Below are positions 1 to 64,000 of a DNA stretch of 64,000 nt, in pieces. Under the pieces are notes generated by a model that searched no databases, was not told the origin of the DNA, and saw nothing but the letters and a program-made list of their open reading frames with translations. A program made the translations under genes and the position numbers. Position 1 is the first letter of the stretch, and each line of letters opens with the position of its first letter. The stretch comes from Drouetiella hepatica Uher 2000/2452 (GTDB taxonomy: Bacteria > Cyanobacteriota > Cyanobacteriia > Elainellales > Elainellaceae), in assembly GCA_019359505.1 (NCBI GenBank), contig JAHHHD010000003.1, positions 124,001 to 188,000 on the forward strand. The letters run 5' to 3'.

Positions 1-105
1 CACGTAAGGAACAACCGTATTGAGGATCTGATAAGTCGCCCGCAAGTCGTTGCTCTTCATGTAGGGAGCAAGGACAAAGTCTGACTTTTTAACTGTAGTT
101 TCCAT
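1..105 (-). CDS. N-terminus of a probable fatty acid desaturase (runs off the left edge)
   Basis: Only the first 35 codons are present, reading leftward from an ATG at 105 with a weak GGGA about 11 bases upstream. The peptide starts METTVKKSDF and continues with RATYQILNTVVPY, a pattern that resembles the start of the first hydrophobic segment in bacterial membrane fatty acid desaturases. No catalytic His box is in view, so the family call rests on the N-terminal pattern alone. The open frame, start codon and position next to repeats support a real gene; the product is tentative. Confidence 0.45.
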   Translation of the reverse strand, partial: METTVKKSDFVLAPYMKSNDLRATYQILNTVVPYV

Positions 106-144
106 TCAATAAAGTTTCCCTGTGAATAACCACTTGTGAATAAA

Positions 145-265
145 CGCGATGTAAGACTCTTTTTCTAAAGCTTTTGATCTACGCGGGGCAGGCATCTTGC
201 TTGCCCAGATTCGGACAAGCAAGATGCCCATCCTACAAGACTTTCAGACCAAGTTGCACATCGCG
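145..265. mobile_element. 121-bp MITE-like element, copy D1
   Basis: Bounded by CGCGATGT and its reverse complement ACATCGCG. Inside it has an inner imperfect palindrome (GGCATCTTGCTTGCC / GGACAAGCAAGATGCC). The reverse complement of 21606-21726 matches it end to end with about nine differences counted by eye. It has no coding capacity. Length, terminal inverted repeats and dispersed inverted copies are those of a non-autonomous insertion element. No transposase of matching ends is in the window and no convincing target duplication was seen. Confidence 0.7.
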
Positions 266-347
266 TCAATAATCCATGGTGTAAATAGCCCATGGTGTCA
301 ATGACTCTAGATATTTGAAAAGTCTGATAGCGACCCGACCCCTATAT

Positions 348-406
348 CCCCCAATTCTGAGGGACTGTGAATACAGATGAGGTCTGAAATCTTCCAGAAT
401 TGGGGG
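348..406. repeat. Inverted repeat of the CCCCCAATTCTG family, copy E1
   Basis: Perfect 12-base arms CCCCCAATTCTG (348-359) and CAGAATTGGGGG (395-406) flank about 35 bases. The right end continues into a G-rich TTGGGGGCAAA tail. A relative lies at 37681-37730 between cmpC and cmpD. It lies downstream of gloA and could act as a terminator-like hairpin, but it lacks a clean T-run. Confidence 0.6.
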
Positions 407-449
407 GTTGGGGGCAAACGCAGAACTTTTGATACTTTTGAAGCATCTT

Positions 450-908
450 CTAAACGGTCTGCGCCGATTTCTCCTCTATTGAAGTCGAGCCTTCTGAGGT
501 TAAGCCTTCTGAGGTCGAGCTATGGGAGCTAAGCTGAATTAGCTCAACCTTATAGCCATCTGGATCTTCCACAAAGGCAATCACGGTCGAGCCATGCTTC
601 ATCGGTCCTGGCTCACGGCTGACTTTGCCGCCTCGGCTCTTAATCATTTCGCAGGTGCTGTAGATATCGTCTACGCCTAGGGCGATGTGTCCGTAGGCGT
701 TGCCCAACTCATAGGCGGCTGTGCCCCAGTTATGGGTAAGTTCTAAGACAGTATGGTCTGACTCATCGCCATAGCCCACAAATGCCAGCGTAAATTCGCC
801 ACCCGGATAATCTTTGCGACGCAAGAGCTTCATGCCCAGCAAATCACAGTAGAAGGCGATCGATTTGTCCAGATCGCCGACCCGCAGCATAGTATGCAGC
901 ATTTTCAT
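450..908 (-). CDS. gloA: Lactoylglutathione lyase (glyoxalase I)
   Basis: Converts the methylglyoxal-glutathione hemithioacetal to S-lactoylglutathione in the cytoplasm. The 152-residue protein has the VOC fold, and all four metal ligands fall at the same numbers as in the E. coli enzyme: His5, Glu56, His74 (in NAYGH) and Glu122 (in YKVEL). The ATG at 908 has AGGAG about 8 bases upstream. The last 25 or so residues are a Ser/Glu-rich tail with an internal duplication ([11 protein letters not shown]), encoded by a tandem DNA repeat near 485-525 and absent from most homologues. It stands alone between repeat elements. The assignment is very secure; the tail probably has no catalytic role. Confidence 0.95.
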
Positions 909-1032
909 AGTCTTGTTCTCCTGTTTTTTGGCTTCTCTATCAGCTCAGTTTTTTGAATCTGCCAGTACCATTCTGAAACATCTTGGAGAAAATCGGTTCA
1001 GCCTCAAGTTCGGTAATGGTCTGAACATACTA

Positions 1033-1069
1033 TTGATTTTTGAAAGGAGCGCTCCTTTCAAAAAATCAA
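1033..1069. repeat. Palindrome (type C1)
   Basis: Near-perfect inverted repeat with TTGATTTTTGAAAGGAGC on the left and GCTCCTTTCAAAAAATCAA on the right, with no loop beyond the central GCGC. It lies in the gap between gloA and the convergently downstream end of the LRAT gene. The arm pattern (A/T outer part, G/C inner part) is that of the other palindromes in this window. Confidence 0.7.
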
Positions 1070-1099
1070 CAACACATTTGAGACACGACCCTGACAGCC

Positions 1100-1795
1100 T
1101 TAGGAGTAGGTAAGCCGCTGATTGATCAAGGCGCGATTCCGGTTCAGGCTTACCTCAGTTTCGGCTAGCTCCATGAGCTGTTTTTGCAGCTTTTCCGCCT
1201 TGCGCTTAAACTCAACCTTGCGCGTCAGAGCCGCGCGCGCTAGGTCTTCACGGTTTTTTTGAAGCGCCAGACGCGCCACCCGATCCCAGGTCAGCATATC
1301 ATCTTGGGCTTGGCTATATTGCTGCTGGAGCCGAGATTGGGCGATCGCCACATTTCCCGAAGCCTGCCGCATCAGCTCGATCGCCTGAATCGGGTCGCCT
1401 TCCTGAGCCGCGATGTTAATTAACCCAGCGTTGCCGTTTAGCTGTCTCGCATCCAGCCCATAGTTTAGGAGCTGCTGGCTGACGTTTCGACCCGTTTTGC
1501 ACCAGTTGGCAAAGTGCTCACAATTGTTGGTCACTAGATTGTATTGCCGTTCGCCCAGGCGACTTTCGGCACGTTCCATCACCAGATCTGGAATAAAGGA
1601 AACCGAGGTCTTGTACGGGTAAACCGGACTGCCCATCGCAAAGGTTTCCATTGTGGTGCGGCTGATAATCGGTTCGCCACTTCCTTTATAGTAATGAATG
1701 ACGGTGCCATCGCCACAGTCAATGCCGTGATGTTCGTAGACGCTATCCATACCCGCCAGGGGGCGCATCACATAGATTTGGTCGCCTCGTGCCAT
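1100..1795 (-). CDS. LRAT-domain (NlpC/P60-like fold) protein with C-terminal coiled coil
   Basis: 231 residues. The N-terminal 105 residues match the lecithin:retinol acyltransferase / H-rev107 domain: a GDQIYV start, a likely first catalytic His in EHHGID (His23), a second His in VIHYYKG (His34), and the nucleophile Cys92 in the diagnostic NCEHFANWCKTG. Members are thiol acyltransferases or lipases acting through an acyl-cysteine intermediate. Residues 120-225 are helical and rich in Gln, Arg and Glu, consistent with a coiled coil. No signal peptide or membrane segment is seen. The start ATG at 1795 follows AGGAACT. The triad is visible; the substrate is unknown. Confidence 0.8.
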   Translation of the reverse strand: MARGDQIYVMRPLAGMDSVYEHHGIDCGDGTVIHYYKGSGEPIISRTTMETFAMGSPVYPYKTSVSFIPDLVMERAESRLGERQYNLVTNNCEHFANWCKTGRNVSQQLLNYGLDARQLNGNAGLINIAAQEGDPIQAIELMRQASGNVAIAQSRLQQQYSQAQDDMLTWDRVARLALQKNREDLARAALTRKVEFKRKAEKLQKQLMELAETEVSLNRNRALINQRLTYS

Positions 1796-1870
1796 AGATT
1801 AGAGTTCCTGCAAATCTCGATCGCTCCGCACCTATTACCCTATCTCATTCCTTGCGATCGTCGCATTTGC

Positions 1871-1930
1871 ATAGCAATCCCAAATGGGCTATGCTCGCCT
1901 CACCTCTCACAACCCATTTGGGATTGCTAT
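1871..1930. repeat. Inverted repeat with perfect 18-base arms
   Basis: Arms ATAGCAATCCCAAATGGG (1871-1888) and its exact reverse complement (1913-1930) enclose a 24-base loop. A degenerate relative (ATCCCAAACGCCTTTGGGACTGCTAT) is seen near 11843-11868. It lies upstream of the LRAT gene. There is no T-run on either side, so a terminator role is not obvious. Confidence 0.7.
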
Positions 1931-2519
1931 ATCTGGATAAGATTATCCAGATTAAATATTAAGATGTTTGTAATAGGAAGACCGACTAGCATTTTCAATA
2001 GTTATTTTATTCTCTAGTGAATTATTAATTTATGTCAGCTAAATATATTGTTCATGAGCCTCATATAGTCCAAGTCAAATCATCGGATAAGATGATGCAT
2101 ATCCCTAACTCTTGCAAGATTCGATCGACAAAAATCTAGGGTTGTCTATGAGAATCCTGCGTGACTTCTACCCTTCTGCGAAGTCCTAATTTCAATTTTC
2201 CTAATGAGTCAAAAGCATTTTTGCTTTCAGACAGGAGAACCTTTCTACTACTACTTCGCCCAGTTAAACTTTCGAGAGTTTTTCCCGCAGAGTCAGGTGC
2301 TTACCTGGCTTAGTTAATTCATCTACGATCTCTGGCATCAGAATATTCGGTTTTTGTAGAAGCCGTTGAAGGTGTAAGTAGGAAGAGGTGTAATTACTTA
2401 TGAGGTGTAATTACTTATGACATTCCGAATTCCGGAGCAATTCATCTAGGTCACGCATGCGCTGTGACTAGGCAAATTAAGAGTTTTAGAAAAGCTTTTG
2501 AACTGAGGTTATATAGGTT
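1931..2519. other. Gene-free stretch with a 17-bp tandem duplication
   Basis: No supportable gene on either strand. The only structure noticed is a perfect tandem repeat of GAGGTGTAATTACTTAT at 2386-2402 and 2403-2419, about 100 bases upstream of the glycosyltransferase start. It could affect expression of that gene, but nothing shows this directly. Confidence 0.6.
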
Positions 2520-3614
2520 ATGAATCCTCTGGCAGAGTACAAATCTTGGGCTAGACGTCAAGCCTGTGAGTTCACAGTCAATCTTCAACGCCTGCAGAAT
2601 ACAAGTGATTTAAGAGTCATTTTCTGTGTTGATGGCCCTAAGAACGGGCAGTCATCTGGTTTGCGTGGCTATGGTATCGCTGAAGCTCTAAAGCCTCTGG
2701 GTTGGCGAGCGATCGCGATTCCCCCTCAACTTAATCTATCTCAGCGACAGCGCATTATTCAGGACGAGCAGCCTCAAATTATAGTTTTGCAATCTGCTCG
2801 TCCTAAGCTAAACAATCCTCAGCTTTATCCTGATCAGCTTTGTGTGTATGACCTTGATGATGCTGATTTTCTAGATCCTAGGGACGAAGTAAAGCAAACA
2901 GTTATCAACTGTGCTACGGGAAGCCGAGCTGCTATTGCTGGCAGTCACTATGTTGCAAATTTCTTGAGGCAGCATTGTCGGCAAGTTGAAGTAATCTGGA
3001 CTAGCTCTAAACCGCTACAGCATTCCAGCCCTCCAGTGAAGGCGAATCCTCCTGTAGTTTGCTGGGCTTGTGCTAATCCGCATACGATGCACGAGGAAGC
3101 TTCACTGGTTCAGGAGATCATGCTGGGTCTCTCTAACCATCTTCGCAGCCAATTCTGGCTAATTGGAGTTCAAGATCGATCTAAAGGTCAAGATTTTGTG
3201 CAGCCGATTATCGATCGCGGCATCCCTTGCAAAGTGTTCCCTTTCATGGGATACGGAAAACTGTTAAAGACGTTGGAAAAAGTATCCATTGGGCTTGCTC
3301 CACTACTCATCAACAAATCTCCTTTCAGTGCTGGAAAATCTTTTGGCAAGGTATTAGCTTATCTGAATGCCTACACTGTTGTAGTTGCATCTAATTGTGC
3401 AGAGTATCCTTTATTTTTCAGAAATAGAGACAATGGCATACTCATATCTGATCCCTCTGAATGGGTAAAGTCGGTGGAATTTTTGCTGTCTCATCCGGAT
3501 CAAGTGCGTCGTATGGGAGAACAGGCTAAGCAAGACTACCTGACTCGCTTGACCGTACAAGAAGCCGCTAGAAGAACAGACTCACTGTTTCGGCAGGTGC
3601 TTAGCCTTCAATGA
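2520..3614 (+). CDS. Probable glycosyltransferase (GT-B fold, GT4-like)
   Basis: 364 residues without signal peptide or membrane helix. The N-terminal half has a Rossmann-like start (RVIFCVDGP) and a donor-independent glycine-rich patch (SSGLRGYGIAEALKPLG), as in GT-B enzymes. The C-terminal half carries an IGLAPL...FSAGKSFGKVLAYLNA segment followed by VVASNCAEYP and GILISDPSEW. That matches the nucleotide-sugar binding E-x7-E region of group 1 glycosyltransferases in layout, though the first Glu is replaced. The tail SHPDQVRRMGEQAK is also typical. It is a single gene with no polysaccharide cluster around it, so donor and acceptor cannot be named. Confidence 0.65.
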   Translation: MNPLAEYKSWARRQACEFTVNLQRLQNTSDLRVIFCVDGPKNGQSSGLRGYGIAEALKPLGWRAIAIPPQLNLSQRQRIIQDEQPQIIVLQSARPKLNNPQLYPDQLCVYDLDDADFLDPRDEVKQTVINCATGSRAAIAGSHYVANFLRQHCRQVEVIWTSSKPLQHSSPPVKANPPVVCWACANPHTMHEEASLVQEIMLGLSNHLRSQFWLIGVQDRSKGQDFVQPIIDRGIPCKVFPFMGYGKLLKTLEKVSIGLAPLLINKSPFSAGKSFGKVLAYLNAYTVVVASNCAEYPLFFRNRDNGILISDPSEWVKSVEFLLSHPDQVRRMGEQAKQDYLTRLTVQEAARRTDSLFRQVLSLQ

Positions 3615-3697
3615 TCAACGAATCCTGATGCCTAACAATGTGTCAGAAGTTTTACAAAATAGGCTATGCAGCATTCTTTGCTTAGAGTGAATCAACA

Positions 3698-3729
3698 GAG
3701 GCGTTATCCACTCAAGTAGATAACGCCTC
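3698..3729 (+). terminator. Hairpin downstream of the glycosyltransferase
   Basis: Perfect 11-base arms GAGGCGTTATC (3698-3708) and GATAACGCCTC (3719-3729) with a 10-base loop, 84 bases past the stop codon. The sequence after it has only a short T-run, so it is a weak intrinsic terminator or a transcript-stabilising hairpin. Confidence 0.45.
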
Positions 3730-3821
3730 GAACTTTTGGGTGCAAGCTCGCGAAGCTATGGAGATGCAAGAAATGACAGCAATTGCTGTACATCATCACA
3801 AAAGTGCATCATCACAGAAAA

Positions 3822-3846
3822 GTGGGGCAGAAATGATCTACCCCAC
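3822..3846 (-). terminator. Candidate terminator of the metalloprotease gene
   Basis: Read on the minus strand, GTGGGG and CCCCAC pair across a 13-base loop and are followed by TTTTCTG. It starts 39 bases beyond the stop codon of the gene ending at 3886. The stem is short but G/C-only at its base. Confidence 0.5.
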
Positions 3847-3885
3847 AGAATCTACCCAGATTTAACTAAGATGCGATGAGAGGCT

Positions 3886-6171
3886 CTAGATCACTGACCA
3901 TTTGGAGGCTGTTATGTCATTACCTGAGCCACTAGAAGCGATCGCATCCGAGAAGCTAGTCGAGCCGATCGAGTTCATTCCCATGGCGGTTCGCGTAGTT
4001 GCGCAGCTTCCACAGGGGCAACGGGTGGCATTCAGTTCGGCTCCCGTCGTGCTGACTACAGCAGAATCTTTGAGGGATTGAAAGCTGGGTGCGTAGCTAT
4101 CGATCGCAATGACTGTAGCTGAAGCCGTAGTGCCCACTGCATCAGGCATTAGACCGTCCGGGCGGTTAATGGATTGGCTCAGTGAGAAGTCCTCTGCCGC
4201 GCCATAGTTAACGTTCCAGCCCAAGTCTCTGAGGGAAGCGATCGTCACTTCGCTCAGCGGCATTTTGACACCAATGCTCTCGGCATAGGGGGTCAACAGC
4301 TCGTTTTGGAATGTGTTTTCATCCCAATGACCGTAGGAACCTGACTCAACCGGAACTGCGGTAGGTTGCAGAGTGCCTGTTACCTGACCATAGGCACGAC
4401 CCGCATAGCTGTCTGCTTTGTAGGTATTGGTAGAGCGATTAATCAAGCTGTTGCCGTTTTTCTCCCAGATGGTGCCGATACCCAGCACGTGGGCTAATTC
4501 ATGGGCAACAATGCCTTTAAGATAGTCAGGATTGTTGTTGTAGGTGCTGGCATAGCTGGTGTTGAGTCGAATTGTTCCGGTTGTCGGCAGCCATTTGCCG
4601 TTAGCGGCGTTCTGACCTCCTGTATTCGTAGCAGCAGCTAGCCAATCCTGAGAACTGTTGATACCCACCACATCAATGTTGAGCGTGTGTGCGCCGTTGA
4701 AGCTGCTGGAAGGAATGACGTTCTCCCAGATTTTGGCGGCATCGACGAGAGCGTTGCGTACCGTAGAGCTAATGCCATTTAGCCCATCTTTGTAGTTGAG
4801 ATTGATGGAAAACTTGCGATCGTCACTGCTCTGAGCATTAAAAGTTGTGTTCAGCGTGTAGTCCTTCATCTCGGTGCCATAGCCCATCACCTCAACGAAG
4901 TAGTTTCCGGCAGAGAGGAATCGGCGGATGTTCTCATTGCCTGCGCCCCATTCCCACTGCCAGCCCAGCACTTCACCCTGATCGACAGAGCCGTTGTTGT
5001 TTTTGTCTTGAATCAGCTTCACGTCAGCATCGCCAGAAAGTCCGGTGAGATTGGCGGTAAATACGCCCGACTGACCTATGTTGAAGCGGTAGAAATCCTG
5101 ATCATCATTGTTGACCTGCTGGGTGCGGGAGAAGGCGGCGGAAGACTTGACCTCAGCGCTGCTTAGAGTATTACCCGGATCGCCCGTTAGGTTTGTAGTA
5201 GGCGCAGGGCTAGGCGAGGGGATGGGCGAGGGACTTGACGATGAGCCAACCGCAGGAACGGGATTACTAGGTTGTCCTGTGAAGTTGGAGGAAATATCTA
5301 ACGTGTAGTTTGACTTGGCGCTAGAGAACGGCGCAACCTGCACAAAGTATGTGCCTGCCGCCACGGTCTGATTAATTGATTCGTTTGCCTTGCCCTCGTT
5401 GGTGGACTTGGCGATCGCCGCGCCATTGCCATTGAGAAGCTGCAAATCGACATCGCCGCTGATACCGCTAGCCGCCAATTTTACACTGCCGCCTTCAGAT
5501 ACATCTACCCGATAGTAATCAGCCGTGTCACTGCCTCCCACCTGTCCCCGGTAGCGACGCTGGGTGCGGCTAATATTTCCGGCATCTAGCGCTTTAGTTT
5601 GTGCGTTCCCTGCGTCGTTCGATTTTCCGGAACCCTTGAGGTTTAGGCTGTAGTTAGCGCTAGCGTCGTCTGTAGTTACCTGAACGTAGTAAGTGCCTGC
5701 CTTCAGGTTTCCCTGGATCGATTCATTTCTCGTACCGCTACGAGTGGATTTTTTCAAGGTACTGCCGTTTGTTTTCAGTAGCCACAGGTCGGCATTGCCG
5801 GACTGCTTACTCAGATCCAGTTTGAAGTTAGAAGTCTTGGAGAGCGAGAACTTAAAGAAATCGCTGGCATTGTTTCTGCCGACAGAATCATTGCGGCTAT
5901 ATGCCGACTGACCGCTGAGATTTCCTAGGTTTTGGGCATTGCCGATCGTGTTGCCGCCCAGGGTTTGAGTTCCAGAGGCCTGAATTTGCAGATAGGGCGC
6001 TTTCAAAAACTGAAAGCCATTCTTTTTAGAGGAACTTGCCCGACGAGATTGAGACTTTAAAGATTTTTCAGAATGTGCACTGAAGGAATTTTTGCGATCG
6101 CCCTGAATCTGTAAGCGGGCTTTGGTATCGAGCGGACTGGATGCGAAACCTGGGTTGGAAGCGTGAGCCAT
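3886..6171 (-). CDS. Leishmanolysin-like zinc metalloprotease with three pre-peptidase (PPC) domains
   Basis: 761 residues. Three beta-sandwich PPC repeats lie at about 73-180, 187-295 and 330-445, each ending in an AGTYYVQV-type strand (AGTYYVQV, AGTYFVQV, AGNYFVEV). A Pro/Ser linker sits at 300-325. The third repeat includes a calcium-loop-like DKNNNGSVDQGE (389-400). The protease domain (about 450-660) has the zinc motif HELAHVLGIG at 557-566, a candidate third ligand His615 in GHWDE, and a Met-turn candidate at Met637, as in M8 peptidases. No classical signal peptide is visible, but PPC domains are typical of exported enzymes. The last 100 residues include CPCGSC and match nothing known to me. 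The role is probably extracellular proteolysis. Confidence 0.85.
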   Translation of the reverse strand: MAHASNPGFASSPLDTKARLQIQGDRKNSFSAHSEKSLKSQSRRASSSKKNGFQFLKAPYLQIQASGTQTLGGNTIGNAQNLGNLSGQSAYSRNDSVGRNNASDFFKFSLSKTSNFKLDLSKQSGNADLWLLKTNGSTLKKSTRSGTRNESIQGNLKAGTYYVQVTTDDASANYSLNLKGSGKSNDAGNAQTKALDAGNISRTQRRYRGQVGGSDTADYYRVDVSEGGSVKLAASGISGDVDLQLLNGNGAAIAKSTNEGKANESINQTVAAGTYFVQVAPFSSAKSNYTLDISSNFTGQPSNPVPAVGSSSSPSPIPSPSPAPTTNLTGDPGNTLSSAEVKSSAAFSRTQQVNNDDQDFYRFNIGQSGVFTANLTGLSGDADVKLIQDKNNNGSVDQGEVLGWQWEWGAGNENIRRFLSAGNYFVEVMGYGTEMKDYTLNTTFNAQSSDDRKFSINLNYKDGLNGISSTVRNALVDAAKIWENVIPSSSFNGAHTLNIDVVGINSSQDWLAAATNTGGQNAANGKWLPTTGTIRLNTSYASTYNNNPDYLKGIVAHELAHVLGIGTIWEKNGNSLINRSTNTYKADSYAGRAYGQVTGTLQPTAVPVESGSYGHWDENTFQNELLTPYAESIGVKMPLSEVTIASLRDLGWNVNYGAAEDFSLSQSINRPDGLMPDAVGTTASATVIAIDSYAPSFQSLKDSAVVSTTGAELNATRCPCGSCATTRTAMGMNSIGSTSFSDAIASSGSGNDITASKWSVI

Positions 6172-6467
6172 AAATTCTCCTGATCGCCTAAGCAGTTAAA
6201 AAATAAGCGCAGCAAATTGGAGCCGATCGGCTATCTTAATTCGATCGCTTGCGATGTCAATTGCTTGCCTGTTGGCTGTATTACCTTACGTGTGCGAGCT
6301 AGTTATGTGCCAGTTAAAGCTAGTGACTGGAGAGAACCTATTTGGTTCCGCAGGTGGTCTAGAAAGTTGATAGACTGCAATGTTTTTTAAAGCGCAAACG
6401 GAACGGCAAGCTTTGAAGCTGTAGCTTAAATGAACGCGCCTGTCGTCCAAGGAATGAGGAGTGCCCG

Positions 6468-6851
6468 ATGCGAATGAAATTTTTGAGCCTTGCCGCGCTT
6501 TCGGTTGTGGCGCTATTGCTGATGAGCCAAGTCACCTCGGCAGCACCCAGCCGCACCTGTAGCTATGATGTCAACTCAGGAGTGCCCAATCCTCTGGGCA
6601 TGAGAGCCTATGTGACGATCGCCGAAGATCAGGGAGACACCACAGTGGTATTTGAGCAATTTCCTTCTCCTGTTGGAGAGGGGCAGGTGCCCACAACGAT
6701 CGCCTCTAGCCGAACGCTCACCTTCTACGGCATGAAGATCGATCGCGTTCGTGCCCTGATGTTAGAAGACTCCCGGTATTACACGGAACTCATGGGCTAT
6801 GAAGATCCTGAAGGCTTCGCTCCGGTGAATGCGGTGCTAATCTGTCGTTAA
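6468..6851 (+). CDS. Small exported protein of unknown function
   Basis: 127 residues. MRMKFLSLAALSVVALLLMS is a clear signal peptide, with a likely cut after TSAA near residue 26. The mature part contains two cysteines, in RTCSYD and at the C-terminal LICR, that could form a disulfide. ATG at 6468 follows GAGGAG by a short gap, and Met3 is an alternative start. The gene is convergent with dapB, with only 20 bases between stop codons. I do not recognise a family. Confidence 0.7.
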   Translation: MRMKFLSLAALSVVALLLMSQVTSAAPSRTCSYDVNSGVPNPLGMRAYVTIAEDQGDTTVVFEQFPSPVGEGQVPTTIASSRTLTFYGMKIDRVRALMLEDSRYYTELMGYEDPEGFAPVNAVLICR

Positions 6852-6871
6852 ATTTTTAGCTGCCGTTAGAG

Positions 6872-7693
6872 TTACAGCAGTTTTTCTAGTCCATAGACCA
6901 GAGATTTTAAGGGCGCAACTTTACGGATAGACAGCAGCACTCCGGGCATATAGCAGATGCGATCGCTGGTGTCGTGCCGCAGGGTATAAATCTGTCCGGG
7001 TGCGCCAAACAGCACCTCCTGGTGAGCAATCAGTCCGGGAAGGCGAATGCTGTGGATGCGAATCCCGTCCTGAGTTTGGCTGCCTCTGGCTCCGGGCAGT
7101 TTCTCGGTTTCTGTAACGCTGGGCAGATTGTAGAGTTTGCCAAATTCTTCTAGCAACTGCGCCGTTTGAATTGCGGTACCGCTGGGGGCATCGGCTTTTT
7201 GGTTGTGGTGCAGCTCAATAATCTCAACGTGATCAAAATATTGTGAGGCGCGTACGGCCGCCTGTTGCAGTAGCACCATGCCGATCGAAAAATTGGGAAT
7301 AATTGCGCCGCCGATGCTGGCTTTATCGGCAAATTCAGCTAAGTCCTGAATCTGTTCTAGAGTCAAACCCGTTGTGCCGACTACCGGACGCACGCCATAA
7401 GCGATCGCGGCTCGCACGTTGTCGTACACCGCGTCTGGATGGGTGACATCCACCATGACGGCAGGTTCCCGCTCCTGTCCCGTCATTGCCAGCGTCGCCT
7501 GAAGGTCGGCAATAATCGGCACCTCTAACGCCCCACAACCAATCACCTCGCCAATGTCTTCGCCTTGAAGATCGCGATTACGGGCGATCGCCCCTACCAA
7601 CCTCATATCCTCCGCTGCCACAACGGCTTTGATGATCTCACGACCCATTTTGCCAGTGGCACCATTGACGACGACGGGAATTAGAGAGGTCAT
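6872..7693 (-). CDS. dapB: 4-hydroxy-tetrahydrodipicolinate reductase
   Basis: Second committed step of the diaminopimelate/lysine pathway in the cytoplasm. The nucleotide-binding loop is NGATGKMG (10-17), VGTTGL follows at 105-110, and the substrate signature [15 protein letters not shown] is at 160-174, with the catalytic His162 and Lys166. I chose the ATG at 7693 (273 residues, the usual family length); an in-frame GTG at 7708 would add five residues. No neighbouring lysine genes are present. A type B palindrome lies immediately upstream, starting 29 bases from the ATG, so the promoter must be within or beyond that element. Confidence 0.95.
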
Positions 7694-7721
7694 AGCTTTC
7701 TTTGACACGACAACAGCAATT

Positions 7722-7826
7722 CTATAGCGCTACGCGCTTATGATCCAACGAGTTATTTTTTGAGAGCTGCGCGGAGCGCAGCTCTCAAAAAATAACTCGT
7801 CCTAACTCAATTACGTAATGCCATAT
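7722..7826 (+). repeat. Type B palindromic element, copy B1
   Basis: Left flank CTATAGCGCTACGCGCTTA, then arm GAGTTATTTTTTGAGAGC, tip GCGCGGAGCGC, the complementary arm, and right flank TCCTAACTCAATTACGTAAT. The same flank-arm-tip layout recurs at 44162, 50291 and (inverted) 59587. It lies between dapB and the CHASE2 kinase and has no coding capacity. Confidence 0.85.
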
Positions 7827-7851
7827 CAGGCGCTCTCAGGTCATACTCCTG

Positions 7852-10284
7852 TTAGCCTACTGAAATATTGCCTGTTGGCGCCGGGTCTGCTGGCGCCGGG
7901 TCTGTTGGCGCTGGGTCGATGGGAACTTTGATGGTAAAAATAGTTTGTCCAAGCTGGCTAGTGGCTGCAATGGTGCCGCCCAGGTACTCCACCAGTTTTT
8001 TGACCAGCGCTAGCCCTAATCCAGTACCGCCCTGATTCCAGCGATCGCCGCTCGAAATGCGATAGAACTTGTCGAAGATTCTATCTAGCTCTGCCCCAGG
8101 AATTTCAGACCCTGAGTTGCTGATTTGAAACATGATGTAGGCAGGAACTGAATGTACCGCCTCAACGCAGATCTCAATTTCCCCTTCTGGGGGCGTGTAT
8201 TTGCAGGCGTTGTTGATCATCTCCGCCAAAATTCTCTCTAAGCTATTGCTATCCGAGAACAAGGGGGAAAGGTTGGGTGCCATCTGAAGCTGGAGCGTTT
8301 GTTGGCGGGATTTGGCACGCTCCTGAAAAGACTCCATAAATTGGGGCAGCCACTCTTGCAGATGGATCACCTCTAGAGCAGGGATTTTTGCTCCTGCCTC
8401 CAAACGCTGCAAATCTAGCAAGTCATTGATGAGATCAATTTCACGCGTACATTCATCTTCCAAAATCTGAAGATACCGGGTGCGCCGATCTTCTGAAGCT
8501 GAGAGTTGCAACATCCGAATCGCCATGCGCATGTTGGTCACGGGAGTTCGTAGCTCATGAGAGACAGTGCTCAGGAAATCGTCTTTGAGCTGGCTGAGCT
8601 GTTGCAACTCCTGCATTTGCTGCTGCAAATTTTGCTCGACCTGCTTGCGATCGCTAATGTCTTCCAGGACGAGCAGCAAGCCGTCTAGCTGCCCAGTCGG
8701 ATCTGGGGGGTTAGCTAAATGCGCACGATATGACAAAGGTTCAAACTTTAGCTCAAACCAGCGATCGCCCTGCTGAATTTCCCAAGACGCAGGGCTGTTC
8801 TCGCTTAGGCTCTCACCTTCTAGGCTCTCACTGTTCAAGGCGACCGAAGGCAGCGGCCACTGCGCCTGCTGCAACTGCGTTTGGCTCAGCCACTTGGGAA
8901 TAAGCTGGTGAAGGCGATCGCCCACCTGCACCTGTAAATGAGCGGTTGCCGTGAAATTACAAAACCAAATTAATCCTTCTATATCAGCCGCCACCAGACC
9001 GATCGACAGACTGCGGGCTACGGCTGCCTGGGCAGATTGAGAGCGACCTAACTGCTCTGCTAACGCCGCCAATTTTGCCATCTGGGGCAGAGGCAGCACT
9101 TCAATTAAGGCATTTTGTACGGCTCTATTGGGCATTGCTTTGTTCTGCACACCTTGCACCACCAAATCGTCACGGTAGGCTTGCCAAAGGCGATCGATCT
9201 CTTGTTGCAGCCGGAACCCTGCCTTGAAGTGCTTATGTAGAGCCACTGTTGCCGTAGTGGAAACTAGGAGGGCGATCGGTGAAGCCACAGGTATCCAGTA
9301 GCCCCAGTGAAACAGGAGTAAACTAGCGACGCTCCATCCGGCACAAAGCCCAGCTAAAGCGACCAACTGTCGTTCTAGTTGCCAGCGAAACAGCGCTAGG
9401 CTAAAGAGAGAACCCAATAGCGCTAAGCCTGACAACAGCCAGCTTTCGGGCAAGATTTGAAGAAAGTTTTGCCTTAGCAAATTGTTGATCAGAGCAGCAT
9501 GAAGATACACGTTTGTAGTCGGCGGGCTTTGATCGAACGGAGTTTGTAGCGGATCAAATCCGATCGCTGTAATACCCACCACCACAATTTTGTCTCGGAG
9601 CTTCTCAACAGCGACCTTTTGCTGAAGCACGTCAGCAAAAGAATAGGTGGGCGCTGTCGAAGCAGAACCCGGCCAATTGATCCACAAAGGTTGCCTCCGG
9701 TCAGGTTCGGGAACTGCTTCTCGTACCAAGCTATAGACTTGAGTTGTCGCCAGCCCCAATGCCGGGATATCTTGCATCTGCGGCTCGATTCGACGAGTCA
9801 GACCATCGCGATCGTATTGCTGGTAGATATGTCCATGGTTTGCGGCTGCCTCTCGTAAAACAGAGTTAGACAAGAGGGGAGATCCCATTGAGTCCCAGGC
9901 TTGCGCCAATACGACTCGACCCTGTTGAACCATGGCGGCAGCTAGAGCCGGATCATCTGGGCTAGGCTCTGACAGCAAAATATCTAAAACAACGGTACTC
10001 GCCTCAGCCTGAGTCAAGACCTTCAATAGCTCAGTATACCGCTGCCGAGACCAGGGAAAGCGCCCCAATGTCTTAAGGCTCGGCTCGTCAATGGCAACCA
10101 CCACCACGCGATCGTCCCAGGGTATTGCACCTCTCAAGCGAAACAAAGTGCTGTAGCTCAGAAGCTCCAGAGGTTGCCATGTGCCCAATTTGAGTAAGCC
10201 TATAATGACGAGTGAGGCAAAACTACCAGGTAGAAGAGGTTCTGCATTCTGCCAAAACTGATGTAGATAGTGCTGCCATCTCAT
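7852..10284 (-). CDS. CHASE2-domain sensor histidine kinase
   Basis: 810 residues. A membrane segment near 22-36 precedes an extracytoplasmic CHASE2 domain (about 45-275: VVVVAIDEPSL, GRFPWSR, VVLDILLSEP). Three membrane helices at about 282-350 follow. Then come a PAS-like region (about 400-545), a Gln-rich coiled coil, a HisKA domain with phospho-acceptor His576 in STVSHELRTP, and an HATPase domain (NNACKYTPPEG, GGTGLGLALV). The signal sensed is unknown. It is the last gene of an apparent operon with the FecR and SPOR-like genes (29-base gap). No response regulator is adjacent. The C-terminus ends in a DPAPTDPAPADPAPT repeat encoded by tandem 15-bp units, which looks like a recent expansion. 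Confidence 0.9.
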   Translation of the reverse strand: MRWQHYLHQFWQNAEPLLPGSFASLVIIGLLKLGTWQPLELLSYSTLFRLRGAIPWDDRVVVVAIDEPSLKTLGRFPWSRQRYTELLKVLTQAEASTVVLDILLSEPSPDDPALAAAMVQQGRVVLAQAWDSMGSPLLSNSVLREAAANHGHIYQQYDRDGLTRRIEPQMQDIPALGLATTQVYSLVREAVPEPDRRQPLWINWPGSASTAPTYSFADVLQQKVAVEKLRDKIVVVGITAIGFDPLQTPFDQSPPTTNVYLHAALINNLLRQNFLQILPESWLLSGLALLGSLFSLALFRWQLERQLVALAGLCAGWSVASLLLFHWGYWIPVASPIALLVSTTATVALHKHFKAGFRLQQEIDRLWQAYRDDLVVQGVQNKAMPNRAVQNALIEVLPLPQMAKLAALAEQLGRSQSAQAAVARSLSIGLVAADIEGLIWFCNFTATAHLQVQVGDRLHQLIPKWLSQTQLQQAQWPLPSVALNSESLEGESLSENSPASWEIQQGDRWFELKFEPLSYRAHLANPPDPTGQLDGLLLVLEDISDRKQVEQNLQQQMQELQQLSQLKDDFLSTVSHELRTPVTNMRMAIRMLQLSASEDRRTRYLQILEDECTREIDLINDLLDLQRLEAGAKIPALEVIHLQEWLPQFMESFQERAKSRQQTLQLQMAPNLSPLFSDSNSLERILAEMINNACKYTPPEGEIEICVEAVHSVPAYIMFQISNSGSEIPGAELDRIFDKFYRISSGDRWNQGGTGLGLALVKKLVEYLGGTIAATSQLGQTIFTIKVPIDPAPTDPAPADPAPTGNISVG

Positions 10285-10313
10285 GGTCTGTTTTCTGAGA
10301 CACGACTGATAGC

Positions 10314-10736
10314 TTATGGAAGATACATCACTCGTGCATCTAGATTCAGAGTACGCAAGTAGCGAGATAACCTCTCGGCAGCCGATCGCTGTGGAAAAGC
10401 CCCAGCACGGATATAAGCACCCGCTCGCGATCGCGCCTCAAACGCATCTGGCACACATTCGCGTACAGTATCTAAAGTTACATCATCTTGCTTGAGTACG
10501 GCAACTACGTAGGGAGCATCTGGAATTTTCCCTAGGATAATTACGGTCTGCGGCTCAACGCTACCCTGCGGCTCAACGCTACTCTGCGGAGCCGCATTGT
10601 GGAAAGCGCATTCAGCGGATGCGCTAGTTTGAGCTAGGGCTGACGGTAGGCTACTCCAGGCGATCACGACTGCGGCTATAGCGATCGCCCCCAAAATAAT
10701 TTGAGTGCTTTTTTGAGTGTTACCAAACATCTGCAA
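10314..10736 (-). CDS. Exported SPOR-like protein
   Basis: 140 residues. A membrane or signal segment (IILGAIAIAAVVIAWSSL) ends near an AQT cleavage-like site at about 36-37. The C-terminal part reads PYVVAVL and then GAYIRAGAFPQRSAAERLSRYLRTLNLDARVMY, the pattern of a SPOR-type repeat (aromatic/Gly-rich strand followed by the helix that tracks residues in a sequence). SPOR domains bind denuded septal peptidoglycan; that function is not proven here. A short in-frame duplication SVEPQGSVEPQ is present. Located 44 bases after FecR and 29 bases before the CHASE2 kinase, so probably co-transcribed with both. Confidence 0.65.
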   Translation of the reverse strand: MQMFGNTQKSTQIILGAIAIAAVVIAWSSLPSALAQTSASAECAFHNAAPQSSVEPQGSVEPQTVIILGKIPDAPYVVAVLKQDDVTLDTVRECVPDAFEARSRAGAYIRAGAFPQRSAAERLSRYLRTLNLDARVMYLP

Positions 10737-10780
10737 TACTCCTGACTTCAGTATTTATCAGTATTTAGAAGAATAACCAG

Positions 10781-11692
10781 CTAGGGAACAACCAGCTCAT
10801 AGGCTTGTCGGGTTCCCAATGGCGTAATCACAACTGCCGAGATCTGCCGATTGGTGGGCAAAGGAATTTGCAGATCAAATTCGCCACTCCGCTCAACGTT
10901 TTGAGTCTGATCGGCAATCACGAGCAAGTTGACGGGATCGATCTGACCTACGATTCTCACGGTTCTCTGACCTACTGCACTTGGTCTGACGATCGCCAAA
11001 TATCTAATATCTAGCGAAGGGTCATCCTTCAGAGGGCTGGGCGGCAAGGGTGGCTCTCCCGGAATAATCCTGCTCTGTAAGCCAGCATCTACATCAACGG
11101 TTTGCCCTTGCGCGGAAGCAGCAACGCTGCCCTCAAGGGTGGCTACGCCCGTCGCACCGCTGGGTTGAACGCTCACTCCAAACTCAGTACCTCTAACCCC
11201 GCTCACACCCGCCGGAGTCTGAATTTCTAGGATAGATTCACGGTGTGTGAACGCTCGAACACGAAGCTGTACCTGCCCGCCCGTTACCTTCAGCAGGGTG
11301 ATTTTACCCCCATCGGAAGCAGTATCTAATTTCTGAACTTGCAAGGTTGTGTTTTCTGAAACGCTGATGGTGCCAATTCCAGTATCTATGCCAAGCTTGG
11401 CGCTGGAATTTTGACCCGTGATGAGCGTATCACCGACCTCTTCAAGGCAAGTGTGAATTTGAGCGGCTGCGGAAGTTTGCCCACGGCGATAGGTGACGGT
11501 TCCCGTAATTTGCTGTAGCTCTAGGCAACGATCGACTCTAACGGGTAGAACCTGTTGGGCGATCGCCAGAGGGGTCGCTAGAGCTATAGCGGTTAGGGCA
11601 GCCACAGTCGCTAGGGCAGCTAGACTGAGCGAAATCACCCCTGTTCTGAAAGCAGTAGATGCAAAACCTGATTGAGACTTGTTTGACGACAC
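10781..11692 (-). CDS. FecR-domain protein
   Basis: 303 residues. An N-terminal hydrophobic segment (about 17-45, ending PLAIAQQ) looks like a signal peptide or anchor. The FecR beta-rich domain spans about 55-195, with the recurring blocks GTVTYRRG, TGQNSSAKLGIDTG, GGQVQLRVR and TPAGVSGVRGTEFGV. FecR proteins relay or scaffold envelope signals; cyanobacterial forms often sit beside CHASE2 sensors, as here. It heads the three-gene unit FecR / SPOR-like / CHASE2 kinase, suggesting a periplasmic partner of the kinase (inference). The final 80 residues form a second beta-rich domain. Confidence 0.85.
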   Translation of the reverse strand: MSSNKSQSGFASTAFRTGVISLSLAALATVAALTAIALATPLAIAQQVLPVRVDRCLELQQITGTVTYRRGQTSAAAQIHTCLEEVGDTLITGQNSSAKLGIDTGIGTISVSENTTLQVQKLDTASDGGKITLLKVTGGQVQLRVRAFTHRESILEIQTPAGVSGVRGTEFGVSVQPSGATGVATLEGSVAASAQGQTVDVDAGLQSRIIPGEPPLPPSPLKDDPSLDIRYLAIVRPSAVGQRTVRIVGQIDPVNLLVIADQTQNVERSGEFDLQIPLPTNRQISAVVITPLGTRQAYELVVP

Positions 11693-12010
11693 GGCTGAAA
11701 GTTTTTTTAATTTGAGATCTCAGAGTTTTTCTGAAGCATGTCTATAAACATAAACGCCTAGAGGTTTCTCAGATCAATTTCAAAACAAATGTGTACCTGA
11801 ATTTAGCCTTGGAATGTTCAGATTGGCATCGAATATACCGATCCCAAACGCCTTTGGGACTGCTATCTACTCAGGTCTGTTTTAAAGAAATACCTCTTTA
11901 GGAAAGGCTGGAGTGTCTCAGCCTTCGAGCTGAGAATGTTATTTTGAGGATGGAGATACAAAACCCATTAGGGGTTTTAGAACTTTAGTGGTATGGAAAT
12001 CTAGCCTGCT
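11693..12010. promoter_or_regulatory. Divergent intergenic region between FecR and GAF genes
   Basis: 318 bases with no gene. It must hold the promoters of the FecR operon (leftward) and the GAF gene (rightward). A degenerate copy of the 1871-1930 inverted repeat lies near 11843-11868. No convincing operator or -35/-10 pair stands out. Confidence 0.4.
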
Positions 12011-12550
12011 ATGCGAACGGAATCCAATCCTCAATTTGATTTTTTGCCCCAGGGTTCTGATCACAATCGACTTAAGCGTGTGCTGAGTCATTTGAATCAC
12101 ACGCTTGATCGAGATGCTCTAGTGCAACAAACGGCCAATAACCTACGTGAGGCTCTACAAGTCGATCGCGTGGTTCTTTACTACTTCTACAGCCAGTGGC
12201 AAGGGCAAGTGACTTTTGAGGCGTTGAGTTCCCCAGACTATTCGATCTATGGGTCTACGGGACCTGACGAATGTTTTAACGGTGAGTATGCTGCGCTCTA
12301 CCTAGCAGGACGAGTACGCGCAATTGCTGACGTTGAGCAAGAGCCGATCGCCGATTGTCATCGTGAGTTTTTACGTCAGTTAGCAGTGCGGGCAAATTTG
12401 GTCGTGCCCATTCTGACGGCTAAGGGATTGTGGGGTTTACTGACGGCGCATCACTGCCAGTCTCCTCGGCAATGGACGGCTGCGGATATTGAGCGAATGC
12501 AGACAGGGGCACAAATTTTGGCAACCGCTCCAACGATCGCCGCTCGTTAG
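12011..12550 (+). CDS. Stand-alone GAF domain protein
   Basis: 179 residues forming one GAF domain: the helix NHTLDRDALVQQTANNLREALQVDRVVLYYFY, then the core, then LVVPILTAKGLWGLLTAHHCQSPRQWTAADIERMQ. No Cys/DXCF chromophore motif of phytochrome or cyanobacteriochrome type is present, so bilin binding is not supported. There is no output domain, so it would act as a partner of another sensor or as a small-molecule binder. It is monocistronic and is followed by a palindrome. Confidence 0.75.
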   Translation: MRTESNPQFDFLPQGSDHNRLKRVLSHLNHTLDRDALVQQTANNLREALQVDRVVLYYFYSQWQGQVTFEALSSPDYSIYGSTGPDECFNGEYAALYLAGRVRAIADVEQEPIADCHREFLRQLAVRANLVVPILTAKGLWGLLTAHHCQSPRQWTAADIERMQTGAQILATAPTIAAR

Positions 12551-12602
12551 GGGTTGAATAGCACTTAAAAACGCAGCAATTCTCATTTTTTCGGGCTTTG
12601 TT

Positions 12603-12635
12603 GGGGAGTTCGCGCCCTGCAGGCGCGAACTCCCC
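12603..12635. repeat. G/C-rich palindrome (type C2)
   Basis: Perfect inverted repeat GGGGAGTTCGCGCC / GGCGCGAACTCCCC around CTGCA, 52 bases past the GAF stop codon and about 120 bases before chlI. It could terminate or stabilise the GAF transcript; no T-run follows on the + strand. Confidence 0.65.
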
Positions 12636-12755
12636 GATATGAAATTCATCATGAGAACTGCTGTTCAAAACGCGACTCGCTCGTGGCAACGTCCGGCTTG
12701 TGTCAAAATGAGAAGCAGTGTTTGATGTTTCTTTCGCATTTTTAGGTTTAGAGCT

Positions 12756-13856
12756 GTGAGTCTTACGGTTGCCGCCCCCAAAGTCGCTCGTCGTGCTGTG
12801 TTTCCCTTCACGGCGATCGTTGGTCAAGAAGAAATGAAGCTGGCGCTATTGCTGAACGTGATTGATCCCAAAATTGGTGGGGTGATGATCATGGGCGATC
12901 GCGGTACGGGCAAATCCACGACGATTCGCGCTCTGGCAGATGTGTTGCCCGCTATTGAGGTGGTGTCGGGCGATCCCTTTAACAGCCACCCCAGCGACTC
13001 CAGCATCATGAGCGATGCGGTGAAGCAGCGGATTGAGTCTGGAGAAGCAATTGCGCTAATCCAAAAGAAAGTGCCGATGATTGACCTGCCTCTAGGGGCA
13101 ACTGAAGATCGCGTCTGCGGCACAATCGACATTGAAAAAGCTTTATCTGAAGGGGTGAAAGCCTTCGAGCCGGGGCTGCTGGCTCAGGCAAATCGCGGCA
13201 TTCTCTACGTGGATGAGGTCAACCTGCTAGACGATCACTTGGTGGACGTGCTGCTAGACTCTGCCGCATCCGGCTGGAATACTGTGGAGCGCGAGGGCAT
13301 TTCCATTCGCCACCCGGCTCGGTTTGTCCTGGTGGGTTCGGGCAACCCTGAAGAAGGTGAGCTAAGACCCCAGTTGCTCGATCGCTTTGGTCTTCATGCC
13401 GAGATTCGTACAGTCAAAGATCCGGCGCTGCGGGTGCAAATTGTGGAACAGCGATCGGAGTTTGACCAAGAGCCAGAAGCCTTTCTGGAGGAGTATCGCC
13501 CTCAGCAGGAAGAATTGCAGCAGCGGCTAGTTGGGGCACAAGAACGCCTCAGATCGGTGACGATCGACCATGACCTTAAGATCAAAATCTCGCAGGTTTG
13601 CTCTGAGCTAGACGTAGACGGGCTGCGCGGCGACATTGTTACCAACCGCACGGCAAAAGCGCTGACGGCACTAGACGGACGCACTGAGGTGACGGTGGAG
13701 GATATTAAGCGGGTAATTGTGATGGCGCTACGTCATCGTCTGCGCAAAGATCCCCTAGAGTCGATCGATTCTGGATACAAAGTTGGCAAAGTCTTTGATC
13801 AGGTCTTTGGAATTGTAGACTCGACTCCAGAAGTCCCGCAGAACGGCAAAAAGTAG
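12756..13856 (+). CDS. chlI: Magnesium chelatase ATPase subunit I
   Basis: AAA+ subunit that drives Mg2+ insertion into protoporphyrin IX together with ChlD and ChlH, the first step specific to chlorophyll synthesis. 366 residues, the normal length. Walker A is GDRGTGKS at 47-54, Walker B is [10 protein letters not shown], sensor 1 is VGSGNPEEG, and the arginine-finger region is LLDRFGLH. The start is a GTG at 12756; no in-frame ATG upstream would fit. It is monocistronic here, with chlD and chlH elsewhere. A type A palindrome begins two bases after the stop. Confidence 0.97.
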
Positions 13857-13857
13857 C

Positions 13858-13955
13858 CTATAGCTAACCGCCAAGGTGGCTAGGACGGGGGCATTTTGGG
13901 TGGGGAGCGAAGCTCCCCACCCAAAATGCCCTAAGCAAACTGGCGGCAGCTATAG
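13858..13955 (+). repeat. Type A palindromic element, copy A1
   Basis: Left flank CTATAGCTAACCGCCAAGG, arms GGCATTTTGGGTGGGG and CCCCACCCAAAATGCC, tip AGCGAAGCT, right flank CTAAGCAAACTGGCGGCAGC. It follows the chlI stop directly and could act as its 3' hairpin. Confidence 0.85.
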
Positions 13956-13982
13956 ATTAGAGAGCATTTTTTAATCCGGGTG

Positions 13983-14031
13983 TGAAATTATTTTGGGAGG
14001 TGTGCGGAGCACACCTCCCAAAATAATTTCA
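13983..14031. repeat. Palindrome (type C3)
   Basis: Perfect inverted repeat: TGAAATTATTTTGGGAGG on the left, tip GTGCGGAGCAC, and the complementary arm on the right. It shares the tip heptamer GCGGAGC with type B elements but not their flanks. It lies 22 bases beyond the end of the minus-strand devA-like gene, where it could stop transcription from both sides. Confidence 0.8.
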
Positions 14032-14052
14032 TAGATAGAACGCCGCTTATCT

Positions 14053-14853
14053 CTATGCAGAAAGCTGGTGGGTGACAGCAGCAGAGCTATTTTGCAACAT
14101 GCCATCTTCTAGATAGGTGACGCGATCGGCAACATCTATAATCCGGGGATCATGCGTCACCATCAGCACCGTGCGTCCGCTCTCTTTTGCCAGCTTGCGC
14201 AGTAGATTAATGACCGCATGACCACTCTGAGAATCTAGAGAAGCCGTGGGTTCGTCTGCCATGATGATCTGTGGATTTCCTGCCAGAGCACGGGCGATCG
14301 CCACTCGCTGCTTTTGCCCACCTGAGAGATCGCGAGGGTGCTTTTGGGCGCGATCGGCAAGACCCACCTGATCCAAGAGATGCAGGGCTTCCCGGCGAGC
14401 TGCCTTGCCTTTGGTGCCTTTCATCTCTAGGGCAATCTCGACGTTTTCCACTACAGACAGCGCTGGAAATAGATTGAACTCCTGAAAGATAAACCCAATG
14501 TTGTGGAGACGAAAGTTCGCCAGCTGCGACCGATTGAGGCGCGTCAAATCTTGCCCTAGAAGGCAAACGCTGCCAGCCGAAGGGGTGAGAATGCCGCCTA
14601 GTATCGACAGCAGAGTCGTTTTACCAGAACCAGAAGGCCCCATCAAAAGCTGAATATCGCCCCGATTCACGTCCAGATTAATATCCTTTAGCCCGTAAAA
14701 TTTTTGCGCGCCATTCTGGAACACCATCTCCACGCCCCGCGCCACGATCGCCTTAGCTCCGTTAAGGGAGTCAGCCACTTCCATGCCCTGACCCGCCGCT
14801 TTAGTCGCTGGTGCAGTCAAATTCATTTGAAAGTTAATCGGTGTAGCAGTCAT
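14053..14853 (-). CDS. devA: DevA-type ABC exporter ATPase
   Basis: 266 residues. Walker A GPSGSGKTTLLS, signature [15 protein letters not shown], Walker B IIMADEPTASLD, in the MacB/LolD/DevA subgroup. In heterocystous cyanobacteria DevBCA exports envelope glycolipids with TolC; homologues in other strains export lipids or other hydrophobic molecules. The N-terminus has an extra 40 residues before the ATPase core. It lies 233 bases downstream of the DevC-like permease on the same strand. The gene symbol reflects family membership, not a proven glycolipid role. Confidence 0.8.
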   Translation of the reverse strand: MTATPINFQMNLTAPATKAAGQGMEVADSLNGAKAIVARGVEMVFQNGAQKFYGLKDINLDVNRGDIQLLMGPSGSGKTTLLSILGGILTPSAGSVCLLGQDLTRLNRSQLANFRLHNIGFIFQEFNLFPALSVVENVEIALEMKGTKGKAARREALHLLDQVGLADRAQKHPRDLSGGQKQRVAIARALAGNPQIIMADEPTASLDSQSGHAVINLLRKLAKESGRTVLMVTHDPRIIDVADRVTYLEDGMLQNSSAAVTHQLSA

Positions 14854-15086
14854 GATTACAGTTCGATGGATAAGGGTATTGGGATGGAGTAACCGGGGGT
14901 GGTACTAGAGACTAAGCAATTGGAGGCGCTATACCTAGACTGGAAAAACTGGCTTTTTGTTCTACGCTGTTTGATCTGCTAGGGCTTTTTAATTCTTTGT
15001 AGACAATTGTTCCATTTACCAAGGCTGGCGATAACGACCTGAAGGCAAAAGGGCTGCATCTTCATCGGATCTAAACACATCACACG

Positions 15087-16328
15087 TCAAGACTTAAAGA
15101 CGATCGCTGGATCAACACGAGTCACCTTTTGAATGGCGAACAGAGCCGAGCCGACACACATGAAAACGGTGATACCAAAAATTCCTGCTGCCGCGATCGG
15201 TGTCACCAAAATCGTGATGCCCTGGGTGGCAAATGTCCAAGCTCCCAGACCGATACAAAGTCCCAGACTAGGGATATAGCCCAAGATCGACATGAGCAAA
15301 GCCTGCTGGATGATGATGCCATAAACGACGCGATCGGGTACGCCCATTGCCTTGAGCGTGGCGAACTCCTTCAGGTGATCGGCAACTGAGGAATAGAGAA
15401 TCTGCCCTACAATTACCATGCCGACGATGATGCCGACTGTAGCCCCCAATCCCAAGATGAAGCCAATTCCAGTGCGCTGTACCCAATAATTTCGCGTTCG
15501 TGCCGCCATCTCATTCCGAGTGTAGGCGCGAGTATCGGGCAATGCCGCCTCTAGCTTTTGCTTGAGTTCCTGAAGGTCTTGACCTGGCTCTGCTTGAATC
15601 AAGACATAGCTGATGGCATCCGTGGAGGTCAGCGGCATGGGCTGAAGTGAAGCAGGATTAGCACCTGCCGACTGCTGATAGACATTGGTGCACTGAAATT
15701 CTTCGTTTTGCATCCGACAGTTGAGGTTTGCCGTTCGGTTGCCCGTCGCATACGCCTTAGCATTTTCCAGAGAGCTAAAGAGGAAAGTGCCAGAGGCGAT
15801 CGACTGCACATCTGTGGTTAATCCCACAAGCTTGACGCTAAGCGACCCAATCGTTGCTGCTTCGCCGACTTGAGTGACATCTAAACTGTCCAGATTGGTC
15901 GCATCCGTGATCACCGTGTAAGGCTGCTTTAGCTCAGCCAGATTGCCTTGCGTTACCTCAAACGGCTTGAACAGAGTTCCAGCAGAATCAAAGCCAAATA
16001 GCCGCACTGAAGTGATTTTTCCTTGAGGGCTGCGCCAAGTACCACCGCTCAAGAGTAATGCCTCAGCTCGCTGCACCCCCTCAATTTGCTGAGCTTGCTG
16101 TAGGAAAGCAGCAGAGATGGGCAGCGTCAGCTCCAGCCCCACCATGTCTTGGTTGGCAACCCAAATATCGGCTTCGGAGCGATCGATTAAAATGCCTGTC
16201 GATCGCGTAAATCCGTTTAGAATGCCCGTCTGAATGGTCACTAGACTCACGGCAAACATGATCCCCGCCTGCGCCACCAGCAGACGAGGGATGTCCTCAA
16301 ATAAATTCTTGCGCGCAATCGATGCCAT
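15087..16328 (-). CDS. devC: DevC-type ABC exporter permease
   Basis: 413 residues with the MacB/FtsX topology. One N-terminal helix (about 15-40) precedes a large periplasmic loop (about 45-280, with SEADIWVANQDMVGLE). Three C-terminal helices follow (IGFILGLGATVGIIVGMVIV, then about 335-365 and 375-405), ending in ALFAIQKVTRVDPAIVFKS. Together with the downstream DevA-like ATPase it forms the membrane half of an exporter. The usual membrane-fusion subunit DevB, normally encoded just upstream, is absent: the upstream neighbour is a flavoprotein gene. Two cysteines in the loop could pair. Confidence 0.85.
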   Translation of the reverse strand: MASIARKNLFEDIPRLLVAQAGIMFAVSLVTIQTGILNGFTRSTGILIDRSEADIWVANQDMVGLELTLPISAAFLQQAQQIEGVQRAEALLLSGGTWRSPQGKITSVRLFGFDSAGTLFKPFEVTQGNLAELKQPYTVITDATNLDSLDVTQVGEAATIGSLSVKLVGLTTDVQSIASGTFLFSSLENAKAYATGNRTANLNCRMQNEEFQCTNVYQQSAGANPASLQPMPLTSTDAISYVLIQAEPGQDLQELKQKLEAALPDTRAYTRNEMAARTRNYWVQRTGIGFILGLGATVGIIVGMVIVGQILYSSVADHLKEFATLKAMGVPDRVVYGIIIQQALLMSILGYIPSLGLCIGLGAWTFATQGITILVTPIAAAGIFGITVFMCVGSALFAIQKVTRVDPAIVFKS

Positions 16329-16511
16329 GAGTCTTAATCTAGCGAAAATCTGTGAATGGCAGGTGACATTGTATTGAATTTATCGTGTTCTCATTGCCAT
16401 AAGGGGAGAAGCTGTGACAGTGAGGTGGGGTGGATTAGGATAGGGCGAAAAGGGGTAGGGATCTGCGGAGGGCAAGCTGTTTTGTTTACTTCTCAATCCT
16501 ATTCACTGCTT

Positions 16512-18053
16512 TTATGCCAGCTTGGTCAAAATCCCCAGAAACGCTTTGGTTCGGGGAGTCAAAAGAGTACGGCGATAGGCATCGGCAGCTTTCTTAATGG
16601 CTTCCGCCTGAGTCGGGTAGGGATGAATGACGCTAGAGAGCTTACTCAGCCCGATGTTATGAACGATCGCTGTCGTAATTTCACTAATCATGTCTCCCGC
16701 ATGGGAAGCCACGATCGTTGCCCCCAGAATTTTGTCGGAGCCTTGCTGGTGCAGGATTTTGAGAAAGCCTTGTGCCTCATGGTCAATCAGGGCGCGATCG
16801 ACGGTTTTAAACGGAATCTTGATCGTGTCTACGGCAATATTGCGATCGCGGGCTTCTGACTCATACAGACCGACATGAGCGATTTCCGGGTCGGTATAAG
16901 TCACCCAGGGCATCACCAAACTGCTGAGCTTAGAACGTCCGATCCCAAAGGGCGAAAACAGCGTGTTCTTAATGACAATCCGGGCGGCGGCATCGGCGGC
17001 ATGGGTAAACTTCCAATCCATGCAAATATCGCCAGCGGCATAGACTTTGGGGTTGCTGGTTTGTAGATAGTCATTGACCTGAACGCCGTGCTTTGAGTCA
17101 TAGGCTACGCCGATCGCCTCTAGGTTGAGTCCTTCAACATTGGGGGCGCGTCCGGCTCCTGCCAAGATTTCATCTACGGCGATCGCCTCTACTTTTCCCT
17201 CCGCTATCAGGTGGATCATTTTGCCTTCAGGGGTCTGCTCAACCCGTTGCAGCTCGGCATTCAGCACCACACGAACGCCGTCTTGGACTAGCGACTGTCG
17301 CAAAATCTCAGCGGCTTCCGAATCTTCTTTGTTGAGCAACTGCGCATTTTTGTGAAACAGCACCACCTGACAGCCCAACCGCTGGAACGCTTGAGCCAGT
17401 TCGCAGCCGATCGGACCACCGCCAATCACCGCCAGCCGATTGGGGCGATCGGTCAAAGAAAAGACGGTTTCGTTGGTCAGGTAGCCTACCGCTTCAATTC
17501 CGGCGATCGCTGGCTTAGTAGCTCTCGCGCCCGTCGCAATCACGGCTTTTTTGAAGCGCAGGGCTGTCTCCCCTACCTGCAAGGTTTGCCCGTCTACAAA
17601 GCAACCGTCACCCAAAAACACATCTACGCCCAGCTTTTGAAACCGCTGAGCCGAGTCATTAGGGCTAATTTCAGCTCTGATGCGGCGCATTCTTGCCATG
17701 ACGGCCGAGAAATCAACTTGGGGGCGATCGGACATCACCCCCAAAGCCTCTCTGTCTTGCGGAATTGCCGCCCGTGCCGAGCGAATTATGCACTTAGAGG
17801 GGACGCAGCCAACGTTCAGGCAATCGCCCCCCATCAGGTGCCGCTCGACCAATGCCACCTTTAGCCCTAGCCCTAACCCTGCGGCTCCCGCGGCAACGAC
17901 CAATCCTGCCGTTCCTGCGCCAATCACCACCAAGTCATACAAAGCCTGCGGCGTGGGGTTTACCCAATCCGGTGGATGCACATTGGCAATGAGGGTTTGG
18001 TTTGCCTCATCCATGGGCGCAACAGTGATAGATTGAACGTCAAAACGGGTCAT
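16512..18053 (-). CDS. Mercuric-reductase-like FAD/NAD(P) disulfide oxidoreductase
   Basis: 513 residues of the pyridine nucleotide disulfide reductase family. FAD motif GAGTAG (45-50), redox-active pair Cys78 and Cys83 in GGDCLNVGCVPSK, NAD(P) motif IGGGPIGCE, second FAD motif YAAGDI, and the C-terminal catalytic His/Glu in HPYPTQAE. It lacks the N-terminal HMA domain and the C-terminal Cys pair that MerA uses to take up Hg(II), so mercury reduction is unlikely. A 38-residue N-terminal extension precedes the FAD loop. ATG at 18053 follows GGAG. It lies 38 bases after the TVP38 gene, a pairing common in bacteria, suggesting joint function. Confidence 0.85.
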   Translation of the reverse strand: MTRFDVQSITVAPMDEANQTLIANVHPPDWVNPTPQALYDLVVIGAGTAGLVVAAGAAGLGLGLKVALVERHLMGGDCLNVGCVPSKCIIRSARAAIPQDREALGVMSDRPQVDFSAVMARMRRIRAEISPNDSAQRFQKLGVDVFLGDGCFVDGQTLQVGETALRFKKAVIATGARATKPAIAGIEAVGYLTNETVFSLTDRPNRLAVIGGGPIGCELAQAFQRLGCQVVLFHKNAQLLNKEDSEAAEILRQSLVQDGVRVVLNAELQRVEQTPEGKMIHLIAEGKVEAIAVDEILAGAGRAPNVEGLNLEAIGVAYDSKHGVQVNDYLQTSNPKVYAAGDICMDWKFTHAADAAARIVIKNTLFSPFGIGRSKLSSLVMPWVTYTDPEIAHVGLYESEARDRNIAVDTIKIPFKTVDRALIDHEAQGFLKILHQQGSDKILGATIVASHAGDMISEITTAIVHNIGLSKLSSVIHPYPTQAEAIKKAADAYRRTLLTPRTKAFLGILTKLA

Positions 18054-18091
18054 GGATGCGGCTCCTTGGGGCTGTAGCTTAGGGCAGTAGC

Positions 18092-18721
18092 TTAAGACGT
18101 TGACTCTGAATCGGGAATGGCGGCAAGTGCCTTACGGGCAATGCGCGTGACGTAGAGCGTGACCGTAACAGTGGCAATGAAGCCAACGACGCGAATCGCC
18201 CATATTGCAGCGGGCTGGGTAGAGGAACCGATCGCCGCCAAATTGCCCGCTAGAGAACCTAAGTAAACGTATAGGAGAGTACCAGGAATCATGCCCACGA
18301 ATCCCAGGATATAGTCTCGCAGCGAAACTCCTGTGATCCCCAGGGCATAATTCAGCAGCGTGAATGGGAAGACGGGTGAAAGCCGCGTCAGCAGCACGAT
18401 TTTGAAGCCCTCACGCCCGATCGCCTGATCGATCGCCTTGAATTTGGCATTCTCTGCAATCCTTCTAGCCACCCAGTCCCGAACCCAGTAACGCCCAATT
18501 AAAAAAGCCAGCGTCGCGCCCAAACACGCGCCCACAAAAACGTAGAGTGCTCCTTGAAGTACGCCAAACACAGCGCCTGCCCCCAAGGTCAGCACGGAGC
18601 CAGGGACAAGGGCGATCGTTGCCACTGCATAGAGAGCCATGAAAGCGATCGCGCCAACAGCACCCAACCCCTGAATCCAATCCAAGGAATTTTGTAATAG
18701 CTCTTGTGGATTAAAACCCAT
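18092..18721 (-). CDS. TVP38/TMEM64 family (DedA-like) membrane protein
   Basis: 209 residues with about five membrane segments. The VTT-domain signatures are GAVFGVLQG, FLIGRYWVRDWV, TRLSPVFPFTLLNYALGITGV and FVGMIPGTLLYVYLGS. Members of this superfamily act in lipid scrambling or undecaprenyl carrier recycling. It is the first gene of a two-gene unit with the flavoprotein downstream. Substrate unknown. Confidence 0.85.
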   Translation of the reverse strand: MGFNPQELLQNSLDWIQGLGAVGAIAFMALYAVATIALVPGSVLTLGAGAVFGVLQGALYVFVGACLGATLAFLIGRYWVRDWVARRIAENAKFKAIDQAIGREGFKIVLLTRLSPVFPFTLLNYALGITGVSLRDYILGFVGMIPGTLLYVYLGSLAGNLAAIGSSTQPAAIWAIRVVGFIATVTVTLYVTRIARKALAAIPDSESTS

Positions 18722-18844
18722 AGGATGTTGGATTGTGAGGATCTTTCTGGTCTGCTCCTACTGTAAGGGGAATAGGGGTTAGAGAAGTGATGCGGCAATG
18801 AATAGAAGGTGAGATTTGGCTGAGAGCCGAGATTGGAGCTGAGA

Positions 18845-19606
18845 TTACTGATCGCGTACCGCTAGGGGCTGGGCGATCGCCTTTTTCTTCGCTTGCTCAA
18901 CCGGGTTTAGCCACCGCTCTAGCCAGCTAAAAACCTGCGAAAACAGCAGCGTTAGCACTAAGTAGACGATCGCCACGCTGAAGTAAATCTCAAATGCCTT
19001 ATAGTTGCTGGCAACAATGATTTGACCGCGACGAAACAGCTCCTCAAACCCAATCACGGCGACTAAACTGGTGTCTTTCAGCATCGAAATAAATTCGTTC
19101 CCTAGGGGCGGAATCATGCGTCGGAGAGCCTGCGGAAAAATGACGTATCGCATCGTTTGAACGGCTCCCAATCCCAGCGATTCAGAAGCTTCGCGTTGCC
19201 CTAGCTCGATCGACTGAATTCCCGCTCGAACAATTTCGGCGATATAGGCAGCGCTATTGAGGCTCAGTGCCAAGGTCGCCGCCATAAATTGACTCAGCGA
19301 AAACTTTAGCCCGCCCTCTCGCAGTAGCACAGGCAACCCAAAGTAAATCATGAAAATTTGCACCAGCAGCGGCGTACCCCGAAAAAAGTCAACATAGCAA
19401 CGTGCTGCTAACCTCACGAGCCGCGAAGAGGATAGACGAGCCATGCCAATGAGCGACCCAGCAATCATGCCAATGACAATGGCGATCGCCGTCAGTTGCA
19501 GCGTCACACCCGCTCCTAGCAGAAGATTAGGGAGCGCTTCGACAATAGTATTGAAAGATTGCAGCACGGCAGTCAGAAAATAGAGGATGAACGGAAGTAA
19601 GGACAA
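18845..19606 (-). CDS. Polar amino acid ABC transporter permease
   Basis: 253 residues of the HisMQ type. Multiple membrane helices, with the EAA loop region REASESLGLGAVQTMRYVIFPQALRRMIPPLGNEF that docks the ATPase. It imports a polar amino acid, with the binding protein encoded 40 bases upstream and the ATPase encoded divergently at 20808. The furthest start is a TTG at 19606 (MSLLPFILYF); no ATG is available before the second helix, so the true start is uncertain. Confidence 0.9.
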   Translation of the reverse strand: MSLLPFILYFLTAVLQSFNTIVEALPNLLLGAGVTLQLTAIAIVIGMIAGSLIGMARLSSSRLVRLAARCYVDFFRGTPLLVQIFMIYFGLPVLLREGGLKFSLSQFMAATLALSLNSAAYIAEIVRAGIQSIELGQREASESLGLGAVQTMRYVIFPQALRRMIPPLGNEFISMLKDTSLVAVIGFEELFRRGQIIVASNYKAFEIYFSVAIVYLVLTLLFSQVFSWLERWLNPVEQAKKKAIAQPLAVRDQ

Positions 19607-19646
19607 TTTTGGATTTTAGATGCAATCCAAAATCCAAAACTCAAAA

Positions 19647-20495
19647 TCAAATGGGCGCTTTGTCAGGAAGCGTTGGCGGCGTGCCGCTAAACCACTTTTC
19701 GTAGACTTCAGCGTACTTACCGTTGCTGATAATGGTGGCTAAGCCGGAGTTGATTTTTGCTAGATTGGGCGAACCTTTGGGAGTTGCCATGCCGTAATAT
19801 TCTTCGGTGAGCAGTTGCCCCACCACTTTCAGACCCTTGATGTTACCGCTCTTGATGGCATACAGCGTTACGGGCGCATCGTTGACGACCGCATCGACAT
19901 TGCCATTAGCGAGTTCTTGTAGCGCTAGGGGAGCGCTGTCAAATGTACGTAGATCTGAGGGGCTTGCAGCTTTGGCTGTGTCTGCGCCCGTGGTGCCAAT
20001 TTGCACGGCGACTTTTTTGCCCTTCAGGGATTCCAGAGAGGTAATGTCGGTGTTGCTGTCCTGTACGGCGATCGCCAGACCCGCCTTGAAGTACGGACTC
20101 GAAAAATCGACGGTTTTTGCCCGCTCGGCAGTAATGGTCATGGTGCTGATGGTGGCATCCACGGTTCCGGCTTGCAGTGCTGGGATAATGCCATCAAACG
20201 GCAGCTGCTGAAGTTCGGCTTTGAACCCAGCCGCTTCGGAAAGGGCGTTTAGCAGGTCAATATCAAATCCTTCATAGCTGCCGCTTGTTCCCTTACTTTG
20301 GAAAGGTGCAAAGGTGGGATCGATCGCCACTTTCAGGGTTTCAACGCCTGTCGGAGAGCTACCTGCCGGAGAGCCTGCTGAAGTATCTGCCGTTGGTGTG
20401 GGGGAACCACAGGCTGCAAACACGACAACACAGCCGAGGCTGAGTAATCCCAAAATCAGTTGGCGCAAAAAGCGCGATCGCGTCATTTTAAACAT
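19647..20495 (-). CDS. Amino acid ABC transporter substrate-binding lipoprotein
   Basis: 282 residues. Signal peptide with lipobox VFAAC (mature Cys near residue 29), then a Ser/Thr/Pro linker, then an SBP_bac_3 domain: TLKVAIDPTFAPFQSKG, YEGFDIDLLNAL, MTITAERAKTVDFSSPYFKAG. The last block is the family signature. ATG at 20495 lies downstream of GAGGAG. Likely ligands are glutamine, glutamate or basic amino acids; the sequence does not decide. First gene of the unit with the permease. Confidence 0.92.
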   Translation of the reverse strand: MFKMTRSRFLRQLILGLLSLGCVVVFAACGSPTPTADTSAGSPAGSSPTGVETLKVAIDPTFAPFQSKGTSGSYEGFDIDLLNALSEAAGFKAELQQLPFDGIIPALQAGTVDATISTMTITAERAKTVDFSSPYFKAGLAIAVQDSNTDITSLESLKGKKVAVQIGTTGADTAKAASPSDLRTFDSAPLALQELANGNVDAVVNDAPVTLYAIKSGNIKGLKVVGQLLTEEYYGMATPKGSPNLAKINSGLATIISNGKYAEVYEKWFSGTPPTLPDKAPI

Positions 20496-20807
20496 GCTGA
20501 ATCTTTTCTCCTCAAAGTTTGTTGTCCGAAAGGATCAAGGTGTGAACCTACGATAATCAACTCATAAAGGCGTTTATGCAGTCATCTTACATAGAGCCAG
20601 TTTACATAGAGTCAGTTTACAAAGGTCAGTCAATAAATGTTGCTCTCCATACACTCTGTGGAGTTTTTCAGCAGCCTGTGGAGTTTTTCAGCAGCCTGTG
20701 GAATTCCAACAGCCTGTGGTATTTTTAGCAGAGCGATCGGCTCTAGGGCTTCTAGAATACTCGATCAGCTTTAGACTAAATGAACTCCTTACTATTCTTC
20801 TCCTGCC
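20496..20807. promoter_or_regulatory. Divergent promoter region of the amino acid transporter with two tandem-repeat arrays
   Basis: The 312 bases separate the binding protein and ATPase genes of one transporter. Two direct-repeat arrays are visible: three copies of a 15-base unit like ACATAGAGTCAGTTT (20590-20635), and three to four copies of a roughly 20-base unit CTGTGGAGTTTTTCAGCAGC (about 20655-20731), degenerating rightward. Their central position in a shared regulatory region makes them candidate binding sites or recent slippage products. Confidence 0.55.
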
Positions 20808-21566
20808 ATGACCTCTGACCCCGCGATCGCATTCACTCAGCTTGAAAAGAACTACGGAGAACTGCGCGTCTTGAAGGGTATCAGTGGCTCCATTCAGTCA
20901 GGCGAAGTGGTGGCAATTATCGGCTCGTCAGGATGCGGCAAAAGTACGCTGCTGCGGTGTTTCAATCGGCTGGAGGCAATTAATGGTGGACAGCTCATCG
21001 TCAACGGCATGGATTTGTCGCATCCTGACCTTTCTCTCCAGCAGCTCCGGCAGTTGCGCGCTCAGGTGGGCATGGTGTTTCAGCAGTTCAACCTGTTTCC
21101 CCACATGACGGTGCTGGATAATCTGACGCTGGCTCCCCAGAAGGTTTTGGGGCAACCTGCTAAAGAAAGCTCTCGGATGGCGCGATTTTTTCTCGATAAA
21201 GTCGGCTTGGCAGAAAAAGCGGAGGCTTACCCAGACCAGCTCTCCGGCGGGCAAAAACAGCGGGTGGCGATCGCCCGTGCCCTCTGTATGAAGCCCAAAA
21301 TCATGCTGTTTGATGAACCCACTAGCGCCCTCGATCCAGAATTAGTGGGCGAAGTCTTAGCCGTGATGCAGCAGCTAGCCGAAGAAGGCATGACCATGGC
21401 GATCGTCACCCACGAGATGCAGTTTGCCCGCGAGGTTGCCCATCGGGTGCTGTTTCTCAACCAGGGACAGGTGGAAGAAGAAGGTGCGGCTCGACAGGTG
21501 TTAGATCAGCCCAAGAGCGATCGGCTGAAGGCATTTTTGAGCCGGATGAATTTTGCTAAGGTTTGA
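20808..21566 (+). CDS. Polar amino acid ABC transporter ATPase
   Basis: 252 residues. Walker [15 protein letters not shown]-loop FQQFNLFPH, signature [15 protein letters not shown], Walker [13 protein letters not shown], switch His in VTHEM. This is the GlnQ/HisP class. It energises the permease encoded at 18845-19606, with which it shares a divergent regulatory region. The ATG at 20808 is the first in frame. Confidence 0.93.
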
Positions 21567-21605
21567 GCGATCGGCAGAATCCCGGTATCCTCAGTTAGGG
21601 TATGA

Positions 21606-21726
21606 CGCGATGTGTAACTTGGTCTGAAAGTCTTGTAGGATGGGCATCTTGCCCGTCCGAATCTAGGCAGGCAAGATGCCTGCCCCACGTAGATCAAGAG
21701 CTTTAGAAAAAGAGTCGCACATCGCG
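21606..21726. mobile_element. 121-bp MITE-like element, copy D2 (inverted relative to D1)
   Basis: Ends CGCGATGTG and CACATCGCG. Its reverse complement matches 145-265 throughout its length with about nine substitutions and no visible gaps. It sits 4 bases beyond the stop codon of the minus-strand PPC-domain gene and 40 bases after the ATPase gene, so it fills a convergent gap. Confidence 0.7.
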
Positions 21727-21730
21727 TTCT

Positions 21731-22171
21731 CTACTCTTTGGGATCAATAAGGTCTTTGGGATCAATAAAGCCGATCGCCAGCTCTTGGTAGGTCGTGATG
21801 GGGTCAGGTTCTCGCCAAAAGCTGAGGTGGGGCAAAATGCCAATAATAATTTCGGCAGTGGTGTAAATCAGGCATCCCGGCATTACATGTCCGCCTAGGG
21901 TGCGTCCAGTAGAGTCGGCGATCGCCATATGGTAGTGCGACCCGTGCCTCGACATCACGCCTGCTAAGGACACAATCTCGAATTTGCCTTCTAGTAGAGT
22001 GCCGTCAGCCTGACCCGCAAACCGCACCGCGGCTTGGGTGAGGCTACCAACACAGGTGATAATGCAGGCGGCTTCAATTCCTTGTGTTTGGACGAAGGCT
22101 TCCAGTTCAGCTTTTAGATCTTGCTGTGGGTGAAGACGTAAGGCTGTAGTGTGTATCGGGGTGATGTGCAT
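21731..22171 (-). CDS. PPC/DUF296 domain protein
   Basis: 146 residues. The plant and prokaryote conserved domain is shown by PGQDL-like PQQDLKAELEAFVQ, ACIITCVGSLTQAAVRF and the metal-site-like HGSHYHMAIADSTGRTLGGHV. Bacterial members are small trimeric proteins of uncertain function; plant relatives carry AT-hooks, absent here. The C-terminus ends IDPKDLIDPKE, encoded by a tandem repeat of TTTGGGATCAATAA-like units, and abuts element D2 by 4 bases. Divergent from the DUF2358 gene. Confidence 0.85.
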   Translation of the reverse strand: MHITPIHTTALRLHPQQDLKAELEAFVQTQGIEAACIITCVGSLTQAAVRFAGQADGTLLEGKFEIVSLAGVMSRHGSHYHMAIADSTGRTLGGHVMPGCLIYTTAEIIIGILPHLSFWREPDPITTYQELAIGFIDPKDLIDPKE

Positions 22172-22229
22172 TAGAGCGATACTTCTTGCTAGAGTGCAGG
22201 GGTGTCATGCCACCTCAACATCATCGCTC

Positions 22230-22625
22230 ATGGATATCCTAGAAATCCTGAAAGCAGACTACCGCAAATTTCCGCAAGACCAGACCTATGGCGTTTACGC
22301 GTCGGACGTTTACTTCAAAGACCCGATGAACGAATTTCGGGGGTGCGATCGCTACCGTCAGATGATTGGGTTCATTAACACCTGGTTTATCGATCCGCAG
22401 CTCGATCTGCATGACATCCAGCAAACTGATGACCAGATTCGCACCGACTGGACGCTAAGCTGGACAACTCCGCTGCCCTGGAAGCCACGTACTCAGATTC
22501 CAGGCTGGAGCGAACTGACGCTAAATTCTGAGGGGTTGATTTGCGCGCATGTCGACTACTGGCACTGCTCAAGGCTGGATGTGCTGAGCCAACAGTTTAG
22601 GAGACGCTCCCAAAGCAAGCCTTAG
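22230..22625 (+). CDS. DUF2358-like conserved protein
   Basis: 131 residues starting at MDILEILKADYRKFP. The frame is open further upstream to 22149, but that extension overlaps the divergent gene and does not look like the family. The protein has the NTF2-like layout of a family shared by cyanobacteria and plastids (YGVYASDVYFKDPMNEFRG, then a WTLSWTTPLPWKP strand and a HVDYWH end). Function unknown. It lies 58 bases from the divergent PPC-domain gene and is convergent with the gene ending at 22637. Confidence 0.8.
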   Translation: MDILEILKADYRKFPQDQTYGVYASDVYFKDPMNEFRGCDRYRQMIGFINTWFIDPQLDLHDIQQTDDQIRTDWTLSWTTPLPWKPRTQIPGWSELTLNSEGLICAHVDYWHCSRLDVLSQQFRRRSQSKP

Positions 22626-22636
22626 AGCCAATTAAA

Positions 22637-23401
22637 CTAGAGCAAATTAAACCGCTGAAGCTGAGTTTCGATCGCCTGGGGCAGCAGCTTATTCAGCTCG
22701 GTCTTGCCGCGAAACTGAATGCGATTGCCACTGGGCACATCAAACAAAAACTGCCCGTTGATGTCCGATCGCTCCATGTGAGCCAGCAAAATTTGCTCCG
22801 TGCGCTTGCAGTGCAGCGCATACCCCACCTCAACACAGACTTTGGGGCTAGGGACAGGCTGTGGTGGACTGCCATCAATCTGCAAAATTGGCGTACCGTC
22901 GGCAACAAACAGTAGACTCTTGCGGATTTTGCGCATGAGGGTACTGTTGAGTCGGACAGGTCCCTCGGTGAGGCGATGGGATTCTTCTAGGGTGATGGGC
23001 AGACGCGATCGCTTGTTCAGCCTCTCCAGCACCGACTGAATCGACTCCCTCAACAGATCGCTCGACTCCAAAAATTCAGTTTGGTAGCAGAGGAAAATGG
23101 TCGGCTCCAGCTGCGCCATGACATCCTTCTTGGTGAAGTACAGCTCATGGCTGATCAAATCAATATTGGAGATGGCGTAGCCACCGCTCCCCTCAATGTA
23201 AAATTCGACCGTTTCTCCGTCTAGATAGCGCTTAAACCAGGCTGACTCCCGAACTTCTGCGCTGTCTTCCAAAAAATCCGCCCTAAGAGCAGACTTTAGC
23301 AAACTATTTTTGCTTAGGCGAAGGTCATGGGGACGTTTCTCTAATTCACGAATTGGCTCATATTCCTGAATGTACCAAGCTTTTAGCGCAATAATTGCCA
23401 T
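22637..23401 (-). CDS. Uncharacterised protein with a possible TIR-like/deoxyribosyltransferase-like C-terminal fold
   Basis: 254 residues. The first half (about 1-100) is not recognised. From about 103 a Rossmann-like pattern begins: TIFLCYQTEFLESSDLLRESIQSVLERLN, then LLFVADGTP. It continues with SPKVCVEVGYALHCKRTEQILL and FLFDVPSGNRIQF. The last two blocks resemble the SPNV-x-ELGYA and PFDL-x-N-I-x-F motifs of bacterial TIR-like nucleotide-binding proteins and nucleoside deoxyribosyltransferase relatives. That similarity is a judgement from pattern only. No defence genes flank it. Start ATG at 23401 is the first in frame. Confidence 0.6.
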   Translation of the reverse strand: MAIIALKAWYIQEYEPIRELEKRPHDLRLSKNSLLKSALRADFLEDSAEVRESAWFKRYLDGETVEFYIEGSGGYAISNIDLISHELYFTKKDVMAQLEPTIFLCYQTEFLESSDLLRESIQSVLERLNKRSRLPITLEESHRLTEGPVRLNSTLMRKIRKSLLFVADGTPILQIDGSPPQPVPSPKVCVEVGYALHCKRTEQILLAHMERSDINGQFLFDVPSGNRIQFRGKTELNKLLPQAIETQLQRFNLL

Positions 23402-24120
23402 GATCCATTTCTACCTGTCTAGTGAATGAGCTGTCTTTAGAGCATCTGCCTTAGAGCATTTAAGCTGAGAATTATATCTTTCTTGTCTACAAATTACTGA
23501 TCCTTAGGTCGTAGTTTGCAAACAGGTGCAAAAGCGGTTTCACCAAGGGTACTGGTATTTATGTAATGATTTTTTATGGGGTAGGCTTTGCTCACCCCAT
23601 AAAAAATCATTAGATTTTGAGGACGACCCCACCAAGAGCTGCTGTTTTTCAGATTGAAAATTGTCCAGGGGCGTATTGCTCTCAATGACCATGGGGGCTA
23701 ATGTCAAGCTCAGGAATGATTTTTTTGATTTTCAGCAGTTCTTGAGTCATAGTTTTTGAGTCCTAGTTCTTGAGTCATGGGCAAACACCAAACTCTAGGT
23801 CTTAACTCTATGGTTTAATTATGCTGGATTCAGGTGAGGCAAAAAGGGGCGATCGCTGACTCATGAACAATCGCTTTCTAAGTTAAGCCCTTTCTAACTG
23901 AATTATGAAAAATTGCCTGATTGGGGGAGCGATCGCTCCTAAAGCGAGGATCTGCATCGCGCTCTGCTCGCTAAAATAAAACGTCTCGTTCGCATTGAAT
24001 CGCGGACAAGACGTTCTCACTAAAAAACTTTATTAGGACTCGGTCGATTACCCAATTAAAGAAGCAGCGAAATAATAAAGTTCAGCAGTAGAAATGCTTT
24101 GATAGACCTTGAGTTTAGCT
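23402..24120. other. Gene-free stretch with one palindrome and short direct repeats
   Basis: No supportable gene. Contains palindrome C4 (23563-23611), a cluster of AGTTCTTGAGTCAT-like direct repeats near 23735-23780, and two GCGATCGC sites. It probably holds the promoter of the gene starting at 23401. Confidence 0.5.
23563..23611. repeat. Palindrome (type C4)
   Basis: Arms TAATGATTTTTTATGGGGT and its near-complement around a GGCTTTGCT tip. Followed by TTTTGAGGACGACCC, a flank shared with C5 at 24614-24666, so the two are related although their inner stems differ. Confidence 0.75.
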
Positions 24121-24573
24121 CTATTTGAGAATCGATGGTGTCAGCACAGGAGCCATCAACATTTCAAACTCTAGGTTAGTAGCGCTGACCACATTTTCGA
24201 CAATCTTGCCGTCCCGTAAGCGCATGACATGGGTTTCAATGAAGGTGATATCCCGATGAGTTGCCGCAACGCCAAAAAAGTCTTTTGTGTGTTTCTGAAC
24301 GGAACGAAAGCGAACCACTACGCGATCGCCTGCGGCAAACAGATCTTCAATGAGCATTTCTGAACCCGGAATCGGTGGAAAAGCGTCATAGAAGGCACTG
24401 AAGATCTGCTTATACTCTTCCCGTCCGTTAATCGGGCCATCGGGCTTTAGTCCTGTTATCGCCTGCACATTTTCATCTAAAACTTCTGGGGCAATGCTAA
24501 TGTCGCCTTTGCCTAAGAACTGTTCAATAAAGGTGCGGGCGATCGCTAAGTTCTGGCTCTCAATTTCAGTCAT
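24121..24573 (-). CDS. SnoaL-like polyketide cyclase family protein
   Basis: 150 residues with an alpha+beta NTF2-like fold: NLAIARTFIEQFLGKGD, then GREEYKQIFSAFYDAFP, IEDLFAAGDRVVVRFRS, and ETHVMRLRDGKIVENVV. Members cyclise or hydrolyse small molecules, or are non-catalytic. It is downstream of the SDR gene on the same strand (117-base gap containing palindrome C5) and probably belongs with it under the divergent LysR regulator. Substrate unknown. Confidence 0.8.
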   Translation of the reverse strand: MTEIESQNLAIARTFIEQFLGKGDISIAPEVLDENVQAITGLKPDGPINGREEYKQIFSAFYDAFPPIPGSEMLIEDLFAAGDRVVVRFRSVQKHTKDFFGVAATHRDITFIETHVMRLRDGKIVENVVSATNLEFEMLMAPVLTPSILK

Positions 24574-24613
24574 GGTTAGTACGCTGTGGTTTTGTCGTGA
24601 GTAATAGGGTTCA

Positions 24614-24666
24614 GGTAATGATTTTTTGTTGTAGGGGCTTTGCCCCTACAACAAAAAATCATTACC
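24614..24666. repeat. Palindrome (type C5)
   Basis: Perfect inverted repeat: GGTAATGATTTTTTGTTG, inner GTAGGGGCTTTGCCCCTAC, and the complementary arm; then TTTTGAGGACTACCC. It sits between the SDR and SnoaL-like genes of one apparent transcription unit. It shares outer arms and right flank with C4 but has a different inner stem. Confidence 0.8.
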
Positions 24667-24690
24667 TTTTGAGGACTACCCTGTCGTGAG

Positions 24691-25341
24691 TTAGTAAACG
24701 ATTTCTGAGTCAGAGTCGGGATTGGTATGAAAAGCCCAATACTGTTCAGCGATCTGACCGGGACTATATTGGGGATCTTCAGGATTCACGGTGCCGCAAA
24801 TCGTGATGGTGCCCACGTGGATGCCGTCAGGTTTCAATGCCTCAGCCAGCATTTTGGCAAGACTTCTGATCCCGGCTTTGCCTAATGAAAGCGAACCAAA
24901 ATCTGAGCTGGGATACATCGCAAAGCCGCCACCTGTGAACAGAATTGTCCCTTGCCTTTGGGCTTGCATGGCAGGCAATACAGCTTTTGTGGCGGCTAAT
25001 GCTCCAGCAACGTTGATCTTGAAATCGATCGCCAAGGTATCCATTGTTTCGTTCAGAATTTTCTCCATCTTGGGTGTAGCCACGTTGTAAACCATCACTT
25101 CTGGACTACCTAACTGGGCTTGAATGGATGTAAACGCAGATTGCAAAGAGGCTTCTTCACCCGCATCAGCAGCAAAGGCATGAGCCTCAAATCCTTCGGC
25201 TTGAAGCGTTGCCTGAAATCTTTCAAGCTTGGCGGCGTTGCGGGCAATCATGGCGATCGCAAACCCTTCTTGGGCAAACCGTCGGGCGATCGCTAGCCCC
25301 ATGCCATCTCCCATACCGACGATCGCAAACAGTTTTGTCAT
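24691..25341 (-). CDS. Short-chain dehydrogenase/reductase family protein lacking the catalytic tyrosine
   Basis: 216 residues from MTKLFAIVG; this ATG follows GGAAATC, and an ATG nine bases earlier is possible. The cofactor loop is GMGDGMG, and a VYNVATP segment stands where SDRs have NNAG. At the active site the usual Y-x-x-x-K reads LSLGK, so the Lys is kept but the Tyr is Leu. Either another residue donates the proton or the protein is a non-classical SDR. It is divergent from the LysR gene (86 bases from this start), the standard arrangement for a regulated target. Confidence 0.8.
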   Translation of the reverse strand: MTKLFAIVGMGDGMGLAIARRFAQEGFAIAMIARNAAKLERFQATLQAEGFEAHAFAADAGEEASLQSAFTSIQAQLGSPEVMVYNVATPKMEKILNETMDTLAIDFKINVAGALAATKAVLPAMQAQRQGTILFTGGGFAMYPSSDFGSLSLGKAGIRSLAKMLAEALKPDGIHVGTITICGTVNPEDPQYSPGQIAEQYWAFHTNPDSDSEIVY

Positions 25342-25427
25342 GATTTCCATTTCAAAATGTGCTTCTACTGGCAATTTAGCAGTAGGCTATAAATTAAGCA
25401 AATTGATTTTTAAGATAGTTAAAATCA

Positions 25428-26345
25428 ATGAAATCGATTGATCTAAGCGCGATCGACTTGAACCTGCTGGTTGCCTTTGAAGCTCTACTAGAAGAACGGA
25501 GCGTCACCCTTGCTGCCCAACGACTGCATTTGGGGCAGCCTGCGGTGAGTGCGGCATTGGGGCGATTGCGAGGGGTGTTTGAAGATGAGCTATTTATGCG
25601 GATGGGTCGGGAGATGCAGCCGACCAGCAAAGCCCTAGAGATTGCTTCAGGCATTGTGTCTGCTCTGAATCAGATTCGGCAGACCCTTGAAACCAGTCAA
25701 GTTTTTGACTCTAAAACCTCATCCCGTCGGCTGGCGATCGGCAGTTCTGATTACACTAGCTCGGTTGTGCTGCCCTCCCTGCTGGGGTTTTGTGGTCAAC
25801 AGGCTCCGTATCTCAACTTTCGGCTGATTGGTTTTGAGAAAGATAGCGTGGGTGATTTACTAGAACAAGGCGCTATTGATGTGGCGTTAGGGGTGTTTCC
25901 AACCCTACCCCATCAAACCCACAGTATGGCTCTGTTCCAAGAGCATTTTGTCGGCATTGCCCGCCGGGGGCATCCGGCGATCGCCCGTGGCACAATGGCG
26001 CTGGAAACCTTTGCGAGCCAACCTCATGCCCTGGTGACACTGCGGCGAGACACGACAGGTAAAATCGATGAACTTTTGGCTCAGCGCCATCTCCAGCGTC
26101 GGGTGGCAATTACCACACCCCATATGCTGGCACTTCCGGCAATTCTTGCCGCCTGCGATTTAGTGGCAACTGTGCCCTACCGTGTTGCTGTACAGCTTGC
26201 GCGATCGCATAGTCTAGAACTATTTGAGCTGCCCATTGAAACAGAAGCCTGGACAGTCTCTATGCTGTGGAGCAAGTTGGCAGATAAAGATGCTGCGAAT
26301 GTTTGGCTACGTCAAACGTTGAATGCGATTAGTCAAACGATTTAA
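25428..26345 (+). CDS. LysR-family transcriptional regulator
   Basis: 305 residues. N-terminal winged helix: IDLNLLVAFEALLEERSVTLAAQRLHLGQPAVSAALGRLRGVFEDELFMR, then a periplasmic-binding-like effector domain. The NodD-type start (DLNLL) and length are typical. The AT-rich gap 25342-25427 to the divergent SDR gene is the probable operator, though no clear T-N11-A box was singled out. Likely controls the SDR/SnoaL-like unit. Inducer unknown. Confidence 0.9.
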   Translation: MKSIDLSAIDLNLLVAFEALLEERSVTLAAQRLHLGQPAVSAALGRLRGVFEDELFMRMGREMQPTSKALEIASGIVSALNQIRQTLETSQVFDSKTSSRRLAIGSSDYTSSVVLPSLLGFCGQQAPYLNFRLIGFEKDSVGDLLEQGAIDVALGVFPTLPHQTHSMALFQEHFVGIARRGHPAIARGTMALETFASQPHALVTLRRDTTGKIDELLAQRHLQRRVAITTPHMLALPAILAACDLVATVPYRVAVQLARSHSLELFELPIETEAWTVSMLWSKLADKDAANVWLRQTLNAISQTI

Positions 26346-26367
26346 AGCCGATTGTCTATGAAAATCA

Positions 26368-26759
26368 TTGAAGAAAAAGCTAGTCGTTAGTCCTCCCAAA
26401 ATTCGACCTCGCAATGCAGCCGGGGTGGATGAAGTCAAACATACATTCATGTTGGGCATCAGAAGTCCTATCCCCAACCCTCCGATCGCCAACCCGACTA
26501 AAACTATAGCTGTAGACAGCGAGGTTAGGACAAGGACGTTTTTGGTGGCGCGCGGAGCGCGCCACCAAAAACGTCCTAAGCAAAGTGGCGACAGCCATAC
26601 CTCATAGCTACGGGCAAAGCTAATCACCCAATAGCCAATTCTCATCAGCAAAAACGCGATCGTGTAAAGGTTCGTAAAGGTGAAACGAGCTTTAAGGCGT
26701 TGGTAGCCCAGCGCGCTGATCGAAGTGGCTAGAGTCGTAAGGGCGATCGCCAGATGCTT
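26368..26759 (-). pseudogene. Remnant of an MFS transporter gene, interrupted by a type A element
   Basis: Minus-strand translation gives two transporter-like pieces. The first, 26760 to about 26605, reads ALTTLATSISALGYQRLKAR, then TFTNLYTIAFLLMRIGYWVISFARSY. The second, about 26510 to 26368, reads VLVGLAIGGLGIGLLMPNMN, then STPAALRGRILGGLTTSFFF. Both fit the C-terminal half of a 12-helix MFS drug-type exporter. Between them lies type A element A2. The 5' two-thirds of the gene and the true 3' end are missing, and the frame upstream is closed by a TGA inside the neighbouring kinase gene. The gene is dead; the insert keeps the frame open by chance. Confidence 0.75.
26514..26600 (+). repeat. 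Type A palindromic element, copy A2 (inside the MFS remnant)
   Basis: Left flank CTATAGCTGTAGACAGCGAGG is diverged from the CCGCCAAGGCGG form. Arms GACGTTTTTGGTGGCG and CGCCACCAAAAACGTC are perfect, tip CGCGGAGCG, right flank CTAAGCAAAGTGGCGACAGC. Transporter coding sequence continues on both sides. Confidence 0.8.
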
Positions 26760-27878
26760 TCAGGATTCTATTGACGGTGTAGAGGGATAGTGCGGAAAAG
26801 TAGGCAAGCGAAAGCCGAAGATTGCGCCATTAGGAGAGCGGTTTTCTGCCCAAATTGTGCCCCCGTGAGCTTCAATAATTTGACGCGTTAAGTAAAGCCC
26901 TAGCCCAGAACCTTTAGCATGGCGATCGCTGTGTCCCTGATAAAATCGCTCAAATAGATGAGGAAGCTCTTCTTCAGTAATCCCGGCTCCGCTATCCATC
27001 ACCTTTGCCATCTGGCTTGAGGCATGAGATTCTAAAACGACCTCTACCTTGCCACCTCTGGGAGAGTGATTAATGGCATTAGTGAGCAAATTGGCAAATA
27101 CCCGTTGCAGTTGCAGAGCGTCGCCATTGACCCAGAGAAACCTGCGAAAGTCAGATTCTCCATAGCTAAAGGAGATATGCACTCGCCGACTTGCCGCCAA
27201 CTCCGTTAAGCTAGTTGCCACCTCTTCAACCAGCGCTACTAGGTCGGTGGGATTGTTTTGCAAAACCAGTCCTTCTGTGTCGTTGCGATAGACATCCAGC
27301 AGTGTTTCCACAAGCTGTAAGCTAGTCTGGTGGCTGCGCACGATCGTTGCCAAAACCTTTTGCTGCCTCAACGAAACTATGCCAAACGCGCTTTGCTGAA
27401 ATGCCTTGAGCGTTTCGATCGCCCCTAGCAGCGGAGTTTTTAGATCATGGGTCAGCGTCGAGACAAAATCTTCCCGCATATCTGCCAGCTTTTCTTGAGC
27501 CTGAAGCTTTGCCTGCTGCTGAGCTAAAGCCTCTTCATAGCAGCGGTTACGATCGCTCAACACCGCCGTCACCAGCATGGCTAAAACGGCGATCGCGCGG
27601 CTGGCAACAATTGAACTGCTCAGCACTCTGTTCTCTGGAAGCCAGGAGTTTAGCATCGTCAAGACTGCCGCAGTTAACGTAATTTTGACAGCATTTGTCC
27701 GACTGAGGCGAGAGGTGGCTAACAAGACTGGACCAATATAGAGATACCCAAACACGTATTCGGGCGGGGTGGAAAATTCAAGAATAATGACGGTAACAAA
27801 TAGCCCCAAAATAATCCAGAGCGTGCTCGTGCGAGGATCTCTGGCGATCGAAGATGGCTTAAACAATTTGAGATTCAT
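26760..27878 (-). CDS. Membrane sensor histidine kinase next to the kdp operon
   Basis: 372 residues from the ATG at 27878; an upstream in-frame TTG would add 15 residues. The N-terminal ~110 residues hold about four membrane helices (LWIILGLFVTVIILEF, YLYIGPVLLATS, and on to VLAMLVTAVLSDR), then a Gln-rich helix, then HisKA with His144 in STLTHDLKTPL. The ATPase domain follows (LLTNAINHSPRGG, VMDSGAGI, GSGLGLYLTRQIIE). No response regulator gene is adjacent. It is transcribed away from kdpA across a shared 424-base region. Because the KdpD encoded at 34432 lacks a kinase module, this protein is a candidate partner for potassium sensing (inference). Confidence 0.88.
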   Translation of the reverse strand: MNLKLFKPSSIARDPRTSTLWIILGLFVTVIILEFSTPPEYVFGYLYIGPVLLATSRLSRTNAVKITLTAAVLTMLNSWLPENRVLSSSIVASRAIAVLAMLVTAVLSDRNRCYEEALAQQQAKLQAQEKLADMREDFVSTLTHDLKTPLLGAIETLKAFQQSAFGIVSLRQQKVLATIVRSHQTSLQLVETLLDVYRNDTEGLVLQNNPTDLVALVEEVATSLTELAASRRVHISFSYGESDFRRFLWVNGDALQLQRVFANLLTNAINHSPRGGKVEVVLESHASSQMAKVMDSGAGITEEELPHLFERFYQGHSDRHAKGSGLGLYLTRQIIEAHGGTIWAENRSPNGAIFGFRLPTFPHYPSTPSIES

Positions 27879-27982
27879 CGATCGAGTAGTTGCCGTAAAT
27901 TTAATAGATTCGCAATAAAGCAAACTTATCTATTAAATTCTAAAAGCTATAGAAAATAAGAGGTTTTCAGACTAAAACGCAT

Positions 27983-28036
27983 GTTTAGATGTGCTCTATA
28001 CCTGGAAATATAGATCACATCTAAACACATCTAAAC
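27983..28036. promoter_or_regulatory. Repeated 10-mer sites between the kinase gene and kdpA
   Basis: GTTTAGATGT at 27983-27992 is the reverse complement of ACATCTAAAC, which occurs at 28017-28026 and again directly at 28027-28036. One inverted and two direct copies in 54 bases, in the only intergenic region that can hold the kdp promoter, look like an operator for a dimeric regulator. The regulator is not identified. Confidence 0.55.
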
Positions 28037-28302
28037 GTTTTTCAATTAAAGCTATATCTTGTCATATAAAACCTGAATAGATTGCAACCTATATCTTGTG
28101 TTTCCTTTAGAAAGGCGAGATGATGAAATTTGAGAATCATTTGATTGATTTTATTAAGACCTCTACAGTCAAGGTTTGTCGCAAAAGTGTTGGCTTAGAA
28201 CGCAGTTGCGTCGTGCTATCTTCACCCATCTCATTAGCCCGATAAGATTGCCTTAACTAGAAAATCTTGACTTACTTAATCTACCTGGAGCCTTTTGGAT
28301 TC

Positions 28303-30012
28303 ATGTTTCAAGGATGGTTGCAAATTGCGTTGACGATCGCCCTATTCGTCGCGTTGGCTCCCACATTTGGGGGGTATATGGCTCGCGTGTATCTGGGACA
28401 TAAAACTCTGCTTGACCCAGTGTTGGTACCTGTAGAACGAATACTTTACTCGTTGACAGGGACTGAGACGAAGGAGGAGATGACAGGCTGGAAGTACGCC
28501 AGGGCGATTCTGTACAGTAACGTGGCTATGGCGCTACTGATCTTTTTTCTAATCATGAATCAGGGATGGTTGCCTTTAAATCCTACGGGTCTGGGTGCTC
28601 CAACCTGGGATACTGCCCTGCACACCACGATTTCTTTTATCACTAACACTAACCAGCAGCACTACTCTGGTGAGACAACCCTCAGCTATGGCAGTCAGAT
28701 GCTTGGCTTGGGATACCATATGTTTACGTCAGCGGCAACAGGTCTGGCGGTTGGGATCGCTTTCATTCGAGGTCTAACAGGCAGACCGCTAGGAAATTTC
28801 TACGTGGATCTGATTCGATCGATTACCAGGATTTTGTTGCCAATCAGCATTGTTGGTGCAGTAGCTTTAATTCTGTTGGGTGTGCCTGAAACGCTGGCAG
28901 GGCCAGTTGTGGTACCCACGCTCGAAAATCCGGCATTGAGTCAAGCGATCGCGCGGGGGCCAGTCGCTCATTTTGAAATTATCAAACAATTGGGAGAGAA
29001 TGGCGGCGGCTTCTTTGCGATTAACTCTGCCCATCCCTTTGAGAACCCTAACCCAGCCACTAATCTCATTCAGATTGTCGGTATGGTAGTCATTCCTTCG
29101 GCTTTTATCTACACCTATGGTGTATTTGCCAACAGTCGCAGGCAGGCTTGGTTGATTTACAGCATGGTGCTGGCGATTTACCTGCTATTTGTCACCTTAA
29201 CAGCAATAGGCGAGTATCAAGGAAACCCTGCTGTCAATTCTTTGCTAGGAAGCGTACAACCTAACTTAGAAGGAAAGGAGGTTCGCTTCGGCTGGGCGCA
29301 GTCTGCTTTGTTTGCCACCACGACAACAGGAACAATGTGTGGGGCAGTCAATAGCCTTCACGACTCATTCATGCCGCTTGGTGGCTTTGTCCTGTTGTCC
29401 AACCTGTTTTTGCAAATTATTTGGGGTGGGCAGGGAACTGGAACAGCTTACCTGTTTGCTTACCTGATCCTAGCTGTGTTTGTCACAGGGCTGATGGTAG
29501 GACGGACTCCAGAATTTCTGGGACGCAAAATTGAGAAGCGAGAGGTAGTTCTAGCCAGCTTTCTGATTTTGCTGGTACATCCTATCGCCATCTTGATTCC
29601 AGGAGCGATTTCCCTAGCATTCCCTGAAACGCTTTCAGGCATTAGCAACCCTGGGTTTCATGGTCTTAGCCAGGTCATCTACGAATATGCTTCAGCCGCA
29701 GCTAACAACGGTTCGGGCTTTGAAGGATTAGCAGATTCTCAACCTGCTTCTACAGGGCTGTGGTGGAACCTAAGCACCTGCTTCAGCTTATTATGTGGAC
29801 GCTATATTCCCATCATTGCCTTGCTGCTGCTAGCAGACAGCCTATCTCGTAAACAGCCTGTACCGATGACTGTTGGGACGCTTCGCACCGATACGTTTTT
29901 GTTCACAGGTGTGACTGCTGGCGTAGTGCTGATCCTGGGCGCCCTCACTTTCTTCCCGGTCTTGGCGTTAGGGCCGATCGCCGAAGCTTTTCAAATTGCT
30001 AAAGGCGGCTGA
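28303..30012 (+). CDS. kdpA: Potassium-transporting ATPase subunit A
   Basis: Ion-binding channel-like subunit of the high-affinity K+ pump. 569 residues from the ATG at 28303 ([15 protein letters not shown]), which fits the family N-terminus better than the in-frame TTG at 28267; GGAG lies 12 bases upstream. The four selectivity-filter loops are visible: [53 protein letters not shown] and [11 protein letters not shown]. About ten membrane helices. First gene of kdpABGC-kinase-kdpD. Confidence 0.95.
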
Positions 30013-30106
30013 ATCCAGCGGGATGAGGTCACTTGAATAGATAGCATCAGACTTCGCCCATCCCCTCACTCAAAACTCTTCAAATCTGCGCTCTTTAGAA
30101 CCCACT

Positions 30107-32206
30107 ATGGAATCCAGCAACCAATTTTCATCGACTCCACCCCGCGCTCCAGGCGGCCCACGGGAATCTCGCAGACATACGCCCAAAGCCGATATGAGCG
30201 GACTCTATCAACGGGCTGTTAAAGAGGCTTTTATCAAACTTGATCCTCGGATTACCGTCAAAAATCCGGTGATGTTTATCGTCTGGGTCGGGACGATCGT
30301 GACCGCACTCGTGACCTTTAACCCAAATTTGTTTGGTAACGTTCCAGATACAGGCCTAAACCAGCAGATTTTTAATGGACTGATTACCTTCATCCTGTTT
30401 TTTACCCTTGTTTTCGCCAACTTTGCCGAAGCGGTTGCCGAAGGACGAGGCAAGGCGCAGGCAGATTCGCTTAGGGCAACGCGATCGGATACAGTTGCCC
30501 GCAAAATGCTGCCCGATGGCTCTGTGCAGGAAGTTAGCTCTACGGATTTGCGGCGGGGCGATCAGGTCAAGGTCATTGCTGGAGACATGATTCCCTCAGA
30601 CGGCGATGTGATTCAGGGCATTGGCTCAGTGGATGAGTCAGCTATTACTGGAGAATCGGCTCCCGTGCTGAAGCAACCTGGAACAGACATTGCCAGCTCG
30701 GTAACAGGCGGTACGCGTCTGTTATCAGATGAGCTAGTCATCCGCATTACTTCCGATCCGGGTAAGGGCTTTATCGATCGCATGATCGCCCTCGTGGAAG
30801 GTGCAGAGCGGTCGAAGACCCCGAACGAAATTGCCCTCACCGTGCTGCTGGTGGTGCTGACCCAGGTTTTCCTGATCGTGATCGCCACCATGTCTCCTCT
30901 AGCAAACTATGTGCAGTCTCCTACGACGATCGCTATTCTGATCGCGCTATTGGTTGCGCTGATTCCCACTACCATTGGCGGATTGCTGAGCGCTATTGGT
31001 ATCGCTGGCATGGATCGGGTAGCACAGTTTAATGTCATTGCCACTTCTGGACGGGCGGTAGAAGCCTGTGGAGATATCAACACACTGGTGCTGGATAAAA
31101 CCGGAACCATTACGTTGGGGAATCGGCTTGCCAGCCAATTTATTCCGATTAACGGCTATTCTGAACAGGCGGTTGCTCAAGCAGCTCTGGCAGCTAGCGT
31201 TTTTGATGAAACGCCTGAAGGACGATCGATCGTGCGGCTAGCAGAAGAAATGGGAGCCACCGTTGACTTCGATCGCAATGCGGCTGAGGGGGTCGAATTC
31301 TCGGCGCGGACTCGCATGAGCGGTACCAATTTACCTGATGGTGGCGAGGCGCGTAAGGGTGCAGTGGATGCCGTCAAGGGGTTTGTGCGATCGCGCGGGG
31401 GCACACTCTCTGCCGATCTCGACGCAGCCTATGAGCGAGTGTCGAGATTGGGCGGTACACCTTTAGCTGTTTGTAGAAATAGTGAGGTATACGGCATTAT
31501 CTACCTAAAAGATATTGTTAAACCCGGATTGCGAGAGCGTTTTGACCAGCTTCGCCGCATGGGGGTACGCACGATCATGCTGACGGGTGACAACCGAATT
31601 ACCGCTTCTGTGATTGCTGAAGAAGCAGGTGTGGATGATTTCATTGCGGAGGCTACGCCAGAAGATAAAATTGATGTCATTCGCCGAGAGCAGGCACAAG
31701 GCAAGCTCGTTGCCATGACGGGCGATGGCACGAATGATGCCCCGGCTCTAGCTCAAGCTAACGTTGGTGTGGCCATGAACTCTGGCACACAGGCGGCAAA
31801 GGAAGCCGCAAACATGGTGGATTTAGACTCTGACCCCACCAAGTTGATTGATCTAGTGGCGATCGGCAAACAGCTCCTGATTACGCGAGGCGCTTTGACC
31901 ACTTTTTCGATCGCCAATGATATTGCCAAATACTTTGCCATTATCCCGACAATCTTTGCGGCGGCAGGCATCGGCTCTCTGAACGTCATGGGGTTGAAGA
32001 GTCCGCAGTCGGCAATCATCTCAGCCTTGATCTATAACGCGCTGATTATTCTTGCCCTAATTCCTTTAGCGCTTAAAGGAGTAGAGTTTCGCCCGCTCAC
32101 CGCGAATCAGCTCCTGCAACGCAATATCTTAATCTATGGAGTGGGTGGCGTAATTGCTCCGTTTATCGCCATCAAGCTTATCGATCTGATTCTGCCCATT
32201 TCTTAA
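30107..32206 (+). CDS. kdpB: Potassium-transporting P-type ATPase subunit B
   Basis: Catalytic subunit that hydrolyses ATP to drive K+ uptake. 699 residues. The phosphorylation site is Asp330 in [13 protein letters not shown], the A-domain motif TGES is at 181-184, the hinge motif is [21 protein letters not shown], and the transmembrane [13 protein letters not shown] motif is present. Ser184 of TGES corresponds to E. coli KdpB Ser162, whose phosphorylation inhibits the pump. The N-terminus is about 20 residues longer than in E. coli and rich in Pro, Arg and Ser. Located 94 bases after kdpA. Confidence 0.97.
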
Positions 32207-32261
32207 GAGCCTTGTTCACTGAATCTGTATTCCTTCTGTATTCCTTCAGAATCTACTCTCT

Positions 32262-32540
32262 ATGAAATCTCCCGCTCCTAATCAATACCTGATATCATTC
32301 TATTCCTCCCAAGCTTTCGAAGATATGGGTGAATTTTGGTCTGCTTGGCGTAGACGCAAGCTTCCCTCGTATCTGTTTTTAGCGCTATGCTTTAATACCC
32401 TCTTTGCGCCCGCAGTTTTGGCAGCTACCGGAGGAGAACTCGATCGCTTACAGGTCTGGGCATTGACTCTGCTTGGTATTGCCACTGTGTGCCTTTCTGC
32501 CTATCTTTTTGTGGTGATGTTTCAACCTGAAAGATTCTAA
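32262..32540 (+). CDS. kdpG: KdpG/KdpF-like small membrane subunit
   Basis: 92 residues with two predicted helices. The first (LPSYLFLALCFNTLFAPAVLAA) resembles a signal or anchor. The second (WALTLLGIATVCLSAYLFVVMF) ends in QPERF, very like the single helix plus AEAF/PERF end of E. coli KdpF, a subunit that stabilises the pump. Anabaena kdp operons carry an extra gene between kdpB and kdpC called kdpG; position and size match it. Met22 is an alternative start. Confidence 0.7.
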   Translation: MKSPAPNQYLISFYSSQAFEDMGEFWSAWRRRKLPSYLFLALCFNTLFAPAVLAATGGELDRLQVWALTLLGIATVCLSAYLFVVMFQPERF

Positions 32541-32582
32541 CTTCCATTCACTTTCCATTCCTTACCATGAGTTTTGTTAGCT

Positions 32583-33224
32583 ATGAGTTTTGCTAGAGAA
32601 GCCAGTAGAGCCGTTCGAACGACCTTTGTGCTTTGGCTGCTGACAGCCATTTTGTACCCCTTGGTGATGATTGCTTTTGGACAGCTCGTTTTTCCTTACC
32701 AAGCCAACGGCAGCTTGATTAAAAATGCGCAAGGTACTGTGGTAGGTTCTGCTCTCATTGGACAACCTTTCACATCCGATCGCTATTTCAACAGCCGCCC
32801 CAGCACCACTAGCTACAGCACGGCTGATCCTCAAAAAGACGATGCGGGTATTCTGAAAACCGGAGTTTCAGGAGCCAGTAACTTAGCACCCAGCAACTCT
32901 GCACTGCTCGATCGCATCCAGGGTAAAAGCGATCCAGATCCGAGTCAGGCGATCGCAGGAGACTTACCCAGACTTGAACAGGCAGGAATTAAACCCACTG
33001 CCGATCTACTCTACACATCTGGTTCTAGCCTTGACCCCCATATCACCGTAGAGGGCGCTCGTAATCAGGTGACGCGAGTTGCAGCCGCTAGGAACCTTCA
33101 ACCTATCCAGCTTGAGCCATTGATTGCTCAAAACACCGAGGGGCGATTTTTGGGTATTTTTGGCGAACCCGGCGTTAATGTCCTTAAGCTCAATCTAGCG
33201 CTGGATGCTCTACAGCCAGCTTAG
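32583..33224 (+). CDS. kdpC: Potassium-transporting ATPase subunit C
   Basis: 213 residues from MSFAREASRAVRTTF. One N-terminal helix (LLTAILYPLVMIAFGQLVF) precedes a periplasmic domain with the family signatures NGSLI, GSALIGQPFTSDRYFNSRPS, LYTSGSSLDPHIT and LGIFGEPGVNVL. The start is unusual. A 16-base tandem duplication puts a second ATGAGTTTTG at 32567, out of frame, whose nine-codon reading ends at a TAG overlapping the real start. The TTG at 32574 is a less likely start. Stabilises the KdpA/KdpB complex. Confidence 0.93.
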   Translation: MSFAREASRAVRTTFVLWLLTAILYPLVMIAFGQLVFPYQANGSLIKNAQGTVVGSALIGQPFTSDRYFNSRPSTTSYSTADPQKDDAGILKTGVSGASNLAPSNSALLDRIQGKSDPDPSQAIAGDLPRLEQAGIKPTADLLYTSGSSLDPHITVEGARNQVTRVAAARNLQPIQLEPLIAQNTEGRFLGIFGEPGVNVLKLNLALDALQPA

Positions 33225-33246
33225 GATTCTAGCTTTAGTAAAATGG

Positions 33247-33273
33247 GTAGGTGGAATACATGACTTCACCTAC
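33247..33273 (+). other. Short hairpin between kdpC and the kinase gene
   Basis: GTAGGTG (33247-33253) and CACCTAC (33267-33273) with a 13-base loop, 22 bases past the kdpC stop. No T-run follows, so it may trim or attenuate rather than terminate the operon. Confidence 0.35.
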
Positions 33274-33312
33274 TCGCCCCCTCACCTTCTATCGCTCCTC
33301 TAGTCTCAGTCT

Positions 33313-34371
33313 ATGAGCCATAACCTCCCAGTTTCAACCTCTTCACATGGCTTTTCGGGCGATAATCTCTCCGAAAATTTTCCGAGTAGCGGACTGCTTC
33401 AAAACCGCTATCGCCTCCACAAATGGATTGGACAGGGCGGATTCGGCAAAACTTTTCTGGCATTCGATCAGCTCCAGCCCGCTCAGCCGTACTGCGTAAT
33501 TAAGCAGATTATGTCTCCTCTGCCAACCTGCGAAAGTCAGCCCAGAAATGCGCTGCGGCAGGAAGGTCTGAGATTAGCAGAATTGGGACAACATCCTCAG
33601 ATTCCAGCCCTGCTAGACCTGTTTGAACAGGGTGGACAGGGTTATCTGGTGCAAGAGTTTATTGAGGGTCAGACGCTAGAGCAAGAATTGGCTGAGGCGG
33701 GCGCGTTTAAGGCTGCTCAAATTCGCCAACTTCTCACCCAGCTATTGCCCGTTTTGCAATTCATCCACGATCGCCATATCATTCACCGCGACATCAAACC
33801 TGCAAACATCATTCGCCACCGTCAGGATGGACAGCTTGTTCTAGTAGACTTTGGTGCTGCCAAAGCGATCGCCGAGGATTTACCTATCCAGACAGGCACC
33901 TTAATTGGTAGCGCCGAGTATGCTGCACCTGAGCAAACTCGCGGCAGGGCGGTCTTCGCTAGCGATCTTTATAGTTTAGGAGTTACTTGTATTCATTTAC
34001 TGACTCAAATGCCCCCTTTTGATCTATTTGATACAGGTGAGGATGCCTGGAACTGGCAAAACTTTCTGCCTCATCCGATCGATTCCTCTCTCGCTCATAT
34101 CCTTAATCGACTGTTGCAACCCGCAATAAATCGCCGCTATCAGTTTGCGTCAGAGGTGCTGGAGGATTTGACTTTTTTGCCGCAGGCTGAGGTAAATCCT
34201 GCCTCAGGCGCTTCGAGTTCAGTTTCAGCTACTGTCTATGAGCCGCTGACCCGCAAGTGGCATCATATTTCCGATCTGCGAGAACAGTCTGAGTTAGTGT
34301 GGGCTGTTGCACCATTTTTACGTCCTCATGCGATCGACTTTCCATTTACAGATTGCAAAAACTTCTTTTAA
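33313..34371 (+). CDS. Hanks-type Ser/Thr protein kinase inside the kdp cluster
   Basis: 352 residues with a complete kinase domain at about 33-290. Glycine loop IGQGGFGKTF, Lys64 in VIKQ, catalytic loop HRDIKPANI (158-166, Asp160), metal-binding DFG at 179-181, and AAPEQ at the end of the activation segment. All catalytic residues are present, so it should be active. The C-terminal 60 residues are a short tail without membrane helix, PASTA, WD40 or TPR repeats, so it is cytoplasmic. It lies 88 bases after kdpC and 60 bases before kdpD on the same strand, so co-expression with the K+ pump is likely. KdpB is an obvious candidate substrate (inference). Confidence 0.9.
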   Translation: MSHNLPVSTSSHGFSGDNLSENFPSSGLLQNRYRLHKWIGQGGFGKTFLAFDQLQPAQPYCVIKQIMSPLPTCESQPRNALRQEGLRLAELGQHPQIPALLDLFEQGGQGYLVQEFIEGQTLEQELAEAGAFKAAQIRQLLTQLLPVLQFIHDRHIIHRDIKPANIIRHRQDGQLVLVDFGAAKAIAEDLPIQTGTLIGSAEYAAPEQTRGRAVFASDLYSLGVTCIHLLTQMPPFDLFDTGEDAWNWQNFLPHPIDSSLAHILNRLLQPAINRRYQFASEVLEDLTFLPQAEVNPASGASSSVSATVYEPLTRKWHHISDLREQSELVWAVAPFLRPHAIDFPFTDCKNFF

Positions 34372-34431
34372 TCATTCAGTAAGTCTCTTATTAGCAGGTC
34401 ATAGACTGATTCACCTTGAAATCCCAGAATA

Positions 34432-35538
34432 ATGTACAATCCATCCCCCGATACACTCTATAGCAGCAGCACTCGTAAAGGTAAACATAAGATCTTCATC
34501 GGCATGGCTCCGGGTGTGGGCAAGACCTATAAAATGCTGGAAGAAGGACATCGTCTGAAACGAGAGGGCATAGATGTTGTCGTTGGGCTTCTAGAAACCC
34601 ATCGCCGTAAAGAGACGGCAGAAAAGTCGATTGGCTTAGAAATCCTCCCTCGCAAGCATGTTATGCACTCAGGGATTGTCCTTGAAGAAATGGATACAGA
34701 TGCTATCTTGGCGCGTCGTCCGCAGCTTGTGCTAGTAGATGAGTTAGCACACACCAATGTACCTGGCTCAGAACGAGAAAAACGCTACCAGGATGTTGAA
34801 GCTATCTTGAATGCGGGAATTGATGTTTACTCCACAGTTAACATTCAGCATCAGGAAAGCTTGAACGATCTGGTGGCTAGAATCACGGGAGTTGTCGTTC
34901 GCGAGCGTGTACCCGATCGCATTATTGAAAGTGCTGATGAAATTGTTGTCGTAGACGTTACGCCGGAAACGCTGCAAGAACGTCTGCGGGACGGCAAAAT
35001 CTATGCTCCTGAAAAAATTGAACAATCGCTGCAAAACTTTTTTCAGCGAGGAAACCTGATTGCATTGCGTGAGCTGGCTCTACGAGAGATCGCAGATAAT
35101 GTCGAAGCTAACGGCATGGAAACTGCTACCAGCAGGCAGTTTTGTAATATTCACGAACGGGTGCTGGTCTGCATTTCCACCAATCCTAACGCCATACAGC
35201 TCCTCCGTCGCGGCGCTCGCATTGCAGACTACATGAAGGCTCCCCTTTCAGTTCTGTTCGTCAACACTTCAGACCGCTTTTTGACTAAAACTGAGGCGCT
35301 GCATATAGAAACTTGCGAACGCTTGTGCAAAGAGTTTGAAGGTGAGTTTTTGCGCGTTGTTCATGTCGATATTGCCGAAGCGATCGCCCAGGTTGCCAAA
35401 GAGCGCCGAATTACTCAGGTCGTACTGGGAAAAACCCAAAAAGCAAGATGGAAAATTTTGCTCAAAGGATCATTTGTGGATCGATTGATGCGATCGCTCC
35501 ACGAAGTTGATATTCACATCATTGAAACAGGGAATTAA
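34432..35538 (+). CDS. kdpD: Truncated KdpD (N-terminal KdpD plus USP domain, no kinase)
   Basis: 368 residues. The N-terminal KdpD domain has Walker A GMAPGVGKT (24-32) and Walker B LVLVDELAHTN, followed by YSTVNIQHQESLND. From about 240 a universal-stress-protein domain follows (ERVLVCISTNPNAIQLLRRG to HEVDIHIIE). The DUF4118 helices, GAF and histidine kinase modules of E. coli KdpD are missing, as is normal for cyanobacterial KdpD. It cannot autophosphorylate, so signalling needs a partner; no kdpE is present. Last gene of the cluster. Confidence 0.93.
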   Translation: MYNPSPDTLYSSSTRKGKHKIFIGMAPGVGKTYKMLEEGHRLKREGIDVVVGLLETHRRKETAEKSIGLEILPRKHVMHSGIVLEEMDTDAILARRPQLVLVDELAHTNVPGSEREKRYQDVEAILNAGIDVYSTVNIQHQESLNDLVARITGVVVRERVPDRIIESADEIVVVDVTPETLQERLRDGKIYAPEKIEQSLQNFFQRGNLIALRELALREIADNVEANGMETATSRQFCNIHERVLVCISTNPNAIQLLRRGARIADYMKAPLSVLFVNTSDRFLTKTEALHIETCERLCKEFEGEFLRVVHVDIAEAIAQVAKERRITQVVLGKTQKARWKILLKGSFVDRLMRSLHEVDIHIIETGN

Positions 35539-35674
35539 ATTTAGAGCGATTGATGTGCTAGCTTGCTGACCTCAGCTATTGAGTCTTGCTCTCAAAATCA
35601 TCTGCCCTGTTTGGGTCTTAATATTGGTATAACGCTGGAGGAGTTCTGTACCTGCAAGCAGACCTAGCTCATCC

Positions 35675-36604
35675 CTAGCTTTCAAAGGGCTGACGAGCCA
35701 GAAAGACTGCTAGTTCGGCTTGAGTGGGCAAAGAGGGCTGCGCTCCAGCTTTTGTGACAGAAAGTGCTGCTGCTGCTGTTGCTTGTGCGATCGCTTGACG
35801 CAGGGACATTCCGTGCGCCAGTCCAGCCGCCAACCCGCCGTTGAAACAGTCTCCAGCTGCTACCGTATCGATCGATTCTACCGGAAAAGCAGGGGTACAA
35901 AAAGATTCCATCTCGGTAATGCAGTAAGATCCTTGCTCCCCTAGCTTGGTGATAACTGTGGGGATACCGCGCTTGTACAAAATGGCGGAGGCTTTGGCAG
36001 CGCTCTCAAGATCTGTTACTGGGATTCCTGCAAGCTGGCTGGCTTCGACTTGATTAGGAGTAAGGATATCAATCAGCGAATAAAGTTCGTCAGGTAAATC
36101 CGATCGCGCTGGAGCCGGATCGAGAATCACCGTTACGCCGATCGCTTTAGCTGCCCTAGCTGCGGCTACTACCATCAAGAGAGGAATTTCTAGCTGAAGC
36201 ATCAAGACTTTAGAAGAGGGCAAGATTTGCTTTAAACGCTCTAAGTCTGACTCATCGATTCGCCCATTGGCTCCTGGAATAATCACAATATTGTTCTCAC
36301 CTGTATCCTCCACCGTAATCAGAGCAATTCCTGATTGAGTTGAGTCATCAATCGTGACGCGATCGCACCCTACGCCGCTATGCCTCAATGCTTTCACAAG
36401 ATCTTGTCCAAAACTATCGGAACCGGCTCGCCCAACCATCTGAGTTGGCACCCCCAGACGCGCTACGGCAACCGCCTGATTGGCACCTTTACCACCGGGA
36501 ATCATAGCGAACCCATGCCCAGTCAGCGTTTCTCCCGGAGCCGGAATTCGCGGCGTTCGAGCCACAAGATCCATGTTGATGCTGCCAAAGACAATGACGC
36601 TCAT
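35675..36604 (-). CDS. rbsK: Ribokinase
   Basis: PfkB-family kinase phosphorylating ribose at O5. 309 residues. Starts SVIVFGSINMDLVARTPRIPAPGETL, with the first signature GGKGANQAVAVARLG and the second DTVAAGDCFNGGLAAGLA containing the catalytic Asp. Length and signatures match ribokinase closely. It lies downstream of cmpD on the same strand but 181 bases away with a palindrome between, so it is probably a separate unit. No ribose transporter is nearby. Confidence 0.9.
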   Translation of the reverse strand: MSVIVFGSINMDLVARTPRIPAPGETLTGHGFAMIPGGKGANQAVAVARLGVPTQMVGRAGSDSFGQDLVKALRHSGVGCDRVTIDDSTQSGIALITVEDTGENNIVIIPGANGRIDESDLERLKQILPSSKVLMLQLEIPLLMVVAAARAAKAIGVTVILDPAPARSDLPDELYSLIDILTPNQVEASQLAGIPVTDLESAAKASAILYKRGIPTVITKLGEQGSYCITEMESFCTPAFPVESIDTVAAGDCFNGGLAAGLAHGMSLRQAIAQATAAAALSVTKAGAQPSLPTQAELAVFLARQPFES

Positions 36605-36658
36605 CAGGTTTACGGAGTAGAGATCAGGAGAATACTATATTTTAGCGTTGCTGGTTTT

Positions 36659-36714
36659 AGGTATGAGTTTTTTCGAAAGGTGCGGAGAGCGCCCCCGCTC
36701 AAAAAACTCATACC
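36659..36714. repeat. Imperfect palindrome (type C6)
   Basis: GGTATGAGTTTTTT and AAAAAACTCATACC arms around an eroded centre (CGAAAGGTGCGGAGAGCGCC). The tip keeps GCGGAG. It lies upstream of rbsK and downstream of cmpD, where it could end the cmp transcript. Confidence 0.65.
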
Positions 36715-36784
36715 CAGATTCAGATGCCTATCGAGTCACTGCTGGCACAAATAGATTTAGATGGGTTGGGCTAATCTCTGTGGG

Positions 36785-37618
36785 CTAATCTCTGTGGGCA
36801 AATCGATTGTAGAGAAAATCTAGCGCTTCATTTCGCAACTTGTAGTATTCAGGATCTTCCATGATACGAGTGCGATCGCGCGGTCTGGGGAAGGGAATCG
36901 TCATGATTTCGCCAATGTCAGCCGCAGGGCCATTCGTCATCATCACCAGGCGATCGGCGAGAAACAGTGCCTCATCAATATCGTGAGTGATCATTAGCAC
37001 GGTACAGCGGTGCTCATTCCAAATCTTCAAAAGCTCCTCTTGCAGTTCCTCTTTAGTGATGGCATCTAACGCGCCAAAGGGTTCATCCAGAATTAGCACC
37101 TGCGGCCGGGTTGCCAGGGCACGGGCGATCGCCACCCGCTGCTTCATGCCGCCCGAAATCTGGGTTGGCTTTTTGTCCATCGCATCTGATAAGCCCACCA
37201 TGGCTAGGTGATCACGGGCGATCGCTTTTTTCTCGGCTTCAGATTTTTCGGGGTAGACGGAATCTAGCCCCAGGTAGACATTTTCGAATGCCGTCAGCCA
37301 GGGCAGCAAGGCATAGTTTTGGAAGACCACCATGCGATCGAATCCAGGCTTAGTGATGGGTTTGCCTTGCAGCGTTACCGAGCCTTGAGTGGGCTGAACA
37401 AATCCAGACACCATATTCAGCAGGGTAGACTTGCCGCAGCCAGAATGACCGATGACGCAAATGAACTCACCCTGATGAATGGCTAAGTTGACATCTTGTA
37501 GAACATTATAGGTACCCTTGGGCGTGGGATAAACCTTGGAAACATGGGCGATCGACAGGAAAGGGGGGTGATCTTCCTGGAGGGAGACTGGAGGGCGAAT
37601 GTTGGTTTGATTCAGCAT
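36785..37618 (-). CDS. cmpD: Bicarbonate ABC transporter ATPase (second ATPase subunit)
   Basis: 277 residues. Walker [12 protein letters not shown], signature [15 protein letters not shown], Walker [13 protein letters not shown], switch MITHDIDEAL. Short ATPase of the NrtD/CmpD class, pairing with the ATPase domain of CmpC on the cytoplasmic face. It is separated from cmpC by 184 bases that contain repeat E2. Assigned to the Cmp rather than Nrt system because of the CmpA gene in the same operon. Confidence 0.88.
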   Translation of the reverse strand: MLNQTNIRPPVSLQEDHPPFLSIAHVSKVYPTPKGTYNVLQDVNLAIHQGEFICVIGHSGCGKSTLLNMVSGFVQPTQGSVTLQGKPITKPGFDRMVVFQNYALLPWLTAFENVYLGLDSVYPEKSEAEKKAIARDHLAMVGLSDAMDKKPTQISGGMKQRVAIARALATRPQVLILDEPFGALDAITKEELQEELLKIWNEHRCTVLMITHDIDEALFLADRLVMMTNGPAADIGEIMTIPFPRPRDRTRIMEDPEYYKLRNEALDFLYNRFAHRD

Positions 37619-37680
37619 GATGGGTGGATGAGTGAATGGGTGGATGGATTGGACGAGCTAGGCTCTCTAGCTTCCTAAAT

Positions 37681-37730
37681 CCCCTAATTCTGGGGAACTT
37701 TGAACTCCGGAAGTCCCTAGAATTGGAGGG
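37681..37730. repeat. Inverted repeat of the CCCCCAATTCTG family, copy E2
   Basis: CCCCTAATTCTGGGGAA on the left and TCCCTAGAATTGGAGGG on the right, followed by a G-rich TTGGGGGGCAA tail as in copy E1 (348-406). It lies inside the cmp operon, between cmpC and cmpD. Confidence 0.6.
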
Positions 37731-37802
37731 TTGGGGGGCAAGATGCAGAATGTTCAGCGAGAGTCGGAGATGTGTAGGGCAGGTGGAAAGGATGTGGGGT
37801 GG

Positions 37803-39800
37803 CTATGCGGCTACTCTGCGAGCGTCGAGGGCAACTTCGGCAACGCTGAAATCGCGTTTGATGGTGAGGTGGTTGAGATAGGCGATCGGGTCTTCGGCAT
37901 CAAATTTGACTCCATCGAAGAGCTGGATTGGCCCTCGGTGGTATTTCATGTCTAGTACGCCGAGTTCACGGGCAGCAGTGCTGAAGACGCTGACGCGACA
38001 GACGCGCTCTAAGATCTCTAGCCAGTTGCGCGGGAAAGGAATGTCTCCCCACCGCGCCATTTGGGTCATCATCCACAGATGCTCGGTACGGCTAGGACGA
38101 TTGACCCCATCGCCGTAGAACAGGTGGTGGGCATACTCGCGCATAGGTTTGTCGAGGGTGCAGACATAGGCATTGGGGTCGCCAAGCTGAATATATTCTT
38201 CGCTGGTGCTGAGGTATTCGCGGCGAGACAGCAACTCCTGTATTTCTGTCGCGTGAGCCGGATCGGCGCAATATCGGCAGGCTTCCATGAGCGCCTTGAC
38301 TAAGGCAATGTGGGTATTGGGATAGGCGATCGCCCATTCTTCCTTTACGCCCAAGACCTTGCCGGGATGTCCTTGCCAAATCTCTAAATCTGTTGCCACC
38401 GTGAAGCCAATATCCTCGATCGCCGCCCGCAGATTCCAGGGTTCGCCGACGCAGTAACCGTCGATTGTACCTGCTTTGAGATCGGCAACCATTTGTGCCG
38501 GGGGAATGGTTTCGAGAACAACATCGCGATCGGGATCGATACCGCCGGATGCCAGCCAGTAGCGCAATAGGATGTTGTGCATTGAGGAAGGATGCACCAT
38601 GCCCAGCGTGTGCTGACTATCGGCGGAGTCGAGCAGCATCTGCTTGAAGTCGGCAGCGTTGTAAATACCCTGCTCGTAGAATTTTCTTGCTAGGGTGACG
38701 GCATTGCCGTTGCGGGTCATGGTCAGACCGCTGACGGTGGGGATGGGTCGGTCTTGATGTCCACCCACCGTCAGCCAAACGGGCATTCCAGCAGGCATTT
38801 GCACTGCGTCAAGATAGCCTCCGGCAATGCCGTCCACAATGCCGCGCCAGCTTGTTTCCCGCACCAGACTTACCTCATCTAGCCCATGTTTCTCAAAAAA
38901 GCCTTTCTCTTTGGCGACCACCAGCGGCGCGCAGGCGGTCAGCGGCACAAAGCCTAGCTCCAGATTGACTTTCTCCAGACCGTGACGGGCGATCGCCTCC
39001 ATTTTCTTTGCCCGCAGCTTTTTGATCCGCTTCTGCTGGTTAAGGAAATAGATAATCTCCGATCGCAGGCTGTAGTAGCTGGGATGATTCACCACCTCCA
39101 TGCGCTTGCGGGGGCGAGGAATGTCTACCTCCAGAATGCCGCCAATTTTGGAGCAGGGACCGTTGGTTAACATGACGATGCGATCGGATAGCAGCACGGC
39201 TTCATCGACATCATGGGTCACCATGACTGCCGTCACCTGATTCTCTTCGCAAATCTGCATCAGCTGCTCTTGCAGATTGCCCCGCGTCAGGGCATCTAAT
39301 GCACCAAAGGGTTCATCCAGCAGCAGCAGCTTAGGACGGATGGCAAGGGCACGGGCGATCGCCACCCGCTGCTTCATACCGCCTGAAAGCTGTGCTGGGG
39401 GTTTGTCGGCGGCGTGTTGCAGCCCCACCATGCGGATGTGGCGCTCGGTAATGTCCTGGCGATCGGCTTTGCTGACTTCCATCACGGAATCTACGGCAAG
39501 GGCAATGTTTTCCCGCACCGTTAGCCAGGGCAACAGCGAGTAGTTTTGAAACACCACCATGCGATCGGGACCGGGTTGAGTAATCGGGCTACCCTCCAGG
39601 GTCACGGAGCCGCTCGTCGCCAAATCTAGACCTGCCAGCATATTCAGCAGCGTCGATTTGCCACAGCCAGAGTGACCAATGAGAGAAACAAATTCTCCTT
39701 TCTTGATCTCTAGATTAATCCCTTTGAGTGCAATATACTCTCCGCCACTCGACAGCGGAAATACCTTATCAACTTGATCAATGGCAACAAAAACAGACAT
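37803..39800 (-). CDS. cmpC: Bicarbonate ABC transporter ATPase fused to a solute-binding-like regulatory domain
   Basis: 665 residues in two parts. Residues 1-260 are an ATPase ([37 protein letters not shown]). Residues about 280-660 resemble the solute-binding subunit ([46 protein letters not shown]). In the related nitrate transporter this C-terminal domain mediates regulatory inhibition. The pocket here has His in [11 protein letters not shown] and Lys in [10 protein letters not shown], so its ligand may differ from that of CmpA. Starts 58 bases after cmpB. Confidence 0.9.
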
Positions 39801-39858
39801 GATACTTCACCTGAATGAGGATTTTTCAGAAATGTTAAAGAGATAAGGCTAATACATC

Positions 39859-40707
39859 CTATTTAGGATCTTCAGGAACAATTCTGTTCTGGATATATGC
39901 TGCCGCCTTGTCCAGGACAAGACCCACTGCACCGATATAAACTAATGCCAGAATGATTTGGCTGACATAGTTGTTTTGGTAGGAATCCCAGATAAAGAAA
40001 CCAATCCCAACCACACCCGACATGACAATTTCTGCGGCAATAATTGCTAGCCATGCCAGACCGATCGCAATTCGTAATCCTGTAAAGATGTAGGGTAATG
40101 CCGAGGGAATCAAAATCTTGAAGAAGAACTTTCGATTTGAGAGTTGCAGCACTCGCCTGACGTTGATGTAATCTTGTGGAATTTGACGCACGCCCACCGC
40201 CGTGTTGATCAAGATGGGCCAAATTGCGGTGATGAAGATAACGAATAGTGCCGCAGGTTCATTTTGCTGAAGAGCGGCCAGGGCGATCGGCACCCAGGCA
40301 AGCGGCGGCACCGTCCGCAAAAACTGAAACAGCGGATCGAGCGCCTTCGAGATCATCGGACTGACCCCGACAATGACTCCCACGCCAATGCCGACGATCG
40401 CGGCTGCACTATAGCCGATCGCCACCCGCTGCAAGCTTGCCCAGGTTTGCCAGAATAGCCCTTTATCCAATCCTCCCAAGTCATAGAACGGGTAGAGCAA
40501 ATAGGTACGGGTGCGATCGTCTAAAAACAGGCTAGATGGCCCCGGAAGCTGGGTCAGTCCAGAGCGGGAAAATAGTTCCCAGACCAGCAGAAAACCCAAT
40601 GTGCCAAAGAGGGGGGGCAAAATGTTTTTAGCCTGCTTTTTCCAGAATTTGGCGATCGATCCTAAAAAGTCTGACGTGTTTCGAGTTGGCAGTTTAGTAG
40701 CGGTCAT
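39859..40707 (-). CDS. cmpB: Bicarbonate ABC transporter permease
   Basis: 282 residues with about six membrane helices and a BPD_transp_1 domain. The EAA loop is around DYINVRRVLQLSNRKFFFKILIPSALPYIFTGLRI. Subunit of the NrtB/CmpB class, forming the inner membrane channel. It lies 99 bases after cmpA and 58 before cmpC, all one strand, so a single operon. Confidence 0.9.
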   Translation of the reverse strand: MTATKLPTRNTSDFLGSIAKFWKKQAKNILPPLFGTLGFLLVWELFSRSGLTQLPGPSSLFLDDRTRTYLLYPFYDLGGLDKGLFWQTWASLQRVAIGYSAAAIVGIGVGVIVGVSPMISKALDPLFQFLRTVPPLAWVPIALAALQQNEPAALFVIFITAIWPILINTAVGVRQIPQDYINVRRVLQLSNRKFFFKILIPSALPYIFTGLRIAIGLAWLAIIAAEIVMSGVVGIGFFIWDSYQNNYVSQIILALVYIGAVGLVLDKAAAYIQNRIVPEDPK

Positions 40708-40806
40708 TCTATATACTCCTAATTATTCTCTAAGGGAATCGTTTTTTGAGTCAAATGGTGGTTGCTTGAGCATTCCAAAAGCAATGAGTATTCGGGAAGC
40801 GATCGT

Positions 40807-42174
40807 CTATATCTTGACCGTCTTAATCTTGAGGCTCTTGAGATAGTCTTCAGGCTTTTCAGGATCAAACTCTGTGCCGTCAAAGAATTTCTCAATACCC
40901 CGCGATGTGCTGGTAGGAATATCGGTAGCAGCAATACCCAACGACTTTGCCGCCTCTTTCCACAGGTCTTCGCGGTTCACTCTATCGATAATGGTTTTGG
41001 CGTTTGCCAGGGTGCTAGCAGGCAGGAAATCCCAGCGTACGCTCTCGGTGAGGAACCATAGATCGTGGCTTTTGTAAGGGTAGGAAACATTGCCGCGCGC
41101 ATCTTTCCAGTAGAGTGTAGACTCCTTGACGTCATTGATTTGAGGCTTGCCATCCCCCATGTCATATTTGCCTTTGTAGGGTTCTGACAGAATTTTGGGG
41201 GCAATATTGAAGTAGTTGCGACCTGCCAAAATCTTTGCCAGCTCCTCCCGGTTTTCTGGAGTATCACACCATTGCTGTGCCTCCATCACCGCTTTCAAAA
41301 CCGCCTGGGTTGCCTTGGGATTTTTGTCCACCCAATCCGATCGAATTGCCAAATATTCTTCAGGATGGTCAGGCCAAATTTGGGAAGTCAGGGCTGCCAC
41401 AAAGCCAATGCCATCTCCCACGATTCGATAAGGCCAGGGATCACCTGTGCTAAAGGCATCCATTGTGCCCGTTTTCATGTTGGCAACCGTTTGTGCCGCC
41501 GGGACTGCCAACAAATTAATGTCAGTATCAGGATTGATGCCTCCAGCCGCTAGCCAGTAGCGAATCCAGAAATCCTGATTGGCTTTTGGAAAAGTGTATG
41601 CCGCTTTGAAGGGAGTGCCTGCTGTCTTTAGTCCGCGGATGTAGTCGGCAGCTCCGCTAATATCTAGCCCAAAACCTTTATTCGAGTGTTTTTGGGCGAT
41701 CGCAATACCGTTCCCCTGCGTATTCAACTGCGCCAACACATACATGGGTACTTTTCTGTTCCCTTTTGTGATCACCCCCTCGGAAATTAGGTGAGGCATT
41801 GGCATCTGCCATTGTCCACCGTCGATTCCCCCGGCAGCAGCACCAATTTCAACGTTGTCTCGTGCCGCTCCCCAGTTAGCTTGCTTGGAAACCTCGGCTC
41901 CCGTCATGCCGTACTTGTTAAAAAAGCCTTTCTCTTTGGCAATGATCAGCGGTGCAGACTCAACGATCGGGATATAGCCCAGCTTGACGATCGGGGTTTC
42001 GGGCGCATCCCCTACCGCTATATTCACCAGCGGAGCAGCAAATGTTGCCTCACCTTGAGCATTAGGCACTGAACCCGGAGGGTTGCCAAGACATCCTTTT
42101 AAGAAAGTTGCGCTTGCAGCCGCACCTGCCGTAACTAGAAACTTGCGTCGATTCACAGGGGAAAAATTAGACAT
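40807..42174 (-). CDS. cmpA: Bicarbonate-binding lipoprotein of the BCT1 transporter
   Basis: 455 residues from the ATG at 42174, which has an excellent GGAGG; the frame extends 13 codons further without a start signal. Twin-Arg-like RRKFLV precedes a lipobox LKGC (Cys28), so it is membrane-anchored facing the periplasm. Discriminating residues favour bicarbonate: Thr194, Gln200 (in [11 protein letters not shown]) and Glu272 (in [10 protein letters not shown]). They align at a constant offset of two with Thr192, Gln198 and Glu270 of Synechocystis CmpA, while NrtA has His and Lys at the last two. It heads cmpABCD, normally induced by CmpR under low CO2; no cmpR is in the window. Confidence 0.92.
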
Positions 42175-42348
42175 GAAAACCTCCCTGCAACAGATGAACT
42201 GTTGCTGATACATAGATTTTTTTCTATCTAAAACTGAATCTGCATTGGTTTAACGCATGAAAATTAGTCTACTGCGAATTGCGGCGTAGGCATATACTTA
42301 TCTCAATGATTTTCGAGATGATTATCAAATAAAATCTATAAGTAAAAA
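42175..42348 (-). promoter_or_regulatory. Leader and promoter region of cmpABCD
   Basis: 174 AT-rich bases between cmpA and the flippase gene, which reads toward it. Contains an imperfect repeat ATCTCAATGATT / CGAGATGATTATC at about 42300-42325 and several TTA/TAA triplets, as expected around LysR-type CmpR sites. No specific CmpR box is assigned. Confidence 0.4.
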
Positions 42349-43254
42349 CTAATCGTTTGCCCTTTTGCGTCGGCTCATGCTCCAAGCAACCCCTGCACCG
42401 ATCGCTTCCGCCAAAATGCTCACCAGACGATAGAGCGCTACGCTACCCAAGACAATGCCTGTGGGGAACTGATGCAGCAGAGCGATCGCCGTCGCCTCAA
42501 ATACACCAATGCCCCCCGGTGCACCAGGAACGATGAGACCCAGCAACCAGGCAAAGCTGAATCCGCTGATCAGCGCCGGGATTTGCTCAGGGGCGATCGG
42601 GCTGAGCGCCGACATGGTTAAAAGAAATCCTGTTGCCCGCAGCAGCACAAAGCCCGCTTCGCCCAAGAGCGGTCGCAAAGGATAGCGTCTGAGTTGCAGG
42701 GTTTCTGTAGGCTCATCCGCAGGCTTGCCCTTTCCCTTCAATCGACTGGCAACCTGCAATAGCGGATTCAAAACACGCGGGTGAATGCTGGCTAAAACGG
42801 CGATCAGAATTAATCCCTGCAAGAGTTGATTGTTTTGTTGAGCGCCGATGAGGGCGATCGCCAATGCCGCAGCCGCCATTAGCAGAGGCTCTAGCACAAC
42901 GCTAAGAGTCGCTGCACTGACTGAAAATCCGACATTTTTGGCTGCCATTACCCGCCCATAAAACTGCCAAATGTTTCCCGGCAGATACTTGGCAATGTTG
43001 GTTTTCAGGTAGGTGGCAATACTCCAGGAGGGCTGTGCAGGCTGATTTAGCTCTCGCAAAATCCAGCCCCAAACCCAGCCTGACCAAATATGCGCCAGCA
43101 GCGTCACGCCTAGTCCAGCAATCAAATATCTGTAGCCAAGGGCAGTTACCCGAATCGCGGCAACTTCTTCCCAGTGATGCTTGAGCGTGGTGACTAAAAA
43201 GAAGAGGATCGCCCCCAAAACCACCCAGCGTCCATAGGTTTTTAATTGCTTCAT
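42349..43254 (-). CDS. Lysylphosphatidylglycerol synthase TM-region-like (UPF0104) membrane protein
   Basis: 301 residues from MKQLKTYGRWVVLG; a TTG further upstream would start inside a repeat. About eight membrane helices with the family motifs YLKTNIAKYLPGNIWQFYGR and PGAPGGIGVFEATAIALL. This is the flippase-like region of MprF and its stand-alone relatives, thought to move lipids or isoprenoid-linked substrates. No MprF synthase domain. Substrate unknown; a type A palindrome lies directly upstream. Confidence 0.82.
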   Translation of the reverse strand: MKQLKTYGRWVVLGAILFFLVTTLKHHWEEVAAIRVTALGYRYLIAGLGVTLLAHIWSGWVWGWILRELNQPAQPSWSIATYLKTNIAKYLPGNIWQFYGRVMAAKNVGFSVSAATLSVVLEPLLMAAAALAIALIGAQQNNQLLQGLILIAVLASIHPRVLNPLLQVASRLKGKGKPADEPTETLQLRRYPLRPLLGEAGFVLLRATGFLLTMSALSPIAPEQIPALISGFSFAWLLGLIVPGAPGGIGVFEATAIALLHQFPTGIVLGSVALYRLVSILAEAIGAGVAWSMSRRKRAND

Positions 43255-43321
43255 GCTGACCCGGAATGGATTTCTTAGAATGAATTTCTTCAGACAGTGT
43301 TCTGAAAAACTATGCTTCAGG

Positions 43322-43417
43322 TGTGGCAACCGCCAAGGCGGTTAAGACGGGGACATTTTTGGTGGGGCGCTTTGCGCCCCACCAAAAATGTCCTAAGCGA
43401 ACTGGCGACAGCTATAA
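43322..43417 (+). repeat. Type A palindromic element, copy A3
   Basis: Flank GGCAACCGCCAAGGCGGTTA, arms GACATTTTTGGTGGGG and CCCCACCAAAAATGTC, tip CGCTTTGCG, right flank CTAAGCGAACTGGCGACAGC. The stop codon of the minus-strand Uma2 gene (TAG at 43412-43414) is formed by its right end. It may serve as terminator for that gene and as upstream boundary of the flippase gene. Confidence 0.85.
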
Positions 43418-44128
43418 TTCCCCAAATCGATCGCGGTATCGTGCCAATTGTGCCGCTAGCTCTTCGGCTCTTTGGCGCTGCTCTTCGGCGATCGCTTCTG
43501 CCTGCTGTCGGGTTTGAGTTTCTTGCTGCAATGCTGCCGCTAGTTCATCAGGAATCAGAAGCTTTCCACCTGTATCGAGCCGATAAAATCCAATCAGCAG
43601 ACCTTCGACGGTTAGCCGCAGTTGCAGGACTTGACTGTGTCCGTCGGTAATGGGTTCATAGACTGATTCTGGTTCGCCATCCAGCGTTACAAAATCATGG
43701 AGGCGGTACCCTCGCAGCTTTTCAGTAATCCACTCTCCTCTGGGGTCAAACTGCCAATATTCCTGCACTCCCATCTGGGCGTAGAGATTTTTCTTGGAAA
43801 GCTCGTCATTTTGGCGAGTCGATGGAGAGGTGATTTCAAAGATCACGCTAGGAATCTGTCCTTCTTCCCAGGTTTTGTAGGTGTCTCGTCCACCTGGCTC
43901 TACGCCAAAGATTACCATCACGTCGGGCGCGACGCGCAGGCGGGGAAAGCCCTGAGCATAGTAAAGAAATTGATTGCCTAGAACTGTGGCTTGTCGTCCG
44001 GTGAGGTATTGCCGCAGCACCTCAAGAGTCACTAGCAGCGCATAGAGATGGTCAAAGGTCTCTGCCACGGGTTTACCATCGCCAGTGGGATAGAAGATTT
44101 CGACTTGGGATGCAGGAGAAATCACCAT
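43412..44128 (-). CDS. Uma2-family (DUF820) putative restriction-endonuclease-like protein
   Basis: 238 residues with the PD-(D/E)XK fold common in cyanobacteria. Core residues are in VAPDVMVIFG (Asp) and VIFEITSPSTRQNDELSKKN (Glu, with the Lys position occupied by Thr and a later Lys pair). A coiled-coil tail (about 195-235, ALQQETQTRQQAEAIAEEQRQRAE) is typical of one subgroup. Cyanobacterial genomes carry many copies; their role is unknown. The stop codon overlaps the end of element A3. Confidence 0.88.
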   Translation of the reverse strand: MVISPASQVEIFYPTGDGKPVAETFDHLYALLVTLEVLRQYLTGRQATVLGNQFLYYAQGFPRLRVAPDVMVIFGVEPGGRDTYKTWEEGQIPSVIFEITSPSTRQNDELSKKNLYAQMGVQEYWQFDPRGEWITEKLRGYRLHDFVTLDGEPESVYEPITDGHSQVLQLRLTVEGLLIGFYRLDTGGKLLIPDELAAALQQETQTRQQAEAIAEEQRQRAEELAAQLARYRDRFGEL

Positions 44129-44161
44129 CTTGCAGCACCAAAATAGATTGCTTAGTTTACT

Positions 44162-44264
44162 CTATAGCGCTACGCGCTTAGATCAAATGAGTTATTTTTT
44201 GAGAGCCGCGCGGAGCGCGGCTCTCAAAAAATAACTCGTCCTAACTCAATTATGTAATGTCATA
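44162..44264 (+). repeat. Type B palindromic element, copy B2
   Basis: Left flank CTATAGCGCTACGCGCTTAG, arm GAGTTATTTTTTGAGAGCC, tip CGCGGAGCG, complementary arm, right flank TCCTAACTCAATTATGTAAT. Differs from B1 by matching substitutions on both arms near the tip. It fills the gap between the SbcC-like gene and the Uma2 gene. Confidence 0.85.
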
Positions 44265-44279
44265 CGATCTAATCTAGGG

Positions 44280-47048
44280 CTAATCTAGGGGATCGCGCTC
44301 AACCAAAATGATGTTTTCGGTGATTTTCTCGAACGTGTCGTCATGGCTAATGACAAAGAGCTGCCGGAAGCTTTTGATATTGGCGATCGCCTCTGCCAAA
44401 CTTTCTCGACGGGGGCGATCCATGTTGGTGGTAGGTTCGTCGAAGAAGGCGATATCAATGTCTGCCAGAACGCGTAGCAAGGCTAACCGCACCGCCAGCG
44501 CTGCACACATCTGTTCGCCTCCCGATAGGTTAATAAATCGGCGAGAGTGCGCCCCTTCCTGCACCATAATTTCGTAGTCTCGCGTCCATTCCAGAGCTAC
44601 GTTGGGGCGGTTGAGCAGTTCCCGAAACAGGCGATCGGCTTCGCGGGAGATATTTTGCACATAGCGCTCGGTGATGCGCGGCCCCGCTTCTTTGTAGACT
44701 TTGCGAGCAAAGCTGATGAATTTGCGAACTTTGTCTTTTTGCTTGAGGTCTGCCTGTGCCCGATCGCGCTTCTCAGCCATGGAGTCTAGAATGGCAAGCT
44801 GGCTGTCTAGCTGCGCCATGAGTTTTTGCTGCTGAGGCAACCCCCCAGCAAGGCGATCGGCTTCGCTGCGAGTTTTTTCATAGAGGGTCTGGATCTGCTG
44901 CCACTGCTGCGGATCATAGGTCTGGGTCAGATGCTCATACTCGACTTGTAAGGCGGATTGCTCTGTCACCAGCTCTGCCAACTGTTCAGAAGCGAGATGA
45001 AGGTCGGCCTGCAACTTTGCTAACTGATTGGCATCATTGCGGTGCTGCATATAGATCAGATAGGTGGGCTGATGGGTTTGGCGGAGCTGCTTTTGCTGCT
45101 CTATCTGATCTTCAAGCTCGGCAAACTGCATGAGCTGTGTTTCAAGCAGGGCGATCGCCTCCTCTAGTTTGGCGGACTGAGCTTTGAGGGCAGCGTATTG
45201 CCTGCTCAAGGCGTCAGCTTGCTGAAGATCCCGGACTAGAAGCTGTGCCTGTCCTTTAGGGTTCGCGAGTTGATTTAGCTCGGCTATGAAATGCGATCGC
45301 TTCTCTAACCAGTCGGGTTCAGCGGCGAGGGCGGCAGCAATTTGGTCGATGCGTTCCTGAAGTTGGGCGGATTCTGTCTGCCAGTGCGTCTGCTGAGCCT
45401 GCTTTGAGTCTAGCGCTGCAAATTCTGCTCTGTGCTGATAGCCCGCCTCAAGCTGTGTTTTGATTTGGCGCAACTGCTCCTGAAGCTTGGACACAGAAAT
45501 CTGCTCCGACAAATCTGACAAGATCCGCCAGAGGGCGTTGAGCAAATCTGTGTTGAGTTCAACGCCTAACCGAATAGTCGCCAGTGCCGCTTCTACAGAA
45601 GCACTTGCCAACAGCGGCACCGTTTGCTGAACGGCTTGAAGGGTGGCTAATGCCTGCTCAGCCTGAGACTGATGGCGATCGCGCTGTGCCTCTCCCTGAC
45701 TGACCAACTGCCGTAGCTCTGACTCAAACTGCTTGGCGGCTTCTACTCGGCTGAGCTGCTCCTGAAGGCGATCGCGCTTCAGTTCTAAGTCGGGAATTTG
45801 GCTGATCAACGATTCTAGCGATCGAATCCGCTCGATTTCGGCACTCAGCTTTGTCTGCTCCGCCCGAATTTTTGCCATTTGCCGAGAGAGATTCTGCTGT
45901 TCGGGCTTCAGGGCTTGGAGCTGGTTAAGCTGCTCTATCAGGCTGAGCTGCTGCTGTTCTAGCTCGGTCTGCTGAGCGATGAAAGGCTGCAACTGCTCCA
46001 GATCGGCTGAGGCTTGATCTAGCGCCTCCCGCTTGATATCGAGCTTGGTGAGTTGAGTTTGTAGATCGGTGAGTCCTTTTTGCTGCGCTTCTCGCTGTCT
46101 GAGGATGCTCTGCCGCTGTTTTGCCTGTTGATCCAGCTCTTTTAAGGTAACCTCTGCCTGTACATAGGTCTGGTAGTTTTCCCGATTTTCCTGACAGACT
46201 TGTACGGCGGCTTGCGCCCGCTGCACCGACTGATTGAGCAAGGTAATTGCGGGCTGTTTACCTTCAATCTGCACCGTCAAGTTTTGCAGTTTTGCAGAAG
46301 TTTGCTGTACTTGCTGTGCCTGCGCCGTTAGTCGATCTTTCTCAACTTGCAGCGTTGCCAGCTCGGTTTGAAGACCCGCTAATGCCGTTTCGCTAGCGGC
46401 GATTTCGCGGCTGACAAACAGATGGCGATCGCGCAGAGACTCCCACTCTTGTAGCGATTCATTGTACTGGGCGATCGAGCGTTCTAGACCCTCGGACTCT
46501 GCCTTACCATACTTTTCTAAGGACAGCATCTGCTGATTTGCCATCCGATATTCTTCCACCTTGAGGATGGCATCGAAGATCGGTTTGCGCTTCTCGGAAG
46601 ACAGCAAAAAATCTGCGGTGAACATTCCCTGAGGAACGCCAATTGTATTGGCAAATAGCCGCGCTAAATCTGTTCCTGGCGCAACGCCAAACTGCTGTCG
46701 CAACCAGGGCAAGACCTCGTCTTCAATATGCTTATAATCCAGTTTGGTATCTAACTGCGGATCGTAAAGCGTATAGCCTTTCGTCGTACAGCGCTGAACT
46801 TCGTAGGTACGTCCATCTCGACTGGAAACGAAGGCGATCGTCACCTGAGCGCTGTTTGATCCGTTCCGAATCAAATCTTCTTTGTTGTAACCGCCTCGGT
46901 AATTAAACATTGCCCAGGCGATCGCTTCCAAAATACTCGTCTTTCCGGCTCCGTTTTCGCCACAGATGGCGTTGGTTCCAGGCTGAAAAGCGAAATGGCG
47001 ATCGCTATGGGATTTAAAGTTCTTCAGCGTCACCGAAAGAATTTCCAT
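44280..47048 (-). CDS. SbcC/Rad50-like SMC ATPase without a zinc hook
   Basis: 922 residues from MEILSVTLKNF; a GTG seven codons earlier is possible. ATPase halves at both ends: Walker A GENGAGKTS near residue 34, then at the C-terminus signature NLSGGEQMCAALAVRLALL and Walker B IDIAFFDEPTTNMD. The middle (about 170-800) is heptad-rich, Gln/Leu/Glu coiled coil. Rad50 and SbcC normally dimerise through CxxC at the coil apex; no CxxC pair exists in this protein. No sbcD/mre11 is adjacent. Probably DNA end processing or recombination, but the partner is unknown. Confidence 0.85.
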   Translation of the reverse strand: MEILSVTLKNFKSHSDRHFAFQPGTNAICGENGAGKTSILEAIAWAMFNYRGGYNKEDLIRNGSNSAQVTIAFVSSRDGRTYEVQRCTTKGYTLYDPQLDTKLDYKHIEDEVLPWLRQQFGVAPGTDLARLFANTIGVPQGMFTADFLLSSEKRKPIFDAILKVEEYRMANQQMLSLEKYGKAESEGLERSIAQYNESLQEWESLRDRHLFVSREIAASETALAGLQTELATLQVEKDRLTAQAQQVQQTSAKLQNLTVQIEGKQPAITLLNQSVQRAQAAVQVCQENRENYQTYVQAEVTLKELDQQAKQRQSILRQREAQQKGLTDLQTQLTKLDIKREALDQASADLEQLQPFIAQQTELEQQQLSLIEQLNQLQALKPEQQNLSRQMAKIRAEQTKLSAEIERIRSLESLISQIPDLELKRDRLQEQLSRVEAAKQFESELRQLVSQGEAQRDRHQSQAEQALATLQAVQQTVPLLASASVEAALATIRLGVELNTDLLNALWRILSDLSEQISVSKLQEQLRQIKTQLEAGYQHRAEFAALDSKQAQQTHWQTESAQLQERIDQIAAALAAEPDWLEKRSHFIAELNQLANPKGQAQLLVRDLQQADALSRQYAALKAQSAKLEEAIALLETQLMQFAELEDQIEQQKQLRQTHQPTYLIYMQHRNDANQLAKLQADLHLASEQLAELVTEQSALQVEYEHLTQTYDPQQWQQIQTLYEKTRSEADRLAGGLPQQQKLMAQLDSQLAILDSMAEKRDRAQADLKQKDKVRKFISFARKVYKEAGPRITERYVQNISREADRLFRELLNRPNVALEWTRDYEIMVQEGAHSRRFINLSGGEQMCAALAVRLALLRVLADIDIAFFDEPTTNMDRPRRESLAEAIANIKSFRQLFVISHDDTFEKITENIILVERDPLD

Positions 47049-47155
47049 GCTAATCTGCCTTTGCCTCACAAACCATGCCTTCAGGGTAGAACATTTGCAC
47101 CACGATGATCACGCTGACTCTACTGAATTTTGGCAAAAGTTCTGCAACTGGGTGT

Positions 47156-47195
47156 GACAGGTTTGCAGAGAAAGACAGGTTTGCAGAGAAAGACA
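47156..47195. repeat. Tandem 18-bp repeat
   Basis: Two full copies and part of a third of GACAGGTTTGCAGAGAAA, just beyond the stop of the 39-codon frame and upstream of the SbcC-like gene. Confidence 0.75.
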
Positions 47196-47206
47196 GGAAG
47201 CGAACG

Positions 47207-47326
47207 TTAATTCAAATCGACATATCGCGTTAGGCTGCGCATCAGTTTTCCGGGAACGGGAGCCGGAAGCAAAATTGTCCATTCGTGAACTTCAGCAAAT
47301 CGACACAGATAGAGTCGATGAATCAT
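47207..47326 (-). CDS. Possible 39-residue small protein
   Basis: ATG at 47326, stop TAA at 47207. The peptide begins MIHRLYLCRFAEVHEW and ends PGKLMRSLTRYVDLN. The in-frame region stays open another 31 codons upstream, so it may instead be the end of a longer or decayed gene. The composition (Trp, Pro-rich PAPVPG, LTRY ending) looks like a folded protein rather than noise and recalls small cyanobacterial hypotheticals. It points toward the SbcC-like gene on the same strand. There is a weak GGGA upstream. Unproven. Confidence 0.4.
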   Translation of the reverse strand: MIHRLYLCRFAEVHEWTILLPAPVPGKLMRSLTRYVDLN

Positions 47327-47605
47327 AGATTCGATTCCCGGCTCAGAACCGATGATCAGGTGATCAGGATTTGGACGGGTTCGCGATCGGGGTGCTTGGG
47401 CGCAAGAGGCAAAGTAGAGATTTCAGGGCATTGATTCAGGATTGGGAATAAAGCCTTTGAACATATTGGTTCACCAGATAGTTAGATGACGATCGCATAG
47501 TTGCCAATCGTCATCTAACTATCATACCTTTTCAGTTGCTAATTGTCATCTAGATGCTAATCTACATCGTTTACTCCGTTCAGACTCTCTGACACAATCG
47601 AGAGC

Positions 47606-47836
47606 ATGGGAAGAGCAGGAAAAGCGCTTAGACAAGTATTAGAGCATTACAGTATTAGTCAGTATCAGCTTGCAGCCGTGATGGGGATTGATCGCTCCAA
47701 TGTGAGCCGTTGGGTCAGCGAAGAGAGAGATCCCTCGGCAGAAGCAGTGTTTACAATAAAAAATTCCCTTCAGAAGCTGAACTCTGAAGCGGCAAAGGAT
47801 TTTGTCCGGCTTTATCTAGATGACATGGAGGAGTAG
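47606..47836 (+). CDS. Small XRE-type helix-turn-helix protein
   Basis: 76 residues. Cro/CI-type HTH: LRQVLEHYSISQYQLAAVMGIDRSNVSRWVSEERDPSAEAVFTIKNSLQ, where QLAAVMGIDRSNVSRW is the helix-turn-helix. The short C-terminal helix may dimerise. It is divergent from the minus-strand genes on its left and convergent with two small genes on its right. It could regulate either; no toxin partner is recognised. Confidence 0.85.
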   Translation: MGRAGKALRQVLEHYSISQYQLAAVMGIDRSNVSRWVSEERDPSAEAVFTIKNSLQKLNSEAAKDFVRLYLDDMEE

Positions 47837-47939
47837 AGGAATAGAGGAGTATAGGAGCGATCGCCTTTTATTCCTTACCTACAGCGATCGCTGTAGCAGC
47901 TGAGTTAAAGTTAAATTAATTTTTTTTGACTTAGCGCTC

Positions 47940-48176
47940 CTAAGAAGCTGCCAGCAATACCTCTTCCACAGGCTTTGGCAACTTAATCGGGTAGAATCGA
48001 TTTGCAGAAAAAGCGTAATCTTCCCCACTCTCATCAATGACTCGAATTAATCCATTGGTTTCTGCTTCGTTATCATTGATGATGCGGTATATTTTGCCGA
48101 CTTCCAATGAAGCTTTGTAGCCTTCACTATTTAGACATACCGCAAACTGATTTATTTGAATCTGCTCTGTTTTCAT
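47940..48176 (-). CDS. Small protein of unknown function
   Basis: 78 residues, beta-rich (KASLEVGKIYRIINDNEAETNGLIRVIDESGEDYAFSANRFYPIKLP), the pattern of a small SH3-like barrel. It starts two bases after the stop of the gene above it on the minus strand, so the two are translationally linked. No family recognised with confidence. Confidence 0.65.
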   Translation of the reverse strand: MKTEQIQINQFAVCLNSEGYKASLEVGKIYRIINDNEAETNGLIRVIDESGEDYAFSANRFYPIKLPKPVEEVLLAAS

Positions 48177-48178
48177 AG

Positions 48179-48580
48179 TTAATCTAAAAACGGTAGCTTG
48201 AGTTTGAACTCTTTCTTGCCAATTCCATGAGCCTCATACCAATGAATCTCAGCTACCCGTATCATACCGTTGGGAAGCTGAACTTGGGCTACGCCCTTTA
48301 ACTTCCTCCATTTGGCTCGACCATATTGCTTCTGCAATCGCGCCCGATCTCGAATTCCTGTTCCTATGGCGATAACTTCAATATCTCTGATATCGCCAAT
48401 AATCTCAAAGTCCACGCGAGAGCAGCCCAAAAAGTGTTGTTTGAATACTAGCGTACTTCGCTTCTTGACTCCCTTGCCTCCAGCGATCCCTTGACCTATT
48501 CTGCAAAACCGCATTAAAAAACCAGCACCCTTTAACGGAGACTGGCTTTCTAAAGGCTCAGGAGAGTCGTGGATAGACAT
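48179..48580 (-). CDS. Protein of unknown function paired with the downstream small gene
   Basis: 133 residues. Basic middle (GKGVKKRSTLVFKQHF, RDRARLQKQYGRAKWRKLKG) and a distinctive C-terminus, AEIHWYEAHGIGKKEFKLKLP. The latter recalls uncharacterised cyanobacterial proteins found with small beta-rich partners. Two-base gap to 48176 marks a two-gene operon. Could be a toxin-antitoxin-like pair or a small enzyme; nothing decides. Confidence 0.6.
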   Translation of the reverse strand: MSIHDSPEPLESQSPLKGAGFLMRFCRIGQGIAGGKGVKKRSTLVFKQHFLGCSRVDFEIIGDIRDIEVIAIGTGIRDRARLQKQYGRAKWRKLKGVAQVQLPNGMIRVAEIHWYEAHGIGKKEFKLKLPFLD

Positions 48581-48593
48581 TTTCTGAGAAAAA

Positions 48594-48656
48594 ACTTACC
48601 CATTTTCTGAGAAGAAGGAACGGCTCCATCGCGCCCTCCTCTCAAAAATGGGAGTT
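48594..48656. repeat. Eroded palindrome (type C7)
   Basis: CTTACCCATTTTCTGAGAAG on the left and CTCCTCTCAAAAATGGGAG on the right pair imperfectly around GGCTCCATCGCGCC. It looks like a decayed member of the palindrome set, between yggT and the unknown gene pair. Confidence 0.5.
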
Positions 48657-48679
48657 TCTTATCGAGAAATGTCCGCAGG

Positions 48680-48961
48680 CTAATACATAGAAACAACTGG
48701 AGCAACACGAGGCAGCAAACTGATAATGACATTGAGCAAAAGAAACGCCAGCATGGGAGAAAAATCAATGCCGCCCAGAGGAGGAATGATCGATCGAAAA
48801 AGATTGAGATAAGGATCGGTAAGCTGGCTGAGAATCGAGAATGGCGGGCTGAGCCAGTTGATATTGGGGAACCAGCTCAACAAGATGCGAATCAGCAACA
48901 GCACAAGATAGGCATTCAGAAAGATGGTTAGCGGAGCCACAATCATGGATACGGCGCTCAT
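48680..48961 (-). CDS. YggT-family membrane protein
   Basis: 93 residues, one YggT domain: two helices with the signature RILLSWFPNINW and the LTDPYLNLFRSIIPPLGGIDFSPMLAFLLL block. Plastid and cyanobacterial relatives (YCF19/CCB3-like) act in membrane protein or cytochrome assembly and in nucleoid/thylakoid organisation. Function here not specified by context. Confidence 0.9.
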   Translation of the reverse strand: MSAVSMIVAPLTIFLNAYLVLLLIRILLSWFPNINWLSPPFSILSQLTDPYLNLFRSIIPPLGGIDFSPMLAFLLLNVIISLLPRVAPVVSMY

Positions 48962-49074
48962 GGGTTCGTAGGTTCCCTAAATACTAATTACTTGACAATA
49001 CTTCTAAGCTTAGCGGAGATCAACTGGAACTATCCGATCGCCAAGATACTGGAGCGGAGAAAATCATGGGAAAA

Positions 49075-50259
49075 TCACGGGATCAAGCGATTGGGCGAGA
49101 GTTGAGCAAGTAGAATGTCTGGCTCATCCGGCTGACCCATGGCAGATTGGGCAAAGCGCCGTGCTACAGGCGGCAACACTGCAAAAGGATTGCTAAACCC
49201 AGAAAATAAGTATAAACCCTCAACAGCTGCAAGCTGACCTACCAACGGAAGGCGATCGCCGCTGAAAGAGACTAAACAGCTAGACCATTGCCCTGGCAAC
49301 TGTTTCAAGGCAGGCAAGAAATGTCCTACTGTCTGCCGTAGTTCACATTCGCTAGCTGCCGCATCGGCTTGAGCTTGGGGATCAGTCAACGTGCGGCTGA
49401 CCTGCCCAATCCGCAGGCTGCCGTCCTGAAATTGGATGGCTCCAATATCTAGAACTGGGGCAACCACTTCGTGACCCGGCTGATCCCAGAGCGCGTCATG
49501 TTCTATGCTTCCAGCCGTTGCCTCCATTTCAAATCGCTTTAGTTCGGCAGGCATCACAATGGTCTGGAGCTGCACCTCGACAGGAAGGGTTTCGATAATT
49601 TCAGCTTGGGTGAAATAGAGTCGAGTCGAGATGCCGACATTGTTGAGTAGCGATCGACTCAAGCCACCCGCACAGATAGCCACATTAGCTCCCTCATAAG
49701 TCTGCGTAGGTGTAGTCACTCCCTGTACCCGATCGCCCATCTGTATCAACCCTGTGACTGGGGCAACTTGCATTGTGCCTCCAGCGCGTAAAAAAGCCTG
49801 ATTGTAAGCCTTTACCGTAGCTTCAGGCGACACATGCCCATGGGGCAGTAGCAGAGCTGCCGCGATCGCCTCAGGATTGAGCAGCGGTTCTGCCTCAACG
49901 GCAGCATCAGGCGTTAGCAAGGCAGGTGTGATGGGAAACTGCTGATATTGGCGAACAATCGCTTCAGGATCGCGATCGGCATCGATCATAAGCAACAAAT
50001 TCATCTCGCGAAACTGCGTGTCTGCCCCTAGCTCAGACGATAGATGGTGATGAATGGCAATCCCTTCTTGGCAGAGCTGCTTGGTCAGATCCGTCGAGCC
50101 TGACCAGTAGGCAATACCTCCATAGCTGTAGCGCGTTCCATTTGAAGGAACTGGCGAGTCTTCTAGCAGCAAAACTGAAAACCCTACCTTTGCGAGTTCG
50201 TAGCTTAGTGCCGAACCTGCCAAACCCCCACCTACTATGATCCAATCAAACGTTTTCAT
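49075..50259 (-). CDS. FAD-dependent amino acid oxidase-like protein (DadA/DAO family)
   Basis: 394 residues. FAD-binding start [20 protein letters not shown] and closing DGRL-type block (LPLVGQLAAVEGLYLFSGFSNPF). The middle has the substrate-domain layout of D-amino acid dehydrogenases and glycine oxidases. No signal peptide. Substrate cannot be read from the sequence. A dense group of palindromes lies upstream of its start. Confidence 0.85.
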   Translation of the reverse strand: MKTFDWIIVGGGLAGSALSYELAKVGFSVLLLEDSPVPSNGTRYSYGGIAYWSGSTDLTKQLCQEGIAIHHHLSSELGADTQFREMNLLLMIDADRDPEAIVRQYQQFPITPALLTPDAAVEAEPLLNPEAIAAALLLPHGHVSPEATVKAYNQAFLRAGGTMQVAPVTGLIQMGDRVQGVTTPTQTYEGANVAICAGGLSRSLLNNVGISTRLYFTQAEIIETLPVEVQLQTIVMPAELKRFEMEATAGSIEHDALWDQPGHEVVAPVLDIGAIQFQDGSLRIGQVSRTLTDPQAQADAAASECELRQTVGHFLPALKQLPGQWSSCLVSFSGDRLPLVGQLAAVEGLYLFSGFSNPFAVLPPVARRFAQSAMGQPDEPDILLAQLSPNRLIP

Positions 50260-50290
50260 ATCTGCACCGCTTCATATTTGCACCGCCTTA

Positions 50291-50387
50291 CATAGCACTA
50301 CGCGCTTAGAATCCAAGGAGTTATTTTTTGAGAGCCGCGCGGTTCTCAAAAAATAACTTATCCTAACTCAATTACGTAATCCCATAT
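50291..50387 (+). repeat. Type B palindromic element, copy B3 (shortened tip)
   Basis: Flank CATAGCACTACGCGCTTAGA, arm GAGTTATTTTTTGAGAGCC, then GCGCGGTTCTC directly: one side of the tip is missing compared with B1 and B2, so about 7 bases were lost. Right flank TCCTAACTCAATTACGTAAT is intact. Confidence 0.8.
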
Positions 50388-50435
50388 CGGCACTACTGTG
50401 TTTGCGTTCAATTTTTGCCTCTCAGGTCTACTGAT

Positions 50436-50528
50436 ATAGGACTTACGCAAGCCCTCTAGCTGTAGTGCATTTTCGTTGTGTGTGGTGGGCGCAGCCCACC
50501 ACACACAACGAAAATGCGTAAGTCCTAT
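50436..50528. repeat. Nested palindrome (type C8)
   Basis: Outer arms ATAGGACTTACGCA (50436-50449) and TGCGTAAGTCCTAT (50515-50528) enclose an inner perfect palindrome (50467-50514) with arm GCATTTTCGTTGTGTGTGG and tip GGGCGCAGCCC. An unpaired 17-base segment on the left gives a bulge. Confidence 0.8.
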
Positions 50529-50544
50529 GATCATTACACGTACC

Positions 50545-50640
50545 GTATGGCAGCCGCCAAGGCGGTTTGCTCAGGACATTGAGGGTGGGGCGCGAAGCGC
50601 CCCACCCTCAATGTCCTGAGCAAACTGGCGATAGCCATAC
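50545..50640 (+). repeat. Type A palindromic element, copy A4
   Basis: Flank GGCAGCCGCCAAGGCGGTTT, arms GACATTGAGGGTGGGG and CCCCACCCTCAATGTC, tip CGCGAAGCG, right flank CTGAGCAAACTGGCGATAGC. The GCTCAGGACATT/AATGTCCTGAGC extension also pairs. Confidence 0.85.
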
Positions 50641-50663
50641 CTCTCGCAGATTAGAGTTTTGGG

Positions 50664-50701
50664 ATTGGGTTTGGTGGAGGCGCGCCTCCACCAAACCCAA
50701 T
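50664..50701. repeat. Palindrome (type C9)
   Basis: ATTGGGTTTGGTGGAGGCG and its exact reverse complement with no loop. It lies upstream of the small membrane protein gene. Confidence 0.75.
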
Positions 50702-50801
50702 TTGCATGAGGTTTGCTGATGATCACACGTAGAGGTTGCTCGTGCGGGTCAAGAAATCGTAGCTACATTCTGCATTATTACCACTGTGGAATGAAGTCGG
50801 A

Positions 50802-51110
50802 ATGAGCAGAATCGACTATGTAGATCTAATTCACCTGAGCCGTCACTTCAACGTCATGAGCAGAAATACTATGAGCAAAAATTCTCACCGCTTCTGGATT
50901 GCGATCGCCGTCTGTGGCGTACTCGGCATTGTTTTTGGGGGTGCAACCAGTCAGGCTGCTATCGATCAATGCACGCAGTCAGATAATTCCAGCGCGAGTT
51001 GCAATGTCCGAGATCCCTGGATTATTCGCCTAGAGAACATGGGAATTGGTCTATTTGCTGGCGTTGGTGCAGCCGTTGGTGCAACCTGGCAAGCAGGACA
51101 AAAAGAATAG
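50802..51110 (+). CDS. Small membrane or exported protein of unknown function
   Basis: 102 residues at most. Three ATGAGCA-type starts are in frame (50802, 50856, 50871); the last gives MSKNSHRFWIAIAVCGVLG, a compact signal or anchor start and the most natural protein (79 residues). A hydrophobic N-terminal segment, a mature part with two Cys (DQCTQS and SASCNVRD) and a second hydrophobic, Gly/Ala-rich helix (GIGLFAGVGAAVGATW) are visible. Family not recognised. Confidence 0.6.
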   Translation: MSRIDYVDLIHLSRHFNVMSRNTMSKNSHRFWIAIAVCGVLGIVFGGATSQAAIDQCTQSDNSSASCNVRDPWIIRLENMGIGLFAGVGAAVGATWQAGQKE

Positions 51111-51120
51111 GAGTGGGGCG

Positions 51121-51921
51121 CTACACCATGCTTGCCAACATCAAATCCTCACTCATCTCAAAATTTGCCGTAGCGCTTTGCACATCGTCCAGTTCCTCCA
51201 AGGCATCCATCAGCTGAAGGAGCGATCGAGCCTGATCGGGATCGGTGACTTCAACGCTGTTTTGAGGAATCCATCGCAATTCAGCCTCAATGACGTTGTA
51301 GCCTTTATCCTTTAGAGTTTGCACCAAAGCTTCTAAGGTATTGGTATCCGTGTAGACTTCTGCTCCGGGCACCTGATCTTCAGACACCCCCTCCAGGTTA
51401 ATTATCTCATAGGATTCTGCGCCGCCTTCTAGAGAGGCTTCTAGCAGGGCTTCTTCATCAATCGCCTCAAATGTGCCCTTGCCTAACGCCTTGCCCTGAA
51501 GCGTCGCCACACCCTTTTGTTCAAACATCCAGCCGACGCAGCCCATTTCGCCCAAGTTGCCGCCCCGCTTGTTGAAAGCAGCTCTGAGGTCAGCCGCCGT
51601 GCGGTTGCGGTTGTCGGTCAGGGCTTCCACAATTACGGCAACGCCACCCGCCCCATAGCCCTCGTAGCGAATCGCTTCTAGCTCGTCGCCGCTCAGTTTG
51701 CCAGAGCCTTTGGCGATCGCCCGATCGATGTTTTCGTTGGGCATTCCTGCGGCTTTTGCTTTTTCGATCGCCGTCCGCAGCTGAAAATTGCCTGCTGGGT
51801 CAGGTACACCGCTCCGAGCAGCCATAATAATTGCCCGCGATATTCTGGCAAACGTTGCGCCTTTAACCCCATCGCTCTTGGCTTTCTGCCGTTCAATACT
51901 TGCCCATTTACTATGTCCCAT
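51121..51921 (-). CDS. YebC/PmpR-family transcription or translation factor
   Basis: 266 residues starting [29 protein letters not shown], the YebC signature (GHSKWxxI). Further blocks [34 protein letters not shown] and [11 protein letters not shown] are conserved. Family members bind DNA as regulators or help ribosomes translate proline stretches. About 20 residues longer than E. coli YebC. ATG at 51921 follows AGGAATC. A type A palindrome begins only 9 bases upstream of the start codon, separating this gene from sdhA. Confidence 0.93.
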
Positions 51922-51930
51922 GATTCCTAA

Positions 51931-52022
51931 TATAGCGGTCGCCAGTTTGCTTAAGACATTTTAGTGGAGCGCGAAGCGTCCCACCAAAAATGTCCCCATC
52001 CCAACCGCCTTGGCGGTTGCTA
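51931..52022 (-). repeat. Type A palindromic element, copy A5
   Basis: Inverted orientation: GGTCGCCAGTTTGCTTAAGA, arms GACATTTTAGTGGAG and GTCCCACCAAAAATGTC no longer match perfectly, tip CGCGAAGCG, then CCGCCTTGGCGGTTGC. It occupies almost all of the 117 bases between sdhA and the yebC-like gene, both on the minus strand. Confidence 0.8.
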
Positions 52023-52038
52023 CCCATGTCCCATGCTC

Positions 52039-53769
52039 CTAATACTTGCGCTCTAGCGGCTCAAACATCGTCAGCGATACAGGACGATAGTTGATATTGA
52101 TACCCGCTGGAGAGTAAAACGCCATCGTGTGCTTGAGAAAATCAGGATCATTGCGATCGGGAAAATCTTCCCGGCAATGTGCCCCTCGGCTCTCCTGACG
52201 ATTGAGTGCGCCTGTGAGAATCATTTCTCCGACGATCAGCAGACTTTGCAGCTCCAAAGCCTCCACGAGTTCGCTGTTCCAAACTGCGCCTTTTTCGTCA
52301 AGATAGATGCGCTGAGCTTTTTGGCGGATACCTTGCAGTTTTTCCAGCCCTTCCCGCATCAATGCCTCATTACGGAAAACGCCGCAGTAGTCAGTCATGC
52401 AGTCCTGGAAAGCTTGACGAACTTCGTTGATACGGTACTGTCCCGGCAAGTCAATCAGCTCCTGAATTTGCTGTTCTGCCTGAGTTAAGTAACGCTGCTC
52501 ATCTACATCAGGAAGCTTGCGGTTTTGCACATATTGGGCGATCGCTGCTCCGGTACGCTTGCCATACACCACACATTCCAACAGCGAATTGCTGCCCAGC
52601 CGATTGGCACCATGCACCGACACACAGGCAGTCTCGCCAGCCGCAAAAAAGCTTTCCACCAGCCCATCGCCAATGCCGCTACGCACTCGCCCATCTGTAT
52701 TGGTGGGAATGCCGCCCATGGAGTAATGAACGGTAGGACGCACAGGCATCGGCTCGGTCACGGCATCAATCCCCACCAGCCGATGGGCTTCTTCCCAGCA
52801 GAAAGGGACTCGGCTCATGATTTGCTCTTTACCCATGTGGCGCAGATCGAGGTAGACAAAAGGCCCACCTGCACTGCCGTCTTTATGAACACCGCGTCCC
52901 GCCCGAATTTCGAGTGTGATAGCGCGGGAGGTAATGTCTCTAGGAGCTAACTCCATGCGGCTAGGGGCATAGGTCGCCATAAAGCGATCGCCCTCACTGT
53001 TGATTAAATAGGCTCCTTCGCCCCGCACGGCCTCCGAGATCAGGACGCCCACCGGATACAGACCCGTGGGATGAAACTGGACAAATTCCATGTCTTCTAG
53101 GGGCAGTCCGGCAACAGCCGTCATCGCCAGCCCGTCTCCGGTAGAGGCATAGTCGTTGGAGGTAGTGTTGTAAACCCGCCCGTAGCCGCCCGTGGCAAAC
53201 ATGATGGCTTTGGCTCGGACGACTTCCAGACGGCGATCGCGGATGCGATACATCACCAGCCCCTTTGCCTGATCTTCTTCCAAAATCAGCCGCATCACAT
53301 ACCACTCGTCATAGATCTGTACGCCGTAGCGCCGCAGATTGTTGACCAACTCATGCAGAATGGCGTGTCCGGTTTTGTCGGCAGCGTAGCAGGTGCGTTT
53401 GTGGGAATGTCCGCCAAAGGCACGCTGGGCAATACGTCCGTCAGGCAAGCGGGAGAACAGTACGCCCATATGTTCTAGATCGATCACCACGTCAGGGGCT
53501 TCGCGGGTGAGAATTTCGACGGCATCCTGATCGGCTAGGTAGTCAGAGCCTTTCACCGTATCAAAGGCGTGGGCTTGCCAAGTATCTTCTGGATCGATGT
53601 TCTTTAACGTGGCTGCCATGCCGCCTTGAGCTGCCACAGAGTGCGATCGGATGGGGTGGGTTTTTGCCACCACGGCAATGCTCAAGCTAGGGTCAGTTCT
53701 AGCGATCTCGACTGCCGCGCGTGTTCCTGCCAAGCCACCGCCCACAATTACGACATCATGCTCAATCAT
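52039..53769 (-). CDS. sdhA: Succinate dehydrogenase/fumarate reductase flavoprotein subunit
   Basis: 576 residues. FAD loop [13 protein letters not shown], the covalent FAD-attachment His43 in [13 protein letters not shown], active-site blocks HPTGLYPVG and [12 protein letters not shown], and the Arg-rich [11 protein letters not shown] region. Oxidises succinate in the thylakoid or plasma membrane respiratory chain of cyanobacteria. The iron-sulfur subunit sdhB is not adjacent, as is usual in cyanobacteria. Divergent from vipp1. Confidence 0.95.
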
Positions 53770-53949
53770 GTCCAGGTTTCTATCGCTACGCTACTGTCTC
53801 TCTATCCTGACGCAACTTGTAGGGTCTGGCATAGAAACCGCTGAACTTCTTTAGAAATGGAGTTTGGAGGAGCTGTCTCAAACCTTCCTTCTATAAGGTG
53901 CGGTACCATGAAGCAATCGCCCTGCCTCATGGGCTAATGGAGTTTGGGT

Positions 53950-54711
53950 ATGGGATTATTTGATCGAATTGGACGGGTCGTTCGCGCCAATCTTAACAGC
54001 ATGGTCAGCCAGTCAGAAGATCCAGAGAAGATACTGGAGCAGGCGGTGCTAGATATGCAAAACGACTTGATCCAGGTTCGGCAAGCCGTTGCCCAGGCGA
54101 TCGCCACCCAGAAGCGCACTGAGCGACAGATCTCTCAGTCTCAAGCGACTGCCGAAGAATGGTATCGACGGGCGCAGTTGGCTCTGCAAAAAAATGATGA
54201 AACCCTGGCTCGTGAAGCTCTTGCCCGTCGCCAGTCCTACCAAGACACCGCCAACGCCCTCAAGTCACAAATTGAGCAGCAAAGCACTGTAGTCGGCAAG
54301 CTGAAGCAAAATATGGTGACGCTAGAAAGCAAGCTCTCGGAAGCCAGAACCAAGAAAGATATGTACATTGCTCGTGCCCGTTCGGCAAAAGCCTCGCAGC
54401 AGCTCAACGAAATGCTCGATCGCGTCGGCACCAACAACGCTATGGCAGCTTTCGATCGCATGGAGGAGAGAGTCCTGCAACTAGAGGCTCAGTCCGAGGC
54501 GATCGCTGAATTGAGCAGTGGAGATGCGATCGAGAAGCAGTTCAAGGTGTTAGAAAGCGGCGGCAATGTCGATGATGAGCTGGCAGCCCTCAAAGCCAAG
54601 CTGATTGCCGGAGATGCTCCCAGTCTCACCGCCTCACCCTCAAATCCGGCAAAGCGATCGGCGATCGACGATGAGCTGGAGCAGCTGCGGGCAAAGTTGG
54701 AGGAGAGCTAA
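53950..54711 (+). CDS. vipp1: Vipp1/PspA (IM30) membrane-remodelling protein
   Basis: 253 residues from the ATG at 53950 (MGLFDRIGRVVRANLN); GGAG is about 8 bases upstream. An ESCRT-III-like protein that forms ring and rod assemblies and supports thylakoid biogenesis. The amphipathic helix 0, the long coiled coil (about 25-150) and the EKQFKVLE...VDDELAALKAKL block are all present. A linker and a final helix (SAIDDELEQLRAKLEES) extend past the PspA core, which favours Vipp1 over PspA; cyanobacteria often have both, so the paralogue is not certain. Confidence 0.85.
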   Translation: MGLFDRIGRVVRANLNSMVSQSEDPEKILEQAVLDMQNDLIQVRQAVAQAIATQKRTERQISQSQATAEEWYRRAQLALQKNDETLAREALARRQSYQDTANALKSQIEQQSTVVGKLKQNMVTLESKLSEARTKKDMYIARARSAKASQQLNEMLDRVGTNNAMAAFDRMEERVLQLEAQSEAIAELSSGDAIEKQFKVLESGGNVDDELAALKAKLIAGDAPSLTASPSNPAKRSAIDDELEQLRAKLEES

Positions 54712-54717
54712 TTCTGC

Positions 54718-55389
54718 GTGAGGAATATCGAATTTGAGGGAGGCGATCGCCCCCAGGTGATTTTTCTGGATGCTGTCGGCACCTTGTTCGGCGTGAAAGG
54801 TAGCGTGGGGGAAACCTATCGGCAAGTGGCGCAAAAGTTTGGAGTCGAAGTAGAGGCGGCGCTGCTGGACAAAGCCTTTTACCACAGCTTCAAAACTGCT
54901 GAAGCTCCTATGGCGTTTCCTGGCGCAACGCCAGCCGAGATTCCCCAAAAAGAATATGAATGGTGGGAGCAGTTGGCGCACCGAACCTTTGAGAGAGCAG
55001 GGGTGAGCGATCGCTTTGCCAATTTCTCAGAATTCTTTGCGGCGCTCTATGCCCATTTTGCCACCGCCCAGCCTTGGGAGATCTATCCTGACGTTCTTCC
55101 AGCGCTAAAACATTGGCAGAGTCAAGGCATTCCCCTAGGCGTGTTGTCCAACTTTGACACGCGCCTTCATGATGTCCTGTCTGCTCTGCAACTCTCCGAG
55201 TTTTTCACCTCAGTTACTATCTCGACTGAAGTTGGAGCCGCTAAACCTCACCCTAAAATTTTCCAAAAAGCACTCGCAAAACACGGCTGCCCTTCAGAAA
55301 AAGCGTGGCACATTGGCGACAGCTTCAAAGAAGATTACGAAGGGGCTAAAAATCTGGGTATCCGAGCCATTTGGATCAAGCGCGGCTAA
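54718..55389 (+). CDS. HAD-superfamily protein with altered motif I
   Basis: 223 residues starting at GTG 54718, with the GGAGG of the vipp1 end as ribosome site, 6 bases after the vipp1 stop. HAD motif II is LGVLSNFD, motif III is Lys in GAAKPHPKIF, and motif IV is HIGDSFKEDYEGA. Motif I reads FLDAVGTLFG: the nucleophile Asp is kept, but the second Asp of DxDxT is Val. This is the HDHD3-like group, so phosphatase activity is doubtful. Probably co-transcribed with vipp1. Confidence 0.85.
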   Translation: MRNIEFEGGDRPQVIFLDAVGTLFGVKGSVGETYRQVAQKFGVEVEAALLDKAFYHSFKTAEAPMAFPGATPAEIPQKEYEWWEQLAHRTFERAGVSDRFANFSEFFAALYAHFATAQPWEIYPDVLPALKHWQSQGIPLGVLSNFDTRLHDVLSALQLSEFFTSVTISTEVGAAKPHPKIFQKALAKHGCPSEKAWHIGDSFKEDYEGAKNLGIRAIWIKRG

Positions 55390-55494
55390 AAACAGAATTT
55401 CAGCGACTTCCCCAACTATGCTAGAGGTATAGCCTAGGCTGAACTTAGTCCAAACTCACAGTCCAAATTCACTGAATCACTCAACAAACGGGAT

Positions 55495-56736
55495 ATGCAA
55501 ACTCTTCCCAATCTAGCTAGTGCTCAACCTTCGGCGTTCAACTTGCCCACAGACGGCACCCTTCGTCGTCGCAAAACCCGCCCGGTTCCGGTCGGCAGTA
55601 TAACGATCGGGGGTGGTCATCCGGTTGCCGTGCAGTCGATGATCAACGAAGACACTCTGGATATCGATGGTTCCGTGGCAGCGATTCGGCGGCTGCATGA
55701 AATTGGCTGCGAAATTGTCCGTGTTACCGTGCCCAGCATGGCTCACGCAAAGGCTATGGAAGAGATTCGCGATCGCCTTTACGCCTCCTATCAACCTGTG
55801 CCCCTGGTGGCAGATGTGCATCACAACGGCTTGAAAATTGCCCTGGAAGTAGCAAACTACGTGGACAACGTGCGGATCAATCCGGGTCTTTATGTGTTTG
55901 AGAAGCCCAGCGCCAATCGCACCGAATATACTCCGGCAGAGTTTCAGGAAATTGGTGAGAAAATCCGGGAAACCCTGGAGCCGCTGGTAATTTCCCTGCG
56001 AGATCAGAACAAATCCATTCGGATTGGAGTGAATCACGGCTCCCTTGCCGAGCGGATGCTGTTTACCTACGGCGATACGCCCGAAGGCATGGTGGAGTCG
56101 GCGCTGGAGTTCATTCGCATCTGCGAAGACCTGAATTTTTACAATATCGAAATTTCGTTGAAGGCATCCAAAGTGCCCGTGATGATCGCGGCAAACCGCC
56201 TGATGGTCGCCCGGATGGATGCCTTGGGCATGGACTACCCGCTGCACTTGGGCGTGACTGAAGCCGGAGATGGCGAATATGGGCGGATTAAGTCTACGGC
56301 AGGGATTGGCACCCTGCTGGCGGAAGGTATCGGTGACACCATCCGCGTTTCGCTAACGGAAGCGCCGGAGAAAGAAATTCCGGTTTGTTATGGCATTTTG
56401 CAGGCTTTGGGGCTACGTCGGACGATGGTGGAGTATGTGGCTTGTCCCTCCTGCGGTCGGACGCTGTTTAACCTGGAAGAAGTGCTGCACAAAGTCCGCG
56501 AAGCCACCAGCCATCTGACTGGGCTGAACATTGCCGTTATGGGCTGCATCGTTAATGGCCCCGGCGAAATGGCAGATGCCGATTATGGCTATGTGGGTAA
56601 ACAGGCGGGCTACATTTCTCTCTATCGCGGTCGAGAAGAGATCAAGCGCGTTCCTGAAGAGCAAGGCGTAGAGGAATTAATTAACCTGATTAAAGGCGAC
56701 GGGCAGTGGATTGAGCCACAGGTGAGTGAGCCGTAG
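55495..56736 (+). CDS. ispG: 4-hydroxy-3-methylbut-2-enyl-diphosphate synthase
   Basis: Penultimate step of the MEP isoprenoid pathway; a [4Fe-4S] enzyme that in cyanobacteria takes electrons from ferredoxin. 413 residues. N-terminal TIM barrel ([46 protein letters not shown]) and C-terminal cluster domain with [10 protein letters not shown] and [21 protein letters not shown], giving the three cluster Cys. ATG at 55495 is the only good start. Monocistronic. Confidence 0.97.
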
Positions 56737-56758
56737 TTCAAATCATAGACCAAAGCTC

Positions 56759-56803
56759 TTTGTGATTTGAAAGGGGTACGCAGCACCTCTTTCAAATCAC
56801 AAA
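56759..56803. repeat. Palindrome (type C10)
   Basis: TTTGTGATTTGAAAGGGGT and CACCTCTTTCAAATCACAAA nearly pair around ACGCAG. Starts 22 bases after the ispG stop, where it may form the 3' hairpin of that transcript. Confidence 0.7.
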
Positions 56804-56894
56804 CTTCAGCCCGGTTTTCTTCCGTCTATGCTAGATTGGGCGTACCTTCGTTACCGCTAATCCTCTTCTGCTCAATCCTCATCTGGATCAAACT

Positions 56895-58187
56895 ATGGTC
56901 ATTACAAAGCGTGGACTTGTTTTAGGTGCAACTGCCGTCGCTGTCGCCGCAGTGACTGTTACCGGAGCGGGGTTGCACCTGTCTCAAGGTCAAGCCTTCT
57001 TTCAGGGAAACCCGAAAGAGTTGATTGATGAGGTTTGGCAGCTGATCGATCGCACCTATGTTGATCCCACCTTTAATCAGACTGATTGGCGAGCCGTGCG
57101 GCAGGAATATTTAGGCAGATCCTACAGCACGCCTAAGGAAGGCTATGATGCGATTCGGGAAATGCTGAAGAAGCTTGACGATCCCTACACGCGCTTCATG
57201 GATCCTGAGCAATTCCGCGATATGCAGATTGATACCTCAGGAGAATTGACTGGAGTAGGTATTCAGCTTTCTCAGGATGAGGAGACCAAAGAGCTGATTG
57301 TGGTATCGCCCATTGAGGATACGCCTGCCTTCCGAGCCGGAATCATGGCACGAGATGTCATCACCAAAATTGATGGTAAAAGCACGCAGGGTATGGATAG
57401 CAACGATGCTGTGAGTCTGATTCGGGGCGAAGTGGGTACTCAAGTAAAGCTCACTATCCGACGTGGCACTCAGGAAATTGACTACACCCTGGATCGGGCG
57501 CGCATTGAGATTCACCCTGTGAAATACTCCGTGCAGGATAGTTCTGGCAGCAAGATCGGCTACATTCGCCTGACTCAATTCAGCGCTAATGCCCCAGACG
57601 AAATGCGATCGGCAATTAAAGATTTAGAGTCAAAAGGGGTTGTGGGCTACACTCTTGACCTGCGCTCCAATCCAGGTGGCTTGCTTTACTCCGGTATTGA
57701 CATTGCGCGGATGTGGATTAACGAGGGTGGCATTGTTTCGACCGTCGATCGCCAGGGAGTTTCAGAAAAAGAGAGCGCTAACGGCACTGCACTAACTACC
57801 AAGCCCTTAGTGGTGTTGGTAGATGGCGGCTCGGCAAGCGCCAGCGAGATTTTGTCGGGAGCGCTGCAAGACGACAAGCGCGGCACGTTGGTGGGAAGCC
57901 AAACCTTCGGTAAAGGATTGGTGCAATCGGTGCGGGGTCTGGGAGACGGCTCTGGTCTGGCAGTGACGGTGGCAAAGTATCTCACCCCCAGCGGTCGGGA
58001 TATCAACCGTTCTGGTATTAGACCTGACGTGGTAATTGACCTAACGGATGACCAGCGCAAAGACTTGTTTGGCGCAAACAATCGCCTAGGTACAGCTGAC
58101 GATATTCAGTATGCCAAGGCGCTAGAGGTGCTGAATCAAGAAATTGCTGAAGCGCGATCGGGTTCCCAGGCAAACACAAGACCCTAA
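56895..58187 (+). CDS. ctp: Carboxyl-terminal processing protease (S41A)
   Basis: 430 residues. N-terminal signal or anchor segment (GLVLGATAVAVAAVTVTGAGL), then a PDZ domain (about 115-200, IVVSPIEDTPAFRAGI), then the catalytic domain with LDLRSNPGGLL, nucleophile Ser315 in GGSASASEIL and general base Lys340 in TFGKGLVQ, 25 residues apart as in the family. Cyanobacteria have CtpA, CtpB and CtpC; CtpA matures the D1 protein of photosystem II. Which paralogue this is cannot be settled here. Confidence 0.93.
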   Translation: MVITKRGLVLGATAVAVAAVTVTGAGLHLSQGQAFFQGNPKELIDEVWQLIDRTYVDPTFNQTDWRAVRQEYLGRSYSTPKEGYDAIREMLKKLDDPYTRFMDPEQFRDMQIDTSGELTGVGIQLSQDEETKELIVVSPIEDTPAFRAGIMARDVITKIDGKSTQGMDSNDAVSLIRGEVGTQVKLTIRRGTQEIDYTLDRARIEIHPVKYSVQDSSGSKIGYIRLTQFSANAPDEMRSAIKDLESKGVVGYTLDLRSNPGGLLYSGIDIARMWINEGGIVSTVDRQGVSEKESANGTALTTKPLVVLVDGGSASASEILSGALQDDKRGTLVGSQTFGKGLVQSVRGLGDGSGLAVTVAKYLTPSGRDINRSGIRPDVVIDLTDDQRKDLFGANNRLGTADDIQYAKALEVLNQEIAEARSGSQANTRP

Positions 58188-58391
58188 TGAGTTGCCCTGC
58201 CCGAATTACGAGGTCTGCATACCCAAAGATTGGGGGGATGCTCTAGGTGTGTTGTTGATTTATTTTGAAAGGGTAAAAATATTGCCATCAATGGGGCGTT
58301 TGTAAACACTCCTCGTGGTAGGGCTTGCTCTTTAAGTGATCTCTGGGGTTGCTGAAAGTCCCATCTGCCTAGCGGTGGGGTCGTTTACGTT

Positions 58392-59586
<1,195 letters not shown>

Positions 59587-59683
59587 CCCTACATAATTGA
59601 GTTAGGACGAGTTATTTTTTGAGAGCCGCGCTCCGCGCGGCTCTCAAAAAATAACTCATTGGATCTAAGCGCGTAGCGCTATA
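59587..59683 (-). repeat. Type B palindromic element, copy B4 (inside the GAPDH remnant)
   Basis: Inverted orientation: ACATAATTGAGTTAGGA, arm GAGTTATTTTTTGAGAGCC, tip CGCTCCGCG (reverse complement of CGCGGAGCG), complementary arm, then CTAAGCGCGTAGCGCTATAT. GAPDH coding sequence resumes at the next base. Confidence 0.85.
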
Positions 59684-59746
59684 TATGACAATGAGTGGGG
59701 CTATGCCTGCCGCGTGATTGCCCTGCTGTTGGCAATGGCTGGAATG

Positions 59747-61156
59747 TTATTGCGTTGCAAACTTTGGGCGGTGCTGTGCCCAGGGTCTTGCTGCCTCTAT
59801 TTGAGCTGCTAGGGCAATTAGGGTCGCCTCATCGGCCGGACGACCGACGATTTGAATCCCCAGCGGCAGACCTTCAGGGGTAAAGGTGCCTGTGGGCAGA
59901 GCGATCGCGGGCTGTCCTGTGGTGTTAGCCAACGGACAGGGGGCAACCCAGCGGACGACCTTTGCTAGGATCTCTGCTGGGTCAAGGTTTGCCCATTCCC
60001 CGACGCGAATTTGTGGATGCAGATAGGTCGGCACAAGCAGCACGTCATAGCGATCGAAAAATGCCACAATTTGACGGCTAATTCTTTGCAATGTCCAGAC
60101 TGCCTTTTGATAGTCGCCGTTAGAGCCTCCCTGTTCGTAGAGCCAGCGATTGAGCGGCTGCATGGCTTCAGGCGGCAGTCCACAGGCGCTAATGCCCGTT
60201 CTCCAGAGTAGCTTGAAGGGTTCAACCATGTTGGCAGTGCCCTCTGGGAATCCAGGCTCTACCTGGTGTCCCAGGCTTTCCAAGAGCTGAGCAGTGTCTA
60301 AAACAGCTTGAGCGCAAAGTGAATCCGCTTCTCCAACCGGAGCGATCGCCGTGCTGTAGGCAATTCGGAGCGGCTTCATGCCCTGAGCCGCCGTTAAAGC
60401 AACCTGCACAAAAGTCGGCTCAGGATCGGGCAGCCAGTAAGGATCGCCCGTGATGTAGCCCGACATCACATCGAGCAATGCAGCGGCATCTGCCACCGTG
60501 TGCGCCAGCGTGCCAAAGGCTCCTAGCCCACTCAGGGCATCGCCGATCGGAGCATAGGAGACTCGCCCCCTAGCGGGCTTGATGCCCACCAATCCACAGC
60601 AAAAAGCTGGCCCTCGGATCGAGCCACCGCCATCTGAGCCTTGGGCGATCGCTGAAAAACCTGCTGCCACTGAAGCTGCCGCGCCGCCGCTCGATCCACC
60701 TGGCGTGTAGTCTAAATTCCAGGGGTTGCGGGCGGGTGGAAAGGCTTCCACCTCGGTGTAGGGCAAAGAACCCATCTCAGAAGTTGCCGATTTGCCCAAG
60801 ATCACGAAACCTGCGCCTTTAATCCGAGTCACCATGCCATCGTCGTAGCTAGATTTGTGATCCAGCATTGCCTTGTTGCCGTAGGTGCAGCGAACCCCTG
60901 CCACTGCATTTAAGTCTTTGATGGAAATAGGCACTCCCCAGAAGGGTGGTAGATCTGGTGGGGCGGCTTCAGTCTTAGCTCTGGCATCTGCTAACGCCTC
61001 GTCAGCAATGACCGTATAAAAGCTTCCCAACTGCGGATCAAGCTGCTGAATCCGATCGAGATAAAGCTGTGTCAATTCCAATGGAGAAATTTCTTTGCTG
61101 CGAATCAGCCGCGCCTGTTCCAACGCGGGTGCAAATGCCAGATCTAGCGAGTTCAT
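59747..61156 (-). CDS. Amidase-signature family enzyme
   Basis: 469 residues. Catalytic Lys80 in [14 protein letters not shown], cis-Ser155 in [16 protein letters not shown], and nucleophile Ser179 in [11 protein letters not shown]; the 24-residue spacing of the two Ser matches the family. It hydrolyses an amide, possibly aryl or acyl amide; GatA is less likely because the C-terminal half is closer to general amidases and no gatB/C is near. Its 3' end abuts the GAPDH remnant. Confidence 0.9.
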
Positions 61157-61250
61157 GCAGGTGTCCTTAAGCGATCGCAGGTTTATATCTAGAATCTCAA
61201 AATCTAAAATTCCATAGACTCTAACAGCAAATCGCAGGTTAACTCACTTC

Positions 61251-61706
61251 TCATCCGCCAGATGATGGATTGGCTGGACGGGGCGGCATTCCAGGCGGTA
61301 TTCCGGGCTGGGGCATACGCGCTGTTCCTTCTACGGGTCGCCGTTGCGGGAAGGCACACTCTACAGTAATTTTGACATTACAGGCAACGGTGCCTTTGGC
61401 GATGTAGGGCATTCCGGTTTCGCCGCCGACATTGACACCAAACTCCAGCGTCACCTTTTGCACATCTGCCAGTGCCGCATCCTTGAAGGCATTGAGCGTG
61501 TACTTGGTGTAAACCTTGATGGTGTTTTGAATTTGCTCAAAGCTACGCGCCATTTGCATCACGCTACCGCTAGACTCCCAGCCTTTGCCACCCCCTCGCT
61601 GCACTTCTTCTGGCTCCTCGATCGCCACTGGCACCTCTATATCATCTTCAGCCTCTATATAAATGATGGTATCTTCGTCAATCTGAACCGCTTGAAGTTT
61701 TGGCAT
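61251..61706 (-). CDS. Trypsin-co-occurring domain (CU044_2847) family protein
   Basis: 151 residues. Pattern VQIDEDTIIYIEAEDD, then MARSFEQIQNTIKVYTKYTLNAFKDA, then VQKVTLEFGVNVGGETGMPYIAKGTVACNVKITVE, which fits the family; its members often sit beside trypsin-like proteases, NACHT/CHAT proteins or other predicted conflict systems. The tail is Pro/Gly-rich. No protease or effector neighbours it here. An alternative is a stand-alone housekeeping adaptor. Divergent neighbours are unrelated. Confidence 0.7.
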   Translation of the reverse strand: MPKLQAVQIDEDTIIYIEAEDDIEVPVAIEEPEEVQRGGGKGWESSGSVMQMARSFEQIQNTIKVYTKYTLNAFKDAALADVQKVTLEFGVNVGGETGMPYIAKGTVACNVKITVECAFPQRRPVEGTARMPQPGIPPGMPPRPANPSSGG

Positions 61707-62020
61707 AGAACGAGTTGCACCTTTGGCGATATCTTGCTTTACGAGAATACGTCAGGAGAGGGAGCGATCGCACAGGTATCTATCCCCCCACAGGCAGCAC
61801 TATTACTCACAGGCAGCATTGTAACGTTCTAAAATTTGTAAAGTTCCAAAACAAGACTCCACACCGCCTCATTTTTTCTGTAGCATAAAATACATAATCA
61901 AGTTTATATTGTTGATTTGCAAATAGTTTGACTGCAAAGTTATAGGTTTTCTCCCTTGCAGCCCAAACGTTATAAGCAAGATTTGCATACCAGGATAAAC
62001 TCTTCACTTCATAGGAGATT
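61707..62020. other. Gene-free AT-rich stretch
   Basis: 314 bases between divergent genes. An open minus-strand frame crosses it (61807-62109) but overlaps the start of the well-supported + strand gene and has no recognisable pattern or ribosome site. It probably holds both promoters. Confidence 0.5.
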
Positions 62021-62272
62021 ATGAAACTACAACTTGACACTCGTACGGCACATATTCCCGCATCTGTTTGGGAAAACCTCAGTCCTTGCTCCGATGTTGT
62101 TCCTAGCAAAATAGAGTCTTCTACTTGGGTTAAGCTACTTCATCCGCCCACAGCTTTTAGCTTTGATGAAGCTTGGCTGCTTTGCCAAGTCTCTGAAAGT
62201 CAATGGCTAGGTTGGATTCCCGATTATGGTGAGATGCTGTTAAATCTAGATGAGTTTGCTATGCCCGTTTAA
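62021..62272 (+). CDS. Small conserved-looking protein of unknown function
   Basis: 83 residues. ATG at 62021 preceded by AGGAG. The second half, LHPPTAFSFDEAWLLCQVSESQWLGWIPDYGEMLL, has the aromatic-rich compact pattern of small cyanobacterial hypotheticals. No signal peptide or helix. Neighbours give no clue. Confidence 0.65.
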   Translation: MKLQLDTRTAHIPASVWENLSPCSDVVPSKIESSTWVKLLHPPTAFSFDEAWLLCQVSESQWLGWIPDYGEMLLNLDEFAMPV

Positions 62273-62283
62273 ACCGCTTCAGC

Positions 62284-62480
62284 TCAGATCTTAAAAACTT
62301 GTGGGAAATAGTAATTAGAATTGCTGAAGTACTTTTGTCTTGAAGATTTAAAGATGATTGAAAAGAGTTGCCGATCTTTATCAAGATTAACGTTCTCGTC
62401 CCCTTTGAGTAGAGCTTGAGCTGCATCATATCCTATGGCAGTACGCCAGTTAGCTGCTGTTAGATCCCTAAGCCTCTTAC
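62284..62480 (-). pseudogene. C-terminal remnant of an unidentified gene cut at a type A element
   Basis: A 64-codon open stretch on the minus strand ends at a TGA (62284-62286). Its translation includes LRDLTAANWRTAIGYDAAQA, then LLKGDENVNLDKDRQLF. WRTA-x-x-YDAAQ-LL resembles the C-terminal region of periplasmic branched-chain amino acid or amide binding proteins, but this is weak. Coding sequence stops exactly where element A7 begins, and no continuation was found on its other side. Confidence 0.4.
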
Positions 62481-62565
62481 TATGGCAACCGCCAAGGCGG
62501 TTAGAACGGAAACATTTTTGGTGGGGCGCTTAGCGCCCCACCAAAAATGTCTTAAGAATCGTGGA
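62481..62565 (+). repeat. Type A palindromic element, copy A7
   Basis: Flank GGCAACCGCCAAGGCGGTTA, arms AACATTTTTGGTGGGG and CCCCACCAAAAATGTC, tip CGCTTAGCG. The right flank after TTAAG departs from the consensus, so the element is truncated or fused there. Confidence 0.75.
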
Positions 62566-62925
62566 TTAAATAACCTGTACAACCGGGCTGCTGTAGGGGC
62601 TTAGCCCTATAGTTGGCGATCCCATGAGCCGCTCCATCATGGGCAAATCTGATAGCAGGCTAGAGAGCATGAAACTTTTTCGCTACAGCCGCTTTCAAGA
62701 AAATGGTGTGGTTAAGTCACCGCTAAGCTATTCGCAAACTCGTGAATTAAAATAGCCTATAAATTAAGACCCAAGGAAGATATTCCTTGGGTCTTAATTT
62801 ATGGTCATTGGCGAGACATAAATTTGTTTAAAAGGACTCCTCTGCGCCCCTCTTGAACAGGTTTATACCTAGAACCAACAGCGCCGGATCGCTTTGCCTC
62901 TGACGGATGTACGGACTAATGCAGC
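62566..62925. other. Gene-free stretch with a perfect palindrome
   Basis: No gene supported on either strand. A short TGTAGGGGCTTAGCCCTATA hairpin lies near 62590-62610. A perfect 20-base-arm inverted repeat occupies 62759-62802 and is listed separately. Confidence 0.5.
62759..62802. terminator. Perfect 20-bp-arm hairpin, possible bidirectional terminator
   Basis: ATAAATTAAGACCCAAGGAA, four-base loop GATA, and the exact reverse complement. The G/C-rich upper stem flanked by A/T-rich lower stem gives runs of T/A on both strands, as in bidirectional terminators. It lies 124 bases beyond the stop of the RRM gene. Confidence 0.55.
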
Positions 62926-63387
62926 CTACGGATTAGCTGTTTGCAAGAGCTGCTTTAGCTTCTCCAACTCCTGCGCCCAGCGTGGATCAGGTTGAATAGA
63001 CTCAGGATCTTCGGTCACTACAGCCTTGCGACCAGCTACAGCTTTGCCGCTATTGCCGGTGCTGCCACCCTTAGCACGGCGATTGATGGTGGGAGCAGGA
63101 GCAGAGCTACTAGGCTCCATTTCGTCTTCCTTACCCTTTGTCCGAGGTTGTGCCCGCTCAATTTTCAGCTCGGTTTCTTTAAACATGGAGCCGTTGAACT
63201 TCTCGATCAACTGATCGGCTTCCTCTTCAGTCTTCACCGTGACAAAGCCAAATCCGCGACATTTTCCTGTTTTGCGATCGGTTATTACTTTTGTAGATGC
63301 CGAGTCGCCAAACTCGCTAAACACAGCTTCCAACTCTTGCCGCTCGAATTCCTTAGGCAAGTTGCCCACATAAAGACGAATAGACAT
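62926..63387 (-). CDS. Single-RRM RNA-binding protein (cyanobacterial Rbp)
   Basis: 153 residues. RRM at 1-82: RNP2 LYVGNL (5-10) and RNP1 CRGFGFVTV (43-51). The tail is Ser/Ala/Gly-rich and then ends in a charged WAQELEKLKQLLQ helix. Cyanobacterial Rbp proteins bind mRNA; some rise in the cold or help localise mRNAs at thylakoids. The longer non-Gly-rich tail matches the Rbp2/Rbp3-like forms more than the short glycine-rich ones. ATG at 63387 has a strong GGAGG. Confidence 0.92.
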   Translation of the reverse strand: MSIRLYVGNLPKEFERQELEAVFSEFGDSASTKVITDRKTGKCRGFGFVTVKTEEEADQLIEKFNGSMFKETELKIERAQPRTKGKEDEMEPSSSAPAPTINRRAKGGSTGNSGKAVAGRKAVVTEDPESIQPDPRWAQELEKLKQLLQTANP

Positions 63388-63951
63388 GAAAAAAATCCCT
63401 CCAGAGGCTTCAGTAACAAACGATTTGAAACGTGTCTATATGACGCTGCTTTTTGATAAATCTAAATATAGAGCTGGGTGTATGAAAGAATTTGCCAACT
63501 AACGCGTAACCCTTCGACCCATTCTGAGAATACAGCTTGATGAGTACCTTCATCGATGCTAAACGACACCTGCTTTTCAAAGATCTACACTTAGGAGGGA
63601 AAAAACTGCCCAAATAACTTGTGAACCGCGCTTTTTCAATCTCAAAATGTGAGAACTATAGGTTTGGCTGGAGTTTGACCGCATCAATATGTCTACGCCA
63701 CCCACTAAGGTATCACGGTGTTGAGCCATGAGCCAATTCAAAACAAAGATTTCATTGTGGACATAAGCGATCGCCACTGCCCTTCACAAAACCAGCCTTT
63801 CCGTCGCTTCGACCCCAAACCAGAAACTTTTGTTGCCAGTTTGTTGCCAGCAAACTGTCCGCTCAGACTCCTTCATTGAAAAACAGACGCTATAAGGATA
63901 TGTCCGAAAGACCTGTCGATAGCGCAACCTAGCTTCGATAGCCCTTGCAAC
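63388..63951. other. Gene-free stretch upstream of the RRM gene
   Basis: 564 bases. Several short minus-strand frames exist (for example 63577-63777), but none has a family pattern plus ribosome site. A direct repeat TTTGTTGCCAG occurs near 63830-63850. It includes the leader and promoter of the RRM gene. Confidence 0.45.
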
Positions 63952-63977
63952 AAAAACCAGCCTCTAAATCGGGCTGG
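63952..63977 (-). terminator. Intrinsic terminator for a minus-strand gene beyond the right edge
   Basis: On the minus strand CCAGCC pairs with GGCTGG across a 9-base loop and is followed by TTTTTG. The orientation implies a gene ending just right of the window and reading leftward. Confidence 0.6.
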
Positions 63978-64000
63978 CTGAACTCGCTGTGTTGGGAGGA

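Follow-up and report, generated by a model that had tools for sequence, protein, structure and literature searches.

A family of Hanks-type serine/threonine kinases linked to the kdp operon of cyanobacteria, a putative second layer of phosphorylation control on the Kdp potassium pump

Why does the operon of a potassium pump that has KdpD also carry the gene of a second, unrelated kinase, and on which protein would that kinase act? This question is raised by the window, by which we mean the whole stretch of 64,000 nucleotides analyzed from Drouetiella hepatica Uher 2000/2452, where a Ser/Thr kinase gene lies within a kdp cluster. The features on which the argument rests are as follows (window coordinates).

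26760..27923, minus strand: sensor histidine kinase gene divergent from kdpA (HisKA/HATPase_c; found at the same place in many relatives)
28267..30012, plus strand: kdpA (PF03814, E 2.5e-228)
30107..32206, plus strand: kdpB (PF00122 and PF00702; alignment to E. coli KdpB)
30647..30658, plus strand: TGES motif of KdpB, with Ser184 equivalent to E. coli Ser162 (alignment to E. coli KdpB)
32262..32540, plus strand: gene of a small membrane subunit, kdpF/kdpG, 92 aa (open reading frame; homologues at the same place in relatives)
32574..33224, plus strand: kdpC (PF02669, E 1.4e-63)
33313..34371, plus strand: kdp-linked Hanks-type Ser/Thr kinase, 352 aa (open reading frame with ATG start; Pkinase PF00069; 536 bits with the family profile)
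33409..34143, plus strand: kinase domain, residues 33-277, with the full catalytic set (Pfam and alignment)
34228..34260, plus strand: tail motif ATVYEPLTRKW (family pattern (A/V)-T-(V/I/L)-(F/Y)-x-P-x-T-x-x-W)
34261..34371, plus strand: end of the tail, site of a transmembrane helix in relatives (hydropathy; no helix here)
34432..35538, plus strand: short KdpD of 368 aa, a KdpD domain with Usp and without histidine kinase (PF02702, E 2.1e-98; Usp, E 4.8e-9)
34501..34527, plus strand: Walker A of KdpD, GMAPGVGKT (G-x5-GKT; comparison with E. coli)
34738..34743, plus strand: Walker B of KdpD, D103-E104 (comparison with E. coli)

The kinase gene is intact and stands between kdpC and kdpD, as an earlier sequence-only reading of this DNA had stated, starting 88 nt downstream of the kdpC stop and ending 60 nt ahead of the kdpD ATG, with all three genes on one strand. 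Its product matches Pkinase with E 1.1e-38, and the further claim that every catalytic residue is present is borne out by alignment: the glycine loop (G40/G42/F44/G45), K64, E84, H158-R159-D160, N165, D179-F180-G181, P206-E207 and D218 are all in place, and this set is invariant across 12 aligned related kinases. Judged by domain and residues, the protein is a Hanks-type Ser/Thr protein kinase, with phosphotransfer activity predicted. A profile of the tail recovers the window kinase at E 2.5e-17, the window protein being one of its nine rows, and no membrane helix follows the tail motif in any of the three plus-strand frames (19-residue hydropathy maximum 0.88-0.93). The gene at the kdpF/kdpG place in Trichormus variabilis is annotated as subunit F. 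A response regulator gene also adjoins the divergent histidine kinase of T. variabilis; beyond the window histidine kinase, none was recognized by eye among open reading frames of at least 110 aa within ~5 kb. The window genome (6.4 Mb) holds 27 Pkinase matches, 26 of them above the family cut-off, and one diadenylate cyclase domain.

Is the position between kdpC and kdpD peculiar to this strain? In the window's own family KdpC was found in 18 of 36 genomes, and the kinase accompanies it in two of these 18, the window genome and the same-genus G200, each with the gene between kdpC and kdpD. G199, the third and nearest congener that has kdp, shows a gap of ~350 nt there and no kinase. Among 80 named loci seeded by the window KdpD, 68 show kdpC and two carry the kinase; it stands between kdpC and kdpD in L068, by its length the same contig as in G200, and a related kinase is divergent from kdpA in L133 (Pseudanabaena frigida). 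A survey seeded by KdpD may have missed loci where the kinase occupies the usual place of kdpD. When 60 loci across the class were seeded by KdpC instead, the kinase followed kdpC directly in four, all from family f14 (G283, G291, G298, G415), and a reading of all 31 KdpC-bearing f14 genomes gave an intact kinase after kdpC in four (G283, G321, G415, G291). The G298 copy is incomplete, its frame stopping ~35 nt short of the contig end, and G403 has a degenerate fragment after kdpC (L214, 6825-7214, plus strand) with HPD for HRD. In G232, of family f40, an 84-aa frame right after kdpC (L149, 6667-6918, plus strand) matches the tail at E 8.9e-6 and the kinase domain is gone; this piece looks like a kinase remnant in a fifth family. 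Given its patchy occurrence (2/18 in the window's family, 2/80 KdpD-seeded, 4/60 across the class, 4/31 in f14), the kinase is dispensable. The idea that the linkage is confined to this genus, which the 2/18 genomes and 2/80 loci had suggested, was rejected on the KdpC-seeded survey and on the searches by profile in two sets of genomes described below.

From the side of the kinase the linkage is much tighter. Profile A1, built from eight of these kinases including the window protein, was run on a sample of 388 genomes from the class with up to four candidates scored per genome, so that members number at least 11: these matched at 488 bits or more, followed by a step to 451. The window kinase, itself one of the eight profile rows, falls within these top 11, and 10 of the 11 adjoin kdp genes. 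The kinase follows kdpC in G000, G200, G283, G321, G415, G291, G127 (f6) and G412 (f26); in G300, whose contig is that of L133, and in G317 (f26) it is divergent from kdpA. G127, G412 and G317 lay outside the profile, and all three are kdp-linked. The eleventh, from G419, is the exception: the 12 kb read contain no kdp gene, though the contig runs out 2.6 kb past the kinase, and the kdpC of that genome is located on a different contig. Over 14 kb, no kdp gene accompanies the 451-bit match (L290). Profile A3 (12 rows) was then searched against the 217 genomes of the family of G127, with up to eight candidates scored per genome; at least 22 kinases reached 470 bits, and the scores then stepped down to 452. 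All 22 of these top matches lie beside kdp, 20 directly after kdpC and two (G672, G564) directly before kdpD; the profile rows include G127 and a near relative of G681, and the other 20 matches were outside the profile. As controls, 14 paralogues at 438-452 bits were taken from the 25 lower-scoring places that the A3 search listed, and in the stretches read (12.0-15.4 kb) none of the 14 had a kdp gene.

A protein search of 72,556 plasmids returned three records at E 1e-60 or better, from T. variabilis 0441, T. variabilis ATCC 29413 and Pseudanabaena galeata, the last a generic kinase away from kdp. Plasmid A of ATCC 29413, which is typed conjugative, has the order kdpA, kdpB, subunit F, kdpC, an 82-aa hypothetical gene and the kinase (AVA_RS27015, NC_007410.1 225219-226589). 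Genes of a histidine kinase and a response regulator lie upstream in divergent orientation. The P. galeata plasmid kinase and a kinase near kdp in Pseudanabaena CAN_BIN31 (L124, 379 bits) were set aside as generic paralogues and left out of the count.

The class set contributes 11 intact members and the second set another 21; with ATCC 29413 they make 33, a tally that leaves out G298, G403 and G232 and in which T. variabilis 0441 (inferred to be G681) and ATCC 29413 are near-duplicates. Thirty-two of the 33 lie beside kdp, spread over four cyanobacterial families, vs. none of the 14 controls: 28 after kdpC on the same strand, two divergent from kdpA, two beside kdpD only and one unlinked. Among the 28, measured to the first ATG of the frame, all except G412 (820 nt) start within 325 nt of kdpC. 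By our estimate a gene would adjoin kdp by chance with a frequency of ~0.1-0.2%, taking a locus of ~10 kb, 1 kb on each side included, in a genome of 5-10 Mb. The presence of this kinase family next to kdp in four families of cyanobacteria refutes a linkage confined to this strain, and the neighborhood check that the sequence-only reading had proposed comes out in its favor. Two side observations concern the layout. In G412 the order is rearranged to kdpB-kdpA-kdpC with low-scoring KdpA and KdpC, and the family's kinase is still next (L287, 1932-6881, plus strand). Some Nostocaceae members have a kdpC-kinase gap of ~285-322 nt (L325, 11663-11911; L339-L341, L343-L346, L349, L351), which in T. 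variabilis ATCC 29413 holds the annotated 82-aa hypothetical gene.

We defined the kdp-linked family by clade, tail and position; a helix is usual in it but not defining. In a FastTree phylogeny of 63 kinase domains, the kdp-linked kinases of the window's family and f14 form one clade of 10 tips (support 0.989) with L133 and one unlinked kinase (G419). IQ-TREE on 59 domains grouped 10 of 11 kdp-linked kinases, the window's and nine others, at 86/52, with G291 and G419 not firmly placed; a single clade of all 12 kinases is compatible with the data (p-AU 0.39), but this is no proof. The profile score sets the kdp-linked kinases apart from generic cyanobacterial kinases, and predicted architecture does likewise. 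By regex, the tail motif around ATVFxPxTQxW is found in 8 of 11 class-set members (it is absent from three f26 members), in 16 of 21 second-set members and in none of the 14 paralogue controls, and the tail profile detects the tail in 20 of the 21. A C-terminal hydrophobic stretch is present in the 10 class-set members other than the window (Kyte-Doolittle at least 2.0) and in all 21 second-set members (at least 1.84), vs. none of the 14 controls (at most 1.11). Helix and tail, as predicted from the proteins, thus separate the family from the controls. Conversely, a 4-Cys pattern is absent from all 21 second-set members and present in 13 of the 14 controls, and the NCBIfam 4-Cys prefix (NF045510) matched paralogue L248 but neither the window kinase nor that of T. 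variabilis.

If the kinase belongs to kdp, the next question is what it phosphorylates. The sequence-only reading had taken it for a dedicated kinase that silences or tunes the pump, pointing to a KdpB serine equivalent to one whose kinase was said to be unassigned in E. coli. KdpB does keep this residue, T181-G182-E183-S184 aligning with E. coli KdpB 159-162, and phosphorylation of Ser162 inhibits the E. coli pump (PMC7535926). TGES is a conserved catalytic motif of P-type ATPases in which the serine is the most variable letter across the superfamily (PMC7535926), and its presence in 158 of 160 KdpB proteins longer than 500 aa is therefore non-trivial. However, only about a dozen of these KdpB come from kinase-bearing loci, and as most TGES-bearing KdpB come from loci without the kinase, the motif is no pointer to the Hanks kinase; its near-constant serine fits control by KdpD. 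The statement that the Ser162 kinase is unassigned is also out of date, since PMC11018627 ascribes the reaction, as of 2024, to the N-terminal KdpD domain of KdpD. The same paper describes a short KdpD/Usp of Deinococcus geothermalis that phosphorylates the TGES serine of E. coli KdpB under c-di-AMP, attributes the specificity of the reaction to KdpB Glu161 and Walker B geometry, and counts Cyanobacteriota among the phyla with mainly the short KdpD/Usp form (PMC11018627).

The window's short KdpD is just such a protein and is likely an atypical Ser kinase for KdpB, as it has GKT (30-32), D103-E104 and the adenine-contact Arg (R184) all in place when compared with E. coli. The position of the other adenine contact, E. 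coli Trp39, is Tyr33 in the window. GKT, DE and Arg also occur in every one of the 26 KdpD compared from genomes with the kinase (the window KdpD among them), where the Trp39 position holds Tyr (22) or Cys (4). The nearest NCBIfam model for the window KdpD (452 bits, below its cut-off of 550) bears the name "KdpD-like non-kinase potassium sensor," which the findings of PMC11018627 make doubtful. A whole-genome search found KdpD in 12 of the 13 kinase-bearing genomes that it covered, a set that includes G403 and the incomplete-kinase G298 (the one exception). On this count the Hanks kinase adds to KdpD, and the idea that it replaces KdpD was rejected on the same count together with the conserved GKT, DE and Arg. 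With linkage to kdp and a conserved inhibitory serine in its favor, and an occupied reaction, intact KdpD residues and TGES without the kinase against it, phosphorylation of Ser184 by the Hanks kinase as the pump's off-switch seems to us very improbable indeed. The proposal of a dedicated, pump-silencing kinase is thus upheld in its dedication to kdp, through the linkage, but not as the missing Ser184 kinase. We also observed that three f14 genomes with KdpC (G316, G298, G423; G316 is a single contig) have no KdpD domain by whole-genome search, so that their pumps would lack the KdpD serine kinase; G316 and G423 also have no kinase of the kdp-linked family beside kdpC.

The kinase might target the regulators rather than the pump, either KdpD or the divergent histidine kinase with its response regulator, and so adjust kdp transcription or the Ser-kinase activity of KdpD. 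The kinase adjoins kdpD and not kdpC in G672 and G564, the kdpD open frame (stop to stop) begins ~8 nt after the kinase stop in G656 and G654, and in the window the kdpD ATG comes 60 nt after it; in addition, the KdpD domain near the kinase is unusually divergent in 12 Nostocaceae loci, with 63-72% identity to the window's vs. 76-83% in most others. Yet kdpC lies directly upstream in 28 of the 33 members, and in three f14 genomes (G283, G321, G415) kdpD and a histidine kinase gene have moved to another contig (L224, L227, L228) while the Hanks kinase remains with kdpABC, which favors the pump as its partner. We regard the regulators as an unlikely primary target. The divergent Nostocaceae loci are L339, L340, L344, L347, L348, L350 and L352-L357, four of them with Cys at the Trp39 position. 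Separately, four f14 genomes (L224, L227, L228, L229) have another Ser/Thr kinase gene ~2.5 kb from the relocated kdpD and histidine kinase genes, an open frame of ~530-550 aa scoring 114-120 bits and outside the kdp-linked family.

The kinase could also be a mere passenger of a mobile kdp cassette, without any role specific to Kdp. One copy does sit on the conjugative-type plasmid, and on a FastTree phylogeny of KdpB and KdpC from 162 loci the 13 loci labeled for the kinase, partial and degenerate copies included, imply no fewer than 10 gains or losses, or 11 if the G232 remnant is counted. The family is patchy through frequent loss, horizontal movement or both, and the plasmid copy favors some transfer. 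Passive linkage should decay, however, yet 32 of the 33 intact members are linked, across four families and in three arrangements, with the kinase downstream of kdpC, divergent from kdpA or ahead of kdpD, and the kinase bears a sign of purifying selection: between the window and G200 the kinase domain has a dN of 0.18 with synonymous change saturated. Hitchhiking is accordingly a decidedly improbable account of the family. For the window copy alone one might think of a decaying relic, as its helix is gone in all three plus-strand frames and the family is often lost, with the degenerate G403 copy and the G232 remnant as examples. The open frame, complete catalytic residues and preserved tail motif speak against decay, as does the low dN, although KdpC (0.07) and KdpD (0.08) are lower still, and we consider a relic quite improbable.

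What remains is a kinase that, on the evidence of linkage, is very probably dedicated to the Kdp pump. That it acts directly on the Kdp complex or its regulators is, in our view, the best explanation, held with moderate confidence. It probably adds a second layer of phosphorylation, with a putative substrate in the pump or among its regulators and a site different from Ser184. In the mechanism that we propose, the kinase would be co-produced with the pump under K+ scarcity and would phosphorylate a cytosolic part of the Kdp complex, with pump subunits as the first candidates and KdpD or the histidine kinase as the second; co-expression and phosphorylation of a Kdp protein are here inferred from the established behavior of operon-encoded regulators. 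The target site would probably be other than the TGES serine, and the effect would be to tune K+ uptake alongside KdpD. In the window strain, where the membrane helix has been lost, the kinase would work as a soluble or recruited enzyme. A more specific version, in which each such kdp operon has two unrelated kinases, KdpD at the TGES serine and a tethered Hanks kinase at a different cytosolic site of the pump, is offered tentatively and may well not hold as stated. A screen of 235 Ser/Thr sites in KdpA, KdpB, KdpC and KdpD for association with the kinase gave no convincing cytosolic site; the best, KdpC Ser80 (12/12 kinase-linked vs. 36/167), probably reflects relatedness. Ser80 falls within a part of KdpC that we take, from its topology, to be periplasmic. 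A structure model of the kinase, predicted with three sequences as input, had a mean pLDDT of 36 and was discarded.

Among known systems, a sequence-profile comparison with solved bacterial structures places the kinase domains of StkP (9ru3, E 8.8e-45) and PknB closest. Kinases of the PknB/StkP type presumably share the membrane-anchored layout predicted in relatives of the window kinase. Unlike the StkP/PknB PASTA kinases, the window protein scores only 155 bits with NF033483 (cut-off 450), and Pfam finds kinase-type domains only and no PASTA. Its kinase domain belongs to the same subfamily as the 4-Cys-prefix Hanks kinases of the NF045510 class, and its nearest paralogues are ~50-60% identical, but the window kinase is without the 4-Cys prefix, its relatives have the tail motif and helix, and the 14 paralogues are away from kdp. 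A further likeness is to the KdpD Ser/His kinase and the short KdpD/Usp, also kdp-operon kinases, of which the KdpD one phosphorylates and inhibits the pump (PMC11018627); the KdpD site is formed by Walker A and B (a P-loop), whereas the window kinase is of the unrelated Hanks type and additional to KdpD. In the open-licence literature covered by title and start of abstract, no report of a Hanks kinase in a kdp cluster was found; an earlier mention in Anabaena (PMC1214631) is possible. Transporter-linked regulatory kinases are already known, and what the results point to as new is a Hanks kinase family as a second, unrelated kdp-linked kinase.

Kdp is a textbook example of how a pump's own sensor kinase controls it; phosphorylation control of Kdp was ascribed to KdpD only in 2024 (PMC11018627). 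If the two-kinase reading is true, the Hanks kinase would answer a different signal, read through the conserved tail motif. As the kdp-linked family includes T. variabilis ATCC 29413, a two-kinase model of one P-type ATPase is directly testable. For the cyanobacteria, with their many Hanks kinases (the 27 matches of the window genome are a case in point), the linkage to kdp offers a likely pathway for one of them.
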